A stretch of DNA of 64,000 bases from Micractinium sp. NFX-FRZ (Eukaryota > Chlorophyta > Trebouxiophyceae > Chlorellales > Chlorellaceae). Every line of letters begins with the position of its first letter. The first letter of the stretch is position 1. The position numbers were made by a program, and so were the translations under genes. Below the pieces are notes generated by a model, which worked only from the letters and a program-made list of their open reading frames with translations, was not told where the DNA came from and searched no databases. Where the stretch lies: assembly GCA_029339195.1 (NCBI GenBank), contig JAPTJF010000105.1:87737-151736 (forward strand), in the 5' to 3' direction. This document shows, piece by piece, positions 1-64,000 of this stretch.

Positions 1-374
1 CGAGCCCGTGGCTGGCGTCGCAATGCGGCCCCCGCTGGTGCGCCTGGCCTGCTGGCTGGCCTTACCAGCCGTCTTGTGCACGCATGCATGCTCCCCAGCG
101 GCGACCCCACTGGCGCTGCTGTGGGCGGTGCCATGCCTGCCACCCTGCCGCTTGGCTGACACGGCGCTGCTTGCGGGCGCGGCCTGGCATCGCGCCTGCT
201 CATTCGCCGGCTCGCCCCAGCAGCTGGCCGGACATGTCCACGGCTTCACTTTTGCTGGTTGCCCGCTGGCCCGTTTGGGGTGCCTCAATGCCGTCTGTTC
301 ATGCTCAACAACCAGCGTTGCGCCTTCACACAGCGCGTCCTCCCGCCCTCGCGTCCCGCTCCGCTCTGCCGCAG

Positions 375-1208
375 GTGCCCCCCCAGCCTGGGCAGGTGCT
401 GCTGGGCTACCAGCTGCTGCAGCCCGCCCCCGGTTTCTGCCAGTGCGACGGGCTGTCTGCTGCAGGCTTGATCTCGGGTAGGCGGGCGGGGGACACGGGG
501 CACAGGGGATGGGCATGCTGGCAGCAGTGTAGTGCCGGCGAGAGGCCCACTCGTGGGCGCATCCTCTTTTGTGCCCCCATGGATTCGGGTGTGGGCGCAG
601 CTGGGGTGCTGCCTTTCCAACACCAAGCAGCCGCTGCCACCGTGGCTGTGACAGCACCTCCCATCCAGACGCCTGCTGTCCCTGCTGGCCCCACCCTCTG
701 CGCTTCGCTCTACATGCCCCCTGCCTGCTTTGCGTGCCCCCCACAGTAGAAACGCCGGCCTCAGCGTTCTCTGCCAACATGTCTGCGGTGGTGACCTGAA
801 TGACCTCACGCCAACCCCTAGTTTGACTGCTTGTCGCCTGCCACCCCCGCCCTCCCACCCCCCTGCAGTCATCCTGCTCATCTTCATCTTCTGGCCCCTG
901 GCCTTCATCCCGTGCCTGGTAAGCCGAGCGGGCACCCCTCAGGAAGCGCCGCCCGCCTTGCACTTGCCGTGAAACATATCATCACGCTCCTCGCCTCCCT
1001 GGCTCATTGTTGCCGCCGTCCTCTCACCTCCTCTTCGACCTGACCCCTTGCCCCCGCCCCCCTGCTGCCTGCCTGCCAGATGCCCGAGTGCTTCGAACCC
1101 GTGCAGGTGCCGGTGTATGGCTGGCTGCAGCCGCCGCCACAGCAGCAGCAGCCCGGCATGTACTCGGCCCCGCCGGCGGCGGGCCCGCCGGGCTACCCGC
1201 CCGCCTGA
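375..1208 (+). CDS. Small membrane protein, C-terminal part (5' exons not identified)
   Basis: Three exons join in phase: 375-477, 869-918 and 1080-1208, giving the last 93 residues and a TGA at 1206-1208. The first listed exon starts after an acceptor AG at 373-374, so the start lies in unrecognised upstream sequence or left of the window. The protein has a Cys-containing stretch (GFCQCDG), then one strongly hydrophobic segment (ILLIFIFWPLAFIPCL), then CF..VQVPVYG and a Gln/Pro/Gly/Tyr-rich tail. A hydrophobic segment ending in WPL..IPC and followed by a Cys suggests a single-span membrane protein with a cytosolic Pro-rich tail. I do not recognise the family with certainty. The tail ends GYPPA, and the DNA coding for it founds the tandem repeat described next. 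Confidence 0.6.
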
Positions 1209-1420
1209 TGTGGCTACCCGCCTGCCTGATGCGGTTACCCGCCCGCCTGATGCGGCTGCCTGCCTGCCTTGGGGCTGCCACTTGCCCGCCTGAGTTGGGC
1301 ACCCGCCTGCCCGCCTGATGTGGCCACCCGCACACCTGGCGTGGCCACCGGCCCGCCTGACGTGGCTACCTGACCGCCTTTAATGGCTACCCGCCCGCCT
1401 GATGTGGCGCCTGGCTGGCT
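1191..1420. repeat. 21-bp minisatellite starting on the stop codon
   Basis: About ten degenerate copies of a 21-base unit (consensus GGCTACCCGCCCGCCTGATG plus one base) run from the last codons of the upstream gene through its 3' untranslated region. The first copy encodes the terminal GYPPA and its TGA stop. Later copies at about 1212, 1233, 1254 and 1277, and again at about 1383-1404, keep the TGATG core. Confidence 0.85.
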
Positions 1421-1596
1421 TCACGTGCAGCGGCTGTGGTGCAGTCTTTCCAGCGTTCCACCCCTGAGGCGTGCACAGCACGGCGTAATGAATAATGAAT
1501 GCCCCTGCCTGCTGCGCCATTCCGTCTGTATATCTCTCGTTTCCCCGTGCTCCCCCCTTGCTTGGCCCCGTCTGCATGCATTCACAGTAATAGCCA

Positions 1597-1755
1597 TTAC
1601 AGATTCGGCCTTGATGGCCAGGCCCCACTCAATAAGATTCGATCCGCAGACGGCAAGCTGATGCCGCTACGATTGGGTGCACGCTGCGTGTGCTGTGCCA
1701 ACGGCAACTGGCACAGCACACCTGCTCGTGCCAGCACCGTCATGAGCCTCTGTAA
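1597..1755. terminator. Overlapping convergent polyadenylation signals
   Basis: A TGTAA motif on the + strand at 1751-1755 lies about 545 bp after the stop of the small membrane protein. A TGTAA on the - strand (TTACA at 1597-1601) lies about 385 bp after the stop of the methyltransferase-like gene. TGTAA is the usual chlorophyte poly(A) signal. If both are used, the two transcripts overlap tail to tail by roughly 150 bp. Confidence 0.45.
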
Positions 1756-1983
1756 CAAGCGGCCCCCTCCTTTGCCGTGGGACAACTGTTGCACAGCTGC
1801 TGGCGCAGGCAGCAGCACAGCAGCGAGGTGAGTGGAGAAGACACTACGACACCCTACAGAAAAGAGGCGCATGAACCCAGCCCTGTCCTGCGCCACCACA
1901 GTGCAAGCCGCAGGCGTTCTACAGGGGCACTGGGGAGCTCTGCCAATGCCGCACTCCCCGGTGCAGCACTGCCAAGCGCATGC

Positions 1984-4900
1984 TCAGCACGCCGCCGCCT
2001 GGGCGGTTGCTCCCGGCTGAGCGGCAGCCGCTCGCTCCCGCTCCTGCTCCTGCTCCCGCTGCTGCATCATCTCTCGCTCCTGCTCCAAATCCTCTGCTGC
2101 CCTCTCTGCTGCCTGTAACTGCTTCCAGGCTGCCTGCTCCTCCGCCTGCAGAGGGGCTCAAACGGGGGGCGGGCCGGGGGGGACAGGTGGGGGGAGGAGG
2201 GCGGGAGAGGAAGGCTGGGCAACACAGCTCAGGCCTGCCATTGTGCCCGAGCAATCCTGCGAGCTCTGCTGGCGGATCCGGGCCTGGCATTTGAGTCTTG
2301 GTGCGCTGCAACACCTGCAACCGACCGCCAAGAGCGTGTGCAAGTAGGAAAGTGGCACGCCGTGGACACGCAGGACACCAGCCAGAGAATGCTGATGCTG
2401 GCCATCACCTGCAGGCCGCGCAGCGCAGCCAGCAGGCGCGGCTCCTCGCGCATGCGCCGCCGCCGGGCGGCCTCGTACCGGCGCCGCACCTCCTCCAGCT
2501 GCGAAGGGCACACACACACACATCACATCACATCGCATCACATCACACAGGCACGTGTGCCCCGGGGACACGGGTTCAGCTGGGAAGCTGCCTGGGAGCC
2601 AAAGACAGCCACACAGCGGGCGCAGCACACTAAGGAGCAGCTGCCGAGAAGGTGGTGTGAGACGTGAGCAGCTGCTGAGGAGGTGGTGGGCCACACCATG
2701 GGGCCTGAAAGCCCCCGCAGCTCCTGTCACAACAAGCAGGCTGCGGTCGCCGCATGGGCTGGCAGCAGCAGGGCTGGTTGCACAGCACAGCTTGCTTGGC
2801 AGGCCGGCTTCTGAGAGGTGGTGGGCTCAGCCGGGGCTCAACATGAGGTCAGCAAGTCTGCCCAGCCACCAGGCGCGGCTGCAGGCAGCGCGCCGCATCA
2901 GCGAGCAGCAGCCAGTGTGCCAGGCAGCCAGGCAGCCAGCCAGCCGTGTGGCCCCTACCTGCTGCCGCCCCTGCTCCTCGGCCGCACGGTTGGACAGCTC
3001 TCGGGCGGCTGCCAGCATGACTGGGTCGTTGGGGGCCAGAGGGGGCACCTGCGGGGCACAGCGGGGCACAGCACAGCGCAGCACAGGGGCAATGCGTGTG
3101 ATGATTGGGCCGGCCCAGGGCGCGGCTGAAGGCAGGCTGAGTTGTGGTGATGCGGCATGTTGGTGCACTGTGCCGCCATCTCTTGCCATTGTACCATGTA
3201 TCTGCTGCAGACCGAGCAACGTAGCACACGTTGTCTCGTAGTGCCCGCACCTGCCCGGTGTTCATGACCTGCGGGCCCAGCCCCAGCCCCGCCAGGTAGG
3301 CGCGGTTGGCGGCAATGCGCGCCTGCCGCGCCAGCTCCAGCGCCGTCAGCACCTGCGGGGCGGGCAGCCCATGGGCAGGCAGGAGCAGCGACATGATGGC
3401 ACGGCAAGCAGCAGGAGCACAGCGTGGTGCCGCAAGGCCGGCCCTTGGTCCCCTCTGGACAGCTGTCCAGCTACCGTGAGACATGCTCCCGCTCCCCCGC
3501 TTGCAAGTCACCCAAAGCAGGACACCGTCACCAAGCCACCCCCCCCCCGCCTCTCCTTCCCCATCCCTACCACCACCACTTCCCACCATCAACATCATCT
3601 GCCCTGCACCACCACAACCAACACGGTCATCACCCATCACCCCCTCCCCACCTGCCCTCCCCCCTCCTGCTCCTCCGAGTCCAGGCTGATGTTGCGGGGG
3701 GGCAGCCGCACCAGCTGCTGCAGCGTGGCCGAGCACACCACCTGCAGACACAGGAGGGCGGCAGAGGCGTGTAGGTTCACAGGAATCGGTGCTTCATGTC
3801 GGGGCAGGGACCGCAGGCAGGCAGGCATCCGTGTCCACCCAAAACCTGCCTCCGGCACCAGCCTCCCCCGTCCACCTCTGAAGGCGGGCGGGCAGGCACC
3901 AGGCAGGCGGGCACCAAGCAGGCAGGCAGGCAGGCACCAAGCAGGCAGGCAGGCGGGGCAAGGAAGCAGGCAGGCAGGCGCGGCCGAGCAGGGCCAGTAC
4001 AGTGTGCCCCAAGCACCTCAGAGGCAGGGGGCAGCGGGTTGGGGATCACTGGGGGCGGCGCCGGCGGAGGCAGCGGCGGCGGCTTGGCCCGCCGCTGCGG
4101 CTGCGGCTGTGCGGGCGCCTGTGGCCCAGCTGTTGCACCTGCTGCCTGCTCCTGCGGCTGCTGCTGCTGCTGCTGAGGGTGCTCATGCTGCCCCGCAGGT
4201 GCTGCTTGTGCTGCTGCCTGTGGCACTGGTGACGCTGCCTGAGCGGGCTCCGGTGCTGGTTCTGCTGAAGCTGCCGGCAGGAGCCACTCCAGCGGCGGGT
4301 GAGGCGGCAGAGGGGCACCCATCGGCAGCGCACGAGTCTGGGTTTGTGGGAGTGGCACCATGAAAGGTGCTGCCTGCATCATGCCTGCGCCAGCAGGGAC
4401 GAATGCAAGGGCGCCGCCTGCGTGCAGCAGCGGTAGCGTCGGCTGCTGGCCCGGCTGGCCCTGCTGCTGTTGGCGCAGCAGCAGCTGGTGCTGGTGCATC
4501 CACTGCATGTATGCTGCCAGCTGCTGCTGCTGCAGCTGCTGTGGCAGTGTTGCTGCCCCTGACGGGGCCAGCATGCCAGCTGGCAGTGCCCCACGCGCCT
4601 GCCCGGCCTGCGGCAGCTGCAGAAACAGCAGCGGCCGGGGTGCTGCCGCCGCCGGCAGCACGGGTGTCGCTGCAAGAAGCGGGGCGTGCCCTATGGGCTG
4701 GAAGGCGGGCGGCAGTGGGCGCATCAGCGTGGCTGGCCGGGGCACTGTCGATGCTGCTGCGGGAGCAGGTGCTGACATTTGTGCAGCCGGGATTGGCGCT
4801 CCGGTTGGGGCTGCTGCTGGTCTGGCCGGAGCTGCCGCTGCCACTGCTGGCACCGCTGCTGGAGCTGCTGCCATTGTGCTGCACCGAGGCGGCAGCACAG

Positions 4901-7900
4901 GGCCCAGTGCCTGCTGCGTCGGTGGCGGAGCCGTCAGGGGCGGTGGGCGGGGCGGGGACAGGGACGTGGGCGAAACACAGTGAGGGCTGCCGCAGCTGCC
5001 ACCACCACCGCTGCCGCCTCCACTGCCGCTGCCGCTGGGCCTGGGAGAGAACGGCTGCGGGCGGCGCTGCCCAGCACCGGCCAGGGGCGTCTGCACGGCA
5101 CCGCTGCCGGAAGCTTTGGCTGCTCCTGATGCTGCTGCAGCAAGCGTCACCGGGCACGGCATCAGCGCCGCCGCTGCTGCTGCTGCCGCCGAAGATGGCG
5201 CTGCTGCTGCTGGCGCTGGCGCCGGTGCCTTTGATGTTGGCGCCAGCGTCGACAGAGAAGGGGGAACCACTGGGGTTGTCTGCACCGGGATGCAAAGAGG
5301 CTGTGCTGCCGCCCCCTCCTCCTCACTGCCCGAGCCGGCGGCAAGGGGACAGCTGCTGCACCCTGTGGAATCTCCGCCTGCCGATGCTACAGCAGCAGCA
5401 GCAGCAGTAGCAGCAGGCGCCGCTGCCGTCTCCTGTGCCGCTTTCCCGTGCCGCCCTGGCTCCTCCTCTTGCATTGCCGCCTCCTCTTCGTGCTTTGCCG
5501 GCTCGCCCTCCCCCTCCTGCGCTAGCTCCCCACCCTCAGCCTCCATACCGCAGGAAAGGAACGGGGAGCCGCTGGTCGCTCGGCTGCGGTCCCCACTTCC
5601 TGCTCCCTCAGCCCCTCCTGAGGCCGCCGCCTTGGCTGCTGCCGCCTCTGCTGCCGCCGCCCCTGCTGCCAGCCTCTCCTCCATCCCCTCCTCCTCCTCC
5701 TCCCCCGCAGATCCCGCCCAGTCAATGCCGCCGGCTGCATAGTGCCCGCCCACCAGCTCGTTTTTGGAGAGAGGCGTCTGGCAGCTGGTCAGGGGTGGCC
5801 TGCGGGGCGGCGGTGCAGGGAGGAGGTTGGGGGGGGGGGGGTCGGGGGGCGGGGGAAAGTGAAGCCAGCACACCCCCTCAGCATGCCGCAATCCTAGAGG
5901 ATGTGAAGGGTTGCACTTCACCTCAGCATGCTGCAATCCCACTCCACATCGTCGCCTAGTGCCTGCGCTGCCTGGAAACCCACGATGCGCCACTTGTCGC
6001 ACTTGCTGCACTGCAGGGGCAGAGAGGTGGCCAACAGGGGAGGAGAGGAAGTTGCAGAGGGAGATCCGAGGGAGACGAACACTGCACCATTGGAGAGGGG
6101 GTCTGAGGAGAGGAACAACACTGCTCCAATGCTGCGCAGGTGTGGCCGAGGCACAGGGTGCGCTGCAGGTTAGTATGTGGGCAGGCAAGGCGGGTGAAGT
6201 TGCAGCCCCGGGGCGGAGCTTGCGCACTGCGAGCGCTAGGCGTGCTGTGGTCGTGGGCTGCCGCGCCGCAGCAGGCAGTGCATTTGAGCCATAAGAACTT
6301 CGCCACCACAGCAGCCACAGCACGCCCAGCATCCGACCCGCTGGGCCCCTCTTGCCCCTCAGCCCTAGTGCTCCCTATGCTGCCGCCCCAGGCAAAGGTC
6401 TCAACCTCTAAACCGTGCACGCAGTTCCCCCTTGTGGCACCACCCCAGCCAGCCCAAAGCCCCTACCCCCGCGCAGCACTTGCCTGCACCCAATGGTCCC
6501 TGTGGTGCTGCGCCGCATACCCCCGCAGCCGGTCCAGCAGCGAGTGGAATTCGTTGGTCTGCGGGTGGTGGGAGAGGAGACAGGTGTGTGGGCACATGCC
6601 CATGGTGCGCTGCTCCGCCAGCTGGGCAACCGCCCTGGCCTTACCTTCCCCACCCCCTTTCCTGCGCTGCCTTGTTTGGTCCAGCCCCCGTGCCTCCCCA
6701 GCAAGATGCACTGCATCTCTGCCACTCCTAATCCCCAGCAAAGCAGCAAAGTGCAAGGTCTGTGCTGTAGCTTGCCAACATCGACACTGAACTGTGAAAC
6801 CCCGCCACAGCCACAAGCCAGGGCACCTGCATCATCTGCCGGTCACCACGGGGGGCCTGGTACTTCACTGCCGGTCACCAACTGAGGCGCACTGCCCTTC
6901 CGCGACTCCCCAGCGATATGCAGTGCATCTCTGCTGCTCCCGGGGGCCCCACCTGCATCATCTGTCGGTCCACCGGAATGTTGGGCTCCCCCATCGACTC
7001 AAAGGCGTCGTAGAAGCGGGAGTAGAGGGGGCTGCGGGAGGGAGAGTGTGTATGGGGGGGCAGAGCGAGCTTCACTGTGATGTGCCCAGCCAGGGCTTTG
7101 TGGAAAGGCGGGGGCTGGCAGGGGCTGGTGCCAGGAGAGAGAGGCAAGAGCGGCAGGCAGCGGGGCAAGGCGGGGGGTGAGGAAGAGCCAGGAACGATGT
7201 GGGTCGCGCAAATGGCTGCGTTGCAGGGCTTGGTGAGGGCGGACGGGTGCAGGGGCAGCCTTTTAGGGGTGGCAGTGACGCCCAGTTTTTTGCAGCGCTC
7301 CACCAGCTACTCGGCCACCCACACAGCACACACACACACACAAACCGACACACCACCCTGTCCCTCGTTACCGTGCATTGCTCTTTGGTGCGATGCAGAA
7401 GACGGCAATGCCAAACTGCAGGGGGGGGGGGGGGGGGGGTGGGCAGGAGGGAGGGAGGGGGAGAGGGAGGGGCAATGGATGTGTTGGTGCTTGGATGCAG
7501 ATGAGGAAGGCAGCCGTACTCTCCCCGTGTCATTTTCGCTGCTTGTTTGTCCCCTTGCCACAGGGCACAGGCAGCAGGCAGGCGGTCGTGCTGGTCGTGC
7601 AGCCAGGCAGGCAGGCGTTCGTGCTTGTCGTGCTCCTCACTCCAATGGGCGTCTTGTCGTAGTCCTTGAACCGAGCCGACAGGCGGCGCAACAGCACGCG
7701 CGGGTAGGGGCGCAGGCGCTGCGGTGGCAGGGTGGGGAGGGTACGGCGGTGGCATCATATTGGAGGCATGGGTGGGGTGGACGGTGGGGGGCAAGGCATG
7801 GAATGCTCATCTGTGTGGGCACTGCCCTTGCACACATGTGCTGTACAGGCAGGCAGGCAGCATGCGTTCAACAAAGCATCCCACGTCTGCTGAGAGAGCG

Positions 7901-10900
7901 TGATGCAGCACACCGCACGAGCACCCAGCCAGCATGCGCCTCCCACCTGAAAGTATCCCGTATGTGTCACACGCGGCGCACCCAGCACACAAACACCCAG
8001 CCAGCATGCGCCTGCCACCTGAAAGTACGCCGTCTGTGTCATATGCGGCGCACCCAGCACACAACCAGACAGCCAGCTCCCACCTGAAAGTACCCCGTGT
8101 CTGTGGAGTTGCGGCACACCAGCACCACCCCCGGCACCCCGCCGTTCTCGACCTCGTCGATTGCACGGTTCACAAACCGCCACTGGACCTGCGGGCAGGC
8201 AGGGCAGGGCGGGCTTTTCAGTACCTTTCGGGCCCCAGGGCGGGGTGCGTCTTGGTGCATGGGCGTGGCACAAAGTGGCAGTGGCGGGGCGGCAGGCAGG
8301 CAGGCGGGCAGGCAGCCAGACCCCTTCCCTGAGTGCCCAACAACATCAGCGCTGCGCCGCGCCGTGGTGTGCTGCGTTGGTCTGAGGCAACAAAACACAG
8401 TGACAGAAGCGTGCCACTGACAACAGATGCATGCCGCCTGACCTGTGCGCTGTAGTCTGGGTTCAGCAGCACATACATCCCCTCCCAGCTGTTGCTCAGC
8501 TTCAGCCCGTTGTCCTGCACACACCACCGTGGTGCAGAGGGGCAGGAATGGCGTGGGGTGCCAGGATGGCCGACGATGGCAGAAGCGTGGTGGGTGAGGC
8601 CAGGGGTGCAAGCGGAGTGCAGGCGTCATCCGCCACAGGTGGAGCAGGTGTGAAGCTGGCAGCAGCGCCCAGGACAGCCCCCGTGTCACCGCCAGTCTGT
8701 CCCCACTTTCCCCCCCGCCAGCCTGCTCCCTTCCCACTCCCACCTGCTTGTCGTACAGCTTCTCAGCGGGTATGTTTGGTGCCAGCTTGGAGTTGGTGCA
8801 GGGGTCCAGCAGGCCTGCGATGAACGGGCGCTCCGCCGTGGGGCGGGGCAGCTCAAAGACGCGGAAGCACGCCGCCTCCTGCAAGGATGGGGAGGGTGGG
8901 TACAAAGTGGGATAAAGAGCAGTCAAGGGCGCTCCGGCGTGGGGCGGGGCGGCTCTTAGAGGCGGAAGCACGCCGCCTCTTGTGGGCATGGTGTCGGGAT
9001 GGGTGGGCGGGTGGGTGGGGTTACAAGCGCGGAAGCGCTTTGCTGCGAGTCACCTTGGAGGTGGGGCAGCTTAAGGACACGAGAGCACGCCGCCTCCCCA
9101 CCATACAGGTGGATGGTGAGATGGGTCAGGTGGTGCACAGGCGGCACAGGTGTATGTCGCAAGCGCCGGCAGCCCCTGGCTGCCCTCATGGGTTGGCACC
9201 GGTCTGCCAAGGCGGCTGCTGCGCTCAACTCACAATGATCCAATCTGGAGTCAGCCCCATCCTGGCCACCTCCTCGCCGGCGCCCTCTGCTCCCGCCTCG
9301 CCGCCCTCGCCGCCCTCGTGCGTCGCTCCCACCTGCAGGAGGAGGCGACAGGGGGGCGGGTGCAGCTGCGGGGTGGGCGGCAGCAGAGGACGGCGGGGAG
9401 GAGTGCGCCCGCCGATGGCTCAGCGCTTCTCTCACCCCTCACCACAGCGCAGGCGCTGTCTACCTTCCGCCCTCCCTTCCCCACTGCCCTGCATCTCTTT
9501 GCCCGGCCCACCTGCTGCTCCTCCCCGCAGCAGGGGCAGGCCCAGGCGCCCCCCGGCAGCTCCGCCGCCGACACCGCCGGGTGGTGCAGGCACAGCGGGT
9601 GGAAGAGGCGGTCGCAGCAGCAGCACTCCAGGTCAGCACCCAGCTCCCTGGGCCAGGGTGGCAGGCGGGGTGGCAGGGTGGCAGGGTGGTCGTGGTTGGC
9701 AGGGACAAGGGAGAGGGACCACCGCAGGTGGCGGGGTCTTGGCATATGGTGGGTCCCTTTCCCCTCCTCCGTCCTTCACATGCACAGGTTGCGTTGTGGA
9801 GCCGCCAGCTGTGGGGGGGTGCCGCCCCCATGCGCCTCAACCATCACCCGATATCATGCCCCGACCTGCACGCACACACACAGTCGCCCCTCACCTGCAC
9901 AGGCTGCATGCAGCAGGGCCTGCCCTGCTCCGCGGGTACAAGGGTAAGGCAACACACATCTACGCATATACCCACACCCAAAACCCTACACGGTCGCCCC
10001 CCTCACCTGCACAGGTAGCAGTTGTCTGGCGCCTGCCTGCTCTGCAGGTATGCCTCATACAGGTGCACCATGCGCTGCCGCTCCAGCTCCGGGTCTGCAT
10101 GGCGTGACTTTTGGTAACACACTGATCAGCGCTTTTGTTCACTAAAGCTGGTGCAGGTGCACCGTGCGCCGCCGCTCCAGCTCCAGGTCTGCACGTGAAG
10201 GCGGGACGGTTAATCCGGGATAGGGAGGAGGGTGTCTGCCGGGCTGCCGGCTGAACTTTGGCACTTCTCTGTACGGCGGCAACGGACGCGCGGGCCGGGC
10301 GCCGACATCCCCCCGCACCAGGCGCTGCCGCCCCACTGCCAGGTACTGTTCAGCGCACCCCCCTCGCACCCAACCCACCTGCGTGCGCCCCCTCTAGCTC
10401 ATTCAGCACCAGCTCTAGCAGCCGCAGCCTGGTCCAACGTAATCAGGAGGGGGTGAAGGCTGGTAGAGTGTGTGAGAGTGCGTGTATGCGGCCAGCCTGC
10501 CCGCCCCCATTGCTCGTCACCCACCTCCTTATCAACCGCCTCCTCCTGCTTCACCCCGTGGCGAGCGCTGCACGACAGGCAGCTGGCAGCGGTGCTCCCC
10601 CCTCCCAATGCGCCCTGCCCCTTGCTCCCATGCCGCCCTGCCCCTGCCCAGCCCACTTGTTCTGCGAGCGCCCCAGGGAGCGCAGCTGGCGGTGCAGCTC
10701 CGCCTCATCGGCCGGCGGCACCTCGCAGTCCTCGGGCCGCACCCACGCTGTGCTGTGCTCGCCATAGTACCGCACCAGCAGCTGGCCTGGCAGGATGACG
10801 AGAGGGGGGAGGGGGTGCACGGAAGGGGTGGGAAGGCGGTGGAAGGGTCTCACCCAGGCGCTGCTGGTGCTCGGAAAGCGGCACCAGCGGATGCCCTGGG

Positions 10901-12375
10901 AAGACGGAAAGAACACAGTGCGGGTGGTGCGGCGGCAGGCAGTGGGTGGTGCGCAGCCAGCACAACACAGAACCAATTGCTTCACCTGCAGCCCGCGTGC
11001 TGAGCCCGACAATGCGTCCCACCCCCCGCCCCGCCCCACCCACCCACCCGGCCGGTGCGACAGCATCAGCTGCCCCCAGTCCCGCCTCTTGCACAGCCCA
11101 AAGGCCCAGGCCACCGCGGGCCACAGGCCGCTGCCGGGCACCCGCACCCACAGGCGGGTGCCGGGGGGGAAGCGCTCGTGGGTGGGGGCCTCCTCCAACT
11201 GCTGAAGCCGCTCGCTCAGCTGGGGGCCATGCAGAGGCGTTTCATCGGCGGACCTGCCGGAGGGGGAGGGAGAGGGGGGATTGTGGGGAGCTAGGTGGTT
11301 GATGAGGAGCAAGGTGGCTTGTGCAGCCACGTAGTATGCGCAGCCAGGTGCCGGTTAGGGCAGGGGCAGGTGGCTGCAGCTCTCGCACAGTATCCAGGCT
11401 GCGGGCACGCCGCTAGCTTTGACAGGTAGCGCCCCCATGCACGCCGTGTCCCGCTGCCCTCCCCCATCCCCCATCCCTTCTTGTTGACGTGCTGCCCCGT
11501 CCCCGCCCCCAACCCTGCACCCCACCGCTTGGCCTTCTTAGGCGCCCGCTCCCGGTCCAGCGCCGGCCAGCGCTCAATCTCATAGTTCACGCCCAGCAGC
11601 CGGTCCTCCTCCTCCTCCGACAGCCTCTTCTTGGGCGCGCGCTGTGCGGCTGCAGGGGAGAAAGGCCGTGCGACAGAAATATGTTGTTCTTTTAGGTCGG
11701 TATGCATCCCATCGAAAAGTATCAGAAAGCAGCATCATATTTACATGTAGTGGAAGCCGGCCACCCGTGGCACCCCCACCCCACCACCACCACGCACCCT
11801 TCTTGGGCAGCACATACGGCAGCACCTGCTCCACCGGCAGGGCAACCTTGAGCTTCTTGGTGCGCCCTCCCTCCGTAAAGTCGGTCATCTACAAACAGAG
11901 AGAATCCAAGCGCGGAGATTTGGGAGGCACATGTAGAAGAGGATGGTGGGTGGGGTAGCGGTGCGGCAGCACATTCTTGGGCAGCGGGCGCGTGCATGCC
12001 TGCCCAGCGATAGCCTGCCCACCTGCACCACTGCAGTGGGGTAGCTGTGGCCGCCAGGCCTGCTCGAGGGCGGCTCCACCCGCAGGATCACGCCCTGCAT
12101 GGGCCAGAGGGAAACCGGGGCATGTGTGCTGCCATGGACGGGGGGCAGAGGGGGGGCGTAGCACAGGCGGCGCAAAGGTGGCCGCAGTGGCGGCAGGGGG
12201 CAGGGCGCAGCGGCGGCAGCACCGTTTCGGAGTTGATCGGCCGTGTTTCTGCGGTATTCTGCTGCAAATTTGAAGCCCGCCTCACGTGGTGGCGTCCCGG
12301 GCAGCGGTGGGCCGGCGGTAGCAGCTCCCCGCTCAGGAGCACCTCGCGGCGCACTAATGTGGGCTTCTTCGACAT
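1984..12375 (-). CDS. PWWP-PHD-Dam-like DNA adenine methyltransferase-CW chromatin protein
   Basis: Twenty-six exons keep phase and give 1,375 aa: 12375-12286, 12094-12023, 11888-11798, 11649-11526, 11253-11048, 10895-10854, 10786-10657, 10545-10525, 10428-10379, 10094-10007, 9647-9512, 9332-9234, 8878-8744, 8514-8443, 8188-8084, 7718-7641, 7415-7372, 7031-6953, 6558-6484, 6010-5922, 5784-4017, 3741-3652, 3352-3251, 3048-2959, 2498-2409, 2145-1984. Visible domains in order: PWWP (about aa 150-235, GLWPAVAW then LLVRYYGEHSTAWVRPEDC); PHD finger (about 298-345, CYLC, ECCCCD, FHPLC, WACPCC); a region like phage Dam-type N6-adenine methyltransferases (about 375-530, TPDWII, LDPCTNSK, SWEGMYVLLNPDYS, FCIAP); CW zinc finger (about 575-615, HWVQCSKCDKWRIV, EWDC); a 550-residue Ala/Pro/Gln-rich linker; and a charged, helical C-terminus. 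Inferred role: reading histone or DNA marks to direct or interpret adenine methylation. Exon 8 (21 bp) is the least certain. Catalytic activity is unproven because motif IV is NPDY. Confidence 0.82.
5868..5945. repeat. Copy of the CW exon donor edge
   Basis: The end of the CW-finger exon with its donor (CCTCAGCATGCTGCAATCC at about 5921) is repeated in the adjoining intron as CCCTCAGCATGCCGCAATCC near 5876. Confidence 0.6.
6823..6990. repeat. Copy of an exon-18 donor edge
   Basis: The 3' edge of the exon at 6953-7031 (CACCTGCATCATCTGTCGG on the + strand at about 6950) is repeated in the intron at about 6826 as CACCTGCATCATCTGCCGG. A short related block ending GCATCTCTGC occurs near 6712 and 6925. 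Confidence 0.6.
7421..7439. repeat. G homopolymer in intron
   Basis: An uninterrupted run of about 18 G lies in the intron just beyond the acceptor of the exon at 7372-7415, so on the coding strand it is a long C tract directly before the acceptor. Similar G runs occur near 5826 and 21878. Such runs are prone to length variation and sequencing error. Confidence 0.8.
7921..8110. repeat. Three-copy array carrying the exon-15 donor edge
   Basis: The donor edge of the exon at 8084-8188 (CACCTGAAAGTACCCCGTGT at 8081) recurs at 8016 and 7944, with flanking CGCACCCAGCACACAA also shared. Spacings are 65 and 72 bp. Each copy keeps the sequence that would encode TGYFQ followed by a GTGG donor. Confidence 0.85.
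8869..9100. repeat. Three-copy array carrying the exon-13 acceptor edge
   Basis: The start of the exon at 8744-8878 (coding EAACFRV.ELPRP) is echoed upstream in the intron. The core ACGCCGCCTC lies at 8869, 8970 and 9087, spacings 101 and 117 bp. The middle copy carries an in-frame stop (EAACFRL*) and the far copy reads EAACSRVLKLP, so both are decayed. Confidence 0.85.
10062..10194. repeat. Duplicate of the exon-10 start
   Basis: The exon that supplies the first PHD cysteines starts with a segment repeated 94 bp upstream in the intron (GGTGCACC at 10062 and 10156 on the + strand). The copy would read DLELERRRTVHLHQL then stop, against DPELERQRMVHLYEAYL in the true exon. Confidence 0.85.
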
Positions 12376-13017
12376 AATTATAGGCCAAACTACGGTTGCG
12401 AGGTGTAGCCGGGACTGCAGGCCGGAACCCTGCAGCCCCGAAACCCTAGCCCTCCGCAAGCGCCCCTGGCGGTGTAGAGACGCGGTGCTTCAGCCGTGAG
12501 AGTTTAAGAAATCGCAGTGGAGGAGGCCAACCTGGTGCTTGCGCAAACATGGCGTATGAAACAGACATGCGCCGCCGCCTCCGCTGCCACGCAGCGTGCA
12601 TGGCGGACCTCACATGTCCTGCTCCAGGGTGGGTGGCCTTGCAGCGATGCATTTGCATTGGCTTTACATTATTATCATGGTCATCTGATGAGGCCATGCA
12701 CAGAAGAAACATGGCGGGCCGCCAAACTGATGGTGCGCAATGGCAGGCGGGGCCAGTGGCGGCAACAACCGGCTGCTGATGCCATCCAGTCCTTTTGCTT
12801 CAATGCAGCACCCTCTGGCTCGTAAATGTCGCGTTGCGCAACTATAATTTATGTGCAGTCATGCAAAGAACCCAACAGCATGTCCTGCCTGGAAGACGCG
12901 CCCGAGAGGCGGGGCGAGCTGCCGCGGCGGTGTGCCAGCAGAAGGCACTGCTGATGAGGGGGCGAAGCAACAGTACGCGGCATGCCGCGCGGCATCCTCC
13001 CATCTTTCTCAAAAACC
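12376..13017. promoter_or_regulatory. Divergent intergenic region between methyltransferase-like gene and small membrane protein
   Basis: These 642 bp separate two start codons that point away from each other, so both promoters should lie here. I see no TATA box or other named element, and no convincing extra exon. Confidence 0.5.
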
Positions 13018-13527
13018 ATGTCGAAGGCACTCACGTTCCTAGCCCTCTTCTCAGTGGGCTTCGGGCTCTGGCGAATCGCGCCGCTGCTCCCGCCCCAGCT
13101 CGGTGCGCGTCCGGGGCGGTCATTGTGTTTACACGCAATTACACAGATACACTGAGGCTAATGGCGCAAAGGGCCAACTCGGAGACGATGCCGCCAACTC
13201 GGAGACGAAGCCGCCGCCATCAGCCACCGCCTGCCGCCACTCCCACCCCTTCAACCCGTCTCCCCACTGTTCCCCTTGCAAGGTGCAGGTCTGGGACTGA
13301 TGGTGCTGTGGGTGTTGGCAATGCGAAAGCTGTCCATGCCCGTGGTTGAGGCAGTCGCACAAGCACAGGTCGCAGAGCGAGGGGCCCAGGAGACGGCGGC
13401 AGCTGCCGGCGACGGCGGCGGCAGCCAGGACCAGAAGCAGCAGCAGCAGCAGCAGCAGCAGGCGGCTGGCAAGCCCGCTGCAGCAGGCCAGAAAGCAGCA
13501 GCGGGCACCGCGCGGAAACGGCGGTAG
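13018..13527 (+). CDS. Small membrane protein with Gln-rich cytosolic tail
   Basis: Two exons, 13018-13102 and 13289-13527, join in phase 1 to give 107 aa. The start ATG opens a hydrophobic segment (TFLALFSVGFGLWRIAPLL). The second exon begins with another (GLGLMVLWVLAMRKL), then a short amphipathic stretch and a low-complexity tail with a run of eight Gln, ending in TARKRR. Two closely spaced hydrophobic segments suggest a small organelle or ER membrane protein. I do not recognise the family. A TGTAA lies 160 bp after the stop. Confidence 0.65.
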
Positions 13528-13686
13528 CAGCCCAACAGGCACCGCGCCCTGCGTCCGGGCCAAGGTGTGCACCCACCCGCTGCTGGGCCCCATGCAGCTG
13601 GCTGTGCTTGCTGTTCCGTGCGGGCTGCTGCTCATCAGCACGGCGGTGTGACCAGCGTGTTCACATCTGGGGCCCCCTTGTTTCAT

Positions 13687-13691
13687 TGTAA
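13687..13691 (+). terminator. TGTAA polyadenylation signal
   Basis: TGTAA 160 bp downstream of the small membrane protein stop codon, in the expected orientation and distance for a chlorophyte poly(A) signal. Confidence 0.5.
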
Positions 13692-14796
13692 TTCAAGGAG
13701 AAGGAACGCACTGCCACACCCCTGCTGGATGGGCCATGCCAGGCGCAGGGTGCCAGATTACGTGGCAAGGTACTGCCCACACGTAGCAGTAACTCTTCCC
13801 CCTTGGGTTGCCCCATGCCTTGCAGGCCGGCGCTGCAGGCTGATGGCCGACGTGAACACTATAATTCTTGGGGCGTGCCTCAGAAGTTGTGTGCGCGTCA
13901 GCCAGCCACCCCCGGCCAGCGCTCGCGCGGCCTGCCTGCCCTGCTGCCGCCCTGCACTGCCATGCGTACTGTGCACGCTGTAAGCACCCCCCGCATTTCG
14001 CTGCCTGCGAGACCAGCTAACATGCCATTTTCAGCCACCCAGCCTTCAGATCCATTCATGTTGGAGGGCTGCCAGCCTTGCCCGTCAACTGATCCAGGCA
14101 GGAAGGGCGCCGCTGGTTTTGCATGGCTTGGTGTGCACACGTGAGGGACGCTCGGGCACGCGTCTATCTCACTGACTGGGCTAGTGAACATAGGTTGCCA
14201 CCTTCTGCATGTAGTGCGAGATGTAGGATGTCAGGTCTGGTCGTAGCATAGTCAGAACCTGCACAGCAGCTTGAATGGTTGGAGGCGGAAGCCAGCGCGC
14301 TCGGCAGGCTCAGCGGGCGGGTTGCTGGCAGCCTTGAGCCTTTGGTTCCGAGGCCTCCCAAAGGAACGCCCTCACAAACCTCAGTTATTACCCTACGTGC
14401 TCCTCGGTCGAGACCTTAGCACACCCGTGGAAACCCAGACCTAGCACCACCCGTGGAACCCGTGTCAGCGCGCATCTTCCCGGCCGCCCGACTCGAGCGT
14501 TCCACAAGTGAGTCGATTGCTAGGTTGCGAGAGGAGCGCCGCGGTCTGGCCCGGTACTTGTGAGCACCGCTGCTGCCCCACCGCCGCCACTGCTGCAGCG
14601 GCCCTTGGACCACCCAAACTCACAAAACTAGGTTGTTTCCCTTGTGTTGCTGCAGGTCTTGGTGACTGGGCCCATTAAAGAGCACCACCTGAAGGAGCAG
14701 CCACCGTGACATCCGCAACACAGGCAGCAGCAGCAGCAGCGGCAGCGGCAGCAGTCAGCGCCAGCACTTTGGCAGTTGGGGCACTACCAGTGTGCC
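13692..14796. other. Intergenic, no gene recognised
   Basis: About 1.1 kb between the small membrane protein and the ankyrin gene. No coherent exon set was found on either strand. It contains a short imperfect direct repeat (AGCAC(A/C)(A)CCCGTGGAA) near 14418 and 14442, and a CAG/GCA-rich 5' leader just before the ankyrin start. Confidence 0.5.
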
Positions 14797-15981
14797 ATGG
14801 CGAAGGCCACTGAAGTGCACATAGCAGCACGAAACAGCGACCTGCAGGCCCTAGAAGATGCGCTGCAGAGGCACCCAGAGGACGTGAACACCCGCGCCAG
14901 CATCAACGGTGTGAATTATGTCACCCCGCTGCAGCAAGCTGCGGGGTTTGGGCGTCACGTGAACCTGGCAAAGCTGCTCAGCTCAGGTGCTCACATCAAT
15001 GCAGTGGACGGCAAGGGCCGCACAGCGCTGATGCGGGCAGCGGAGGGGCTCACCAAAAGCCACTCCGGCCCTGCTGCCGCCTGCCTGCTGGCGCTTGTGC
15101 AGGCGGGGGCAGATGTGACGGTGGCATGCCCCAACAGCCATCGGACAGCACTGCACCTAGCAGCCGAGGCAGCCAGCACGGCCTGTGTCACAGCGCTGCT
15201 GGGAGCCGGCGCAGACGTGAATGCAGAGGACTGCAAAGGCCACAGTCCGCTGTTCCATGCATGCATGCCGGGCCCTGTGGTGCCGTGGGCCTCTGTGGAG
15301 CGCAAGCAGCCAAGCACGTCTTGTGTACAGGCCCTGCTGGCAGCTGGCGCTGATTTAGAGGCAGCAGACCACGAGAACTGGAGGGCAATTCATGCGGTTG
15401 TTGGCAGCGATATGCCTGACAGCCGAGCTCAAGGCGTGCTCGAGCTGCTGCTTGATGCAGGAGCTGACAAGGATGCACCTATCGTCACCGGCTTAACGCC
15501 GCTGGCGCTGGCGGCACGCAATGGCCGTGCGCAGTGCGTCAAAGTGCTGCTGACGGCTGGAGCGAACATCGAGGCTGCAGACAGCAGTGGGACGACGCCG
15601 CTGCTCCGCGCCGCCGGCGCGCGCAGCGGTGACCACAAGTACGAGGAGGCTTGGCAGCAGGCAAAACGTGCGGCATGCCTGCAGGCCCTCATTGAGGCTG
15701 ACGCCAATGTGCATGCGAGCGAGGCAGGCACCCGTAGCACAGCCCTGCACTGGTCAGCAAAGCTGGGCTGGGTCCCGTGCATCCGCCGCCTGGCTGCAGC
15801 GGGAGCGGACCTGGCGGCCCGTGACCGCCAGGGCCGCACACCTTGCCAGGTGGCACTGCGGGAGCGCCAGTGGGATGCAGTGCAGCTGCTGCAGAGGCTG
15901 GAAGCTGAGCAGGCAGCCGCGGCCCCCGCAGGTGTGCTGGCAGGGACATGCCGTGATGGTGCGCTGCTTGGGGCGGCGTGA
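14797..15981 (+). CDS. Ankyrin-repeat protein, intronless
   Basis: One uninterrupted frame of 394 aa starts at the first ATG (MAKATEVHIAARN) and ends with TGA. From about residue 10 to 370 it is built of ankyrin repeats, shown by recurring G.T.L..AA, LL.AGA.... and DG/DS.G.T.L patterns (for example GRTALMRAAEG, TALHLAAEAA, GLTPLALAARNGRAQCVKVL, STALHWSAKLG). The C-terminal 25 residues are a short Gln/Ala-rich helix and tail. No catalytic domain or membrane segment is visible, so a protein-protein adaptor role is inferred. Lack of introns is unusual here: neighbouring genes average roughly one intron per 50-150 codons. Confidence 0.88.
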   Translation: MAKATEVHIAARNSDLQALEDALQRHPEDVNTRASINGVNYVTPLQQAAGFGRHVNLAKLLSSGAHINAVDGKGRTALMRAAEGLTKSHSGPAAACLLALVQAGADVTVACPNSHRTALHLAAEAASTACVTALLGAGADVNAEDCKGHSPLFHACMPGPVVPWASVERKQPSTSCVQALLAAGADLEAADHENWRAIHAVVGSDMPDSRAQGVLELLLDAGADKDAPIVTGLTPLALAARNGRAQCVKVLLTAGANIEAADSSGTTPLLRAAGARSGDHKYEEAWQQAKRAACLQALIEADANVHASEAGTRSTALHWSAKLGWVPCIRRLAAAGADLAARDRQGRTPCQVALRERQWDAVQLLQRLEAEQAAAAPAGVLAGTCRDGALLGAA

Positions 15982-16018
15982 GATTGCACCGGTTGGAACG
16001 GCGTGCTAGGCGCAGCGC

Positions 16019-17665
16019 ATGGGAAAAGGCCTAGGTGGTGTGCTTGCATGCCATAAGGCGGGTGTGCATGGCTCGCCGCAGGACAGTGATCTGCCAGGCT
16101 GGCACGACTACTTGCTCGACTTCCGTGCGCTTGCAGGCCCAGAGGTGCGTGCTGCAGGCGCCCCAGCCCAGCCTCTTGCGGCAGGCCAGGCTGGTCAGGC
16201 AGGAGAGGAGGAGGCACATGCACGTGAGGCAGCAGGACCTGCAGTGGACGCTGCGCCAGGGCCAGCAGCAGCGGCAGCTGCGACTGGGGCAGAAGCAGGG
16301 GAGGCCGCTGCTGAAGATCCGGGGGCAGAGGCGGCGGCAGCATCTGCGCACGTGCAGCCTGCAGTGGCAGCTCCAGCGCTGGTACCAATGGCGCAGGCGG
16401 CGGTGGCTCCCGAGATGGCCGCAGCAGCAGTGCCTGCAGGAGCGCCGGCAGCAGCGGCATTGCTCGGTGGGATAGCTGCCGAGCTCGGGCCTGGCCTGCT
16501 GCACCGACACATCAGGTCTGTGTGCGCAGGTTGCGAGTCGTTGCAGAGCAGCATGCATGCAGGACGGCGGGAGGGCATGCGGGCGGGCCTGGGTGCTGGC
16601 GGGCGGGCCGGCGGGCGCACACGGAGTTGTGTGCATGGGCGGGCAGCGTGGCGGGCGGTGGGCCGCGGGCGGGTGGATGAGCAGGCAAGGGTCAGCTCAT
16701 TTGTATTGTTGCCGTGCTCACAGCATGGTTTGTGTTGCTCTGCCAGTGACGTCACCGCTTGTCTGCCTCCCTGCAGGGTGTGGTTGGAGGAACGCTAGGA
16801 GTGGATGCCGGGCACCGTGACACGCTGCATCATGCCAGAAAGGTGAGCCACAACTTGCCAGCATAGGGTGGCCAGCAGCCATGGCGGGCTGCAGCTGGGT
16901 GAGCAAGGTGTAAAGGGCATCTGTATGCTTACCCGCGTAAGCGAATACGACCAGCTGTGCCATGCCGACCGCTGTGCAGGCCAGCCTGCACCAGACCTGT
17001 GTGATGCCTCTTGGCTCCTTCCCCTGCCTGCAGGGTGTTCTTTGTGCGGCACGAGGGCATTGGCCAGCCCGACATGCGCACGCAGCGGTACCGCCTGCAC
17101 AAGGTGACCCCTCCTCATGACGCAGCCCCTGACTGTTGCCAACATAAATGTAGCACAGCTGCGCAACAAGCGCGCTTACCTCTGCTGCCAGTGACAAATC
17201 GGATGTCAGGGACACGCCGGATGCGGTGCAGCCGCTTCCGGCGTACCTGCTCGCTGTTGCTGCACCTTCAGCCGGCTGACCTGCGCCCTCATGTGTGGCC
17301 CCCTGCTGCAGGAGCGCTTCCAAGTGTTGGGAGCAGATGGGGGCGTGGAAGCTGAGTTTGTGGATGGGCAGCCAATGCAGGGACAGGGCCATGAGGCGGC
17401 GCCACCAGGGGCGGGCAGAGGGCAGCAGCGGGGACGCGAGCTGCAGGGCCACGCGGCTGCCGCTGCACAGTACCAGCAGGCGGCAAGCCGGGGCAGCGGG
17501 GAGCGCAACCTGCCAGGTGGCGGCGGCGGCGGCGGCGGCGGTGGTGCTGCGTCAGTGGCAGGAGCAGCAGCGGCAGCAGGGGGTCCGGGCAGGCGCAGTG
17601 AAGCACTGCAGCCAGAGGGTCAGCAGGCGCCTAAGAGGCAGCGGTTTGAGCTTAAGGACGAGTGA
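16019..17665 (+). CDS. Hypothetical Ala/Gln-rich protein
   Basis: Proposed exons 16019-16515, 17034-17103 and 17312-17665 join in phase to give 306 aa. The first exon is almost entirely Ala/Glu/Gln/Pro low complexity. The middle exon is the most protein-like part (RVFFVRHEGIGQPDMRTQRY), and the last begins ERFQVLGADGGVEAEF before Gln and Gly runs (a ten-Gly tract from GGC repeats at about 17519) and a basic end, KRQRFELKDE. The first donor (GTCTGT) is weak, and the start may be wrong. It could in principle be 3' sequence of the ankyrin transcript. No function can be assigned. Confidence 0.42.
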
Positions 17666-17680
17666 AGGACGACCGTCAGG

Positions 17681-17875
17681 GACAGCAGGGGCAGGTCAAA
17701 TGAAATATTTGCAGTGGGGCTAAGTGGGGCAGCAATGCAGAAGCGGCAATGGGGCAGCAGGGGCAGCAGGGACAGCAGGGGCACGTCAAATGAAAGATTC
17801 GCAGTGGGGCTAAGTGGGGCAGCAATGCAGAAGCGGCAATGGGGCAGCAGGGGCAGCAGGGACAGCAGGGGCAGC
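17681..17875. repeat. 90-bp tandem repeat
   Basis: The block starting GACAGCAGGGGCAGGTCAAA is repeated with a 90-bp period (starts at 17681, 17771 and, partially, 17861), with only a few mismatches, immediately after the preceding stop codon. Because 90 is a multiple of three, it reads as a 30-residue repeat in frames that stay open. Confidence 0.9.
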
Positions 17876-18546
17876 GCAGCCTCCCGGGGGGTAAGGGCAG
17901 GGCAGATGAAGCCACACCGCTTTGCTTTCTGCGGAACGACTGCCCAGCTGCACGTACGCATGTAGTGTGTTTCTGTATATGGATGTGCATTCCTGGGAAA
18001 TATACACTGTGTCAATCAGCTGATTGCACGTGCTCCGTGCATGGCACAGCGCGCAGGCAGTGTTGGGGCACGCATGCCAGCAAACAGATGATGCACCCCA
18101 GCACGCAACAGATGGCAGGAACACATGTCAGCACGGTGTGACTGCAGAGGAGGCTGACGTAGAAGAGTGGGCGACAGGGGCTGCGGGCCCACGCTCTAGC
18201 TCGCTGTGGCTCCAGAATTTGAACATTGTACGTGTGTTAGTCTCCGTGCGCATTTCCATTTGCTGATCAGGACTCTGACTGGCACCTGCGTGAGCTCTTG
18301 CCTCTCTCACCAGCGGTGGCACGTTTGAAGTATATGTTTGCAGTACGAGAAGTGGAAGGCACGTGGACATCAGGGGATAGAAAAAAAGCAGGTACATGGG
18401 GCAGTGATCGCGTCAAAACTCAGGCGCAGGAAATCGAATATGCAGGTTGCTGCCGCCACAGGCAGCTGGCATGCCCCTCAGCGCTCTGCCGCTATGCCAG
18501 GTCAGCAGTGAGCTGCCAGCTGGCCTGCCAGCTGCCCGCCCGCCAC
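17876..18546. other. Intergenic, no gene recognised
   Basis: About 670 bp between the tandem repeat and the end of the P450 gene. No exon, RNA gene or exact TGTAA signal was identified; it probably holds 3' untranslated sequence of the convergent genes on either side. Confidence 0.45.
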
Positions 18547-21500
18547 TCAGCTGGCCAGCGCCGGCTGCGAGGCCGCCTCTGCCGGTGGCGAGGGCGGCGC
18601 TACCCGCCGCTCCACGCTGCACTTCATGCCGTTGGCGGTGTGGATGGTGGCGCCGGTTGCCATGCCCACCTGCGTGTGTGGCGGTGCCGAGGGGAAAGGA
18701 GTGTAATTGGCACAAGTGCTGGAGCGGGAGGCAGGTAGAGGAGCAGGCAGCGCAGGCGCGCACAGCTGGATGCATCCATGCTGTTGTTTACCACACACAC
18801 GTCCCTGGTGCACATCCCACTCCGGCATGGTCCAAGCCTGCGCCACCCCCATCCCCTGTCCCCCCGCCGGCAGCGGTACCCCGGCAGAAGTGGATGGCAG
18901 CACACACACGCGTACAGGCGCGCCTCTTCACCTCTGCCTCCCCCCGCCCTCCACCTCCCATGGTGCCCAGCCAGTGCAGCACGTGTGCTCACCCCCTGCG
19001 GGTCGACGAGGCGGAAGCGGAAGCGGCGCAGCACCACCACCAGCGCCACGCACGCCTCGGTGATCGCAAACTGGTCGCCGATGCACTTGCGCGCGCCGCC
19101 GCCTGCACACACGGAAGGACCGTATAGGGGGGGCAGGGGCAGGATTGAGGCAGAGGTAATTGGAAACTGTCGCCAGTGCGCATGCTCACACGTGCCCCCA
19201 TCCCCTCGCCCACACCCCTACACCACGCCCCGAGTCTCTTCTACACAAACACACACACACAGAACACAGGCGCCACCCTGCAATGCCCACCACTATAGAA
19301 CCTAGTGCCCACCACTATTCCACCTCCCTCCCCGTGTCAGTTCCCATCACACACTCCCATTGCCCACCCACCAAAGGGGAGTGCCCCCCACCACACACTC
19401 GCCACACCCACCCACCAAAGGGGAGGAAGGCGAAGTCAGATGAGACCTCGTTGGGGTAGAGGGAGGCCCCCAGGGCCTCGGGGTTGTAGCCAGCCCACTT
19501 GCCACCAAAGTCGGGGTTGGTGTTGCGCTCTGTCACAGGGGAGGGGCAGGGCAGGGCACAGCAGGCACAGCAGGCGGTGAGGCGTGACGGCATCAGGCAC
19601 CCGCCCCAGCTTGCCGCCGACGGTGGGATGGGAGTCGCAACAGCAGGCCAAGGGACGCCAGCCCATCAGCCCACCACACTGGTGGGGCCTCACCGGTGAA
19701 GCGCTCTGGCCGGAAGGTGTCGGGGTCCTTCCACAGGTAGGGCGACCTGCGGGACATGCGTGGCAACACTTGTAAAACAGTTGTAAAACAGTGGCGTGAT
19801 AACCAGTTGTAAAACAGCGATGGCCTTCAAGCCATGGTACAATGCGGGCAGCGGCACCACTGCACCAGTGCTCTTGGCATGTGCCTGTGAAGGGATGGCC
19901 CCCTGCAATCCCATCCAAGCCAGCATGCACGCAAAGCCGCCCCGCAGGGGTGGCATGAGGACACACATGTGAGGGCAGAGCACTCTGACGTGCGCAGGTT
20001 TCAAGAGGCACCGAGGAGGCCGGCACCCCTTATCATCTGCCCTCCTTTCATTCATGACGCCCCCAGATCCTAGCGCCTGCAGCACAGGGTCCCCCCAGGA
20101 GGGCCCCCTCACCTGTGCAGGTTCCACGTGGAAATGAAGAGGTCTGCACCCTTGCCGATGGGGTACCCCCCGGGGGCGCCGTTGAGCCCCGGCGGCAGCA
20201 CATCGTCGCCCAGCGCCCTGCAGGGAAGGGCCAGGAGGCAAGCGAGTAGGCAGGTTCGGTCAAGCTGGTACCTGGCGGATCCCCTGTCGCCGCCGCCTGG
20301 CACGCCAGGCACTCCGCTGCCTTTGCACCTTCCCAGACACACAACCAGGGCTGGCTTGACGACTGCAGCCTGCACCCATGTCCCCACCTGCTTGCCTCCC
20401 CCTGCCCCTGCCTCCTCCTTCCCCCTGCCCCGTCACCTCCCCCACCACCTGCCTGCCTCCACCTGCCTCCTCCCTCCCCTGCCCCGGTCCCCCCCCTGCC
20501 CTCTTGTCCCCACCCCCCTACCCCTTCCCGGCCCCCCGCCCCCCACCTGCGGATGAGGATGGGCGGCTGCGGGTAGAGCCGCATGCTCTCCGCTATCGCC
20601 ATGCGCAGGTAGGGCAGCTTGGCAAAGTCGTCCATGGCTGACGGTGGGGGCAGGGGGCCGGGCGGAGGAGAGGGGGTGAGGTGACGCGAACGGGAGGGAG
20701 CAAAAGGGGGCTTGGTTGGGCGACAGCTGGGTGAGGGCTTGCCTGTGCGGGCATTCAATCTCTGCTCTGGGCAGGCCTCCCCCCACCTGCCTGCCGGCTC
20801 CGTCACTCCCACCATCACAATCACGCAGCTTTGTAAACTCACTGGGCATGCGGTCCCCAATCACGCCGCCAACCTCCCCAACATCCCGGCTCCTCTCCCT
20901 ATGCTGCCCCCACATGATTGGCAAGGCAGGAGGCTCCCCACCCCACCCCACCGGAGCATGGGCACGGTGCACTCACTGGGCATGCGGTCCCCAATCACGC
21001 CGTCGACCTCCGCCAGTATCTTGGCCTCCGCCTCCTCGTTCTGCATCAGGCAGAACATGGTCCAGGTGCACACGGCAGCAGTGGTCTCGTGGCCTGCGCG
21101 GGGGCGAGGGCAGGGCGAGGGAAGGGAGGTTGGCGGTCTGCATCAGGCGCAACAAACACCGCGCTGGTGCACGCTGCATGCGTATTCTTGGGGTGTAAGG
21201 CAAGAGGTGGGGGGAAGGGAGACTTGAGTGGAGGGCAGGCGGAGAGGCTTTGCTGCCCTGCTGTAACCACGTCTGTGTTTGGAGGGGGCATAGCGCCGTG
21301 GCCTCAGGTGTGTGACGGGGTGGGGATAGCGACATGGTTTGGGTGGCATAAGGGGGCAGCATTGGGGGCAAGTGAGGCGCCCTTTACTGCCCATCGCACC
21401 CACCAAACCAACGCTGCAAAGCGCACTGCACCCCCTGGCTGCCCCTACCGGCGATGAGCATGGTCATGAGGTCGTCCCGCATCTGCTTGGTGTCCAGGTC

Positions 21501-24500
21501 AGCGTCCCGCATGTCCACCAGGAAGCGCAGCAGGGAGGCGTCCTTGACCTGCAGGCACGGGAGCGCGAGAGAGGGGCCTCTGGAGTTGGCGTGCAGGCGT
21601 GTCCACGTGGGCAGGAGAGAGCTCTGAGAAGGGTGCACAGGCTTCATGCACACTGGGCCAAGCGGCTGCCCCGCCAAACGGCCGCCCCTCCACAGCCACC
21701 TCACCGTCCATTTAGACTTTGCCCTCCACCTTTCTACGCTGCCCCCCACATAAAGCCTCCACCCCCACACCCAGACCGCGCCGCCCCCCCACCTTGCTGT
21801 AGTCCCGTGCCTGCAGCGCCTCAATGTCGTCCACCTCACGCGTCGTCTTGGCCTGTCGTGTGTGGGCATTATGAAGGGGGGGGGGGGGGGCAGGAGTGAG
21901 AGCAGGTGTGTGTGTGTGTGTGTGTGTGCGTGTGCGGGGTGCACCTCACGCGTCGTCTGGTCTGCAGGCACACACAATCGGCGGCAGGACAGAGCGGGGG
22001 AGTGGGTTGAGAGAGGGGCAGGGTTGGGGAACGTGCGAGCTGGGGCAAGCGAGGCGTTGCAGGAAGGCAGAGGCAGCAGCCAACGGGCAGCGCAGCATGC
22101 ACAGCGTGCACGCCAGGCGGGGCCCGTGGATGCAAGAAACAGATCAGGCCCCAACATCAGCTGTGGCCCGGCCCCGTTTGCAGCGCGCAGGGGTGAATAC
22201 AGAAACTAGACCGGGGGGAGGCTCACCAGCTCGATGAGCTCGTTGAGGCATTGGTTGATGACCGCCAGGTCGGCGTTGAACTTGCGCTGACGTGGCACTG
22301 CAGAGGTGGGGGTGGGGGAGGACATTGACATTGACAATTCGGCGTGCACATGGACCCCACCCACGACCAGCACCCTCCCGTGTCCTGGTGAGCAGCACGA
22401 TCCAGAAGAGGATATGAAGGCATAGTTGGGTGTACCCTGCCGACACATTCACCAGCCCCTCTCTGAACGCCGGCTCCCCCTCCCTGCCCCACCACCCCCT
22501 CACTCACCTACTTGGTGAGCGCCAGGTTCCAGTGGGGGATGTAGAAAGCACACCCTGCCAACACATTCACCACCCCCCCTCTCTTGCTCCCGTCTCTTCC
22601 TCCCTCCCCCACCACCCAACGCCTCACCCAGGTACTTGGTGAGCGGCAGGTTCCAGTAGGGGATGTAGAAGGTGGAGCGGTGCTCGGCCTCCTTGAGCAC
22701 GCCATACACCGCCTGGCAGGGGGCACGGGGGGGTTGGCAGGGGGCGCATGGGCGGGGCGGGGCGGGTGGCAGCGGCCGCCCAGGCTCAGCCCAGCGCGGA
22801 GCGTGATGCAGATAGGGTTCAGGGTTTACGCACTCCTCAACACCCCCAGCCCTCCTGCCCCACCGCCCAGCACCGTTACCGGCATCCCCAATCCACCCCG
22901 CCTCACCTTGATGACGGGCGACTCTTGGGTGAGGGAGTCAACACCCCCAGCCCCCCAGCCCCCACTGCCCAGCACCGCCACTACTTCTGCCCTCCCCTCC
23001 TCACCTTGATGACGGGCGACTCCTGCGTGATGGACCCGAAGTCGTAGTTGAACACCCCCAGCCCAATGATGTCCAGCCCCAGGTTCAAAAACTCCGTCTC
23101 CATGTCCAGCACGGCGGGCTGCAGGCAGGGACATGCCCAAGAAGCGGTTACGACACGGTTGCAGAAACGAGAGGTTCAAAAACTCCGTGCCCATGTCCAG
23201 CACGGCGGGCTGCAGGCAGGGGAGCAATGTGGGGGAGAGGCAACGACAAAAAAGACGGACGGTTAACAGCGGCCAGGCCGGAGTCAGGAGATTGATCTGC
23301 AGGGCCAGCACAGCAAGCAGCAGGGCTGCCAACAGAAAACACACACTCTTTGAGGCACACGCTCTGGCGTCGAACGCCAACCAGGGCAGAGAGTAAAGGC
23401 GGGTGCTGCTGCGTGTACCGCCCCAGGCGGTGCCATCCCTGCCCACCCACCCACCCACCCCTGCTGCGGTGGCCGCTTCCAGCTTGCTTGCCGTCTGCAG
23501 GGAGCAGCGGCCAAACATGGCAATGCAGGCATCCAGGTAGGCGCGGTGGAAGCCTGCAGGCGGAGTGAGGGGTAGGTAAGAGTTAGTTGTGAGCTCCTTG
23601 TAATCAAGGGTTTAGAAGAGGCGATGCAGGCATCCAGGTAGGCGCGGTGGAAGCCTGCGGCCGGCATGAGAGAAAACACAGGAGTTGATTGTGAGCTCCT
23701 TGTAATAAAGGGTGTGGAAGAGGCGTGCAAGCACCCAGGTGGGCGCGGTGGAAGCAGGCTGCGTGAGGCTCCCAAGGGGAGCCAGCTGCACAGCTGCCTT
23801 CCCTCCACGGCGGCTGTCCCCCCGCCTGCCCCACCCTGCCAGCTCATCCGCCCCAACGGACAGCACAGCACGGCCTCCCTGCGGCCACCTCTGCCTCTAT
23901 GTCATGTGTCCTTGCCCCAGCACCCTTCCTCCCACCCCAAGGTGGCAACACCGCAAACGTCTCCAGCCATTCACACAGCCTATCAGTTGAGGCCAACAAC
24001 AACCCACGCTCAGCGCACCCGGCGCGATGGCACAGCTCCGCACTTTTCTAATCTCCAGATCCATGCACCCACAACACCCACGGTCCCTGTGCATCTCCTT
24101 TTTGAAAAGCAGCTCACCCGGCACGATGGCGCGGCGCAGCACTTTCCGGGCCTGCATGTCCACACACCCACCGACCCTGTGCATCTCGTATACAACAAAA
24201 AGCAGCTCACCCGGCACGATGGCGCGGCGCCGCACTTTCCAGGTCTCCAGGTCGGCGGGGATGAGCCCCTTGCCCATGATGGGCTCCAGGATCTCGGCCA
24301 GCACGCCCTTGTCGTAGTTGGTGTAGTTCTCCTGCAGCCAGCAACGACATGCAAGCAAGCAAGCAAGCAGGTCGCTGGTGTAACCAGCATCCAACCAGCA
24401 CCCACCTTAAGATCGACGGCCAGCCACCCCCCACAGAGTGCAACACCATAAGGCTCCCATACAGGTAAAGAGCCCCTGATAATGAGCCCACCTTGAGCAG

Positions 24501-25631
24501 GTGGCGCACCACCACTGGGTCCGACACCACGATGAATGCCTTGGGGCCAAACTCGAGCTTGAACACGCCGCCGCTCTCAATGAACCTGCCAGAGGGGCAA
24601 GAGTGTGGGGGCGGCGAGCGGGAGAGAGGCAGGCAGGAGGTCAGTACACGCAAGGGCACCGAGGACGAAGCAAATGCGCTGCACCACCAATTCAGCAGGC
24701 TGGTGCTGCGCAGGGCTCAGCTTCCATGCTCGTAGCTGGGCAGCGGCGCCGCTGCAGCACCCCTCGAGCGTGCCGCACCCAATCTAGCACCCAGCATCCG
24801 CGCACTGAATGGCGGTACCTTGACTGCGCCTTGGTTGGTGTGCCGGGCTACGGCTAACAAGGGAACAAAGCACCCGCCAGGCCCCAGCATCAAGTCAACA
24901 CCGCAATGTACGCACCACCTGCCCAACCATGTCAATACTGTACACGCACCACTTGTACAGCGCCTTGAACAGCGGTTCGTCTCCCGCCAGGTCGGACAGC
25001 TCGCCCGTGGCCACTGGAATGTTCTCCCCTCCCACATTCGGCTGGAAGTATCCCTGAAACGGAGGCATAAAGGTTGAGGGAAAGGTTGAGGGCTCTGGGC
25101 AGAGCGGCAGGCGACAGGCAGGCGCTGGGGGGAGGTGGGGCAGGCGGGTGCTGCGCCGGGCGGCGCGCAGGGTCGGCAAAGGGCGGCAGCGAGAGGTCAG
25201 CAGGCAAGGGCACACCCAGGGCTGCGACCCAGCTCTGCGTCATTACAACAGGCACAGCCGCGCAAACCTGGCAGCCGTGCACCCACACGCCGCCCCTGCA
25301 CCTGCGACACCTCCGTCAACAGCCGGCTGAGCCCGTCTGTGAGGTTGCCCTTGCCCTTGATGTAGGCATAGATGAGGGCGGCAACCGAGGGCGAGAAGAA
25401 GATGGCCAGCCCCACTAGCGTCTCCGTGGACAGGAACGCCTGCGCTGGTGCCGGCCCGCGGCGCCGCACGCCGCCTGCTAGCCGCTGCCGCCAGTGCTGC
25501 TGCGGCTGCCGAGCAGGCAGCGGCGGCGCCCGCGGGCGCAGCGCCGCCGCCGCTGTCGCCGCAACGCGCGGCCGAACAACGCCGGCCCTGGCGGAGGCCA
25601 GGACGGCCCGGGGTTGCAGCGTTAGCTGCAT
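18547..25631 (-). CDS. CYP97B: Cytochrome P450 CYP97B, plastid carotenoid hydroxylase type
   Basis: Seventeen exons keep phase and give 628 aa: 25631-25302, 25053-24950, 24585-24492, 24331-24211, 23553-23459, 23118-23005, 22712-22628, 22297-22227, 21852-21793, 21548-21449, 21093-20977, 20637-20547, 20217-20113, 19746-19694, 19529-19416, 19102-18993, 18669-18547. The N-terminus is Ala/Arg/Gln-rich like a chloroplast transit peptide, followed by a hydrophobic stretch (about aa 70-90). P450 hallmarks are intact: AGHETT of helix I (about 390), ESMR of the ExxR motif (about 447), PERF, and the heme loop [10 protein letters not shown] with its Cys ligand (about 550-560). Stretches such as [35 protein letters not shown] and [14 protein letters not shown] match plant CYP97B3. 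The family hydroxylates beta-rings of carotenoids in xanthophyll synthesis, with ferredoxin/P450 reductase partners. Several introns carry decayed copies of adjacent exon edges. Confidence 0.96.
20837..21016. repeat. Copy of an exon-11 donor edge
   Basis: ACTCACTGGGCATGCGGTCC, the donor edge of the exon ending at 20977, occurs at 20971 (true) and 20837 (copy), 134 bp apart; about 45 bp are shared. The copy keeps a usable GTGAGT donor but no complete exon. Confidence 0.85.
21905..21930. repeat. GT dinucleotide run
   Basis: A short (TG)n tract in a CYP97B intron, next to a G run at about 21878-21890. Similar CA runs occur near 7322, 19250 and 49175. Confidence 0.8.
22509..22712. repeat. Copy of the CYP97B exon-7 donor half
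   Basis: TACTTGGTGAGCG and about 40 bp after it occur at 22634 (true exon) and 22510 (intronic copy), 124 bp apart; the flanking CTGCC(A/G)ACACATTCACCA is duplicated too. The copy would read [12 protein letters not shown]. Confidence 0.85.
22901..23222. repeat. Copies of both edges of CYP97B exon 6
   Basis: The donor edge CCTCACCTTGATGACGGGCG is at 22999 (true) and 22901 (copy), 98 bp apart. The acceptor edge AGGTTCAAAAACTCCGT is at 23081 (true) and 23173 (copy), 92 bp apart. CAACACCCCCAGCCC is scattered three times in the same stretch. Both edges of a single exon are therefore echoed in its two flanking introns. Confidence 0.85.
23526..23765. repeat. Three copies of the CYP97B exon-5 acceptor edge
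   Basis: The exon start coding [10 protein letters not shown] (CATCCAGGTAGGCGCGGTGG on the + strand) occurs at about 23530 (true), 23631 and, more diverged, 23731; spacing about 101 bp each. The two intronic copies also share TGTGAGCTCCTTGTAAT. Confidence 0.88.
24011..24240. repeat. Three copies of the CYP97B exon-4 donor edge
   Basis: CAGCTCACCCGGCACGATGG is at 24203 (true donor edge of the exon ending at 24211) and 24111, with a diverged copy at 24011. The copies also share CCCTGTGCATCTC and would encode decayed versions of [12 protein letters not shown]. Confidence 0.88.
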
Positions 25632-26632
25632 TTGCGCGTGCAGCAGGGGTGTTTTCGCGGGCGGCAAAGTGGGGCGGAGAACTATGCGCTGCACCGCATG
25701 CACGGGACTTTCTGGGCGAAATGTAGCATAAATCAGCCGCCCGCACGCGCGATGGGCACGTGTCTCATATGGGATGAGAGCCCCGGCGGTACAGGGGCCG
25801 CTTGTAGTGCTGGGCGGGCGCCCTGCCACTCCCTGCTGTGGCCACCTTCAGCAAGGCTCCCAGAAGCTGTGCATTACAATGGTGGTGTGAGAAAGACACC
25901 AGGACCAGCCTTTGGGTCATGCCACTGTATCAGTTGGGCCAGATGCTGGCGTGAGAGGATGGCAGACGGGGCAAGATGGGAGCTGTGCGGGCGGTCGAGC
26001 GAGGTCAGTCGAGAGGAGTCACGGTGTCAGCGGAACGGACGGCAGAGCAGGGGGCGTAGCCAGCGCGAAACGAGCAAGGAATATGGGGTGAGAAGTGGAG
26101 GAGGCAGGGTGCCTGGTATACGAGAGAGAAAGGGGATGATTGGTGAGGCCCGCTGAGTGGGCAAGCGCAGGAAATGGGTATTGGGTGCCATGCAGCGCAG
26201 GGGACCGCTGCTAGCGCAGACGGCGGGTGTCGCGTCACCAGTTCGGTCATCAGTGGGAGGGCAAAAGAAAGAGGATGTGGCGGTGGAGATAAAACAGGGG
26301 AGGGGGCTGCACCACGTGCCTGCTGTGCAGCAAAGGAGGCGCTGTGGCCACCAACGTGGATGTGGGCCTTGCAAGGCCGGAGAGGGCATCACAGCAGCTC
26401 TGTCTAAGTTCTTGCATGCTGCGCAACTGCCACCAGTTGGCGCCCCGGGCGCTGGGGCCAGGCAACGACTTGGCGGGCCTGTGGGCCCCAGAAGCGGGTG
26501 AATGGGTGAGGTGTCTGGTCGAGGTTGCCTTTGAACTGTGCCGCCCTCCAGGAGGTGGTATGGCTCGTTTGAGGTAGGGTTGAGGTAGAGGTGAGGTAGT
26601 CATTTCTAACCACATGTGGTCGGCGGTAGCCA
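25632..26632. promoter_or_regulatory. CYP97B upstream region and histidine phosphatase 3' region
   Basis: About 1 kb without an exon. Its left part is the presumed CYP97B promoter; the right part should be 3' untranslated sequence of the histidine phosphatase. A TGTAA on the - strand (TTACA at 25874-25878) could end that transcript. Confidence 0.45.
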
Positions 26633-28143
26633 TCAGAAGTTGATGAGCCGTACCTCGCAGTTGTACATGTGCTGCGGCTTGGTGCCCTGGCACACCTCCT
26701 GGAACGCCCGCCAGTAGGCGCTGTGCCCCACCGCGACAATGACCTGCTCCGGCCGGTTCTGCAGCCAGCGCCGGAAGGCACCGATGCGCGACTGCGGGGG
26801 CAGGGCCGGGGTAGGGTGGAGGCACGGGTGGCGGTTATGAGCAGGTGCCGAACGGGTACGGCCCTGAAGCCTGAAGCCTGTCCTGCACAGCTTCACAGGC
26901 TCACCTGAAAGCTGTCCATGCACAAGTGCACATGAACAACAGCGCATGCAGTGCACAGCACCCCATCGCCTCACAACACCCAGCCATGAGCCCTCACCAT
27001 GAGCTGGTCCTTGCTCTCGCTGCTGCCAAACCGCTTCTGCACGGCGCAGTTGGGCTTGTTGTGGGGCGAGTGCCACCACAGCTCTGGCAGCCCCGCCAGC
27101 TGCCCCTCCAGCTGCGGGTACCACTTGCACAGCTCGCTGGCGGGGTGGCCAATGTCGCCGCTCGTCACAAGCTGCGGGATGGGGATTGGTAGGGGTGAGA
27201 CGGGATGGGGGGTGGGATGAAGATGGGGAGGGGAGGGTGGCAGGACGGGAACCAGGGGGAGTTGGTGTGGGGGCTGGTGCGCAGGCAGGCGGTGAGCATT
27301 GAGGGCAGCTGGCGCCAGCCGGCGACTTGGAACCAGCAGCGGCACAAAGAAGCAGTGGCGACATGGGGGATAGAAGCAGCGCCCAGACGACGTCATGCCA
27401 ACCACCCAGCAGTGACCTGCCAGCTGCTGCCGCTCACGCCAAACTCCGCCAAACCCCAGCCGCCCCAAGCTTGCCTTCTCAGTGATGCAGGGCAGCACCA
27501 CCACTGCAGGCCCCTTGCCGCCGCCGCTGCTGCCGCCGCCGTTTGGCAGCGCAGAGCTGTTCTCAATGCTACTGCTGCCACTGGCGGCGCCGCCGCCACA
27601 TGCCCCTTCCCCCAGCAGGTGCGCATGCGGGCAGCCCAGCAGCAGCGTCTGCATTGCGCGCTGCAGCGGCGATGTCAACCAGAGCGTGTCGGGAGGCAGG
27701 TTCAAATCCAACAGATCCTTCCGCAGATTGCACGCCTGCAGGCAGGGCATGGGCAGTGCTTGAGAACGTGAAACGCACCAACAGGCGTGCAAAGTAGGCA
27801 CGCCCTGATACAGACGCGCGACTGGGCATGCGCCTTACCCATGTTTCACACACATGCCCCACCCCGAAGGCATCGCGCCCGACTTTGAAGCCCCCGCCCC
27901 CTGCGCTGAACCTCCCAGCTGCAAGCCCTGTTGCACGCCACAAGTGCTGCGCCCCCCCACCCCCACCCTCCCACACATTACCAGGCGCACCTGCTGCTTC
28001 CCCTTGTCTGTCAGCTGCGCGTCGTAAATCAACGGGTCTGCCCAGCTGCTGCCGCGCGCCGTGGCCGCATTGTACGTCGACTCCCCGTGCCGCACAATGT
28101 ACAGGGTCTTCGTGGCGTCGCGTCGCCGGAAGAGCGGGAACAT
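26633..28143 (-). CDS. Histidine phosphatase (phosphoglycerate mutase-like, branch 1)
   Basis: Four exons (28143-27991, 27735-27475, 27171-26998, 26791-26633) join in phase to 248 aa. The nucleophile motif is IVRHGESTYN at about residues 16-25. LTDKGKQQ, TSPLQRAMQT and the second catalytic histidine in VAVGHSAYWRAF complete the fold pattern. This superfamily transfers or hydrolyses phosphate via a phospho-histidine; the substrate cannot be told from sequence (sugar phosphate, nucleotide or protein). A Gly/Ser-rich insertion of about 35 residues lies before the third exon. Intron 2 is GC-AG (AAG|GCAAGC). An in-frame ATG at 28224 would add 27 residues including a hydrophobic stretch; I prefer 28143 because the family usually starts close to the RHG motif. 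Confidence 0.88.
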
Positions 28144-28266
28144 CTTCTGGCCTGCGCTCGAAGGCAGGGGCAGTAAAGGCAGCAGGGCAGGGCAAAGGGC
28201 TCTAAAAAGAAGCGGTAGGTCCATTCAGAGCAGCCGCCGCCGCCGCCACCGCAGAGGCAGCAGCAG

Positions 28267-29584
28267 CTATGCTGCAAATGCAGGAAAGTCGAGTACCTGC
28301 GATGTGCTGTACAAGGGCTGGGTGGCACCGCAGCATGCTGCAGCTACACAGCTGGCAGCGCCGGCTGTAGGCTCACCTGAGGGCCCTGCGGCATCGCAGC
28401 GCACGCGCTCTGCAGACTGCAGCGCTGGCGTGGTCTTTTGCTGACCAGTGGACACGCCTGAGGCCCGCCGACATGCCTCTTCCTGCTGCATCTGCTGGGG
28501 CTGCGTCAGCTGCTGCTGGCTGCCGGCGGGCCAATCCAGGCCACCGGTGTGATCCTCGTCTGCTGCGTCCGCTGCCACGTCGCTGGCCCGTGCCGCCGCG
28601 GCCGCCGCCAGCGCCGGCGCGCCCTGCTGCTGGCTGCAGCGCATGCCGCCACCGCCGCCGCCGCCTGGCAGCACCTGCGTCTGGCTGGCCAGCTGGCTGG
28701 TGCCCAGTGGGTCGGGGTCGGGGCCCGGGTCTGCACCCACTTCGGGCGGCCGCTGGCTCAGGAAGGTCGGCTCATAAGCCAGCTGTGAAAAGATCTGAAA
28801 GCCGTCCTCCTCCTCCTCGTCCTCCTCCTCAAAGGCGCCGTAGTCGCCACCAAAACCCGCTCCTGCTGGTGGCACCGCGTCGCTCATCTGCTGCTGCTGG
28901 TCTTGCCGCTGCTGCTGCTGCTGCTGCGCCGCCGCTGCCTGCTGCTGCAGCTGGTTGCTGCTGCCAGCTGCAGCAGCACCCCAGTCTGCTGGCGTGTCCA
29001 GCGCCTGCTGCGTGGCAAACCGATGCTGCAGGCTGCGCAGCAGCGTGGTCTGCAGCTTGGCGCCCGCTGCCGTGGGTGCGTTGGACGCCGGCGGCGCGGC
29101 GCCTGCCAGAAGGTGCACCGCTGGAGTCTGGCTAGGCTGCTGTGGGTCATCTGGCTCAGCACTGCTGTCGCGTGACACGACTTCGGGCCGCTGCAGACGG
29201 AGAATGGCAGCGGGCAGCACGGGGTGCCAATTAGGAGACGAGCAGGCTGCGGCTGGCTGGCTGGCTGGCTGGCTGCGGTCGGTTGGATAGCCTAGATGAC
29301 TGGCTCGAGAGCCTAGGCACAAGCGCTTGTGGTAGGAAAGCCATATCCCAAAGCATGTCTGGCAGCAAAACATGGCCACAAGCAAAGCATCATGGCGCTG
29401 CCACGGCGGCACAGCCCTGCCCACACTGCCCCGACACCGCCGCCGGCGACCGCCTCACCGGTACAGGCCGCAGGAACTGGTGGATGCTGCCGTGCTGCTG
29501 GGCGCCCAGCTTGTGCCGTTTGGCACTCCTGTCGCCGCCCCGTTTGCCCGACAGCCTGCTCTTGCCCGCAGACTTGCCCGCCAT
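28267..29584 (-). CDS. Hypothetical basic/acidic, Gln-rich protein
   Basis: Two exons, 29584-29459 and 29190-28267, join in phase 0 to 349 aa. The N-terminus is strongly basic (MAGKSAGKSRLSGKRGG, SAKRHK), consistent with nuclear import. The middle has Gln runs, then an acidic patch (FEEEDEEEEDGFQIFSQL) and Ala/Gly/Gln-rich sequence. No domain is recognised. It lies only about 120 bp upstream of the histidine phosphatase start on the same strand, with no poly(A) signal visible between them, so the 3' end may be misplaced or the transcripts may overlap. The phases of the two genes do not permit a simple fusion. Confidence 0.5.
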
Positions 29585-29970
29585 TTAGCTGCCGTTGCCG
29601 CTTGCCCTCCCTACCAAAGAGAGCGGTTGCGCCGTTGCTGCTTTCAACAAAGCATTGCACCTATGTGAGGTCTTGTGCGGCCTCAGCGGGTGCGGCCGGC
29701 GTCCAGGACAACCCCGGCGTGACACTGCCGTTCGCTGCTGGCCTCTGCAGCCTACCTACCCCAAACAATAAAGTTGCGTACAACCTTGCGCCGATGACCG
29801 ATGCAGGCACGAGGGTTCTTCTGGCAGCAGGGGCGCCAGGACAACCCTTCGCCGCTGCGGCGCTCACTCAGCGCGCACGCCATGAGCATTTGTTTTTGAC
29901 TTGCGGCGCCCCCGGCGCCTGCAGACCAGTCTTCTTGGCAGCGCAGTCGGTCTGCAGCACTCGCCTAATA
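29585..29970. promoter_or_regulatory. Divergent promoter region
   Basis: About 390 bp between divergent start codons of the basic/acidic protein (-) and the H2B-like protein (+). An upstream in-frame ATG at 29794 could lengthen the latter. No named element seen. Confidence 0.4.
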
Positions 29971-31109
29971 ATGGAGCACGCCAGTCTGCCCAGCAGTGAA
30001 GTGCCTGCTGCTGCCGGCATTTTGTTGCCCAGTAGCAGCAGTGGGCTGCCCCCAGCCCAGCTCCCTCAAACGGATGAGCAGCAGCAGCAGCAGCAGCAGC
30101 AGCCGGAAGGGCAGCCGCTCCAGCGGCAACAGCAGCAGCCGGGCGAGGGGCAGGCGGATGAGGTGGCAACGGCGGCGTCGTGTGAGCGCCAGGCAGCGGC
30201 AGCTGGCGACAGCGGCGACGCTGACGGCAGCGATCTGGAGGAGGACGAGGAGTTCGACACCGAGCTGAGCACATGGCTGGCGGGGCGCCTGCAGCGCATG
30301 CAACCGGGGGCAGAGCTCAGCGCAGGCAGCGTGCGGGTGCTGGGCCGCCTCCTGGATGAAATCACTGTGCGGGTGCTGGATGAAGCTCAGCGTGTGAATG
30401 CGGCCTCTGCTGCCGCTGCTGGGGGAAGCGGCAACGAAGGTCACGAGGTGGCTGGCGCCGCGGCAAGCAGTGAAGCAGCGCCAGCTCCGGCCATGCAGAC
30501 GGTGGGCGCAGTCACTGCTGCGCCACTGCCGCCGCCGCCACAGCAGCTGGCCGCGCAGCAGGCGGCGGCAGCAGAGGTGCGGCGGGGCAAGCAGGGGCAC
30601 CAGGCAGCAAGCACGTTGACAAGCTTAGACATTCACGAGGTGGGTGCCAAGGAACAGTTGGGTGCTAGCGGTTGGGTGCCTAGCCAGGCAGCCAAGCCCA
30701 GGCAGCTGCACCTCAATTGAGGCGCGCGCACTGTGCGCTGCGTCTGCTGCATGCAGGAGGTTGCTTGCTTTCTCGCGGGCCGCCTCTCAAACAACCATGC
30801 ATTGCCCTTCCCACCCTCACCCGCCTGACACTGTGCCACCCCTGTGCCCCCCTCGTTCCTCTCTGCCCTGCCCAGGCGCTGAAGCGGGTGCTGCCCGGGG
30901 GACCTGAGGAGGGCAAGCTGCGGCCGTACCTGCCAGCGGTCACCAAGCAGGCGTGGCACCTCGACAAGCAGTCCCTGAAAGGCATCAAGCGGCAGAAGCA
31001 GGCCTCAGGCGCGGCCGCGGCAGCAGGAGCTACAGCGCCATGCAGCGGCAGCGGGGGCGGCAGCAAGGAGAACGAGGGGCGGCAGGCGCAGCAGCAGCTG
31101 CAAGAGTGA
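29971..31109 (+). CDS. Divergent H2B-like histone-fold protein
   Basis: Exons 29971-30639 and 30876-31109 join in phase 0 to 300 aa. Residues about 99-142 (STWLAGRLQRMQPGAELSAG...VLGRLLDEITVRVLDEAQRV) line up without gaps with alpha-1 and alpha-2 of histone H2B ([20 protein letters not shown]...MNSFVNDIFERIAGEASRL). Residues about 213-240 (STLTSLDIHEALKRVLPG) match H2B loop 2 and alpha-3 (STITSREIQTAVRLLLPG). Between the two blocks sits an Ala/Pro/Gln-rich insertion of about 65 residues, where canonical H2B has a few. The N-terminal 95 residues are Gln-rich then acidic rather than Lys-rich, and about 60 residues follow alpha-C. The intron falls inside alpha-3. It could be a variant histone, a histone-fold transcription factor subunit or a chaperone-like mimic. 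Confidence 0.7.
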
Positions 31110-31638
31110 GCGGCCGGGCTGCAGGCGTAGCATGCAGCACAGCACTGCATGCATAACACAAAATGTACTAGTCCTACCAGCTGCCCAGTGCAGTCGTTAA
31201 ATCAAACCTGCGCACCTACCTATCACATACGAGGGCCGGCCATGTGGTGGCGCGGTGGTGCACCGCCCTGCCGGCAAGCATGTATTGGATGCAGCCCTGG
31301 GACAGTTCTGAGAACATTGAATCAATATCATGAAGTGTGAGACATGAACTTATAGCTCAAGCTGCACATAAAGTCTGGGGTAGGTTGTATTCGGCAGGGG
31401 CAGCGAGGCGACTGCCGCTGAGGCGGCACAGCGGGCGCCTCGGCGCAGGCACAGGACCTCCCTGCTCCCTTTCGGGCAATGCTGCGCTTCCACCGCGCCG
31501 TTTCCGAACTGCAGAGGCACCTCAAAGTGTCTGATCTTCCTTCCAACCAAACAGCTGTCGAACTGGCTCTCGCGCCCCGTGCCTTTCCTCGGCGCAGCGC
31601 CTGATGCGGCTGCTGCAACTGTCACCGAGTAGATAGGG
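31110..31638. other. Intergenic, no gene recognised
   Basis: About 530 bp between two + genes. It should contain the H2B-like 3' end and the glycosyltransferase promoter. No exact TGTAA or TATA element seen. Confidence 0.4.
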
Positions 31639-32643
31639 ATGCCAGACCACGCCGTCGCGCTGCTGCTTGCAGCACTGGTGGCGCTCCTGGCGGCAGCGGG
31701 AGCGGCAGCTGGCGGCAGCAAGGTGAGGCACGTGCAATGTGCGCCACTCTGGTCACTGCCAGGGGTCTGCATGCTGCTCACTGTCACTAGCATAAAAAAC
31801 CTGACATGCATGTTGGCCCCGGCGTGGCCGCCTGCCGCCGCTGCTGCAGGCGCTGGAGCTGCCTCCATCTGCCAAGCAGTGCTGGGAGCCGCCAGCTCCG
31901 CCGGGCACGCCTGCAGATGCGCGTGCCGCCTGGTGCCGAGTTACCAACCTGTACCTCTACCGAGGGGGGGCCTACTACCTTACAACAGATGGTGGGTGGG
32001 TGGACACCGCGGGGTTGATAGAAAGGCAGGGCACGTGGAGGAAGCAAGGGACAGGAGTGTGGGTTTTAGCTTGGGGGCCGTGTTGTGTCGCTGCTGCGAG
32101 TAAGGGGTCTTACAAGTGAGGTGCTTGCAAGGCAGGCATCTTGCATGTGCGGCCCACTTGTACACAAGTCATCCTGTACTACCCTTGCTCAATGCACCCA
32201 CCTGTGCGGTGGAACTGCTGGCATGCTGCAGCCGGGGAGGCGCTCCCCACGGTGCAGTACGGCAGGCGGCCGCCCATCCCACAAGTCCTCACCCCGGCCG
32301 CCTTCCGTGCGCTGCTGGCGCCGGGGGCGGCGGCGCTGCCGGTGAACCAAGCTTACCTGATGAGGAGTGAGCGCTGCTGGGTGCTGGGATGGTGGTGCTG
32401 CCTTGAAGTGCTGGCATGCTGTCGGTGCCAGCGACGAGGCTGGTGAGGCTGCTGGGGGGGGCAGCGCAGCCAGAAGCGCAACAGAGCCTGCATGCTGGTA
32501 GCAGATATTCCTGGGGTGTGAAGGTGGCGCCTTGAGCTGTTTCAACTCTGCCCTGCAGCCGGCGTGCAGGGCAAGGCGTGCTCTCGGGAGGAGAGCTATG
32601 TCAAGTGAGGCTGGGGCCGGGGGGGGAGTGAGCGCAGCGGGCA

Positions 32644-32681
<38 letters not shown>

Positions 32682-35600
32682 TCAATGGTAAGCTAAGCCT
32701 GAAGCAAGCCTGAGCCCGGTACAACTAGTTGCGACAGCATGAGTGCACACATACAGCTGTGGCTGGGCTGTTCCGCATTGTCAAGCGTTTGGCACCGTGT
32801 CACCACATTGCTGCTGCAGCTTTGGCGACGGCATGACTGAGCGCATTGCCACCCTGTGGATGTTCCTGTGCGACGTCATGGGTGAGAGGGAGGGCGGGGG
32901 GGTGGGGGCAGGGCAGGGTGGGGAGGAAGATACTCCGAGGGGTGCGGGCAAGGCAGGAAGGCCTCCACCCCCTTGCCCCCAGCGCTCAAACGGGCCCATT
33001 AGCCGTGCCACCCCAACCCGCAAGTGCCGCCTCACGGGCACACACACACGCCTGCTTCGACTGCTCACCCCCCTGTTCCCTTTCTGCACCTACCACCAGG
33101 GCACTGCTCTTTCGATGATCGTTCCCAGTTACAGCTGGTGGACGCTGCCCCACGTGACTGCCGCCCCCAGGACCCGCCCTCTGGCTGGGATGCCTACCCC
33201 GGGTGGTATCAAGATGTGCTGGGCTGCATGTCGGACCAGCCGCTGAGGCACCTGAACGGCAGCTGGCGGGAGAGCGTGGTGCACGTGCGCACCGCCTGGC
33301 TGGGGCTGGGGCAGCGCTGCCGCTCGCACTACGGCCACTGCCACGACGGCTCGCGCGGCAAGCTGCCGCCCACGCCCGCGCTGCTGGGCGCGTGGCGGGA
33401 CACGCTGGGGCGCTGCCTGGGCTTCCCCACAGACGCGCCCGCCCCGCTGGACCCCGTGAAAGTCTTGATTGTTGACCGGTGAGTGGGTGGGCAGGAGGGG
33501 ATGGGGAAGAAGGTGGAGAGGCTGGGGATGGGAGCTTGTCAGGGATGGCCGGGCGGATGCGAAGGCAAGTGTGTGAGGAGCGCTGTCAGAGTGTTGAGCG
33601 GTCACCAGGGGAAAGCCCGAGGGACGGGGAGGCGCTGGTCTGGCCTCCCGGCTGCCTCACCTCGCCGCCAACACTGCCCCACACCACCGCACTGACTGCC
33701 CACCACCCTGCAGTGCGTACGAGAGCCACCGGCACCTGCTGAACGTCAACACGCTGCTGCGCGCGCTGCGCCGGCGCTACTCGCCGGCGCGGGTGCGGGT
33801 CGCCCTGCAGTACATGGAGGTACGAATGTGGGGCGGTCAGCGGTACTGCGGCTAGGCTCTGGCGTCTTGGGCTTGCGCAAATTTGCATATAATCATATGT
33901 GCAGCCCGCAGCGGTGACGTACGCATGCTGCACTCTCACGCCTATGCTCTGCCAGCCTGCCTGTCTGCCAGCCTGCCTGCCCATCTGTCTTCCTGAGTGC
34001 TTTGCCTGCCTGCCTGCCTGCCTGCCTGCCTGCCCATCTGTCTTCCGAGTGCCGTGCCTGCCTGCCCATCTGTCTTCCGAGTGCCGTGCCTGCCTGCCTG
34101 CCTGCCTGCCTTCCCGCCCATCTGTCTGAGTGCTGAGCCTGCCTGCCCTCCTCACACTGCACCGCCCGCAGGATCTGTCGGTGGCAGAGCAGTTCAGGCT
34201 GGTGGCGCAGCAGACCGTGCTGGTGCACGTACACGGCAGGTGCGGGGAGGCAGGACGGTGCGCCAACTGTGTCCTCTTCAGCAGCTGCAAGGGGTGGCAC
34301 ATCTGCCTTCCCTGGTGCTGCCTGCTCTGTAGTTTAGCATGTGCCACCAAGGCTTTGATCCGTAGCATTTGCCCACACCACTTATCGTGCTCCCTGCATC
34401 GCCTCCTCACATGCACGCATCCATTGTCACGTGCAGTAACATCGGGCACTGGCAAGGGCTGCCGCACGGCGCGGTGGTGATAAAGATTGCGCCGTTCAAC
34501 AACACGTACGACGACCAGGCCTATGGGGAATACCTGGTGAGGGAGTGCTTGTCTGCCTGCTTGTTTGCCTGCTTGAAGCGGCCACCTCGGGGTGGCCACC
34601 AAGGATGTGCTTCCCCACCAGCCTCCTCGCTTGCACCCGACACCACGCACCTGCAAGTGCGTTGCTTGCTGGTGCTGCAAGCCATGCCGCCCTAGCCTAT
34701 CTCAAAAAGTCCTGGCCCCTGGCCCCACCTGCTGCCCCCGCCAGGCGCGGGACTACGGCCCCGTCAGCAACCTCGCCTGGCTGCCCCTGGTGAACAGCGA
34801 CCCAGACTACCTGCACCTGGCCACAGAGCAGCGCTCCCTCACCGACCCACGCTACGCCTCCTTCTCAGAGTGAGCGAGTGGGCACACGTGCCCGGTGTGT
34901 CAACCTGCCAGTACGACACAAACATAAGCGCACGTTAGCGAGGGCAGCCCGCCAGCCAGTACGACGGCACAACTCTCGCTACTCATCCTTGAGTGAGCGC
35001 CAGTTAGTCAGCCAGCCAGCCCAGCCCTGCGTACGTCAGCCTGCAAGCACACAATGATAGCTTGGAAGCCAAGCGCCCAGCCACCAGCGCTTCCTGCATC
35101 CCTTGGGAGCCAGCGCTTCCTGCTCACCCCTCTGGCTTAGACCTCCCACGCCACGCGGCTCCCGTCCTCCGCCCCTTCCCACCTCCCATGCGCCGCTGCA
35201 GCGCTGACAAGCTGGCGCTGCTGCGTGCGGACTGCGGTGCACTGGCAGGAGAGGCTCGCCAGAAGATCTGCAGGAGGGCCGTCAAGTTCAACCTGAACCT
35301 GGTCGTGCGGCCAGAGACACTGGAGGAGAGGGTGGATGCGGCCATCAAGCAGGCGTTTGCCAAGCAGGGGCGCACGCTGCCGCCCGACTGGCTGGCGGGC
35401 GAGGCGGCGGAGGCACGGGACGCAGCAGGCGAGGGAGGGCCAGAGGCAGCAGCGGAGCCAGGGCAGCAGCAGGCGCACGTGCAACAGCAGGGGCAGCAAC
35501 GGGGGCGGCAGCAGCAGCAGCCGAGGCAGCAGACACTGGGGCAGCCGGGGGCATTGGCAGCCCGGGGCAGGCTGCACCCTCCCTCCGTTGTGGCTGGCGC

Positions 35601-35709
35601 TGCAGCAGCCTCCGGCCTGTTCCTGCTGCACCGCCGCTGGCTGCAGCTGCTGGCGGGGCGGCGAAAGGCCCCGCCAGGGCCCGGCGCCGCCTCGCTGTTT
35701 GGCAAATGA
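31639..35709 (+). CDS. GT61/DUF563-like glycosyltransferase
   Basis: Eleven exons (31639-31722, 31850-31991, 32232-32366, 32559-32604, 32820-32881, 33100-33478, 33714-33819, 34172-34239, 34437-34536, 34745-34869, 35202-35709) keep phase and give 584 aa. The N-terminus is a signal peptide or anchor (VALLLAALVALLAAAGAAAG), so the enzyme should enter the secretory pathway. The core has VKVLIVDRAYESHRHLLN, then VAEQFRLVAQQTVLVHVHG, then SNIGHWQGLPHGAVVIKIAP, the order and spacing of the C-terminal half of family 61 glycosyltransferases (typical: AHGAGLTN...LPPGAVVVQV). Family members transfer xylose, arabinose or N-acetylglucosamine onto cell-wall polysaccharides or N-glycans. The C-terminus carries a Gln-rich stretch and a short hydrophobic segment (VVAGAAAASGLFLL). 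The substrate is unknown. Confidence 0.75.
32641..32683. repeat. TGCC tetranucleotide array
   Basis: About ten CTGC/TGCC tetranucleotides in an intron of the glycosyltransferase gene. Confidence 0.9.
33951..34143. repeat. CCTG array with CATCTGTCTTCCGAGTGCC units
   Basis: An intron of the glycosyltransferase gene is largely made of CCTG tetranucleotide runs alternating with CATCTGTCTTCC(T)GAGTGC(C/T) blocks; four blocks are recognisable. Confidence 0.85.
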
Positions 35710-35755
35710 GCGGGGAGGTGCTGGGAGCAGCTCGCCTGCCTTTCATACTTGTGCA

Positions 35756-35760
35756 TTACA
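35756..35760 (-). terminator. TGTAA polyadenylation signal of the lipid phosphatase
   Basis: TTACA on the + strand, 308 bp beyond the stop of the PAP2 gene and only about 47 bp beyond the stop of the convergent glycosyltransferase gene, so the two 3' ends are likely to overlap. Confidence 0.5.
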
Positions 35761-36067
35761 GCAGTCAAAGCATTGCATACAGTTTGTTGGTTGTTTGGAA
35801 ATGAAGTGGACGAGAGAGGAGCAGGGGGGCGAATGAAAGCGTGCATGCATGCAGGCGGCATGGGGGAAAGCAATCAAGGGCGGCAAAGGCGAGGGGAGAA
35901 CAAAAGTCAGGGAGGGAAGCAAGCGCACACGCGCTCCAGACGAGGGGGCATTGCCAAGGCAGGGTGGGGCCCCAGAGCGCGGGTGGGGCCCCAGAGCGGG
36001 AGGCGTGCCAAAGCTGGGGGTGCGGGGCTCTGGCCGCGTCCCACGCACATCAATAGCGCAGGGGTGC

Positions 36068-39000
36068 TCACCAGCCCATGGCTAAGAAGATGCGGGGGGT
36101 CACGCCTGCCACCGCCACCCCAATGGAGGCATAAGCAAAGAAGCGGGAGGTGACGTCCACGTCCCAGGGCACGCCCTTGGGGTTGTGAGGCAGCGCCGCC
36201 AGGAGGCGGGGGTCCGGCACAGGCGCGGCTGTTGTGCTGCCAGCTGGCCGCTTGTCGCCGTTGGTGTCGCCACGTTGGCCGTTGCTGGCGGTGACATGGA
36301 CAGTGCCGTCGGCGGCGCTGCTGTCGTCTTGCGGGCCGTGCCGCCGCTGCCGCAGCCGCCCGTTCTCAGCTGGCGCCTGCTGAGCGCTTGCCGCCTGCTG
36401 CTGCTGCTCCTCCGCCGATGGTGGTGTATACAAATTGTGCACCGGCGGCTGCCAGAGGCGGCGTACTGCCAGGGGGAAGAAGCGGTACAGGAAGGGCAGT
36501 ACCGCCAACAGTACCGCCCGGGACACCTCCTTCAGCACTCCCACCACGACGAAACCCACTCCCATCCGCCGCGCAGCAAACAGCAGCCGGCTGCCGTGCA
36601 GCAGCCCAACGCCGTCCGCGGACCACAGCTGCGCCAGCTGCAGGGTGGGGGCGCAGAGGCGATGGTGGTGCAGTGGGGCGGGCGGGTGAGGTGCAAGGTG
36701 GTGGGAGCGTTGAATCGGCAAGGGCAAAGCTCCAGAACTCATCCAACACGTTTCGCAACCGCACACTTACTCATGACTTCGAGCGGTCTGTTGCCACATC
36801 CGCGCCCTTGAGCAGCCACGCACCGCAGCATCCCCAACCCAGCTGGCACGCTTAGCCAGCAGTCGGCTGGCCCCGCCTCCTCACCTGCACGCCTGGCTGG
36901 TGCATGTGGGGCGAGATCCAGGCCACGCCCACCACGATTCCAAACATGGCCTGGCGGGAGCGGGCGGGTGGGTGGCAGGACTGAGGGGTCTGAGTGAAAG
37001 CAGTGGGATGTACAATGCAGTATGCCCAGAAAGGCAGGCAGTCGGGGGGCTGCAGACCAGTCTGTGCTGGAGCAGCAGGCAGGGGAGGAACACGCGGCAC
37101 AAGGGGGACACAGAAAGAAATTGAGTCCAATTGTCTGCATGTCCCGGTGTCACGCTGAGCCAGCTGGGCTGGGCCTAAAGGTTCTACCTTGACAGCTGCC
37201 CCTGGTTCAACCGACCGCAGTTGCTGGGTCTACATTGACAGCTGGCGGTGGTTCCACCCGCACCCACTGCTGCTCAAACACCGCCCTCCCACTCACCCCC
37301 TTTAAGCAAGGACTACAATTGTCAACGGTCGATTAATTGACTCACCCCCATGAAGCTGGTGCTGAACTCGTATGACGGGGTGTGCGCCAGCGGGCGTGGG
37401 TGCAGGCGCAGGAGCACCAGGGAGGCGAGCGCAGCGTGCGCCACCGCCTGCGGCCCGCTCAGCAGCCAGCGCGTGATCAGCCCTGCGCACAGGTTTGGGT
37501 GCACAGGCAGCAGGGGAAGGGGGGGAGGGGGTCAGCCCTGGCATGAACCTGCAATGCAATGCCGGGCGACCACGAAAAAACGCCGGTCGCACCCCTGCCA
37601 CAGCCAGCCGTCCCCCCCCACCCTTGCCATTCACGACACGCCAACCAAGAGGCCCCCGTTCCACATGCACCCACGTATACAACGTCAACGTAGCCAACAG
37701 CCTCACTACTGGCACAGCAACTTGCACACACCTACACACCAATCCCCACACACCCTCGATGGCAATGTAGCAGACCAGCACCGCCAGGCCCGCCACCGCG
37801 CCCGCCAGGATGTCGACGGGGGTGTGGAAGCCCAGGTAGATGCGGGAGGCAGCAATCCACACCACCTGAGGTGACGAGAAGTGCGAACATAGAGCGAGTG
37901 AGGAAGCAGGGGTCAAGAGGTGTGAGGCGGCTGGCCGCATCAGATCTATGCTGGGAGCCGGGAAGCACAGGGCAAGGGCGGGCCCTGGGGCCTCACATGC
38001 ATGGTTGCAGCTCACACGCACGCACTCCCTGTGCCACAAAGCCTCCGGGTCAACAAAGACGGGCCTCCCATCCCCTCCCTACTGACCCGCCCCTGCCCCT
38101 CCGCTCCTGCCCCGCCCATGCCCGCCTGCCCGACAGCACACAGTTGACGGCACATACATCCCTGCCCACCCCGCCCCCCTGGCCTCACCCAGAGTGCCAC
38201 CAGGCAGTACAGTACCGCTGCGGTACCGGTGCTGATGAGCTGGCGGTCGTAAAAGTACCATACGAAGAGGTAGTTGAGGCAGAGTGTGTTGAGGGTGTGG
38301 CTGCTGGGCAGGCCGTACTCCTGCAGGGAGGTGCGGAAAGTGACGCAGGGGGCAGGAAGGTGACAGCGCAGCAGGCGCGGCAGGTTTGGAACACGGGACA
38401 GCGGAGCCGACTTGACGAAATGTGGAGATGGCTGCATTGTTCCCACCCATTGTGCAATCTTTTTCAGAAAAGCTCAGCCCCACGGGCAACGACCCACAAC
38501 CGCCCGCCCCCACCACAACCCCCGCCCGCCCCCACCTCCTCCTGCAGATCTCCCACAGCGTGCAACAACCCTGCACCTTAGCTGGATCCGCATTCTGCTG
38601 CTGCCAGGACGACCCCTCCTGCCCACCTTTGCATTCTTCTCCACCTCCTCGTCCGACCCCCCCAGGAAGAGGAGGCGCTGGCGGCCGTAGGTGAGGCCCA
38701 GCGGACGCGGCGCGCACACCAGGTCCTTGATCGCGTTGCCCACATACATGGCCAGAGCCATCTGGGGGGAGCAAAACAGGGGTGGGAGCCAGGAGCGGCA
38801 ATGGGGGCCACGCCAGGTGTTTGAATTGATGAAGCCAGCGCACGTCAATTCCCACCCTCCCTCCCTCCCTCTTGTCAGGCAGCTCAGATCACTCCCTCCA
38901 CGTACCCCTCGTCTCTCGCCCCTTCTTCTGCCTCTCTCTTATGCTCTCCCGTTAAATTCGTGCCCCCTCTCACCCCTCCCTCCCTCACACCCTCTCACCA

Positions 39001-39589
39001 TGAAGACCAGGTCGCGCCCCAGCTCCGGCAGTCCCAGCCAGAAGAGGATGGGCAGGAATGAGGCCTGGGGGACGGGGCAGGCGGGCAGGCGGGGCAGCAG
39101 GGAGGTGAGGGGGCAGGGACTGGCAGGAGAGAACTGTAAGGGTGAGCAGCAGGTAGAGAGAGCGCGAGCGCTGCAGCCAGCGCAGACGGGGTGTTCAGGC
39201 ATGTAGTCAGACGCCCGGGTGTGCGGCCAAATGCAAGAGCAGCTGCAGGGCGGGACAAGCGAGCAAAGACAGCGCCCACCCGCTCGATTTGCACAGCACC
39301 CAACTGACAAACAGCCGAAAACAGCCAGCACCCAGCTCACATAAAAGGTGACCGACACGGAGTGGGAGGAGTGCGAGAAGAGTTGGGTGATCCAGGGGCG
39401 CCTGAATCGCTGGGCCTCATACACCCAGCTGAGCCCGCTCTCCACTTCCTGGATGGCCAGCGGGCGCAGGCGCGCGCGCACCGGCGTGTGCAGGCGGGGT
39501 ATGCACACCAGCACCAGGAAAGCAGCCACCACGGATGCGCACAGCGCAGCGAAGGCCGCCTGCACGAGGCCTGCCAGCCACCAGATCAT
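36068..39589 (-). CDS. PAP2 lipid phosphatase (sphingosine-1-phosphate phosphatase-like)
   Basis: Eight exons (39589-39341, 39064-38999, 38761-38627, 38320-38189, 37865-37754, 37482-37346, 36950-36885, 36637-36068) keep phase and give 488 aa. The three PAP2 catalytic motifs are intact: KDLVCAPRP (KX6RP, about aa 117-125), PSSH (about 155-158) and SRIYLGFHTPVD (SRX5HX3D, about 200-211). There are about seven to eight hydrophobic segments. The order, and the early IWWLAGLVQAAFAAL segment, fit ER-resident long-chain-base-phosphate phosphatases, which dephosphorylate sphingoid-base phosphates. The last exon adds a Gln/Ala-rich loop and a final hydrophobic segment (RFFAYASIGVAVAGVTPRIF), longer than usual. 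Phosphatidate or other lipid phosphates remain possible substrates. Confidence 0.88.
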
Positions 39590-40780
39590 GGCGGTGCGCG
39601 GGAGGGGCGCTCGGGGGCTGGGCGGGAGGAGCGCGCTTGCGGCGGCGGCCGGCGGCGAAGTGCGACGACGGCAGGTGCCGCTGCTGTCGCAATCTTGCAA
39701 TCCACGTACGCGTGCGATCCGGAAGACCGCTGTTACTCGCGCTGCCCGCTTATGTACTGAACGCTGGCGCTAGTGTAGCAGTCTGAAGCAAGCGGGTTTG
39801 CGCGTCTGCAGGTCACTGAGGATAGATCGGTGGTCCTCTCGCTGCAGCCGATTGGGAAACCGAGGCTCTGGGGACGGCAGGGTTTCCGCAGAGCGGGGCG
39901 TCAGCCCCGACGCGAGAAGCGCGAGAATGGAGCCTATGAGGTCTTGGACCGATGAGAGCGAGCACAGAGACAGATCGCGGCAAACCTTTTGATGGGTGCG
40001 GCGGCGGCGCCGCTGCCACACCGCACGCTGCGGGGGCGCTTCCATGTGCAGGCTGGGCTGCTGCAAGTACATCCGCCGCATGAATACTACCGCCCCCATC
40101 ATCACAGGTGTACATGCTCTCTCTTCAGTGCACACTGTTGGCCCCCCAGCTGGTGCAAACAGGCCGACAGACGAAACCGTGACTGGCTGGTGCCGCAGAT
40201 GGTGCACGTTCATACAAAATGGCATGTGCTCCATCATGCTTGAAATATGCTGGACCTTATCAAATGGTCTGTTAAAGGCAGCAAAGATACAGCATGGACA
40301 GGGCAGGCAAGATGGGTGGGGCAGGGCGGGGCAGAGCCGAGCCGCGGCGGGCCGGCAACGTCTTGGCCAGCGACAGGAATCTTCAAGGTTGTTGGCAGGC
40401 GCGGCCCATGTCGCCGCACTTGCGCTTCAGCCAGCTGTGGCATTATGTGTGTAACTAATCCCTGCCCTGTACTTTCTACCCTCACCTCTCGCTACAGCGC
40501 TCTCTCTCAACCTCACTTCCTGCCAGTCAGCATGCACGGCATCTTTCAAAATCAGCACAATCGTTCAACTTGAAACACACCTCAACGTTGCCAGCCTGCG
40601 CACCCCGACCCTAACCTAGCCTTGTTGGCGCCCAGGCAAGAACAAGGTGCCTGCCCAGCCTGGTGCTGAACAGTGGTGCAGATAAGCCCGCGGGAGCCAA
40701 GCCAAGGGCCTGGAGAGAGCCAAGGCAGCACACTCACAAGCTGTTTTCTCCCTCCCTGCCCCTGCTCTCGACTGGGGAAG
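39590..40780. other. Intergenic, no gene recognised
   Basis: About 1.2 kb between divergent start codons of the PAP2 and leucine-rich-repeat genes. Both promoters should lie here. No exon set, RNA gene or named motif was supported. Confidence 0.45.
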
Positions 40781-43159
40781 ATGCAGCATTTCCAGACCGC
40801 CATCCTCTCGCTGCAGCGACCTGCCATGCCGCCCCAGCGCTCCGTGGCTGAAGGTGGGCACCTTCAGCGGCACCGCTGGCGCGGCCGCCGCAGCGCGGCC
40901 CGCCCGCCCGCCCCCTCAGGGGCAGGCTGCGGCTGGCACAAGCTGCCCGACCAGCTGGCTGCCGACATCTTTGCGCTGGCAGGGCCTCTCAAGAGGACCG
41001 GGTGAGTGGGGCTGATGGCGGGAGACAGTTTCTCCTGCAGGAGGGGATAGATGAGGCTGTATGGTTCCCTGTTTGTGTGTGCAGCCGTCGCGCATCTAGA
41101 TGTTGTCCCCCCCTCAACAAAGCCTCGTGCCCACTGCCCTCCCTGCCCCCCCACACCTGCCGCAGCCCCAACCTGAGCCTGGTGTGCAAGCGCTTCCGGG
41201 GCGTGCTGCTCTCCGACCCCCGGCTGTGGCGCACCTTCACGCTGCGCTGCCCGCCAAAGCGGCTGCACGCCCGCGCGGAGCGCAGCAGGTGGTTCGCCGC
41301 CAAGCACCGCCTGCTGGGGCGCGTGGCGGGGGTGGTGGAGGCCTTGGAGATGACGGAAGTGCAGCAGTTCGGGAACAAAGCCGTGGGCACAGGCAAGCGC
41401 TGGACGCCCGAGCTGTTCCTCCAGCAGGTGCAGCCGCAAGTGCTGACCCGCGTGGCGCTGGAGCACCTGACGGGCAGGGAGGCGCCGCTGGCGGAGCTGC
41501 CCCGATTCACGGCCCTCTCCTCCCTGCAGCTGAGCAGCTGGACGCCGCTGCCCAGCAACACGGCCCACGTGCTGCGCCAGCTCAGCGCCGGCCTGGAGCG
41601 CCTCAGCCTGTACAGCTGGCGGCAGCGGCGGCAGCGGGGGGGCGGTGACGCTGCTGCTGCTGAAGCCGCTGCCTGCAGATGTCCCTCTTGCCTTGGCCCA
41701 GCTCACGCGGCTGACCTGGCTGCGGCTGGGAGCAGGAACGGCGCCCTCAGCCAGGCAGCTCAGCCAGCTCACCAGGCTGGTGCACCTGTCGCTGCACGAC
41801 CACAAGCTCAGCTGGCTGAGGTCCCTGCCCAGCCTGTCCACGCACACCCCTTTCCTGCCCTCGAGACGCTGGCCGTCAGCTGCACTCAACCCCGCGACTT
41901 CATTGTCGTCAAGGTGAGCTGGGGAGATGGTGAAGGGGAGGGGGTGCATGCTGGGAGGGGATTCAAGCGGCTGGCAGGTTGCATGCCGCTGCTCAGCAGC
42001 TGCAACAACGCGCTCAAGCTGGAGCCCGTCTGACCTACATGCATGTGTCCCGCATTGCCCCGCTGAGCGCAGCTGGGCTCGGCTTCCGTCTCCGCCTGCC
42101 ACGTGCGCTGCAACCTGAAGGCCGCCACCCACAGCAGCATGGGAGGCAGCAGCAGCTGCGGGCAGGCAGTCGAGGTGGAGCTGCACGACTTGCGGGTGCA
42201 GGAGCAGGGAGCCCTACGGCTGGTGCTGGACTCGCTGCTGCCAACAGACGCAGCGCTGACCAAGCTGGACATCAGTTTCTGGTACCGCGGGCCAGTCCCC
42301 CCGGCCTCGCTGCTAGGCTGCCCCAGGCTGGCAGAGCTGCGGGCGCTGAGCACGACGTGCTGCGACAGCGCTGAGCTGTCTGCTCTGCTGGAGCAGGCGC
42401 GCCACCTGGCTGAGCTGCGCGTGCAGCCCCGGCCCGCCCATGGCCGCATGTTTGGCGCCTTCCCGGACGCCTTGCTGAGCCTCAGCTCTCTGAGGCGCCT
42501 GACGATCCGCTCTCCCGAGCCGCGGTCGCCGCTGCTGGTGGACCTGCCGGGCGGGCCATACCTTGAGGGTGCGACATCATGGGATGTGCAAGGGATGTGC
42601 ATGTGCGTGGCCTGCAAGCAGCATGCAACAACACGAGGCCATGGTCACATGCTGCCTGCATGCATGTCTCCTGTCACCCTGCCCGCCCGGCAGCCCACCC
42701 GCCTGCCGGCCTGCATGCCCGAGCTGCCAGGGTTGGGCCAGGGCTGACGGGCATTCTGGCAACAGAGAGCTCTGGGCGGGGAGGAGCGCAAACCTGTTCA
42801 TGTCACACACAAGCAGGGCCCCGGCCACCATTCCCGGTCCCCTCGGTGTCCCTCATGCAGGGCTGGAGGAGCTCGACCTGCTCGAGTGCATAGTGGCACG
42901 CCTGCCGTCGGCTCTTGCCACCGCCACGCGGTTGCAGCGCCTGGCCATCCGGCTGCCGCAGCAGTGGGAGAGCACAAGAGTCACTACAGAGGCCATCCGG
43001 CTGCTGCGGCGATGGGAGGCCACAAGGTTCACTGCAGAGGAGGTGGACAGCACCCTGCTGGTGCTGCCACACCTGCGGGAGGTGCGGCTGCGGGACTTTA
43101 CGGCAAAGCCCGTGCTGCGCCACCTGGCCGAGCATGCACCACAGCTCAAGCGTGCGTAG
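40781..43159 (+). CDS. Leucine-rich-repeat protein with F-box-like N-terminus
   Basis: Four exons (40781-41001, 41166-41913, 42073-42568, 42861-43159) keep phase and give 587 aa. Residues about 50-95 (WHKLPDQLAADIFALAG, then LSLVCKRFRGVLLSDPRLW) have the LP..L...I......L..VCK.F..L..DP.LW pattern of an F-box. The rest holds irregular leucine-rich repeats (LRELRL, LEELDL, LQRLAIRLP). F-box/LRR proteins recruit substrates to SCF ubiquitin ligases; Skp1 binding is inferred only. In exon 2 the annotated frame turns Ala/Gln-rich between about 41645 and 41855, while the +1 frame there reads perfect LRR sequence, so a compensated frameshift is likely. Exon 4 contains a 48-bp internal duplication. Confidence 0.75.
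42944..43039 (+). repeat. 48-bp in-frame coding duplication
   Basis: Two adjacent copies starting GCCATCCGGCTGC encode AIRLPQQWESTRVTTE and AIRLLRRWEATRFTAE, adding one repeat unit to the LRR protein without shifting frame. Confidence 0.9.
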
Positions 43160-44010
43160 CCCTTGGGAGACCAGCACATCATTGTCATGGTTCCAGGTAT
43201 AAGGGATGCCCCTTGAATGTAGCGTGCGGGTTGTGCGCGGCCTCGTCACATGCGCCAGTGATGCTCGCCCGCGCAGTTGCTGCTTTGCATCATACAATGC
43301 TCCCCCCACCTCTGTTTTTTCTCACAAGGTAGAGCATGCCGTGCATCACTGGGCATGCTCCCTCAGCAGCGGCTGTGCTCTTGTTACCCATTCAGAGAGG
43401 CAGTACAGTCTCTGCCGTGCTGGAATGCGGTGTGTGCCAGCAGGTCGGCACAATGCAGGGGTGCGTGCACAGATGTGCGAGTTGCGGCTGTCTGGGGGGG
43501 GCCTCATGGGGATGTGCCACTCCCAGGGAGGCCAGCGGGCACGTGTGCCATTCATTTTCCTACCACCGCTTAATTTCTTTTGTGGGGTTAGTGTGGCAGT
43601 GCCCTTTCAAAGCAGCTCAGCCATGCCAGGGGAGCAGGCCAGCAGGCAAGAGTGGGAGGTGGCGCTGCAGCGGCGGTGCATGTGCGCCATCGCGGTTGGA
43701 TCACCCCAAGAATTCGGGTGCTGCTTCCCTGCATGCATGGACGCCGGCCGCTGGACAACAATACCTCACGAGTGGGCTGTCCTTTGTCAAAGCTGTGTGC
43801 TGAACACTAGTGTTTCACAGGGCGGCAGAGCGGGTGTAGCAGTGCCCACGGGCAGGGAGGGCGTGGGGCGGGCTCGGCCAGCGCGGTGCCAGCGAGGCGC
43901 CAGCAAGGCGCAGGGGAGCTCAAACTGAGCCGCCCCCACGCTTCATTCAACGAGGCTTCCATCGACCACTGCCACAAATCCACTGTGCCTTGTGACCTGC
44001 TTCTCCCGCA
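43160..44010. other. Intergenic, no gene recognised
   Basis: About 850 bp between two + genes. Open frames occur but show no domain, start context or exon partners, and no exact TGTAA was found. Confidence 0.4.
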
Positions 44011-47000
44011 ATGGACTTTGAGGAAGCCTTTGCTCGGCTGGAGCGCGTCTTAGCAGCCACGCCCCCACATCAGCGCAGCCTAGAGATGCTGGTGTTTGCG
44101 GCCAGCCACCGCGAGTTCCGGGCCGCCGTGGAGCTGGGTTACGACGCGATGGAGGCTGAGGCGCGGCCCGGGGGCTCGATGGACGAGCAGGCTTATTCCA
44201 AGGTGCAGCACGGGCAGGCGGGAGGGCCCTCCCCAGCCCAAGGCGACATCGGCGGCGGCGCCCCGCGTGGGTAACCGATGCTCAACCCCAACCCTGCCTG
44301 CCTGCCTGCAGCTCAAGCTGGCGTTCCTGCGGGCCTGCGCCCTGGGCATGGAGTCCAATGGAGCCATGTCCCTGCCAGGAGCCGCGCACGGGGCGCTGCT
44401 CATTCACCTAGGGTTTGCACCCCCTGTCAAGCCCCCGGCTGCCGGCGCCGCTCGTGCCTTGGAACTGAGCATCAACAGCAGCTACGGCAGGGCACCCATC
44501 CAGCGTGGGTGCTGCTGCTGGCCCCCACTCGTCTGACCGCCCGCCCGCATGCCCGCCCTCCTTGTGCACGGCCTGTTCTGTGCTTCATGCGTGGGCGGCT
44601 TCGAGCGTGCAGCGGCCCGACGCTCCTGCTGTGCGCGCTGCGGCCTGCCCTGCTGCGGCCAGCAGCACAAGCAGCAGCAGGCACTGCCCACTGTACCTCC
44701 TCTGCATTTGGCTGCCAACCGGGGTTGAGTAGGCCTCACGTTGTTCCCTGCACATCTGCCATGCTGTGGACCTGCAGGCCCGGGCAGCAGCCAGGCAGCG
44801 TATGTGCTGGATTGCTTGGTCACTGGTGTGCTGCTCATGGGCCAGGACAGCGCTGATAGGGAAGCCAGACACAAAGGCAGACTGTTTGGCCTCAGGTGAC
44901 CGCCCTGACTTGGGTGTAAGGACTGAATTGTGTGTGAACTTTTTACTATGGAAGTGTGTGTGCTTGTGCTGCCCATGGCCACCCATGCTGCCAACAGTGT
45001 GAAGCCTGCACCCAGTGCCATCGAACCAACCAAAGCCAGGAAACCTTATCGACGCACTTCCCTGCTTTCATTGCGCTGCAGGCTCTTCACAGACGCATGC
45101 GACCGAGTGTGGCCGCTGCCGGATGTGAAGCGGTCCGCAGCGCAGCTGCTGGCGCAGGGCTGGGTGCCGCTGCCACCAGCGGCAGGCACCAGCGCTGCCG
45201 CAAGCGGGGCTGCCTCCGGCAGCGCAGGCGGCAGCACCGGCAGTGTTTCAGACACAGCCTGGGACGCGGACGGCGCACCCACGCCGCTGGCAGCTGAACT
45301 GGCAGAGCTGCTGCGTGCCGCGCGGCCCGACCTGCCGCTGCGCACGCTGCGCCGCGACCTCGGGGTGCTGCGCTGCGGCCTGCGCGCTTTGGTCGACAGC
45401 TTGGACCCCTCAGCCATGCACTCCCCTGCAGCCCAGGCACGCGTCAAGGCAGGCCTGCTGGACTGCCAGCGCCTGCTGAGCCTGGATCCCGACAGCCTGT
45501 ACCCCCGGGTGGCGGCAGCACAGCTGCTGGAGCACCGGGAGGGGCCTAGCCCGCTGGCGCAGCCGCCAGAGGGGCCGTGGCTGAGGGAGAGCGTGGAGGC
45601 GGCCAAGCGCTCCCAGTGTGAGCCTCCTCACAGACAATTCAGGCTTCTAGGTGCAAAGAAACTGAACCTATAGGGGATCCCCCTGGCGGGGCAGCAGGAT
45701 GGGAGTGTGGTGGGGTGGTGCAGGGCAAAGGGAAGAAGCAGTAGGGTCGAGGGCAGGGGGCAGGGGTAGGGGCGTGACGGCGACGGGCAGGGACACGGGT
45801 TGGAGGGGGTTGAATGCATGGCAGAGGGCTGGTTGAGGGCTGTGCTCTCAAGCTCCCTCAACCCCTGCCGACTTGCTGCCCGCTGCCTGCTGCGCTGCAG
45901 AGTGGCTGGGGTGCAGCTCTCCCCAGCCCTCAACCCCTGTCCCAGCCTCTGCCCTGCCTCGCTCGCCCACACTGCCTCCCGTACCCTACTGCCTCATGCT
46001 ATCTGCCCGCGGGGAGCCTCAAGCTTAGGTAAAGTGACGCCAATCTGCCTATGAGATGCAACATAAAGCTTTCTTCTGGCCAATCTTGCAGGGTGGCTGG
46101 CGGGCATGAAGCTGCAGTTCTTCCTTGCGCTGCGCCTGGTGAGCGCCGCCGAGAGGCAGCTGGTGCGCGGCACCCCGCTGACAAAACCCCACGGTGGCTT
46201 CGCTCATGCGGCAGGCAGGGGCGCTGATGGAGGAAAGCAAGGGCTGGCAGAAGCGGGTCAAGGTACGCCTGGGAGGAAGGGCAGGTTGGAGGGGTGGCAG
46301 TTGCAGGTGATGACGGGCCTAGGAGGGGAATGTTGGGGGAGGGGTTTGCAGACGGTGCTAAAGGCGAGTTCACTTTTGGCCCTGGCAGGAGAGAGGGTAA
46401 GCGGGTGGCAGCGGAGGTTGTGTTGGGAGGGGGCCGCATGCTGAAGGGCTGGGCTTGAGGGCAGCTAGGGAGACGACAGGCTGCTTTGGCCTGGGCGTGC
46501 CTGCACGCACAGCCAGCCTGCCGGCCCACTGCCCAACTGCCCCACCCCTCCTGCCCCGCCCCGCTCTGCCCGCTCCCCCCATGCAGCCGTGGCTGCCCTC
46601 CCGCCGGTACGATGCTGCCGTGGACCGGCGCAAGCAGGTGTCCGACAAGGTGGCCCGCTTCTTTGCCGCCGGCACCATCAACCCAGGTGCGTCGGTTGTC
46701 TGCTCTTGTTGGTAGCTGACTGGCGCCTTTGGCTTGGCTTCCTGTGGGCTTCCTCAACCCCACGCCTTTGTGCTGTCATTCTTCACTTCTTCTTCCTGCC
46801 GAGGAGAACAGGCTCCTGCTGGTTTAGGCATGCTGACCATGGGTGCCCGTGGCACCAGCACACGCACCTGCCTCCGCCAAGAGCGCTGTGCAGCTGTGCT
46901 CTGCCCTGCACAGGGCCCGTCCACCCGCTGGTGCAGCTGTACTCTGCGCTCGCTGCGCAGGGCCTGTCCACCCGCTGGTGCAGCTGTGCTCTGCGCTGCA

Positions 47001-47819
47001 CAGGGCCTGTCCACCCGCTGTGCCCCGGCTCCGCCCTCCCTGCCGCAGACCTGCCTGAGCTGAAGAAGCCGACCTGCGACTTCTGCCAGCACGACACCAT
47101 GCACGTGCAAGTGTGCAGCACCTGCAGGAGCGTGCGCTACTGCAGGCAAGTGTGCCCCTTGTACCACCCATCACCCCTTGAGACCCCCCTCTCCCCCCCC
47201 CCACCCCCCACCGCACCCCCCCAAAAACCTCCCCCATCTCCTCCCACCCTCACATCAGTCTTGTACAAAACGCAACTCATATGTACAGCAACCTCTCCCT
47301 ACCCCTGTTTATGCATCTTTTCCCCCAGCCCAAGCTGCCTCTTGGGGGTCTGTATCGCAAGTTTCATTGCGGAGAAACGGACTGTAAACACAAACAAGCA
47401 AGCTTGTGGCGCCCGTGGGGCAAGCCTGTGGGTCGTCAGGCAGCACGGGGTCCGCGCTGGCATCACTCTGCAGAAGCTTATCACACTCGTTTTTGCAAAG
47501 GTTTTGTGCACACTCATTTCGCAGCTGGGTCCTGTGGCAGCCGTGCTCAGCGATGGCCCCACCACAAACTGCGCTCGCCAACCTGAGGCTCGTGCCCAGC
47601 TGCTGCATACACATCTGCATACGCATGTGCAACTGCTGGTGTACAGCCGTACAGCTGCTGCTGGTGACAACACACCTGACCGCTCCTCCATGCACTGCCT
47701 GCAGCCGCGACTGCCAGGTCCGGCACTGGAAGCAGGGCCACAAGCAGGAGTGCGCCCAGGTGGCGGCGCAGCGGGGGCAGGCAGCAGTCGAGCGAGCTGG
47801 CGCCGTGTCCTCTGGCTGA
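44011..47819 (+). CDS. MYND zinc-finger protein
   Basis: Nine exons (44011-44202, 44312-44504, 44778-44895, 45082-45617, 46092-46138, 46215-46262, 46587-46686, 47049-47145, 47705-47819) keep phase and give 481 aa. The C-terminus is a complete MYND finger: CDFC, CSTC, YCSRDC, HWKQGHKQEC. MYND fingers bind short Pro-rich peptides and occur in co-repressors and SET/TPR proteins. The preceding 420 residues are mostly helical, with helices resembling TPR-type repeats (LVFAASHREFRAAVELGYDA, LLDCQRLLSLDPDSLYPRVA), and no SET core. Intron 8, which splits the finger, is GC-AG (CAG|GCAAGT); using it restores the canonical YCSRDC. The short exons at 46092 and 46215 are the least secure. A protein-interaction or regulatory role is inferred. 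Confidence 0.82.
46889..47025. repeat. Intronic 43-47-bp tandem repeat
   Basis: About four copies of a GTGCAGCTGTGCTCTGC...GCACAGGGCC(T/C)GTCCACCCGCTG unit; CCACCCGCTG at 46921, 46968 and 47011. It lies just before the acceptor of the first MYND exon. Confidence 0.85.
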
Positions 47820-48089
47820 CGCCTACTGCCCTCCCCAGGCGCCCTCCCCTGCTGGACCAGCAGGCGCTGCGCCTCCCCCGGGCGCCAGACAGAGCGCATG
47901 ATGTGATGCTGTACATGGTTGCTTGATAGACTGTACATTGGTTGCAAGAATTTGATGCATGTATGGAATAGAGTCACGTGCACAATGGGCGCACAAGAAA
48001 GGAAAAGCAGGGTTGGTCACAACATGGTTACTCATTCTGGGAAACGCGACGACAGAGTCAACACAGGCTGTACAAACGTGGTCAAGTGG

Positions 48090-50250
48090 CTAACGTGCCG
48101 CCTCGGGCGCCGCGGCTGGGGCCGCAGCCGCTCTCCTGGGTGCCGCCTCGCCCAGCAGCCCGCCCACCTCCCCCCTCATGCACCCCAGCCACACCCTCTC
48201 CCCCTCTGGCGTCAGGTGCGTGCCATCTGCAAACTGCTGGGTCGAGCTGGGGTCCAGCCCGCCTCCGCAGTCGAAGAATAGCGCCCCACGGCGCTCGGCA
48301 ACCTCTTTGTACTGTGAGCTGACGCCGCTGGTGTCGATGTAGGCGTTGGGGAGCAGTGCGGACAGCGCCAGACGGGTGGCGGGCCAGTTGTGGGCAAACC
48401 ACTGCATGGGGGCGATGAAAGGTGCAGGGGGAGGCAGGTGAGGGGTGGGTGCGAAGGGGGTCGGCAGATGGGCCGAATGTAGGCCTGCCATGCACGACGG
48501 GCCAGGTGGCGCACTGAAGGTGGGGCACCTGCAGCCTCTAAAGCGTGAGGCCACCCACGCAGCCGCCACAGCCCGGCACCTATGCCTGCACCACCGCCCG
48601 GCCTTCCCCGTCCCCACCTGCAGCAGCCAGTCAATCATGTCTGCTGGGTCCGACTCGGGCACGTATCGAGCATTGTTGTACCCTATCAGCAGCACAACCA
48701 GCCGGGGGGGCAAGCCGGGCGCCTCGCCGCCGTACACCAGCCGGCCCGCCAGCTCCTGCGGTGGGCAGAGGGGGAGGCGATTTGTGGCGTGGTGTAGAGG
48801 GCGGGGAAACTGTGGTGACCTTTGTGGGTGGAGCGCCTGCGCACACATGCCCATCGCCTCTGCCAGCGCCTGCTGGCCTGCACTGTCACTCCGCCTGCGC
48901 ACGTACACGCCTGCTCTACGTTCGCCTCCCCTCTCTCCCCACCCCTCCGCCCCAGGCACTCGACTTCCCTCCCGCCTCGGCACCTCTGTCAGCCCCATTC
49001 CTGCCCTCCACCCTCCCTCTTCCACACCCCAACCCATTTCCCGAACCACTTTCACCGCTTTCCCTTCATCCTCCTCCCCTCGCCCTCCTCTTCTCATTCT
49101 GGCCGCCAGTCCCCAACGCGGCAGTTCGATTAGCACCCCCAACCCCTCCTGGCTGCACGCGCCCCCCCCCCCCCACACACACACACCTCTACCACATCGA
49201 CAGCAACCCTTTCTGGCCGGCCATGGCCCGGGTGGCATCGCTCACACACCTCCACAGTGCTGCCCCCCATGCCCAAGGGAGTGGCCAGCAGCTGGCCAGG
49301 CGGGAGGAGCTCGTCCCACACCTCGTCCCTGTTGTCCCTCATGCCCGCCGTGAGGCTGTCGCCGTACTGGATCAGGTCGTACTGCTGGCCTGCACGGCGG
49401 GCAGGCAGGGCAAGTACGGGGAGCGAAAGTAAGGGAGCATAAGCTTCGAAAAACAGAACTGAGCACTGCAGGGGCACAGACTTGAGTTGCCTGTAGGTAG
49501 CCGAGGCAAGCATTTCCCACCCAGTCGCTCCATCAGTCCACTGCCACCATCAGTCCAGTGCCACCCACCTACCTCCCCCTCCCCGCCCGCTTCCCTGCTG
49601 CCCGCCCGACCCCGACGGGCACGCCCTACCGCCCCCTCTCACCCTCCTCGTTCATGCGCGCCACGTCAATGAGGTTCTGATCGTAGTCATACTGAGACGC
49701 CTCACGCTGCTCCCCCAGGAGCACCCACCCCGGCACCTCTTCAGGATCAAAGTTGGCGGCGCCTGAGGTGGGAAGGGCGGTGTGCCAGAAAAGCGTGTGT
49801 TTTTTTGGGACCAGGAAGGGGCACAGATTGGGGTGACGAGCAACGAAGGGTTTGCAGGGAGCAATGGAGGGCAGGTCAGCAGAACCAAAGTCGGCGGCGG
49901 CTGGCATGGCAAGAACTGAAGTGGTTGAGATGGGGTGGGGATGGTTCATCACGGCGTGCGCAGGAGGGGCGTCAGGAGCAGGAGTGTGAATAGAAGCTCC
50001 GGGGTGAGCAATGGAGAGCAGCCAGCGTTGAGGGCAGTGTGCAGGGTTGCAGTTCTTCCCCAGCCCGGAGGCGAGTGCCGCCCAACTCCTGCCGCCACCG
50101 CCCCTGCCGACCACACCTCTCCGACGCGCCTGCCCTCTGCTGTTGTTCAGCGCATAGCCGCTCACCTGCTGCAGTGAACAACAGCGCACACGTAAAAGCC
50201 AGGAGAACACGCGTGTTCGCCTTTGGTTTGCGGGGCGTGAGCGGGCCCAT
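48090..50250 (-). CDS. Secreted SGNH/GDSL-type hydrolase
   Basis: Five exons (50250-50166, 49762-49643, 49389-49250, 48755-48618, 48401-48090) keep phase and give 264 aa. The N-terminus has basic residues, then a hydrophobic core (VLLAFTCALLFTAAG) typical of a signal peptide. SGNH blocks are intact: YGDSLTAG with the nucleophile Ser, GMGGSTV with the Gly of block II, GYNNARYV with the Asn of block III, and DGTHLT with the Asp and His of block V. The family comprises esterases, lipases and acyl- or acetyl-xylan-type deacetylases; here an extracellular or cell-wall esterase is inferred. The C-terminus ends in an Ala/Pro-rich tail. The substrate cannot be read from sequence. Confidence 0.88.
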
Positions 50251-50968
50251 CTTGAACCTCTGTCGTTCTGCACGATTCTAAATTGTTCGGGTGGAAGTGG
50301 TGTTTGCAGTGTTGCTCGGGGCGATGCGACGCCCGAATTGGAAGGTAGGTTTCTTGAATTGCGCATGCGGGCGCCAGGCGGGCACCTAGTCGCATCCAGC
50401 AGGCGGCGAATGTGAGAGTACCGTCAAAGCTTTCAACACATGTTTTGCACAAGCATCCAGCAAAGGACCAGTGGGCGTCTGCCAGCGGTCTGCTCTGGTG
50501 AGCCGGGTAGCCGCCGCACTGGCGGCAGCGGCAAGCATGAGTGCACTAACCAGCCAACAGGTGTGCAACGGCTTTGATCGCACACCGGCCATGCTCCACT
50601 GCCCAGGCAGCGCCTCGAAGGGCGACACCAGCGCCGATGCAGTGCCCCCACTGCTGGTGCCGCTCATGCCTACTGTTACTGCCACCTGCTCCACGCTTCT
50701 GGTGCTGCCGCTGCCATGAGCACCAAGCACGCGGCCAGCCCGCCCTTCCCTGCCACGGACCCGGACGCCCTGAACGGCCCAAACCAGTGGCAGCCTGCAC
50801 CAGCCGGCATGCACCCACATCTTATTTAAATTGTCTCCTGAAGCGAATGTTACATCTCGGAGTCTGGCTTGTATGCTCCAAGTCTGCTGTATAAGTCATG
50901 TCATGTCGAGTCGAGCCTTCCTGTGCCCTGAGACGCTGCATGGCATCGCCTTGGCCTGCGCAGGCTGG
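50251..50968. terminator. Tyrosinase 3' region and hydrolase promoter
   Basis: About 720 bp without an exon. A TGTAA on the - strand (TTACA at 50850-50854) lies 115 bp beyond the tyrosinase stop and is a good poly(A) signal. The left part should hold the promoter of the SGNH hydrolase. Confidence 0.5.
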
Positions 50969-51985
50969 TCAGTCCCGCGGCAGGTAGGCAGCCATCATCT
51001 GAAAGGGGCAGAGAAGCAGGGCGGTCGTGCCTGTGAGCATGTCACCATACCTTGTACAGGGCACAGGCACGGTAGGTGCACGGGCGCTGCGGCCTGGCAG
51101 CCCACGGGTGACGGTCCTCCGCCCTCTGTAGTGCATGCCTAAAAGTGGTAAGCTGTAAAGGCTAGACTAGCAATACTCTGCCCCTCCCACCCCCACCCCC
51201 TATGCCCCACCTTGCGCAACGCATCTGCTGGCCTCATGCCCCTCCACCGCTCCACGTCAGCATACGTGTACCCAAGCAGCCGCCAGTCCCTGACGTCTGC
51301 GCTAGTGTAGAAAGCGCCCGGGTCCCAGGCGCTGGCAGCGGGCGGCAGCCGGGGGCCGTCCCGAAAGAAGGGCGCCAGCGGGGTGGCAGCGTCAATCTGC
51401 CAGGCAGGGGGCGGGGGGGCAGAGGCGTTTGGTCACCTTGGGTTCGTGCTGGGCATGCCAGCCAGTGGCATGCTGCTGAGCATGCTGCGCATAAGCTGAC
51501 GCCCCGCCCTGCCCCCTTCGTGCCCCGCCCTGCACCCTTGGGGCACAGCCACGCCCTCCACACTCCCACCTCGCACCCTGTCAACACCCTATTGGCATCC
51601 CCACAGGGCCTTACATGCCTGCAATCTCATGGCGGCACACTTCAGGCCCACCCCTCAAGTGCACCCGCCCTCACCTCGCTCCCCTGCGGCACCACCCGGG
51701 TGCCCATGGCGGCGGTGTGACGTGGCACCCATGTGCGCGGGTGCGCCAGCTGCCACATGGCCAGCAGGCGGTCCGTGGACATGTGGATGAGGAAGAAGAG
51801 CGGGTCGAATGCCGATATGCGGGTGTAGGTCTGCAAGCAGACGGGGAGGAAGACGTGAGGGTGTGTGTTGCATTGCAACGACCCCGGGAAGAAGAAGAGG
51901 CAGGGTGGCGGGCGGGCGGGGCAGGGGCCAGGTGGTCAGGAGAGTGGGCAGACGTTCACACAGGCAGGCAGGCAGATGTTGTGGG

Positions 51986-52028
<43 letters not shown>

Positions 52029-54669
52029 CTCCTCCAGCCACAGCAGCATGAGAGCACCCGGCCGTGCAATCCGGCTGTTTCGGCAGCACAGTCCAGCAGC
52101 TGAGCGCGGCGCAGCCGGAGCGGCGGCGCCTCACCAGGTGCCCGCCTGGGCCGCCCAGGCCTCGGTGCAGCAGGTCGTGAACAAACTCTAGGGAGGCCAG
52201 AGGGGCGCAGCGCTGTGGGGCCTGCTAGCAGCTTGCAATGAATGTGTGTGGGGGGGGGGAGGCAGGTTGGGTGAGTCGCAAAAAAACTTGGGAGGAGCGG
52301 CCAGGACGGACGGCCCTGGGATGACTGTAGTGAATACAACGGGGCAAACGCGCAAGAGGAAGCAGTTTGGGGATGGAGATGCAGCGAGGGAGATGACTGC
52401 ACGCAGGGCGGCCAGCGGCGCTCAGCGCTGAAAGGGGCCAGCGGGGGCGACAGGAGCGGCTGCGCGCTTGGGGGCATACAAGGGGAGTGGGGGCAGCCAA
52501 ATCGGGGGCTCGAAGAAGGATGTGTGGGCAGGGGGCATGCAGCTGGCATGCGGCTGGCAGCCCAGTGCATGGGGTGCCATTGTGCCCACCCAACTTCCCG
52601 CTGCCTGACACCCTCTGCCTTCCGCCGTCGCCGTGCCCGGCACACTGCAGCCGACATCCAAGGTCTCCTCATCTCCCAGACCCAGCCCGCCCATCCACTC
52701 ACCCTCAGCGGCGCCTCATGGTTGCTGAAGCAGTACCAGTCCGCCTCTGCCAGTACATCCCGCACACCCTGCCGCCACCGTGCGGCACTGCAGGCAGGCA
52801 GGCAGGCAGGCAGTCTGAATCAGGGAGTGAGGCAGACAGCACAAAGTGAGGCAGCATAGCGCGGTAGCGCGTACGCTGCTGACAGGTGTTGCCGGGTGCA
52901 CACCCACAGCTGCTGCTGGGCGCAGATGCTGGGCAGGCCAGCGGCGGTTTCAGCGCCTGTGCATGCCTGCGTCTGCCCAGCTCCGCAACGCAACGCAGTC
53001 TTGCCTGTGCTGCAGCACCGATGCATTGAGAGCTGACACGTTGCTTCCCCCGCCTGTTCCCAACAGAGAAGGCCAGCGCAGGGTTAGGGTGCCACGCCGG
53101 CTGAACCGGGGGCTGCCATCCGAAGGCAGGCCGGTGTCTGTTGGGAAGCGGTACTGCCTGCAGCGCATGGCCAAGCGTTTTGCTTCCGCTGTTGCGACTC
53201 ATGGCGGGCATTGAATACCAGACAGCAGTGCGGAACACAAGTTGCACGTCGCAGGCGGTGCCCAAGCCTGCGCACGCAACACAGCTGAGCTCAGCCTGCG
53301 TGCAGCCTTGCCTGAAAGGGTTGGCCATGCGCGTGGGGCGTCCAGTGCGGGGGCTCAGCACTCCAAGCTTCTCCTGCAGCACAGGCACACACAGGCAAAT
53401 CGGGCTCTAAAACATCTACCCTCCAACAAGCCCTCCCTCCCCACCGAGGCGATGGAGCTGTCTGCGCCCGCGCCACCTGTCACCTGCAAGCACACACATT
53501 CTGCACTCGCACGTCGCCTGTCTAGCCGCACACTGGAAGTTCACGCCGTCCCTTGTGAGCTAGTCAGTACCTGCACGAAGAACGGCGGGACGCCCTGGGT
53601 GGCAGTTGCTTCCGACGCAAACTCCCAGTACGGCACCCGCAGCGCCTTGGCTGCAGCCCGCCACGCGCGCGCCTGCCCCGGCTGCGCGCGGGCAAACTGC
53701 TCGGCCGCTGCCGCCGCGTCGCGTTGCAGGTGGCTCTCTATGAGCGCCAGGTAGGCGCGGTGCCAGGTGGGGAAGAGCACGTCTCCGTGGTGGCAGTACC
53801 CGCAGTACTGGCGCGTGGCGTTGCAGCGGAAGCCGGGGCGCGTGAGGCCCTGGTAGGGGCGGAAGGGCGCCCCGTGAACGCCCATGAGCTGGAAGAAGGA
53901 GGCGGGGTGGGTGGGCCGCCGGTCCTGCTGGCGGCGCAGGGCCCAGAGGAAGAGGTCCTGTGGCGTAGAAGGGCGGGCAGGGAAGGAAGAAGTGGTCTAG
54001 TTCATAGATCGGTAGTATTACATGGAGTTAAAACACAACAAGCGCCGCCCCGCCCCGGAGGGCTCCCCGATGAAAGAGCGAGGGTGGGTGGGACGGAGGT
54101 GGGGTGATGGGGAGGGGAGGGCGGGGGGTCAGGAGAGCAGCGTGGCGGTGGTGTTGCGCCGCTTATTGGCTTGGTCATCACCCTGCCCGGCACAGAGGGA
54201 CATGGCGGGACTGCTGCCTGGCAGCGGGCATGCAAGCCGAGCTGTCCACCAAATCCCTGGCCCCCGCCTGCGCACCCGCTGCTTAGCATGGGCTGGACTG
54301 CCCATTAGCTGGCTGATCTCCAGCCTTGGGTGCACTGCACAGTGGAAACATGCGGTGCACAGTGATCGCCGTAAGGTGAAAGGCGTGCGTGCAGGCGTGC
54401 AGGCATAGAATCGTGGGGGCTTGGCTTACCTGCGACGCTGCCACCGCTGCTGCCACTGCCGCCGCCGCTGCCGCTGCCTCTCCAAGCGGGGTCACCACCG
54501 ACCGCTGCATTCGGCCCCACTGCGCCTCCGTTTGCAAACCCGCATAGAAGCAGGCAGGAGCAGCACAGCAAGCGCAGGCTGTGCGTTCGTCTGTGCGGGG
54601 GGAGGCGCCCGCGAGCCATTTAAGATCTTTGAGAGTTTGGGGACGAGTGTGACAGATCAATGAACGCAT
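50969..54669 (-). CDS. Tyrosinase (type-3 copper polyphenol oxidase)
   Basis: Nine exons (54669-54430, 53957-53571, 53373-53312, 52787-52703, 52212-52135, 51830-51675, 51396-51211, 51125-51051, 50998-50969) keep phase and give 432 aa. The CuA site is MGVHGAPF followed by HGDVLFPTWH (H-x8-H); CuB is HDLLH (H-x3-H) and FDPLFFLIH. All six expected His are present. NPF and WYCFSN fit the fold. Tyrosinases oxidise monophenols and o-diphenols to quinones. Intron 3 is GC-AG (CAG|GCAAGG). The acceptor of the 52212 exon could also be 52221, adding three residues. The start is uncertain: exon 1 in this frame has no signal peptide, while an overlapping frame from 54619 encodes a good one (see findings). 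The last two exons (25 and 9 codons) rest on phase and splice signals alone. Confidence 0.83.
51960..52028. repeat. GGCA tetranucleotide array
   Basis: About fifteen CAGG/GGCA units in a tyrosinase intron, the longest such array in the window. Shorter relatives occur near 3893-3975, 8293 and 52793. Confidence 0.9.
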
Positions 54670-55499
54670 GGGGTCGTTCTCCGATGAAGTGCGCGTGCCA
54701 GGCGGGTGGCACCGTGCTGTGCTGCGCTGTGCGCCGCCGCTGCCTGCAGGGACGGTCGCATGCCCACTCTCCCTTGGCCTGTGGGCACAAGATCGCTGGC
54801 CGTTTGTCGTGGTGCTGCTCTGATATCAAATCACCAAACGCATAGGTCGCCCTGCACAACCAGAGCCCCTGCCACCGCCGAGCCACCGCCAATCCGTCGC
54901 CCCCCTTGGGCTGATGTGCGCCCAGACAAGGAAGGTACCGAGATAACAGCTTACAAAAGATTGTTCAGAAGTTCTGAAGGGTAGTGGAAAATTCAAGTTC
55001 AAGAATGGAGCAGGGGGGTATGCCAAGCAAGCCGTGGAGCCACGCTGCAACATTACTGAATGCAGCAACCGTTCAAGGAGGCGGGAGTGGTCACGAGAGA
55101 GAGCAGCTGCTGTGGGGTCGCGCAATGCAGGAGTGGTCACGAATTGCGGGGAAATTGCCAGGACTGCCGTGGAGCTGCATATGTCCAAACGCCTCGGCAC
55201 TTGGCAGCCAGCTGGGGCCCACTGCCGACCCCAATACACATCAACGGGCAAAGTCAATGCCAGAGACGTTCAGTCCAATTGGGTGCCTGAACCTCAGGTG
55301 TGGCTGCAAAAGGGGAAGGCGGTGCAAAGCGCTGGTGTCAGGGTGCTGAACTAGCCCATGCTGCTGTAAAAGGGCACCCCAGCCTTCGCATGCCCTTCTC
55401 ATTTGGCTTGTTCGCCGGTTGTGCACCACCCCCCACCCACTACACTGCGCTGCCTCTCCCCAACTGTCATCACTGGCAGCCCATCTGACGTGGCACTGC
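54670..55499. other. Intergenic, possible poly(A) signal
   Basis: About 830 bp between two - strand genes. A TGTAA on the - strand (TTACA at 54951-54955) could end the secreted-protein transcript. The remainder is the tyrosinase upstream region; no exon seen. Confidence 0.4.
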
Positions 55500-57885
55500 T
55501 CACCGCTTGATGACCATGTTGAGGTCGAGGATGCTGCTCAGCACCTCGCCGTAGCCCTCACCCTCGCCCTCGCCGCCGGCTGCAGGGGTAGTGCCACAGC
55601 GGCAAGGCGTCAGTCGATGGGCAGGCAACGCAGGGCGAAACATGAGGCAGGACCTTCCCCTCCTCTGCTGGGCTGCCGCGCAGGTGCAAGGGGCATGCAG
55701 CATAGCCCATTCCACACGCATGCCGGCGCGCGCGCCACAGGAGCAAGGGGCATCCTCTCCCCAGCAACCCCCTCCCTCACACACAACCACACCCTGCTCC
55801 CTTGACGCTTGTCATACCCAAACCCACTCACTGGCCATGCCGGCGAGCGCGTTGAAGTCGAAAGAGAAGGGGGCATCTGCGGTCATGTAGGTCTTGACGC
55901 ACCACCTGTTCCTGGCGCACGCGTACTTGCCGGTCTTGGTCTTCAGAATGGAGGCCTTGCGCCCCTTGCAAGGGTAGGCGACTGCGGGGGGAGGAGGGCA
56001 GAGGGGGCAAGGAAACGAGGGTGGGCAGGCTTGGGTGGGCAGGGGAGCGAGGTGGCAAAGTGCCATGCAAAACTGCAGGCGGTGGCATTGGCGCTGCACA
56101 CGACTGAGGGCAGGCAGCGGCTGCCCACAGCCCATCAACGGCAGCGGCGGCGTGAGCAACAGCAGGGGCCGCAGCAGCAGCAGCGGGCGCGCAGCAGCAG
56201 GAAGCTGTAGGATGACTCACTCAGGGCCTCCACACGGTACAAGTTGGACTGAGTCTTGAGGTTGATCTGAAGAGGGGGAAGCAGAACGGCGGTGGGAAGA
56301 CAGGGGCGAATGGGTGGGTGGCGGTACAGTGGCAAGGCACTGCTGATTTGGGGGGGCTGGGCGGGCGGGCAAGCGAGGCGGGCAGGTGGCCGGAGTGGCA
56401 GCTGGGAGGTCAGGCGGCGTGGGGTGTGCTGCAGCTCCCGCTGGGATGCGTGCTGCACCCCAGCGTTCTCAATCACCGGCAACGCGTGCCCCTCCCCCTC
56501 CCCTCACGCCCACACCCCTCCCTCCTCGCCACACTGATAGACAATCCAACTCTCGTCATTGGCACACACCCCCTCCCTGTCATCAGTCTCACCTTGGTGC
56601 ACACGCCCAGGATTGTGATAGCCATGCGCTCATCGGCAGTCTCGCCTGCAGGCGTTGTCAGGCGGCAGGGGGGGCGGCAGAGCCTCAGAGAGGAGCTGGG
56701 GCGCTGTGCGCCTTGCTGGCGCCCAGCCTTTTCTTGCAGGACGACAGCAATGCCCTCTGGGCGTGCGGGTGCCAACGCTGCTCTGCGCCGCTGCACCCAG
56801 TCCCTGCTGCTGTGCCTGCTGCGCCTGGCCGCACGGCATGCTCTCTGGAGGGCAGCACTGCTCACGCTGCCCCTTCTGGCTGTGCTGGCTGGCCCGCAAC
56901 ACACTCGCAGCAGGCACGGTGGGCTGCCGAACTCAGCTGCCAAGCGGATGCACAGTTGACCGCAGAGCTCGGCGGCCAGATGGAGCAGAGCTGCCACACT
57001 GACTCGGCTGGGTTCAATCAAATGTACTGTTTGCGGGCCTCACCGGTGTGGGGAGGGCACTTGGCGTTGGTCCACACAGGGTCGGCCTCAAACAGCTCGC
57101 CGCCAGCAAAGGCCAGGCCCAGCGCGTTCTTGAAGGTCGTGGCCTTGGGGGTCCAGCCGGCTGCAGGACAGGGAGAGGGGCAGGCGGGGGAGCACGGGGC
57201 CTGGTGTCAGCAACGGGGCGGCGGAGGCATGTGCGGGAGGAGCAGGCGGAGGCATGTGAGGAGACACGTCGTGAGCAGGAGCATGAGAGGGGGCAGTTGT
57301 GCCCAGCATGGTGCTCTGAACTACGTCGCCAGCTTTGCCTGGCTGCCGCTGCCACATGGCGCGCCCCCTGCCACCCGCCCGCCGCTCACCGACGCCGGCG
57401 GCAGGCACCTTGGTGCCGGGAGGCACAACCTGCGGGATCAGGCATAAGGATGGGTCTGTTAACGACGCCATGTTCTCGTCAAATGCCCACCGGTGCAAGC
57501 GGGGACGGCCGGCGCAGGCTGGCCGGCAGAACGGGCTGGCGGGCAGCTGGCAGCCACAGGAGCACGCCAGCAGTCACTCACGAAGCACTTCTTGGGGGCA
57601 GCAGCTGCGTAGGCCGGGGCAAGGCAACCTGAAGTGAGGCAATAAAGGGGGGAGAGGTGTGGGGACGTTCAATAGAAAAGAGATGCCTGCAATCGGCAGC
57701 TGCCGCTGTGGCAGGCAGCGGCCAGATCCCGCCGAGCGTCAGGCGGGCGCCCAGCGGGCCGCTGCACCAGCGGGCGCTCGCAGCGCTGCTCAGGGGAATG
57801 TGTGACTCCGCACCGCATCATGCACACTGATCTCACCTGCTAGGCAGGCGGCCGCCACAAGCAGCAAGGTGCTCCGAGCAAGCAT
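55500..57885 (-). CDS. Secreted cysteine-containing protein of unknown family
   Basis: Eight exons (57885-57837, 57628-57582, 57429-57390, 57160-57044, 56645-56593, 56266-56221, 55981-55832, 55579-55500) keep phase and give 193 aa. The start encodes a clear signal peptide (MLARSTLLLVAAACLAG). The mature part has about six Cys (PKKCF, NAKCPP, GVCTK, YPCKG, YACAR, RWCVK), which suggests disulfides, then an acidic Gly/Glu patch (GGEGEGEGYGE) and a hydrophobic-basic end (SILDLNMVIKR). ATTFKNALGLAFAGGELFEA and VCTKINLKTQSNLYRVEALS look like a small beta-rich extracellular domain, but I do not recognise it. It is divergently paired with the phytocyanin gene 270 bp away. Confidence 0.75.
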
Positions 57886-58155
57886 GGGGTGATGACTGCG
57901 TCCGGAGGGTGCGTGGGTGGTGGGAGGAGAAGAGAGGAGGAGTAGACTCATGTCGCGGACCTCTTTACTACTTCAGCCGATCGGTCGCATGTGCGCACGA
58001 TCGGTTGGCATGCGCCAGGAGCGTGCGCGCGTGATTCCAGCCTGGCAGCGAAGGGGCGGAAAAGGGGCAGTGTGCCTGGCACGCGCCGCTCAGCATTTCA
58101 CTTCAACCCACCCCCTGTGCCGCCTGTTCGCCATCACCCACAGAGACCAGTCGAT
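57886..58155. promoter_or_regulatory. Bidirectional promoter with shared metal-type motifs
   Basis: This 270-bp spacer must serve both the secreted protein (-) and the phytocyanin (+). It contains GCCGATCGG at 57976-57984, a second CGATCGG at 57998-58004, and TGGCACGCGCCG at 58077-58088, 68-79 bp upstream of the phytocyanin ATG. The 12-mer is identical to one in the FEA-Kazal promoter and contains CACGCG, the core reported for Chlamydomonas iron-responsive elements. Confidence 0.55.
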
Positions 58156-59066
58156 ATGGCGGGCAGTACCATGCGCAACTTCGCCCTGCTGCTGCTGGTC
58201 TGCTCCACCATGATGGCGGCAGAGGCCAAAGGTGAGAGGAAGGCAGCTGCTGCGAGATTGCCCGTTCTGGCCTCATCACTGCCTGAAAGAGCAATGTGCC
58301 GTGTCTGCGGGACAAACCGTTGGCATCAGCAGGCGCTGGCGGGTCCCGCTGGACCGCTGCCCTGCCGCTGCCTGCTTGCGGGTGCCCCATTCGCACTCAT
58401 CCCATCTTCACTTCCTTCCTGCCCACCCGCAAGTGCAGTGGTGAATTTGAACTGGATCCACGGAAAGCGCATCGCCAACATCAACCTGTGCGTGGGCGAC
58501 TCTATCAACTTCTCTTGGAAGGGCGTGCAGCACGACCTGATTGAGACCAAGGTAGGCGGGGCGGGGCTGGCTGCTTGCCAGCTCCTGGCTGCTGCATGTA
58601 TGGCGGAAAGTGCATGCGCGGAGGCAGGCTGGGGCGGGGGGTGTGCGGGAGGGGCGGCTGAGAGCTGACTCGGCGCCATGCGGCCGCCCCTGGCGCGGTG
58701 GCCAGCGGGCATGCGCCGCCAAGAGCCGCAGCAGCAGCAGCGCCGCTCGCGGGCACACGCGGCAGCATCAGCTGGCCCCTTGCCAGCGCATACGCCCTGC
58801 CCGAACACACGCAGCGTGCAGCAGGATGCGCCCGAGCTGGCCCCGCTCTGACCCGTGCCCCCCCACGCTCCCCACCCTCCCATACACTGCAGACCCGCAC
58901 CTGCAACAAGGCCGGCGGCGCAACCCTGGTGCCGATCAAGACCACAGGCGCCAGGCTGGTGCCGTTCAAGTTTGCCGGCACCCGCCACTTCATGTGCAGC
59001 GTGGGCCTGCACTGCGCCCTGGGCCAGATTGTGACGGTCACCACCAGCAAGTGCGCCGGCCGGTGA
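58156..59066 (+). CDS. Phytocyanin (secreted type-1 copper protein, stellacyanin-like)
   Basis: Three exons (58156-58231, 58439-58551, 58893-59066) keep phase and give 120 aa. A signal peptide (MRNFALLLLVCSTMMAAEAK) is followed by one cupredoxin domain. The copper loop FMCSVGLHCALGQIV matches phytocyanins (F.C....HC..GQ) with Cys, His and a Gln in the axial position as in stellacyanins rather than Met. The first His ligand is in VQHDLIET. A disulfide Cys pair (INLCVGD or TRTCNK with LHCALG) is possible. The family carries single electrons at the cell surface. The protein is minimal, without the glycosylated tail or GPI signal of land-plant forms. An ATG six codons downstream could also serve as start. 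Confidence 0.88.
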
Positions 59067-59846
59067 AACCGCGTGCCGCGGCCAGCGCTGGGCTTGCCGG
59101 TTTAGCGATTGACAGGCTGGCGGGCGGGCGGCACAGTGATGTCCCCCACCTTCCTTCGATCCATCCTCTCCTCGTCTTCCCTCTGTTGAACGTCCACCTG
59201 CCGCCCCCACCCCACATCCAGCCTGGCCTGACCTGCTGCCATTCAGTACCCGCCCTCCTTGTTGCTGTCCCCCGCTGGCTCTGCTTTCCGTGACCCCGCT
59301 TCCTGATCCCCCCCGGCCACACTGCGCACTGCAACATCACACAATCATCCATGGCTTATGCAGCTTGTGGGCAACGCTACCTCACCTGCATGCGTGCCCA
59401 CATCAATAATCTAAACACCTTTGAGCTATCACAGCCACAACACACTTCTTGAAGAGGGCAGGGAGGCAGGCAGCGATTGGCGCCAAGATGGCAGGGAGGA
59501 GAGGGCGGCACATGGCAGTGGAGCAGATACAATGCTTGCTTGGGGGGGCATCTGCAGGTGTTGGAGAGTCTTGAAGGAAGTGGGATCTGTGTGGAGTAAG
59601 GCAGATGCTTCCAGGCTTTCTGAGCAGCTCAAGTGTGGCTGCGCCGCGGCCGGCGGCAGCGCTAGCGGCAGGGCAGCCCGCCGCCGTTGCTGGGCGGCCG
59701 TGCTCGCAATTGCAGGGTTGGTAGAGCACATTCTATGGCGGGAAACTATTCAAACGCTCGAACCGCTCCAAGGGTGATTCGTGAGATGATGCATCTGTCG
59801 CGCATCAGTTTCTGCCCCCTGGGCGTGTGCAGATCGCGGGCCCGTA
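59067..59846. other. Intergenic, no gene recognised
   Basis: About 780 bp between phytocyanin and FEA-Kazal genes. No exons or exact TGTAA were found. Confidence 0.4.
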
Positions 59847-59900
59847 CACACGCGCGCCACACACGAACGGGGCAGCGTGCTTGTGGCACGCGCCGATCGG
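59847..59900 (+). promoter_or_regulatory. Candidate iron-responsive cluster upstream of the FEA-Kazal gene
   Basis: CACACG occurs at 59847-59852 and 59860-59865, CACGCG at 59887-59892 within TGGCACGCGCCG (59884-59895), and GCCGATCGG at 59892-59900. CACACG and CACGCG are the two cores described for the Chlamydomonas FOX1 iron-responsive elements. The cluster ends 59 bp before the ATG. Confidence 0.5.
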
Positions 59901-59958
59901 CTGATAAGGCGGGCTTGCTCTGATATGACCCATTCTGTCCTTCTCTTTCTCGGCCACC

Positions 59959-62900
59959 ATGGTTGCCCTCCGCACCGCCCTGCTGGCTTCGCTGGCCCTG
60001 CTCGCCTGCACCGCCAGCGCCCGCCCTGTGGGCCGCATGCTGCTGCAGAACGCGACATTGCCGATCATGCCGAACACCACCGGCATCAACATTGGCGGCT
60101 TCACTTTCGGCAGCAATGTGGGAGGTGAGCCGCATGTGTATGTATCATCACGCTTGCACTGAGCCTCAATTGGACGTTGTGGACCCTTAGCCACCTGGAT
60201 TGCATTTGTGGCGGGCGCCATACTACTATACTATCTATTCAGTGCGCGCTGCCGACAGCAATTCAGCCAGCACCCCCGCCCGCCGCTGCGCGCGCTGTGC
60301 TGCCTGCCCGCAGCGTTGCTTTGCGGAACCTCACGCCTCGCTCCCACTTCACGGCACCTCCTCCCCCACATGCAGCCTACACCAGGATGGCCCAGGACGT
60401 CTGTGACATCCAGGCCGCCCTGTCTGCCGCCGTCCCAGACTTTGCAACCGCCATGGACATTTATGAGATCGTGAGTGCCAGGTTGACGGGCTGCATCAGT
60501 GGGGCTGGCAGGCAGCTTCAGGTGGAGGGCAGATGGACGGCCGGAGCGCTCCCAGCCGCCCGGCCGACTGCACTGTCAACCGCGCCGCCTGTGCCTGTCC
60601 GGCAACGCGCATGGCGCCAGCTGGTGACTGCCGCCGCCGCGCCAATGCGCGCCCACCCTGCTCCGCGCTGGCAGCCGCCTTGCCTGCGCCTGCCCAGCAA
60701 TGTGTGGTGCCATTTCGCCAGCGTGTGACTGCCGCCGCAACGCGCGCATGCCCCACTCCATGTTACAGGGCAAGAACGCCGCCGGCCGCTCCGCCCTGCG
60801 CGCCCTGAAGGGTGAGTGCTGCTCCCGTGCTGCTGGCAGCCACGCCATGCCATGCCACCTGCCGTGCACTGCTGCCTGCCGTGCGTGCCGGCCGCTGGGC
60901 CAGAGGCAGCAACGCATGCCGCTCCGGCCGGCACCGGCTGCCTCTGTCATCATGCATGCTCCACCTCAAACCGCCCACCACCTGAAATCCACCTTCATCC
61001 AACTCCCTTGAGGCTATCTTCCCCTCCCCGGCGCACCTTACCGCCACCTACCCAACCCTACGCACCTGTTGACACCTCCCCACCTTATGTCCCTCTCCCC
61101 CCTCAGGCTTTGCCACCGGCGTCATCTACGGCAACCCCCTGCCCTTCCGCATGAACTACATCTCCTTCTACAACGACTTGTACTTCATGGACTCCGCCAT
61201 CGAGGAGGCGCTCACCCTGCCCGCCGCCATGCGCGCCCAGGCAAGCCGCTGGATGCGCCAAGAGCGTGTTTGAGGCCATGCCTTGGGCATGCCCTGGCCA
61301 TGTTGCTTGCAATGTTGCCACGGGCACCCTGCCAGTGTCCGGGGCGCCAGCTGCCGCGCCAGCTGCTGCCTTGTGGGAGGGTGCGGGGTCAGCACGGTCG
61401 AGCGCTGGTCATGCACGGTCGCAGTGGCAGGTAGGCAGGCAAAGGGCCCGTGTGGCATGTGAGTGTTCCTAACTTCCTTGCTGCTGCGGCCCGCCACCTT
61501 CTGCCCTGCAGGTCCTCAAGCTGGTCCCCCAGGGCACCATCCTCCTGAACTATGTGGTGAGTGAGTGAGTGAGGGGGACGGGGTGGGTGGGTGTAGACAC
61601 GTGCGGTATGCCCCGCTGGTGCTGCTGCTCCTGCTGCTGCTGCTGCTGCCTGTGCTGCGCCTGCGCCTGCGCTCGCCAGCTGCCTTTGCGTAGCCGCACT
61701 CAGAAGGAGCTGCCTGGCTCCACGTGGCAGCCCGCAGGGTGCTCCCGCTGGCTGCTGCCCGCGCGCTGGCGGACCCACCCTCTGCCTGCCCCCGCCCCGC
61801 TCCTACTGCAGATGCACGAGGTTGAGGCCGGCATGAACAAGACGGCAAACAGCGTGGGAAACTACACCGACCCCATCACCGGTGCCCCCCACAACCTGGA
61901 CGAGGGGTGGGGCCTGTACGCAGGCTCCGGCACCGCCACCAGCGGCGGCTGCGGCAGCATCATGGCTCTGGTTCAGGCCATGAGCAAGGCATTCGGCACG
62001 CAGATGGACTCTGCTGACGGCACCGTGTGCCACAGGTGAGCCCCGCCCGCCAGCAGCCGCCAGCTGTTCCGCGCCGTTGCCTCCCGCTCCGGCCCCTGCC
62101 CGTGCATGCTGTGCGCTCACTGCCTTGCTTGCATGCGCTGTGGGGCTTGGCGGGCAGCGGCGACGCGCCCAGCCAGCACCCCTCACTGCTGCTTGCCTCC
62201 CACTTCACTCCCCCTACCCGTCCCACCTCCATCCCATCACTCCCTGTGCCCGCCCTCCCGCAGCCGTGGTCACAACGCCATCCTGGGCGCATTCAAGGCG
62301 ATGTACGCGGCTGCCCGGGCCGGCAACCTGGCCAATTTCCAGAAGGTGGGCGGGCACCCTGTTGTATGCAGCGGATGGGGGCAGCAGCGTGTGAAGTTCT
62401 TAGAAGGAGGAGGAAGGCTGGCTTGGGCGGGGTACGGGCAGGCGAGGGGGACACGTTGGCACAGCTGGAATGTTTTGAAACAGGGGGAGCGCTGTGTGTG
62501 GGAAGCTGCCGTTCCCCTGAAAGGGGCGACACAAACCGGGCACCAAGCAGCCGGGCTGCCAGGGCTGCGGCACCTCAATCAATCGCTCACTGGTTGCCCG
62601 TGTCTCCTCGTCTCCCTGCGCCCCCCCTGCAGAGCCGCGACGCCTTTGCCAGCGCCCTGCTGGTGCCCTACCTGCAGGGCACCCTGAAGGCGGCCTCCGA
62701 GGTCAGCCGCAAGGTGGAGCTCAAGCAGTCTGCCGCCGTGCCTCTGGCCCAGGGCTACGCCTACTGGCGCGCCATTGAGGCGGTGGTCGCGGCTGCTGAC
62801 TCGGCGGCGGCGGACACCGTGGCAGAGGCCTTCTTCCTGGACCAGGCGCCCGCCGCCAACACGTATGCCAAGGCAAGCGGCGGAAGCGGGGACCAGTGGG

Positions 62901-63323
62901 CACGTGCCCGTTTGCACACACGGAGGGTTGCCAGCCTTGACGCAAGCTTGCACAGCGCAGCGCAACATGGCATGCACACGCCCGTCGGCTGATGGCCACC
63001 CACTTTAACCAGCCATGCTCCAAGATGCCCACCCCACCCTCCCCACCCACACACACACACTCCTTCTACTCTCGTCCCCGCAGGTCTCCACCGCCCTGCA
63101 GTCGGTGTATGCCAAGATTGGCGTGCAGCCTGCCCGCATTGGCACCCTGGGCCTGAAGCCCATCCTGCGCTGCGACGGCTCCAAGGCCCGCCTGGACGCC
63201 TGCCTGGCCAAGTGCGCCGGCGTCGCCAGGAAGCCGGTGTGCGGAGCCAACAGCAGGACCTACGCCAACAAGTGCACTGCCCAGTGCTGGGGCACCACCG
63301 TGCGCAAGGCCGGCAAGTGCTGA
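59959..63323 (+). CDS. FEA-type periplasmic iron-assimilation protein fused to a Kazal-like domain
   Basis: Nine exons (59959-60124, 60376-60470, 60769-60811, 61107-61240, 61512-61556, 61812-62035, 62264-62345, 62633-62872, 63084-63323) keep phase and give 422 aa. A signal peptide (VALRTALLASLALLACTASA) leads into a domain resembling Chlamydomonas FEA1/FEA2: QDVCDIQAALSAAVPDFATA, MDIYE..GKN, LRALKGFATG, MHEVEAGMNK, GAPHNLDEGWGLYAG. FEA proteins accumulate in the periplasm under iron limitation and aid iron uptake. The last exon adds a Cys-rich module (CAGVARKPVCGANSRTYANK, then CTAQC) with the Kazal spacing C-x6-Y-x3-C. Introns 4 and 8 are GC-AG; with GC donors the frame stays open and FEA-like sequence continues. 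Confidence 0.88.
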
Positions 63324-64000
63324 GCACGCTGTGCATGCTGTGCATGCTGTGTTGAGCGCCCTCCGAGCTGGCCACGTCCAGCCTCCCTTGCCTCGACAGG
63401 GAGTGGCCCATGCCCTCCCATCGCCCTGCCTTTCCTGAGCTCTGCCCCGCCGCCTTTGCTTCAAGCAAGCTGTGAGAAACACATTCTTCCTTCCCCATTG
63501 CGTGGGGAGCTGCACTGCACCCTCCAGTTTTCTTCCATAAGTACCCTCTTCCCCAAGTTAAACCCGTCCCCTGCCCCCTCCTGTTGCGATCTGCTCTGCT
63601 TCCTGGTCTGAGCGCTGCTGCCATTATGCCCCTCAGCTCATTCTATTGCGTTACCCTCCCCAAACATGTGCCTTGAGCCACAACAGTAAAGAACGTGCAC
63701 ATATTGTGTGGTTGGCCGTGAGGGCCGGGAGGTTTGGTTGTTGGTTGGAGAGAACAATCTCAGAGCTCTCAGAGAACAATCCTGACCTCGAGGTCAGGCC
63801 AGGCTCTGCATCCGCGCACGCTCCGGTGGCCGTGCGGGGTTCAACATGCAGCAGTGGTGATTGGCTGAGGCCAGCTAACGAGGCACAGGCCGCAGCATGC
63901 CGCAGCGTGCCGCGCCGTGCTGTGCGCTGCCGCTCTGCGCCGCCGGAGCTCCTGAAGCTGTGCGCTTTTTGGGCGAACCAGCCCGGCAGCAGCAGTGTAT
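63324..64000. other. Downstream region, no gene recognised
   Basis: 3' flank of the FEA-Kazal gene with GTGCATGCT repeated near 63331 and an ACAATC(T/C)(C/T) pair with AGAGCTCTCAGAGAACAATC near 63752-63780. No exact TGTAA and no exon of a further gene could be supported before the window ends. Confidence 0.4.

Follow-up and report, generated by a model that had tools for sequence, protein, structure and literature searches.

A gene on the minus strand of the window (the whole stretch of 64,000 nucleotides of Micractinium DNA that was analysed) encodes a protein, conserved in chlorophytes, in which a phage-related Dam-type core is combined with PWWP, PHD and CW domains, and which is read here, with a probability of about 0.52, as a histone-guided writer of 6mA on chromatin DNA. 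In broader terms a DNA amino-methyltransferase guided by histones is likely, its activity being one that we infer from sequence; since three domains of histone-reader type surround an adenine-methyltransferase core, methyl marks would likely be put where given histone marks sit. As a candidate coupler of histone marks to DNA adenine methylation, the role proposed in a sequence-only reading of the same DNA, the protein is supported.

The gene (1984..12375, minus strand) runs from ATG at 12375 to TGA at 1984, and the span, strand, start and stop given earlier were recovered on rebuilding it. The final model, based on phase and splice borders, contains 24 phase-consistent exons on the minus strand (12375-12286, 12094-12023, 11888-11798, 11649-11526, 11253-11048, 10786-10657, 10428-10379, 10094-10007; 9647-9512, 9332-9234, 8878-8744, 8514-8443, 8188-8084, 7718-7641, 7415-7372, 7031-6953; 6558-6484, 6010-5922, 5799-4017, 3741-3652, 3352-3251, 3048-2959, 2498-2409 and 2145-1984) and encodes a protein of ~1,359 aa with PWWP first, then PHD, the methyltransferase core and CW; all introns are GT-AG save one GC-AG (6483-6011). 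The first hand-built model comprised 25 exons in a single open frame (1,373 aa); its exon 6 (10895-10854) had no counterpart in the three proteins aligned (two from Micractinium, one from Chlorella) and was therefore removed. The 14 residues of this exon were included in the Pfam query and in the family-search queries, and in the family searches they lay outside the scored regions. Of the 26 exons and 1,375 aa counted earlier, the multi-exon, in-phase gene was retained and the count was corrected to 24 exons and 1,359 aa after alignment with relatives.

In both Micractinium and Chlorella the entire order, from exon 1 to beyond CW, is found within one predicted protein, at 70–75% identity (75% over residues 3-685 for Micractinium P0001). 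The model was built by hand from genomic sequence, and PHD, core and CW exons of different genes might in principle have been spliced together; with the full order present in these single proteins, separate genes joined in error were rejected as extremely improbable, and the placing of PWWP, PHD, methyltransferase-like and CW regions in one gene holds in other genomes also.

By its sequence the gene is a member of an old, conserved chlorophyte family, a point that, like the NPDY tetrad described below, was not raised in the sequence-only reading. All organism-named matches in the protein searches were chlorophytes, among the matches listed; the second search (best 120 of 174 matches) gave two named matches, both chlorophytes, and eight others inspected among the same 120 of 174 look like pieces of the same family. 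Micractinium conductrix P0001, named 'DNA N-6-adenine-methyltransferase (Dam)' in the database, was 86% identical over the queried region and is orthologue-like; functional work on it was not found in the literature. Comparison of the algal alignment with viral and genome contigs gave no relatives, a result that is no evidence of absence because the search words were family-specific and eight to ten residues long. No supporting paper was found for the Yamagishiella protein as a mating-locus member, and no published account of a chlorophyte PWWP-PHD-core-CW family was found in the open-licence literature, among the papers listed. A list of Dam-like enzymes of eukaryotes, with chlorophyte ones joined to chromatin domains, is said to be given by Iyer, Zhang and Aravind (BioEssays 2016), so that the architecture may in part be described already.

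The Dam-type amino-methyltransferase core (GLTPDWII to VDRQMMQ; 6953..9257, minus strand, 7 exons) was delimited by profile matches, alignments and structure comparison; LDPCTN (8792..8809, minus strand) was aligned with phage LDPCA in the motif I region. The core is firmly placed by sequence as a homologue of phage Dam-type DNA methyltransferases. PHROG 111 (DNA methyltransferase) was matched by the window core at 8.1e-12 and by 10/10 cores of the family; hhalign of the family core against phage enzymes gave 99.4% (not above 9.5% in 100 shuffles; 0.76% reversed), the phage proteins having been picked for matching the family core, a bias beyond the reach of the shuffles and one from which PHROG 111 is free. 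Together the two comparisons settle the homology, and the earlier assignment of a Dam-type core related to phage enzymes was confirmed by them. PF05869, the family named earlier, where a missing match was to count against the assignment, was matched below its cut-off by the isolated 201-aa core (0.0044; 17.1 vs 28.1 bits), was not matched in a scan of the 640-aa N-terminal piece of the window protein and was matched by 0/51 full-length relatives at E 1e-3; on rescanning of 7 relatives with E up to 0.1, three gave weak matches (0.0036-0.024) and four gave none. A match is thus present but sub-threshold, its absence is not clearly the case, and formal membership, below cut-off in window and relatives, was dropped and kept as homology only. 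A PF05869 search of the organism's own genome missed the gene, presumably because its exons are short; the MT-A70 profile matched one exon of that genome, which by motif we take to be METTL4-like.

The predicted core structure of a relative resembles N6-adenine methyltransferases and has a Rossmann-type fold. Its closest structural match is PCIF1, which methylates RNA caps, and this was counted against a DNA writer; Foldseek gave nothing under E 0.001 with the core model against PDB or with the first model against the viral structure library, and the core sequence gave two chance matches only against solved structures. An RNA methyltransferase that, like PCIF1 of animals, would modify nascent or capped RNA during transcription from promoters with H3K4me3 is improbable: the sequence homologues of the core are phage DNA methyltransferases, the window protein has no Pfam match to the PCIF1 family up to E 10, only the fold of the core being similar, and the RAMA and PWWP partners suggest DNA and nucleosomes as targets.

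Motif IV of amino-methyltransferases has the form (D/N)PPY, in which N, P and Y/F contact the target base; N6A and N4C enzymes share the fold and PP(Y/F), and N4C enzymes usually carry S as the first tetrad residue. The window tetrad, located by sequence and alignment, is NPDY (8452..8463, minus strand) and not the NPPY of 4/5 aligned phage enzymes. Over 113 full cores N was kept in 112, P in 112 and the aromatic residue in 113; the third residue was D, P, E, S or A, with D/E in 57/113, and together with NPDY in the window this means that catalysis could be altered or lost. The NPD/E cores might then be nearly or fully devoid of catalysis and act within a chromatin reader as a module that senses DNA or SAM, which we regard as a minority possibility, of roughly one chance in five; the base-contacting residues are fixed in 112–113 of 113 cores, the NPD/E cores are as conserved as the NPP cores (mean column entropy 0.88 vs 0.91; 63 vs 55 invariant columns), and NPPF of Auxenochlorella/Helicosporidium is nested within the acidic clade (SH-aLRT 93, 14-row group). 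The acidic motif IV offers a test of the need for the second proline in (D/N)PPY. With fold and PP(Y/F) shared by both enzyme types, a writer of N4-methylcytosine was also considered, and the bdelloid N4CMT, with its chromodomain, is a captured histone-guided writer of this kind that is reported active in E. coli (PMC8885841). The structural matches listed are largely adenine enzymes, of the five aligned phage relatives one carries the annotation of an N-6-adenine enzyme and four just that of a methyltransferase, and the first tetrad residue is N, not the usual S, so that a cytosine product is quite unlikely.

The domains around the core, all on the minus strand, begin with a beta-rich N-terminal domain of unassigned kind (exons 1-3, 11798..12375), whose model in the Micractinium homologue P0001 is of high confidence (block means of pLDDT 77-95 for residues 11-80) and which gave no Pfam match in the profile scan of the window protein. 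The PWWP domain (two exons, 10722..11162) matched PF00855 at 7.6e-4, under the Pfam cut-off (first 640 aa scanned). The PHD finger (two exons, 9527..10020) has the full C4HC3 set, all eight ligands being present in the window sequence, and matched PF00628 at E 0.027 (14.9 vs 24 bits cut-off); a PHD match was found in 19/51 relatives scanned (E 1e-3). The CW zinc finger (5770..6495; HWVQ, the GC-AG intron, then CSKCDKWR...WDC...SC) matched PF07496 above the cut-off (1.8e-9; 37.9 vs 27.5 bits; first 640 aa of the window protein) and was found in 45/51 relatives scanned; the Cys and Trp columns, with the zinc Cys and cage Trp, are conserved to at least 90% across the 51 relatives. Of the reader domains named earlier, CW was thus verified by its profile, and PWWP and PHD match but are sub-threshold in the window. 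A low-complexity Ala/Pro/Gln linker exon of species-dependent length (4017..5740) and a C-terminal helical region with conserved ARIAANRAYL and a long predicted helix (1984..3741) follow. A RAMA domain accompanies the core in some relatives.

As a histone-guided 6mA writer, the protein would dock onto the histone H3 tail by its PHD and CW fingers, CW domains usually binding H3K4 methylation, and PWWP would engage H3K36 methylation or the DNA of the nucleosome. With S-adenosylmethionine bound, the core would flip adenine out of DNA; the motif IV Asn side chain and Pro backbone would hold the adenine amino group, Tyr/Phe would stack on the base, and the methyl group would be passed from S-adenosylmethionine to the amino group. 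A wider proposal, put tentatively at about one chance in three, is that of a second, AMT1-independent pathway of DNA amino-methylation in chlorophytes, in which a Dam core of phage origin, acquired before the green algae radiated and set on a PWWP-PHD-CW platform (with RAMA in some relatives), may write or seed 6mA at H3K4me3 promoters, most named members having acidic NP[DE][YF].

Near-promoter 6mA of Chlamydomonas, offered earlier as support, exists as a mark; it is attributed to AMT1, an unrelated MT-A70 enzyme, at ApT sites, and is no evidence for the window protein (PMC12695648). According to the same source, nanopore maps that include chlorophytes place 6mA mainly at ApT, with appreciable levels at ApA also, and the robust methylation of adenine in eukaryotic DNA is ascribed to the single family MT-A70/AMT1 (PMC12695648). 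As far as this account goes, there is no orphan 6mA requiring the window enzyme, which could write 6mA on a minor scale, act on RNA or be a pseudo-enzyme; the credit given to AMT1 speaks in favour of the last of these (PMC12695648). If the protein is a histone-guided 6mA writer, H3-reading-type fingers fused to a phage-type adenine methyltransferase would form a direct wire between histone mark and 6mA, and a domesticated prokaryotic enzyme would have been under strong constraint throughout green-algal history; the targeting of adenine methylation to H3K4me3 chromatin is an open question that such a protein could address (PMC12695648).

Among known systems, the 2012 PWWP survey describes two Ostreococcus tauri PWWP-DNA-methyltransferase proteins, one closest to bacterial enzymes, and reports such proteins in Micromonas, Chlorella and ocean metagenomes and their absence from Chlamydomonas/Volvox (PMC3457860). 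Compared by description only, these are green-algal proteins that likewise join PWWP to a putative DNA methyltransferase; their PWWP is C-terminal, and adenine is unmentioned in the accessible part of the survey (PMC3457860). AMT1/MT-A70 (PF05063) has the same proposed product, 6mA, and is tied to H3K4me3 chromatin (PMC12695648), but is a different family, PF05063 giving no match in the window protein up to E 10. PCIF1/CAPAM, a cap-specific adenosine N6-methyltransferase, differs in its RNA-cap substrate, and the core has no meaningful sequence match to solved structures. Fungal MetB is a bacterial-type 6mA methyltransferase gained by one eukaryotic lineage and working alongside AMT1/Mta1; it belongs to the PF02384 family and carries a DNA target-recognition domain, and chromatin readers are not described for it in the accessible part of the paper (PMC11258239). 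The phage and bacterial Dam-type enzymes (PF05869, PHROG 111) have in common with the core the LDPC region, DG..W, NPxY and a TDTxYF stretch, whereas the window core falls under the PF05869 cut-off, carries NPDY and is embedded in a eukaryotic chromatin protein. In bdelloid N4CMT a prokaryotic amino-methyltransferase was likewise captured and joined to a histone-reading domain ('histone-read-DNA-write'); it is of another subtype, writes 4mC and has one chromodomain, whereas the chlorophyte family has three reader types (PMC8885841).

The whole gene was modelled by hand on the minus strand of the window from 12375 (ATG) to 1984 (TGA). A first model of 25 exons gave a single open frame of 1,373 aa; all exon borders were GT-AG, with a GC-AG intron (6483-6011) as sole exception. 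A 42-base exon (10895-10854) was rejected as lacking a counterpart in the aligned Micractinium and Chlorella proteins, and the final model of 24 exons and 1,359 aa was obtained. Alignment with the M. conductrix protein P0001 gave 75% identity over residues 3-685 and 63% over residues 1091-1332; for the queried region, identity with the Micractinium protein was 86%. By this identity and the tree of cores, the window belongs to an alga resembling Chlorella/Micractinium.

The first ca. 84 residues (window 12375-11798) match a beta-rich domain predicted with confidence in the model of the Micractinium homologue; no match to this domain was found in Pfam. The CW domain is split between HWVQ and CSKC by the intron 6483-6011, with GC instead of GT at its 5' border. 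A short C-terminal stretch, ARIAANRAYLAGLGL (window 3352-3251), is recognisable by eye even in the distant Chloropicon and Cymbomonas relatives. Direct-repeat search (D2-D4) revealed three decayed tandem copies of the 5' border of exon 8878-8744 (8826-9108), a second, decayed copy of the exon at 10094 (10060-10193) and, further on at 7911-8054, two echoes of the 3' border of exon 8188-8084, the link to this exon being drawn by eye; these intronic repeats of adjacent exon borders look like local exon-border duplication.

Two long-protein searches returned 121 (120 listed) and 79 proteins, the sets overlapping, and the core search 174, of which 120 were listed. Among the matches listed, those with an organism name were all chlorophytes; they were a minority, so carriers outside the chlorophytes may exist. 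The named taxa were Micractinium, Chlorella, Parachlorella, Auxenochlorella, Helicosporidium, Coccomyxa, Elliptochloris, Trebouxia, Myrmecia, Apatococcus, Bryopsis, Ostreobium, Tetradesmus, Volvox, Gonium, Pleodorina, Yamagishiella, Astrephomene, Edaphochlamys, Tetrabaena, Sanguina, Chloropicon, Pseudoscourfieldia and Cymbomonas. Botryococcus and Tetraselmis were read from gene ids; Chlamydomonas reinhardtii was not among the organism names of the matches listed. Chlorophyte placement was checked in the taxonomy for four of these.

Motif IV of the window protein is NPDY. After 144 proteins with partial core were left out of 256 retrieved, 112 and the window protein were counted (113 cores): N was first in 112/113, P second in 112/113 and Y/F fourth in 113/113; third residue: D 34, P 31, E 23, S 23, A 2. 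An organism was assigned to 2/28 NPPY rows (both Tetraselmis, from JGI gene ids) and to 0/23 NPSY rows; NPPF was found in Helicosporidium and Auxenochlorella. Mean column entropy of the core was similar, 0.88 (acidic set) vs 0.91 (proline set). The retained residues contact the base in DNA amino-methyltransferase structures; retention of precisely this set would be surprising in a dead enzyme, and a catalytically active core is therefore favoured.

With the third-residue column excluded, 76 non-redundant cores were placed on a quick tree, which was rooted on two NPPY rows; "NPPY first" is thus an assumption, consistent with the phage enzymes. The four motif IV states required 6 changes (shuffled mean 27.1). 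NPSY cores formed a single clade; acidic rows of Chloropicon, Pseudoscourfieldia, Cymbomonas and core chlorophytes grouped together, with the NPPF cores of Helicosporidium/Auxenochlorella nested within. Deep branching order is uncertain because 11 of 73 inner branches were starred and 30 were open.

With gene, domain order, homology, predicted fold and conservation established, the protein is proposed to be a histone-guided DNA adenine methyltransferase, for which we infer activity, base and histone specificity: CW and PHD would bind H3 while PWWP contacts the nucleosome, and adenine nearby would be methylated by the core. RNA may instead be the substrate, the RNA cap methyltransferase PCIF1 being the top structural match. 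An MT-A70 exon in the same assembly, L007 (G000:C177:37128-37247), carries LDPPWENKSVKRS and is presumably METTL4-like. Against the proposed DNA adenine methyltransferase role, nanopore maps of 18 unicellular eukaryotes including chlorophytes detected robust 6mA only in AMT1 species, chiefly at ApT and close to H3K4me3 nucleosomes (PMC12695648); the window protein is therefore not required to account for the bulk mark. It may write methyl marks as a minor, stage-specific or de novo enzyme, or have some other function.

Other architectures were observed among relatives. RAMA lies upstream of the core, above Pfam cut-off, in P0253 (143-237) and P0254 (147-241; representative of 173 member sequences), both with NPPY; this DNA-binding domain, present too in the bacterial DNA methyltransferase CcrM, is predicted as a 6mA sensor, yet MPND binding was 6mA-independent in one study (PMC9963953). 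In P0108 and P0256, assigned to Tetraselmis from their gene ids, the core has a long insertion with CxxC-rich stretches resembling CXXC fingers by eye; Pfam scan reported no zf-CXXC in P0256. P0242 (Chlorella vulgaris, 2168 aa) is labelled cytochrome P450 97B2, yet contains the core and CW, and may stem from two genes fused in the prediction.

A database already labels the Micractinium entry "DNA N-6-adenine-methyltransferase (Dam)", and chlorophyte Dam-like fusions were reportedly mentioned in a 2016 review. Among working systems, bdelloid N4CMT comes closest: a bacterial amino-methyltransferase was captured and carries a chromodomain, an arrangement termed "histone-read-DNA-write" (PMC8885841). 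Fungal MetB, a bacterial-type 6mA enzyme, can function alongside AMT1/Mta1 (PMC11258239), and in Ostreococcus PWWP is joined to putative DNA methyltransferases at the opposite end (2012 survey, PMC3457860). The green-algal family is set apart by enzyme class, three reader types, chlorophyte spread and acidic motif IV.
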